A stretch of 6,222 nt of DNA. It comes from Methanobacteriota archaeon. Lineage in GTDB: Archaea; Hydrothermarchaeota; Hydrothermarchaeia; Hydrothermarchaeales; BMS3B. Shown here piece after piece: positions 1 to 6,222 of this stretch. The stretch lies in NCBI GenBank assembly GCA_013152995.1, contig JAADFH010000028.1, positions 1-6,222 of the forward strand. Direction: 5' to 3'. The notes beneath the pieces are model-generated. The model saw only the letters and a list, made by a program, of their open reading frames with translations. It had not been told where the DNA came from and made no database searches. How positions within the stretch are numbered: the first letter of the stretch is position 1; every line of letters starts with the position of its first letter. Position numbers and translations under genes: made by a program.

Positions 1-65
1 CTTTTTATGTCTATATCATCCCACACTCTTATACCTGCAGTCAGAGTACTCCACGGGGTTTGCAT
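1..65 (-). CDS. Possible start of an unidentified protein, cut by the left edge
   Basis: On the minus strand an ATG at 65 opens a reading frame that stays open to the window edge (21 codons, beginning MQTPWSTLTAGIRVWDDID). A GGTGGT stretch at 72-77 sits 6 nt before the ATG and could serve as a ribosome binding site. AT-rich sequence further upstream (for example TAATAGTATTT around 95-105, or TTATATTT around 146-153) could hold a TATA box. The same strand and the T-rich stretch between it and the operon would fit a separate downstream gene. The piece is far too short to assign a family. The plus strand is also open here (1-150), so this call rests mainly on the start site and the protein-like composition. 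Confidence 0.3.
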   Translation of the reverse strand, partial: MQTPWSTLTAGIRVWDDIDIK

Positions 66-312
66 AGAAATACCACCGCTGATTAGCTCTGGGCTCAAAT
101 ACTATTATTTCTTTGCAGATGCATGCTATCGTAGCTATCGGGAAATATAACATAAGTCATTTAATAATTAACTGATAATAATTTTTACCACGATATAATA
201 ACCACGTGCACCATCCTAGATACCATAAAAAATAATTATTATGTCACCATAATTTTTATTACCCCCGCACAATCCAGAATTCTGCGGCAAAACACCCCTT
301 CAAGCTCTGCAC
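66..312. other. AT-rich intergenic region
   Basis: No convincing gene is seen here. The stretch 155-262 is strongly AT-rich, with short T runs on both strands, a perfect 10-bp palindrome AATAATTATT at 231-240, and the 10-mer TAATAACCAC at 196-205, which also occurs in the divergent promoter near 5573. It probably contains the end of the minus-strand operon and perhaps the promoter of the next minus-strand gene. No tRNA, CRISPR repeat or insertion sequence end is visible. Confidence 0.6.
225..240 (-). terminator. Probable oligo-T terminator of the minus-strand operon
   Basis: Read on the minus strand the sequence is AATAATTATTTTTTAT, with six consecutive T at 227-232, about 80 nt after the stop codon of the last operon gene. 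Archaeal termination commonly relies on oligo-T tracts without a strong hairpin. The short palindrome just before it is too AT-rich to form a stable stem. Confidence 0.4.
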
Positions 313-803
313 CTAAACCCTCACCAGCTCAACCTCAAGCGTGTCGCCGAACTCTGCTACAGCCACGCTCGGCATTGAGCCCCTGGGATTCGTCGGGCTG
401 CCTGGGTTCAGGATTCTCACACCGCCCATCTCCAGCACCGCCGGGCGGTGCGTGTGTCCGGTAACCACAACATCGCACCGCTGCTCCTTGGCAAAAGGTA
501 CGCCAGCTTTGCCGCATCACCCCTCGGGTATATCCCGCTCCCATGGAACAGCAGCACCCTGTGCCCGCCAAGGCTAAGCCTCCGCCTCTCCGGCAGCGAG
601 GTGCCATAGTAGGGGTCCATGTTCCCCTGCACCGCCACCACCTCAGCCACCTCCTCCAGAGCATCAACCACATCCATGGAGGTAAGGTCGCCCGCATGCA
701 GAATCAGCTCAACCCCGCTGCTCCTGAAGACCTCCAGCACCTTAGCTGGCAGCCCTCCAGCTCTGTCATACACGTGGGTGTCGCTTATGATTCCCACACG
801 CAT
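313..803 (-). pseudogene. MJ0936/YfcE-type metallophosphoesterase, interrupted by a frameshift
   Basis: The first 103 codons (from ATG at 803) carry the calcineurin-like phosphoesterase motifs in order: DTH at residues 8-10, GD at 38-39, GNMD at 60-63 and HG at 87-88. The last motifs, GHTHRP and NPGSPTNPRG, are present but in another frame, which ends at TAG 313-315. The switch lies at an A run on the plus strand (493-496): one extra base, or two fewer, restores a 162-163 residue protein, the usual size of this family. Such enzymes bind two metal ions and cleave phosphodiesters or phosphomonoesters in the cytoplasm; the natural substrate is unknown. Without the GHTH motif the 0-frame product should be inactive. 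The gene follows the radical SAM gene by 32 nt and is probably last in the operon. A GTG at 824 is a possible earlier start, but MRVGIISDTH is the family N-terminus. Either a true recent inactivation or a homopolymer sequencing error is possible. Confidence 0.85.
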
Positions 804-835
804 AGCCCAGAACAGCAGGCTCACAAGAGAAAAGC

Positions 836-2311
836 TCAGCCACGTGCATAGCTCCTCTGCATGCTCTCCCTGTAGTGCTCCGGCAGCACATTGAAGGCGC
901 AGAAGGGTATAGCCTTAAGGTCGGGGGTAACGTAGTGGATGGCGCACCTCTTCACCCTGGCTATGTCATAGTTGTACAGGTCCATGAAGTGCATCATCCC
1001 TATGAACAGGCTGGAATGGTGGAACCTCGCAAGAGCTCTGTAGTCGTGCCTCACTATCGCATTGAAGAGCAGCGCATGCACCTTCAGCCCCTGCGGCGCA
1101 GCCCTCGCATCCACAAACCTCCTTATGCCAGCGAGAATCCTGAGCCTCTCAACCATTCCTGCGCTCTCAAGCCTCACAGCAGACTCATTCAGGTACTCCA
1201 GCAACCCCTCAATATCCACAAACCTGGTAATCGGCACCAGCCTCTGCCCATCAAGGAACACGTACGTAGCCATCCCGCATGCAAAGTGCGTGCTGAGCTC
1301 GTACTGCGGCTTTCCCGTGAGCGCCTCAACCACGTGCGAGAGTGCGGTGATGCTGGGCACAGGGTAGAAGTCGTACCTTGAAACCTCGCCCGAGGTCTGC
1401 TCCTCCAGCGCAAGTATCACGTCCGGGATAGTAACCCTGTGCCTGAGCCTCTCCTCCCTGGGCATCCTGCCCACAAGCGAAACCGGCTGGAAGTTCACAC
1501 CCCTAACAGCATCAATGTTGCTGGAGGCAAAGCGCAGTATCTCCCCCAGCTCGTGCATATTCCTGCTCCTTATCACCGTGGGCACCAGCACCAGCTTCAT
1601 CCCCGCATACCTTGCGCTCTCCAGAATCTTGGGCATGTGGCGGTGGTTCTTCTGGTTCGTCTCCGGAGTTACGCCGTCAAAACTCAGGTACACTGTGCCA
1701 GCCCCAGCCTCTGCTATCTGCCTTGCAAGCTCCCTGTTCTCAGCCAGCCGTATGCCGTTGGTGTTGAGCTGCACGTGCCCGAAGCCGAGCCGCTTCGCAA
1801 GCTTGACTATCTCCACTATGTCCTCCCTCAGTGTGGGCTCGCCGCCTGTTAGCTGGAGCGCATTGCACGGCACAGGCTTCTGGCTGCGCAGGTAGCGCAG
1901 CATCCTCTCAATATCCGCAAGCGAGGGCTCGTACACATAGCCCACACGCTCAGAATAGTAGAAGCAGTACCAGCATGAGAGATTGCAGCGGTTGGTCACA
2001 ACGAGGTTCGCCAGAGCTGTGTGAGAGAGATGAGCCTCACACGGACCGCAGGAGAAGGGGCACAGCTCAAGCTTCGTCCTGGGATTCTCAAACCTCTTGC
2101 CATCATGCGCGTACCGCCTTGCGCGCTCATACAGCTCATAGCTGCTCCAGTAGAGGTCCTCAAACTCCCCGTGCTCGGAGCAGCGCTTGCGTATGTACAC
2201 CTTCCCTCCCCTCTCAAACACCTCTGCCCTCAGCACCCTGAGGCACTCCGGGCAGAGTGAAGAAGTATTCTCAAGCAGCCTCTCCCTTACCTGAAACCTC
2301 ACCTCCTGCAT
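836..2311 (-). CDS. tes: Tetraether lipid synthase (Tes/MJ0619-like radical SAM protein)
   Basis: A radical SAM enzyme of 491 residues. Family knowledge: Tes (MJ0619 and Methanosarcina homologues) joins the phytanyl chain ends of archaeol-type lipids by carbon-carbon bond formation, giving macrocyclic archaeol or tetraethers (GDGT) at the membrane. The sequence shows the radical SAM motif CxxxCxxC at Cys109, 113 and 116, followed by WYCFYY, a GGEP motif at 156-159 and NTNG near 183-186. Extra cysteines match the auxiliary metal sites of the family: CPEC at 20-23, Cys44, CPFSCGPC at 84-91, and C-terminal Cys345, 456 and 471, the last two in RCAIHY and IPFCAFN. ATG 2311 is chosen because GGAGGTG at 2318-2324 lies 6 nt before it; the earlier GTG at 2320 is part of that binding site. 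The start overlaps the end of the upstream gene by 41 nt. It lacks a B12-binding domain, so it is not of the GrsA/GrsB ring-forming type. Family assignment is strong; the exact lipid product is inferred. Confidence 0.88.
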   Translation of the reverse strand: MQEVRFQVRERLLENTSSLCPECLRVLRAEVFERGGKVYIRKRCSEHGEFEDLYWSSYELYERARRYAHDGKRFENPRTKLELCPFSCGPCEAHLSHTALANLVVTNRCNLSCWYCFYYSERVGYVYEPSLADIERMLRYLRSQKPVPCNALQLTGGEPTLREDIVEIVKLAKRLGFGHVQLNTNGIRLAENRELARQIAEAGAGTVYLSFDGVTPETNQKNHRHMPKILESARYAGMKLVLVPTVIRSRNMHELGEILRFASSNIDAVRGVNFQPVSLVGRMPREERLRHRVTIPDVILALEEQTSGEVSRYDFYPVPSITALSHVVEALTGKPQYELSTHFACGMATYVFLDGQRLVPITRFVDIEGLLEYLNESAVRLESAGMVERLRILAGIRRFVDARAAPQGLKVHALLFNAIVRHDYRALARFHHSSLFIGMMHFMDLYNYDIARVKRCAIHYVTPDLKAIPFCAFNVLPEHYRESMQRSYARG

Positions 2312-3554
2312 TTCTAACACCTCCTCTCGCCTGGTACAGCCTCAGCAGTGCAACCGCATTCGCAAGCACCGCAATCACCAGGAGAGTCTGCTGCACCGCC
2401 CCCAGCAGTCCGCCCAGGAAGATTATAAAAAGCCTCATATCCCGCTGCATCAGCCTGCCTGCAGCGCCCACTGGAATGCGGTACAGCTCATGCTTTGCGG
2501 AGGTGTAGCTTATTGAGTAGCAGCCTGCAATTGCGAGCACGCCCACCAGCCAGTTCTGGAGCGGTGCGCTGGCAATCATGCCAGCTATAACAGCAATATC
2601 CGCATACCTGTCCAGCAGGGAGTCAAAGTACCCGCCAAACCTTGAGGCTCTGCCCCTGAGCCTCGCCACCTCGCCATCGCAGCCATCAATCACCGACGCA
2701 GCCTGCGCGAGCACGCCTCCAAGCGCGGGCTTTGCAAGCGCAAACCCGATGCCGGAGGCTATGCACAGCACGAAGCTGAAGACAGAGATGGCGTTCGGGC
2801 TCACGGGAGTGTTAACAAGCGCTCTGCTTATAGGCACAGAGAGCCTGCGGTTCAGGTGCCTGGAGACGTAGCCATCGCTGGGCTTCACCAGCATCCCGAG
2901 CATCTCCCGCTCAGCCTGCCTCAGCTCCTCCTGCGTATCTATGTCCCGCCAGTAGCACCCGCTCACATCCAGCGCCCTCAGCCTGCCCTCAGAGGCAAGC
3001 TTCAGCATCACATCAGTCACCGAGAACCTGCCGCTGAACCCTGAGGCAGCCTCAAGCACCTCCTGCGTGCAGTAGAACACACCTGTGTCCAAGGCGTTGA
3101 ACCGCTCTATCCCCTTGCCCATGTCCACCACAACATCAGAATCCACCAGCACCCTGGTTGCCTCGTCTATGTCCTTGCCCTCAAGCACCGTATCTATGCA
3201 CAGCGTGGTGCACTCCGGCTCCGACTCAACCAGCTTCAGGAGAATCTCCCTGTCAAACACGTGGTCGCTCATCACGAGGATGAATCCCTCGCCCTCCACC
3301 GCTCTGGCACCGAGCAGCAGCGAGTAGCCACCGCCTCTCTCAACCTCCGTGTTCCTGACAACCCTCGCCCTGCCCGAGACGTGCCTCTCAACCTCTGGGT
3401 GACTGCACACCACAACAATCTCAGATACCCCTGCGCTCCGCAGGTTCTCAATAACCCTGTCAATCAGCGCCACGCCAAAGAGCTTAACAAGAGGTTTTGG
3501 GGTGGAGGAGCGAAGTCTCTCGCCCCTGCCTGCAGCAAGCACCACCGCCTTCAT
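2271..3554 (-). CDS. Bifunctional inositol-1-P cytidylyltransferase / di-myo-inositol-phosphate-phosphate synthase (IPCT-DIPPS)
   Basis: A 427-residue fusion. The N-terminal half (about 1-225) is a sugar-nucleotidyltransferase fold: LAAGRGERL at 6-14, PKPLVKL at 19-25, MSDH with Asp97 as likely metal ligand, and RDIDT at 203-207. It should form CDP-inositol from CTP and inositol-1-phosphate. The C-terminal half (about 226-410) is a membrane CDP-alcohol phosphotransferase with the full signature: Asp290, Asp293, Gly294, Ala297, Arg298, Gly307, Asp311 and Asp315, plus several hydrophobic helices (about 254-272, 317-350, 374-405). In the Archaeoglobus fulgidus enzyme of this architecture the second domain joins CDP-inositol to inositol-1-phosphate, giving phosphorylated di-myo-inositol phosphate, the precursor of the thermoprotectant DIP. 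Length matches that family. Its ATG overlaps the stop of inositol-1-phosphate synthase (ATGA at 3551-3554), so the substrate-making and substrate-using genes are translationally coupled; no strong binding site precedes the ATG. The second domain could alternatively make an inositol phospholipid, but the fusion argues for DIP. Confidence 0.9.
2318..2324 (-). promoter_or_regulatory. Ribosome binding site deciding the radical SAM start
   Basis: GGAGGTG on the minus strand, 6 nt before ATG 2311. It lies inside the C-terminal coding part of the upstream gene, and its last three bases are the alternative GTG start at 2320, which is therefore unlikely to be used. Confidence 0.75.
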
Positions 3555-4654
3555 CGCTCGTTGACGGCAATCTCCGGAGCAATGGTCGTGCGTGAATTCT
3601 CTGCGATGAACTCCTCCACCAGCTTCTTAGCCACAACATCAGGATACTGCACCGGCGGGTGCTTGAAGAAGTATGCGCTCACGCCCTCCAGCGGCCCTGC
3701 AATGCCGTTGTCCAGCGCGAGCTTCACCGCCCTTATCGCATCAACCGCAACACCTGCGCTGTTCGGCGAGTCCTCCACCGACAGGTGCACCTGTATGGTG
3801 AGCGGCACATCGCCGAACTTCTTGCCCTTGACGTATATGAACGCCTGCTTGTTGTCATTCAGGAAGGGCACATAGTCGCTGGGACCTATGCGTGTGGGTA
3901 TGTCGTAGCCCACCACGCTGGTAACCGCCTCAGTCTTGCTTATTCGCTTTGACTTCAGCCTGCTCTCCTGCAGCATGTTCAGGAAGTCGGTGTTGCCGCC
4001 GATGTTGAGCTGATAGGTCTCAACGATCTCAACGCCCCTGTCCTTCAGCAGCTGCATCAGCGTTCTGTGCAGTATCGTCGCACCCACCTGGCTCTTTATG
4101 TCGTCGCCAGCCACGGGCAGCCCTGCGCGTGTGAACTTCTCAGCCCAGTGCTTGTCGCTGGCTATGAACTCGGGGATGCAGTTCACAAAGCCGCAGCCGG
4201 CGTCAATGGCAGCCTGCGCGTAGTACCTGGTAGCCTCTGCGCTGCCCACCGGCAGGAAGTTCACCAGCACATCAGCCTTGACCTCCTCCAGCACCTCTGC
4301 CACATCCACGGGCTCCTCGTCGCTCAGCGGGAACGCCTCCCTGAGGTACTTGCCCACACCGTCAAGCGTCGGACCCCTGAGCACCTCCACGCCCAGCTCC
4401 GGCACATCGCAGAACTTCAGTGCGCAGTTGGGCTCTGCGAATATCGCCTCGCTCAGGTCCTTGCCCACCTTGTTTGCATTCACGTCAAAGGCTGCGACGA
4501 ACTTTATGTCCCTGATGTGGTAGCCACCGAAGTTCACGTGCATTAACCCTGGTACCGACTCCCCATCCTCAACATCCTTGTAGTACTCAACCCCCTGCAC
4601 CAAGGAGGATGTGCAGTTTCCCACACCTGCTATTGCCACTCTCACTTCGCCCAT
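3551..4654 (-). CDS. ino1: Myo-inositol-1-phosphate synthase
   Basis: A 367-residue cytoplasmic NAD-dependent enzyme that converts glucose-6-phosphate to inositol-1-phosphate (EC 5.5.1.4), the first step towards all inositol compounds. Visible family motifs are the N-terminal NAD-binding [15 protein letters not shown] (7-21), PGLMHV (35-40), GPTLDG (94-99), [11 protein letters not shown] (183-193), [12 protein letters not shown] (216-227) and DSPNSAG (295-301). The overall pattern and length are close to the short actinobacterial type (Mycobacterium tuberculosis Ino1) and differ from my recollection of the structurally studied Archaeoglobus enzyme. ATG 4654 is chosen because GGAGGTGAT at 4658-4666 lies directly before it; a start 13 codons earlier has no such support. 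It follows the regulator gene by 28 nt and overlaps the next gene by four bases, so it supplies that gene's substrate from the same transcript. Both catalytic blocks look intact. Confidence 0.95.
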
Positions 4655-4657
4655 CTC

Positions 4658-4666
4658 ATCACCTCC
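4658..4666 (-). promoter_or_regulatory. Strong ribosome binding site of inositol-1-phosphate synthase
   Basis: GGAGGTGAT on the minus strand, with a 3-nt spacer (GAG) before ATG 4654 counted from its last T. It lies in the 28-nt gap after the regulator gene and fixes the start over in-frame codons further upstream. A second ATG at 4659 is in another frame. Confidence 0.75.
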
Positions 4667-4682
4667 GCAGAGAGTTAAGGAA

Positions 4683-5246
4683 CTACCTCTCACCGGTGTG
4701 TGAAGAGGTTAGCCTGAGAAGCAGAGGCTCCTCAGAGCCGTAGAGGTCAAGCTCGCTCATCGTCTGGCTCTTGAGCACTCTGACTTCCTCAAGCAGGTCC
4801 TCAACCCTCGCCAGACACTCCTCATGGTACTCCCTCTCCCTGATCAGCTCCTCGGCTATCTCCGAGAGTGCGGACAGCCTGCTCACAGGGTCACGGATGC
4901 GGAAGGCGTGCCTGGCTAACCTCCCGGCAGGCTCAGAGGAGCCAGCCGGACGGCTGGAGCGTCTGCTGAGCTTGGTGGAGAACTCGGTGGGTGAGATGTT
5001 GACTCTCAGCGTTATGGCGTCAGCTATCTCGTAGTACTTCCTGGGTCTGCCCCTGCTGTTGCGCTCCTCCTCCACTGTGAGTATCTTTGCCCGTGTCATG
5101 TACTCCAGATGCCTTGAGAGCGCCATCTTCTCCACACCCGTCTCCCTGCTCAGCTCTGACAGACACCTGGGCTTCTGACTTACCAGTCTGATAATCTCAC
5201 GCCTGGTACTGTTGCCCAGGATGTCCAGAAGCTCATCACTGCGCAT
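4683..5246 (-). CDS. ArsR-type winged-helix transcriptional regulator
   Basis: A 187-residue protein with an N-terminal winged helix-turn-helix (about 4-74): [17 protein letters not shown] forms the first helices, [23 protein letters not shown] the helix-turn-helix, and [10 protein letters not shown] (65-74) the basic wing typical of archaeal ArsR-like regulators. After [12 protein letters not shown] comes a short low-complexity linker rich in R, S, P, A and G (about 95-112), then a charged, probably coiled-coil helix (about 124-162) likely used for dimerisation. This layout resembles SurR-type archaeal regulators, but no CxxC redox switch is seen. No ligand domain is recognised. As the gene directly before the inositol and lipid genes, it is a good candidate for controlling them and itself. 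ATG 5246 is preferred: it starts at the conserved [12 protein letters not shown]. An in-frame TTG at 5282 would add 12 residues with no homology or binding site. Confidence 0.85.
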
Positions 5247-5263
5247 TTTTCTACTTTGTGTTA

Positions 5264-5274
5264 CCTTAAGTATC
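5264..5274 (-). promoter_or_regulatory. Possible internal TATA box for a leaderless regulator transcript
   Basis: GATACTTAAGG on the minus strand is centred about 24 nt before ATG 5246. In archaea a TATA element at this distance would place transcription start at or very near the ATG. The lack of a good ribosome binding site before this ATG, unlike its neighbours, fits a leaderless message. The match to a TATA consensus is modest, and co-transcription with the upstream small gene is equally possible. Confidence 0.3.
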
Positions 5275-5285
5275 AATTGCAAGTT

Positions 5286-5522
5286 TTACTGTACAGACCT
5301 CTCACGGTAGTCATCATAGCCCAGCCAGGCTATCACCGCTCCGGTGAGCAGCAGCATCACGCCGAAGAGCGCTGCGAACACCAGCAGGAACGCACGCCAG
5401 AAGGGCACCACTCCTCCCGAGCCGAGCACATCGCTCAGCACCGGCACCCTCACAAAGTACCAGAGGATGCCGAGCAGCACGAGCACTACACCGGAGACCA
5501 TTTTAAGTATCTCCCTGCTCAT
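5286..5522 (-). CDS. Small membrane protein with two helices, function unknown
   Basis: A 78-residue protein with two predicted membrane helices (about 8-26 and 44-67) joined by a short, glycine-containing loop with few charges. The positively charged ends (MSREILK and the C-terminal YRER) suggest both termini lie in the cytoplasm. I recognise the general pattern of small archaeal membrane proteins but no named family. ATG 5522 is chosen because GGAGGTGA at 5525-5532 lies 2 nt before it; an upstream in-frame start at 5582 would add 20 residues lying in the AT-rich promoter region. The stop is 39 nt before the regulator start, so the two may be co-transcribed, and it could be a membrane partner of the regulator or simply the first operon gene. 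Confidence 0.75.
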   Translation of the reverse strand: MSREILKMVSGVVLVLLGILWYFVRVPVLSDVLGSGGVVPFWRAFLLVFAALFGVMLLLTGAVIAWLGYDDYRERSVQ

Positions 5523-5524
5523 GC

Positions 5525-5532
5525 TCACCTCC
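5525..5532 (-). promoter_or_regulatory. Ribosome binding site of the small membrane protein
   Basis: GGAGGTGA on the minus strand (within GGAGGAGGTGAGC), 2 nt before ATG 5522. It decides the start against the longer open frame reaching 5582. Confidence 0.7.
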
Positions 5533-5544
5533 TCCAGTGAAAGT

Positions 5545-5582
5545 ATTCGGGTAATAACAACAGAAAATTTTTTAATAACCAC
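5545..5582 (-). promoter_or_regulatory. Probable operon promoter (minus strand)
   Basis: The minus strand reads GGTTATTAAAAAATTTTC at 5563-5580, a TATA-like AT-rich block. A start about 25 nt downstream would fall near 5547, giving a leader of roughly 25 nt that contains the ribosome binding site of the first gene. Two near-identical 10-mers on the plus strand, TAATAACAAC at 5552-5561 and TAATAACCAC at 5573-5582, flank the T run with their starts 21 bp apart, and a perfect 9-mer repeat adjoins the block. These could be operator sites. No experiment supports them. Confidence 0.4.
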
Positions 5583-5594
5583 ACGTTACTAAAT
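5563..5594 (+). promoter_or_regulatory. Possible promoter of the DUF763 gene (plus strand)
   Basis: The same AT-rich block reads AAAATTTTTTAATAACC on the plus strand, and a second AT-rich stretch, TTACTAAATT, lies at 5585-5594. Either could act as a TATA element for the plus-strand gene starting at 5633. No clear ribosome binding site precedes that ATG. Sharing the block with the minus-strand operon would make this a back-to-back promoter. Confidence 0.3.
5580..5588 (+). repeat. 9-bp direct repeat CACACGTTA, copy 1
   Basis: Perfectly repeated at 5607-5615, starts 27 bp apart. This copy sits immediately upstream of the TATA-like block of the minus-strand operon, where a transcription factor site or BRE could lie. 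Confidence 0.6.
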
Positions 5595-5606
5595 TCCGTC
5601 CTGCGG

Positions 5607-5615
5607 CACACGTTA
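5607..5615 (+). repeat. 9-bp direct repeat CACACGTTA, copy 2
   Basis: Second perfect copy of the 9-mer at 5580-5588. It lies 17 nt before the ATG of the DUF763 gene. A 9-mer repeating by chance within a gap of about 110 bp is uncommon, by a rough estimate a few percent. Confidence 0.6.
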
Positions 5616-5632
5616 GCTTTCTCTGCTTGGGC

Positions 5633-6222
5633 ATGAGGCTTGCAGGCACTGCATTGCTGCCGCTTCACACAGGCAGGACGCCGCGCTGGCTATTCAGCAG
5701 GATGGTCAGGCTCTCCAGGGCAATAGCAGAGCACATCATTGAGGAGTACGGTGAGGCAGAGCTCCTGCGCAGGCTGAGCTCCCCCCACTGGTTCCAGGCG
5801 CTCTCCTGTGCCATAGGATTTGACTGGCACTCCTCCGGCACCACCACGACCACCATGGGTGCGCTCAAGCTGGCGCTTTCGCCGGAGAAGCACGGCGTGG
5901 GGGTTGCAGGAGGTAAGGGCAGGGCGGGGCTGAGGACGCCCGAGGAGCTCAGGGAGCTGTGCACTAAGGCGGGGGTTGAGGAGCTTGCAGAGGAGCTGGT
6001 AAAGGCGAGCCGCCTCAGCTCCAGGGTTGACAGCAACTGCGTGCAGGACGGCTACCAGCTCTACCACCACACCATAGTCTTCACCACCTCCGGCGAGTGG
6101 TGCGTGGTTCAGCAGGGCATGAAACACAGCTATGCCAGGCGCTACCACTGGCACAGCGAGAGCCTTGAGAGCTTCACCAGCGCGCCCCACTCTGGAATAT
6201 CAGCCCAGCGTGTGGAGGAGAG
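5633..6222 (+). CDS. DUF763 family protein, N-terminal part, cut by the right edge
   Basis: An ATG at 5633 opens a frame that stays open for 196 codons to the window end. The translation matches the DUF763 family (Pfam PF05559) along its length: LPLHTGRTPRWLFSRMV near residues 9-25, WFQALSCAIGFDWHSSG around 52-68, AGGKGRAG around 87-94, NCVQDGYQLYHHT around 138-150 and VQQGMKHSYARRYHW around 160-174. Conserved His, Asp, Trp and Gln clusters suggest an enzyme, but no activity is established for this family to my knowledge. Members are usually about 350-400 residues, so roughly half is visible. It is divergently placed from the inositol/lipid operon and shares its promoter region. The start matches the family N-terminus. 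Codon use is as GC-rich as its neighbours, with no sign of foreign origin. Confidence 0.88.
   Translation, partial: MRLAGTALLPLHTGRTPRWLFSRMVRLSRAIAEHIIEEYGEAELLRRLSSPHWFQALSCAIGFDWHSSGTTTTTMGALKLALSPEKHGVGVAGGKGRAGLRTPEELRELCTKAGVEELAEELVKASRLSSRVDSNCVQDGYQLYHHTIVFTTSGEWCVVQQGMKHSYARRYHWHSESLESFTSAPHSGISAQRVEE

Follow-up and report, generated by a model that had tools for sequence, protein, structure and literature searches.

A second putative tetraether synthase gene at the end of a predicted di-myo-inositol-phosphate operon in Hydrothermarchaeota

The window, the whole 6,222-nt stretch of DNA analysed here, is a single contig of a Hydrothermarchaeota MAG. Its minus strand carries genes for inositol-1-phosphate synthase (IPS), a fused IPCT-DIPPS and a Tes-family radical SAM protein, which a first-pass annotation had described as lying head to tail with overlaps of 4 and 41 nt. 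Both overlaps are confirmed: the shorter, between IPS and IPCT-DIPPS, is the sequence ATGA, and the longer corresponds to a Tes start at ATG 2311, which is preceded by a GGAGGTG ribosome site; the longest Tes ORF would begin at GTG 2320. The front of the block was absent from that annotation, and consists of a regulator gene 28 nt upstream of IPS and, before it, a small gene for a hydrophobic product (Table 1). This 98-aa gene matches no Pfam family above the cut-off; tblastn places a match to it immediately upstream of the regulator in all seven other genomes that share the linkage described below. No Rfam RNA was found at gathering scores within the window.

Table 1. Genes and candidate regulatory site of the block, in order from its front
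Feature	Position	Strand	Remarks
Small membrane-protein-like gene, 98 aa, hydrophobic	5286..5582	-	First of conserved block; membrane nature predicted
Conserved promoter-proximal motif, candidate operator, TAAGGTAACACAAAGTAGAAAA	5247..5268	-	22 nt, directly before regulator ATG
Phr-like ArsR-family transcription regulator, 187 aa from ATG 5246	4683..5246	-	ORF open from 5282
Inositol-1-phosphate synthase (IPS), paralogue paired with DIPPS	3551..4654	-	PDB 1gr0, PF01658
Fused IPCT-DIPPS (CTP:inositol-1-phosphate cytidylyltransferase / di-myo-inositol-phosphate-phosphate synthase)	2271..3554	-	4mnd, PF12804, PF01066
Tes-type radical SAM tetraether lipid synthase, DIP-linked paralogue 'Tes-A', 491 aa	836..2311	-	NF045702, 7tol

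Profile and structure matches uphold the three gene identities proposed earlier. IPS matches PDB 1gr0 (E=2e-137) and PF01658 (119 bits), scores 506 bits with TIGR03450, below the cut-off of 638, and falls in a clade apart from the second IPS in the IPS tree. The cytidylyltransferase (PF12804, 77 bits) and CDP-alcohol phosphotransferase (PF01066, 51 bits) domains of IPCT-DIPPS align with PDB 4mnd as a full-length fusion over residues 1-405 (E=1.7e-60), and the residues DGxDGExxR...G...D...D are invariant across 21 sequences. While its 304 bits with NF041135, a Thermococcales model, miss the equivalog cut-off of 580, seven of eight other archaeal DIPPS pass (582-658 bits), including one from an A. 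sulfaticallidus genome, and one archaeal DIPPS from the second phylum sample fails (227 bits). The protein is a predicted maker of DIP-phosphate. The same enzymes are paired in the same way elsewhere: an IPS match lies in the examined flank of 53 of 80 GTDB DIPPS loci and shares the DIPPS strand in 52 of them, but without Tes alongside. A full-length Tes was found in the flank of only three of the 80, which belong to Hydrothermarchaeota and correspond to the genomes G003, G006 and G007, and three further loci have just a weak radical SAM match there.

Tes-A passes the NCBIfam model NF045702 'tetraether lipid synthase Tes' (684.2 bits, cut-off 450) and matches PDB 7tol with E=3e-134. Compared with Tes/GDGT-MAS (MJ0619, PDB 7tol/7tom), it is 43% identical in structural alignment, its predicted model superposes on 7tom with a TM of 0.91, and all 16 ligand and active-site positions checked are intact. 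These are the ligands of the rubredoxin iron and of the N-terminal, radical SAM and C-terminal clusters, together with Met439 and Tyr459; the rubredoxin and N-cluster ligands and both single residues are named in the sections of PMC9433317 consulted, and the C-cluster cysteines are probable assignments from the alignment. Tes-A is predicted to be a tetraether synthase whose biphytanyl products would be GDGT, GTGT or macrocyclic archaeol. Unlike MJ0619, it is a second paralogue from a clade of its own, has a short C-terminus and is encoded behind solute genes; the linked Tes proteins form a separate clade in the Tes tree (support 100/99), outside which P0131 and P0132 stand nearest. Because the genome carries a second, unlinked Tes (Tes-B), Tes-A would supplement another tetraether synthase instead of being the only one. 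A different neighbour is known from Methanosarcina acetivorans, where MA_1486 adjoins the ferredoxin that geranylgeranyl reductase needs (PMC8941075, in part). The linked Tes of one genome, G005, is broken by an insert of roughly 1.1 kb that holds a 330-aa hydrophobic ORF. An intein, for which a curated intein-Tes model exists, was ruled out; since the two Tes parts lie in different frames and the inserted ORF has no Pfam family, the insert is an interruption.

The best solved structure for the regulator is PDB 2p4w (E=1.4e-18), which we take to be the Pyrococcus furiosus heat regulator Phr. The protein passes PF01022 (38.7 bits, cut-off 22) but reaches only 80.4 of the 320 bits set for the Phr model NF053602, and is predicted to be Phr-like without being assigned as Phr. 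Its gene precedes IPS-DIPPS in 10 loci, nine of which conserve the 22-nt motif, always before the regulator ATG; the imperfect pattern GTAAC-N5-GTRGA is matched exactly in the eight linked genomes and with one mismatch in G012. At the G015 regulator locus the motif is absent within one mismatch, and the GTAAC half is present in all ten. The block from -25 to 0 upstream of the regulator is 75% identical between genera, whereas identity is 26-28% in each of the three blocks that follow. A global heat-shock regulon was rejected, since the two stray one-mismatch matches elsewhere in the 23 genomes of the phylum are within the level of the backwards control (five hits); because the pattern is confined to the operon and these two places, the regulator would be local, not global. 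A second Phr-like paralogue (at least 59 bits) is encoded elsewhere in 17 of the 23 genomes. HSR1 of Archaeoglobus fulgidus is autoregulatory at CTAAC-N5-GTTAG (portions of PMC9133787), which the motif resembles in its left half and spacing. The likeness to Phr and HSR1 extends from the ArsR-type family to a candidate site just ahead of the regulator's own start codon, which may overlap its transcription start, while the confinement of the motif would set the block regulator apart from both.

The five genes lie head to tail in all eight genomes examined from the two genera, and at the junctions measured (regulator-IPS, IPS-DIPPS and DIPPS-Tes) no overlap or gap exceeds 85 nt. IPS-DIPPS spacing is -4 to +4 nt in seven linked genomes (G007, with a split IPS, left out) and DIPPS-Tes spacing -41 to +14 nt in seven (G005, with the interrupted Tes, left out); a GGAGGTG-type ribosome site precedes Tes in seven of seven, reading GGGGGTG in G008. 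The regulator-IPS gap of 50-85 nt in the second genus leaves room for another promoter. Seven further genomes repeat this order and its close spacing, so the arrangement is not a chance one, and a lack of conservation in relatives, the first result that would have refuted the earlier proposal, did not occur. The linkage was found in these two genera alone (8 of 23 Hydrothermarchaeota genomes) and is not general among archaea with DIPPS: samples of two other phyla yielded no such linkage, and none was found in 118 other archaeal genomes having both genes, a set in which many genomes are fragmented and Thermococcales are not necessarily included. Most survey genomes are fragmented, and distances were compared by eye from listed positions; absence on short contigs is therefore weak evidence. 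In the sister genus g2, neither the regulator nor Tes accompanies IPS-DIPPS. A Tes-A close to that of the second genus sits away from any DIPPS in G351; since the gene adjoining Tes on this contig is shared with G009, a misbinned contig is likelier than a case in another phylum. A weak Tes-like match near DIPPS in G015 was set aside, as it scores above the threshold for CbpB, a peptide-modifying enzyme, and not above that for Tes.

Outside the block, the stretches examined contain no gene family common to the two genera, and the same is true of the flanks of the unlinked Tes-B, taken as a control. Because both sets of flanks differ between genera, the block has outlasted general reshuffling, and synteny from recent ancestry alone was rejected. 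Seven of the 8 linked genomes have a reverse gyrase that passes its cut-off, as does none of the 12 other genomes of the order, three of which are just 57-62% complete; G020-G022 have reverse gyrase without the linkage. One event may explain this association, and the counts are not independent, since both the Tes-B tree and the IPS tree unite the two linked genera.

The explanation that we consider somewhat probable is that a predicted DIP operon, likely switched on by heat, ends in the gene for the second Tes paralogue, so that DIP synthesis is coupled to extra tetraether synthesis. We infer the regulation, the transcription and the products of the block; a shared switch is likely because the Tes gene ends the predicted DIP gene string behind the gene for a Phr-like regulator. 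The regulator would bind the motif between a TATA box and the start, repressing its own leaderless transcript and the downstream genes, and would release it on heating. IPS and DIPPS would then produce DIP, which would steady proteins, and Tes-A would add its capacity to that of Tes-B, giving a higher tetraether/diether ratio and a tighter membrane; one switch would likely strengthen cell interior and membrane together. Little is known of the gene-level control by which archaea tune this ratio with temperature, and a Tes paralogue behind a Phr-like regulator and DIP genes would offer one defined promoter and motif for studying it. The literature searched yielded no description of a gene unit joining a compatible solute to membrane-spanning lipids.

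A heat operon is favoured by the order and spacing of the genes, the 2p4w match, the motif, the reverse-gyrase association, the intact Tes-A and the heat-shock induction of P. furiosus IPS (log2FC 4.0; PMC10746257, in part); the tetraether share also goes up with growth temperature (parts of PMC8941075). Against it stand the break in G005, the unlinked Tes-A of G351, the incomplete arrangement in g2 and the scores below the Phr, DIPPS and IPS cut-offs, as well as the upregulation of tes under cold stress in Saccharolobus islandicus (PMC10465181). The original idea of a heat-adaptation module gains from the Phr-like regulator, the conserved motif and reverse gyrase, but not from IPCT-DIPPS, whose homologues are common in bacterial groups not obviously thermophilic, so that the gene alone is no sign of hyperthermophily.

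That last distribution would also suit an operon regulated by some other signal, be it a small molecule, salt, redox state or growth phase, with DIP and tetraethers forming a general envelope and solute response. ArsR-family proteins are often ligand sensors, this one is only distantly Phr-like (80 bits against 320), and the actual response to heat may belong to the second Phr-like paralogue, encoded elsewhere in 17 of the 23 genomes. We nevertheless think such a signal unlikely, given that 2p4w, taken to be Phr, is the solved structure closest to the regulator, that the linkage accompanies reverse gyrase, and that P. furiosus IPS is heat-induced (PMC10746257, in part).

Two further readings concern inositol lipids and passive retention. 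IPS might feed archaetidylinositol head groups, with Tes-A acting on inositol-bearing diethers and DIP a side product; G004 (99% complete) shows one IPS, which may serve both pathways, and NF040950, the model for archaetidylinositol-phosphate synthase, gives the DIPPS half 118 bits (cut-off 180). The chance of this appears slim, however: other genomes keep a separate IPS clade, whose member in G010 lies about 0.4 kb from a CDP-alcohol phosphotransferase, making the linked IPS look DIP-specific, and the fused cytidylyltransferase domain is required for CDP-inositol and superfluous for head-group transfer from CDP-archaeol. Alternatively, Tes-A may have landed behind DIPPS once and stay by borrowing its promoter, its products not being physiologically coordinated with DIP. 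A single insertion does account for all linked genomes in the Tes tree, and one linked Tes is broken (G005) and one relative unlinked (G351), yet such passive retention seems quite improbable where the order is kept although DIPPS identity falls to 55-57% between genera and no neighbour outside the block is common to both, as in the Tes-B control.

A wider reading of the heat-switched operon, doubtful but worth stating, is that radical SAM enzymes that build tetraethers use the Hydrothermarchaeota DIP operon as a docking site, Tes doing so in two genera and a GMGT-synthase-like protein in a third lineage, G010, with a dedicated Phr-family repressor as one switch for thermoprotection of cytoplasm and membrane. 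In the model of the G010 protein (mean pLDDT 85), N-terminal helices are followed by a radical SAM domain, a bridge of two helices and a hairpin, and SPASM, the same domain order as in the GMGT synthase Gms, with which it was compared by description; Gms has an N-terminal six-helix domain, RS, a bridge of two helices plus hairpin, and SPASM (excerpts of PMC11186832). The G010 protein differs in having five N-terminal helices, of which the first is modelled with low confidence, and no evident counterpart of the Gms cysteine pair C370/C372, and it matches the NirJ2 and AhbD models below their cut-offs. Apart from this comparison, the G010 radical SAM/SPASM gene overlaps DIPPS by 29 nt, and a relative with 53% identity directly follows a Tes in the sister genus g2.

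The window is the entire contig C28 (6222 bases) of an archaeal genome bin of 827 kb that is 62% complete and whose relatives bear the names Candidatus Hydrothermarchaeota, Hydrothermarchaeales and Candidatus Pyrohabitans. The first-pass annotation had described three overlapping, head-to-tail genes, for inositol-1-phosphate synthase (IPS), a fused IPCT-DIPPS and a Tes-type enzyme; these genes and their two overlaps were confirmed, and the unit is larger than described, with a hydrophobic ORF and a Phr-like ArsR regulator gene ahead of IPS. The small ORF matches no known family above cut-off. The YfcE-type phosphoesterase gene behind Tes, which could be the missing DIPP phosphatase, follows Tes also in genome G003, being seen there in genus g1 alone; its frame change is either real or an assembly error.

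Genes and candidate operator at the locus, in reading order where applicable
Feature	Position	Strand	Placement
Hydrophobic ORF, 98 aa	5582-5286	minus	1st
Conserved 22-nt motif, candidate operator	5247-5268	minus	directly before regulator ATG
Phr-like regulator	5246-4683	minus	2nd
IPS	4654-3551	minus	3rd
IPCT-DIPPS	3554-2271	minus	4th
Tes	2311-836	minus	5th
YfcE-type phosphoesterase gene (two frames, change near 495)	316-803 (start ~803)	minus	directly behind Tes

The Tes protein passes the curated Tes cut-off (684 bits versus 450), and its predicted model, made from 20 aligned sequences with a mean pLDDT of 83, matches the solved GDGT-MAS structure 7tom with a TM of 0.91. None of the radical SAM or C-terminal cysteines is missing, and the rubredoxin-site and N-terminal-cluster ligands, Met439 and Tyr459 that are named in the excerpted text of PMC9433317 are likewise retained. 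Both domains are found in IPCT-DIPPS, which aligns with the fused enzyme 4mnd. Because its score lies under the Thermococcales equivalog cut-off, and that of IPS under its mycothiol-type cut-off, di-myo-inositol-phosphate (DIP) is a predicted product.

When DIPPS, Tes and IPS were searched in all 23 genomes of the phylum, 16 had a DIPPS match spanning 395 or more of the 427 residues, and in half of these (8/16) Tes lies directly behind it, so that the linkage recurs in related genomes as the first-pass annotation's test had asked: three members of genus g1 (G000, G003 and G004) and five of genus g3 (G005-G009). The hydrophobic ORF and regulator precede IPS-DIPPS-Tes in all eight. IPS-DIPPS junctions range from -4 to +4 nt in seven genomes, leaving out G007 (IPS in two frames), and DIPPS-Tes spacing in the seven measurable genomes is -41, -41, -32, +4, +14, +12 and -32 nt; the G004 contig terminates within Tes. 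Two further genomes, G012 and G015, have regulator-IPS-DIPPS without Tes, the G012 contig terminating about 0.65 kb past DIPPS, and four (G001, G002, G010 and G016) have IPS-DIPPS alone, with no Tes or regulator at the locus. Among ORFs of at least 80 aa in the flanking stretches examined, g1 and g3 share no gene family on either side of the block; gene content downstream of Tes varies even among g3 genomes, and the unlinked Tes (Tes-B), taken as a control, likewise has no neighbour family common to both genera. The block has thus outlasted the loss of gene order around itself and around the control gene. In G005 the linked Tes (L192:11260-12571) is broken by some 1.1 kb of additional DNA encoding a 330-aa hydrophobic ORF, in which no Pfam family was found; the unlinked Tes is still there.

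In the samples searched beyond the phylum the linkage was not found. Among the best 80 of at least 547 DIPPS loci in GTDB, an IPS match lies in the flank examined of 53 and a full-length Tes in that of three; these three loci belong to Hydrothermarchaeota, in genomes identical with G003, G006 and G007. Of 392 genomes sampled from the phylum to which a Methanophagales genome belongs, 76 have a DIPPS match (E<=1e-35), and a Tes search of all 76 found one in 73; listed positions, compared by eye, placed no Tes closer than 10 kb to DIPPS, the shortest distance being 10.5 kb, with Tes on the opposite strand (G143). Of 398 genomes sampled from the phylum that includes a Bathyarchaeota genome, DIPPS matched in 44, several in one domain only, and Tes occurs in 39 of these, at its closest 9.6 kb from DIPPS and on the opposite strand (G651). 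Six more archaeal genomes outside both samples all contain Tes, none within the flanks examined around DIPPS. The proximity of Tes to IPCT-DIPPS that the first-pass annotation proposed to seek across archaea is therefore upheld in genera g1 and g3 and was not found in 118 (73 + 39 + 6) other archaeal genomes with both genes, a weak negative because many assemblies are fragmented. Among the matches listed, many come from uncultured bacteria, including Desulfobacterales, Gammaproteobacteria and Planctomycetota, where IPCT-DIPPS is often accompanied by IPS; DIP-type solutes may therefore extend far beyond thermophiles.

In a tree of 73 Tes proteins, the DIP-linked copies (Tes-A) form one clade (bootstrap 100, SH-aLRT 99), to which two metagenomic proteins, P0131 and P0132, are nearest. 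Tes-B is separate, grouping in another clade (100/100) with the Tes of G015 and of the sister genus g2, which has two Tes, both of B type. Since Tes-A stands apart from Tes-B, it was either acquired or produced by an ancient duplication before it came to lie downstream of DIPPS. DIPPS-linked IPS is likewise distinct from the second IPS in the IPS tree. A Tes-A close to that of g3, with no adjoining DIPPS, occurs on a contig that was assigned to the bin of a genome from a different phylum (L206, G351:C185).

Among solved structures the regulator is closest to 2p4w, P. furiosus Phr; against the curated Phr model the regulator scores 80 bits, under the cut-off of 320, and a second Phr-like paralogue (at least 59 bits) occurs elsewhere in 17 of the 23 genomes. 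Between genera, the 25 bases ahead of the regulator ATG share 75% identity, compared with 26-28% for the next three 25-base blocks. The motif there, an imperfect GTAAC-N5-GTRGA, is exact in all eight linked genomes and has one mismatch in G012, always before the regulator; at the G015 locus it was not matched with up to one mismatch allowed. Elsewhere the pattern gave two stray single-mismatch matches, and a backwards control five matches in three genomes. The GTAAC half is present at 10/10 loci. By sequence the motif resembles CTAAC-N5-GTTAG, at which HSR1 is autoregulatory, the Phr site being TTTA/TGGTAA/AAAA (excerpts of the review PMC9133787). Since no ribosome site precedes the regulator ATG, its transcript is likely leaderless. 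In g3, the longer regulator-IPS gap (L192, L196) contains an inverted repeat, TGTGCCTC...GAGGCACA in G005 and shorter in G009, a possible second control site.

Reverse gyrase lies above cut-off in 10 of the 23 genomes: seven of the eight linked ones, G020-G022 of the same class, and none of the 12 others of the order, three of which are only 57-62% complete. The linked exception, G003, has a topoisomerase fragment only. Fisher's test of linkage versus reverse gyrase gives p=0.0001 within the order, p=0.015 when the order is restricted to genomes of 90% completeness or more, and p=0.006 across all 23, values that overstate the evidence because the genomes are related. The P. furiosus IPS gene is induced by heat shock (PMC10746257, as excerpted), and the tetraether proportion goes up with temperature in culture (PMC8941075, as excerpted); against this, tes is up under cold stress in Saccharolobus islandicus (PMC10465181, as excerpted). 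Our best reading is that the block is a heat-adaptation module, whose regulatory and product steps we infer. Literature searches, covering sources in part, found no description of such a solute and tetraether gene unit.

In G010 a radical SAM/SPASM gene (L197:12261-13640) overlaps DIPPS by 29 nt, and a 53%-identical homologue in g2 (L170:5046-6443 in G001; also in G002) starts 4 nt after the end of a Tes gene. This broad family has members in bacteria too. In the predicted model the domains follow one another as reported for GMGT synthase (Gms; PMC11186832, in excerpt), and the Gms C370/C372 pair has no evident counterpart, as judged by that description alone; the gene possibly encodes a GMGT-synthase-like enzyme. 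Should the enzyme be Gms-like, tetraether enzymes would have become associated with DIP genes twice.
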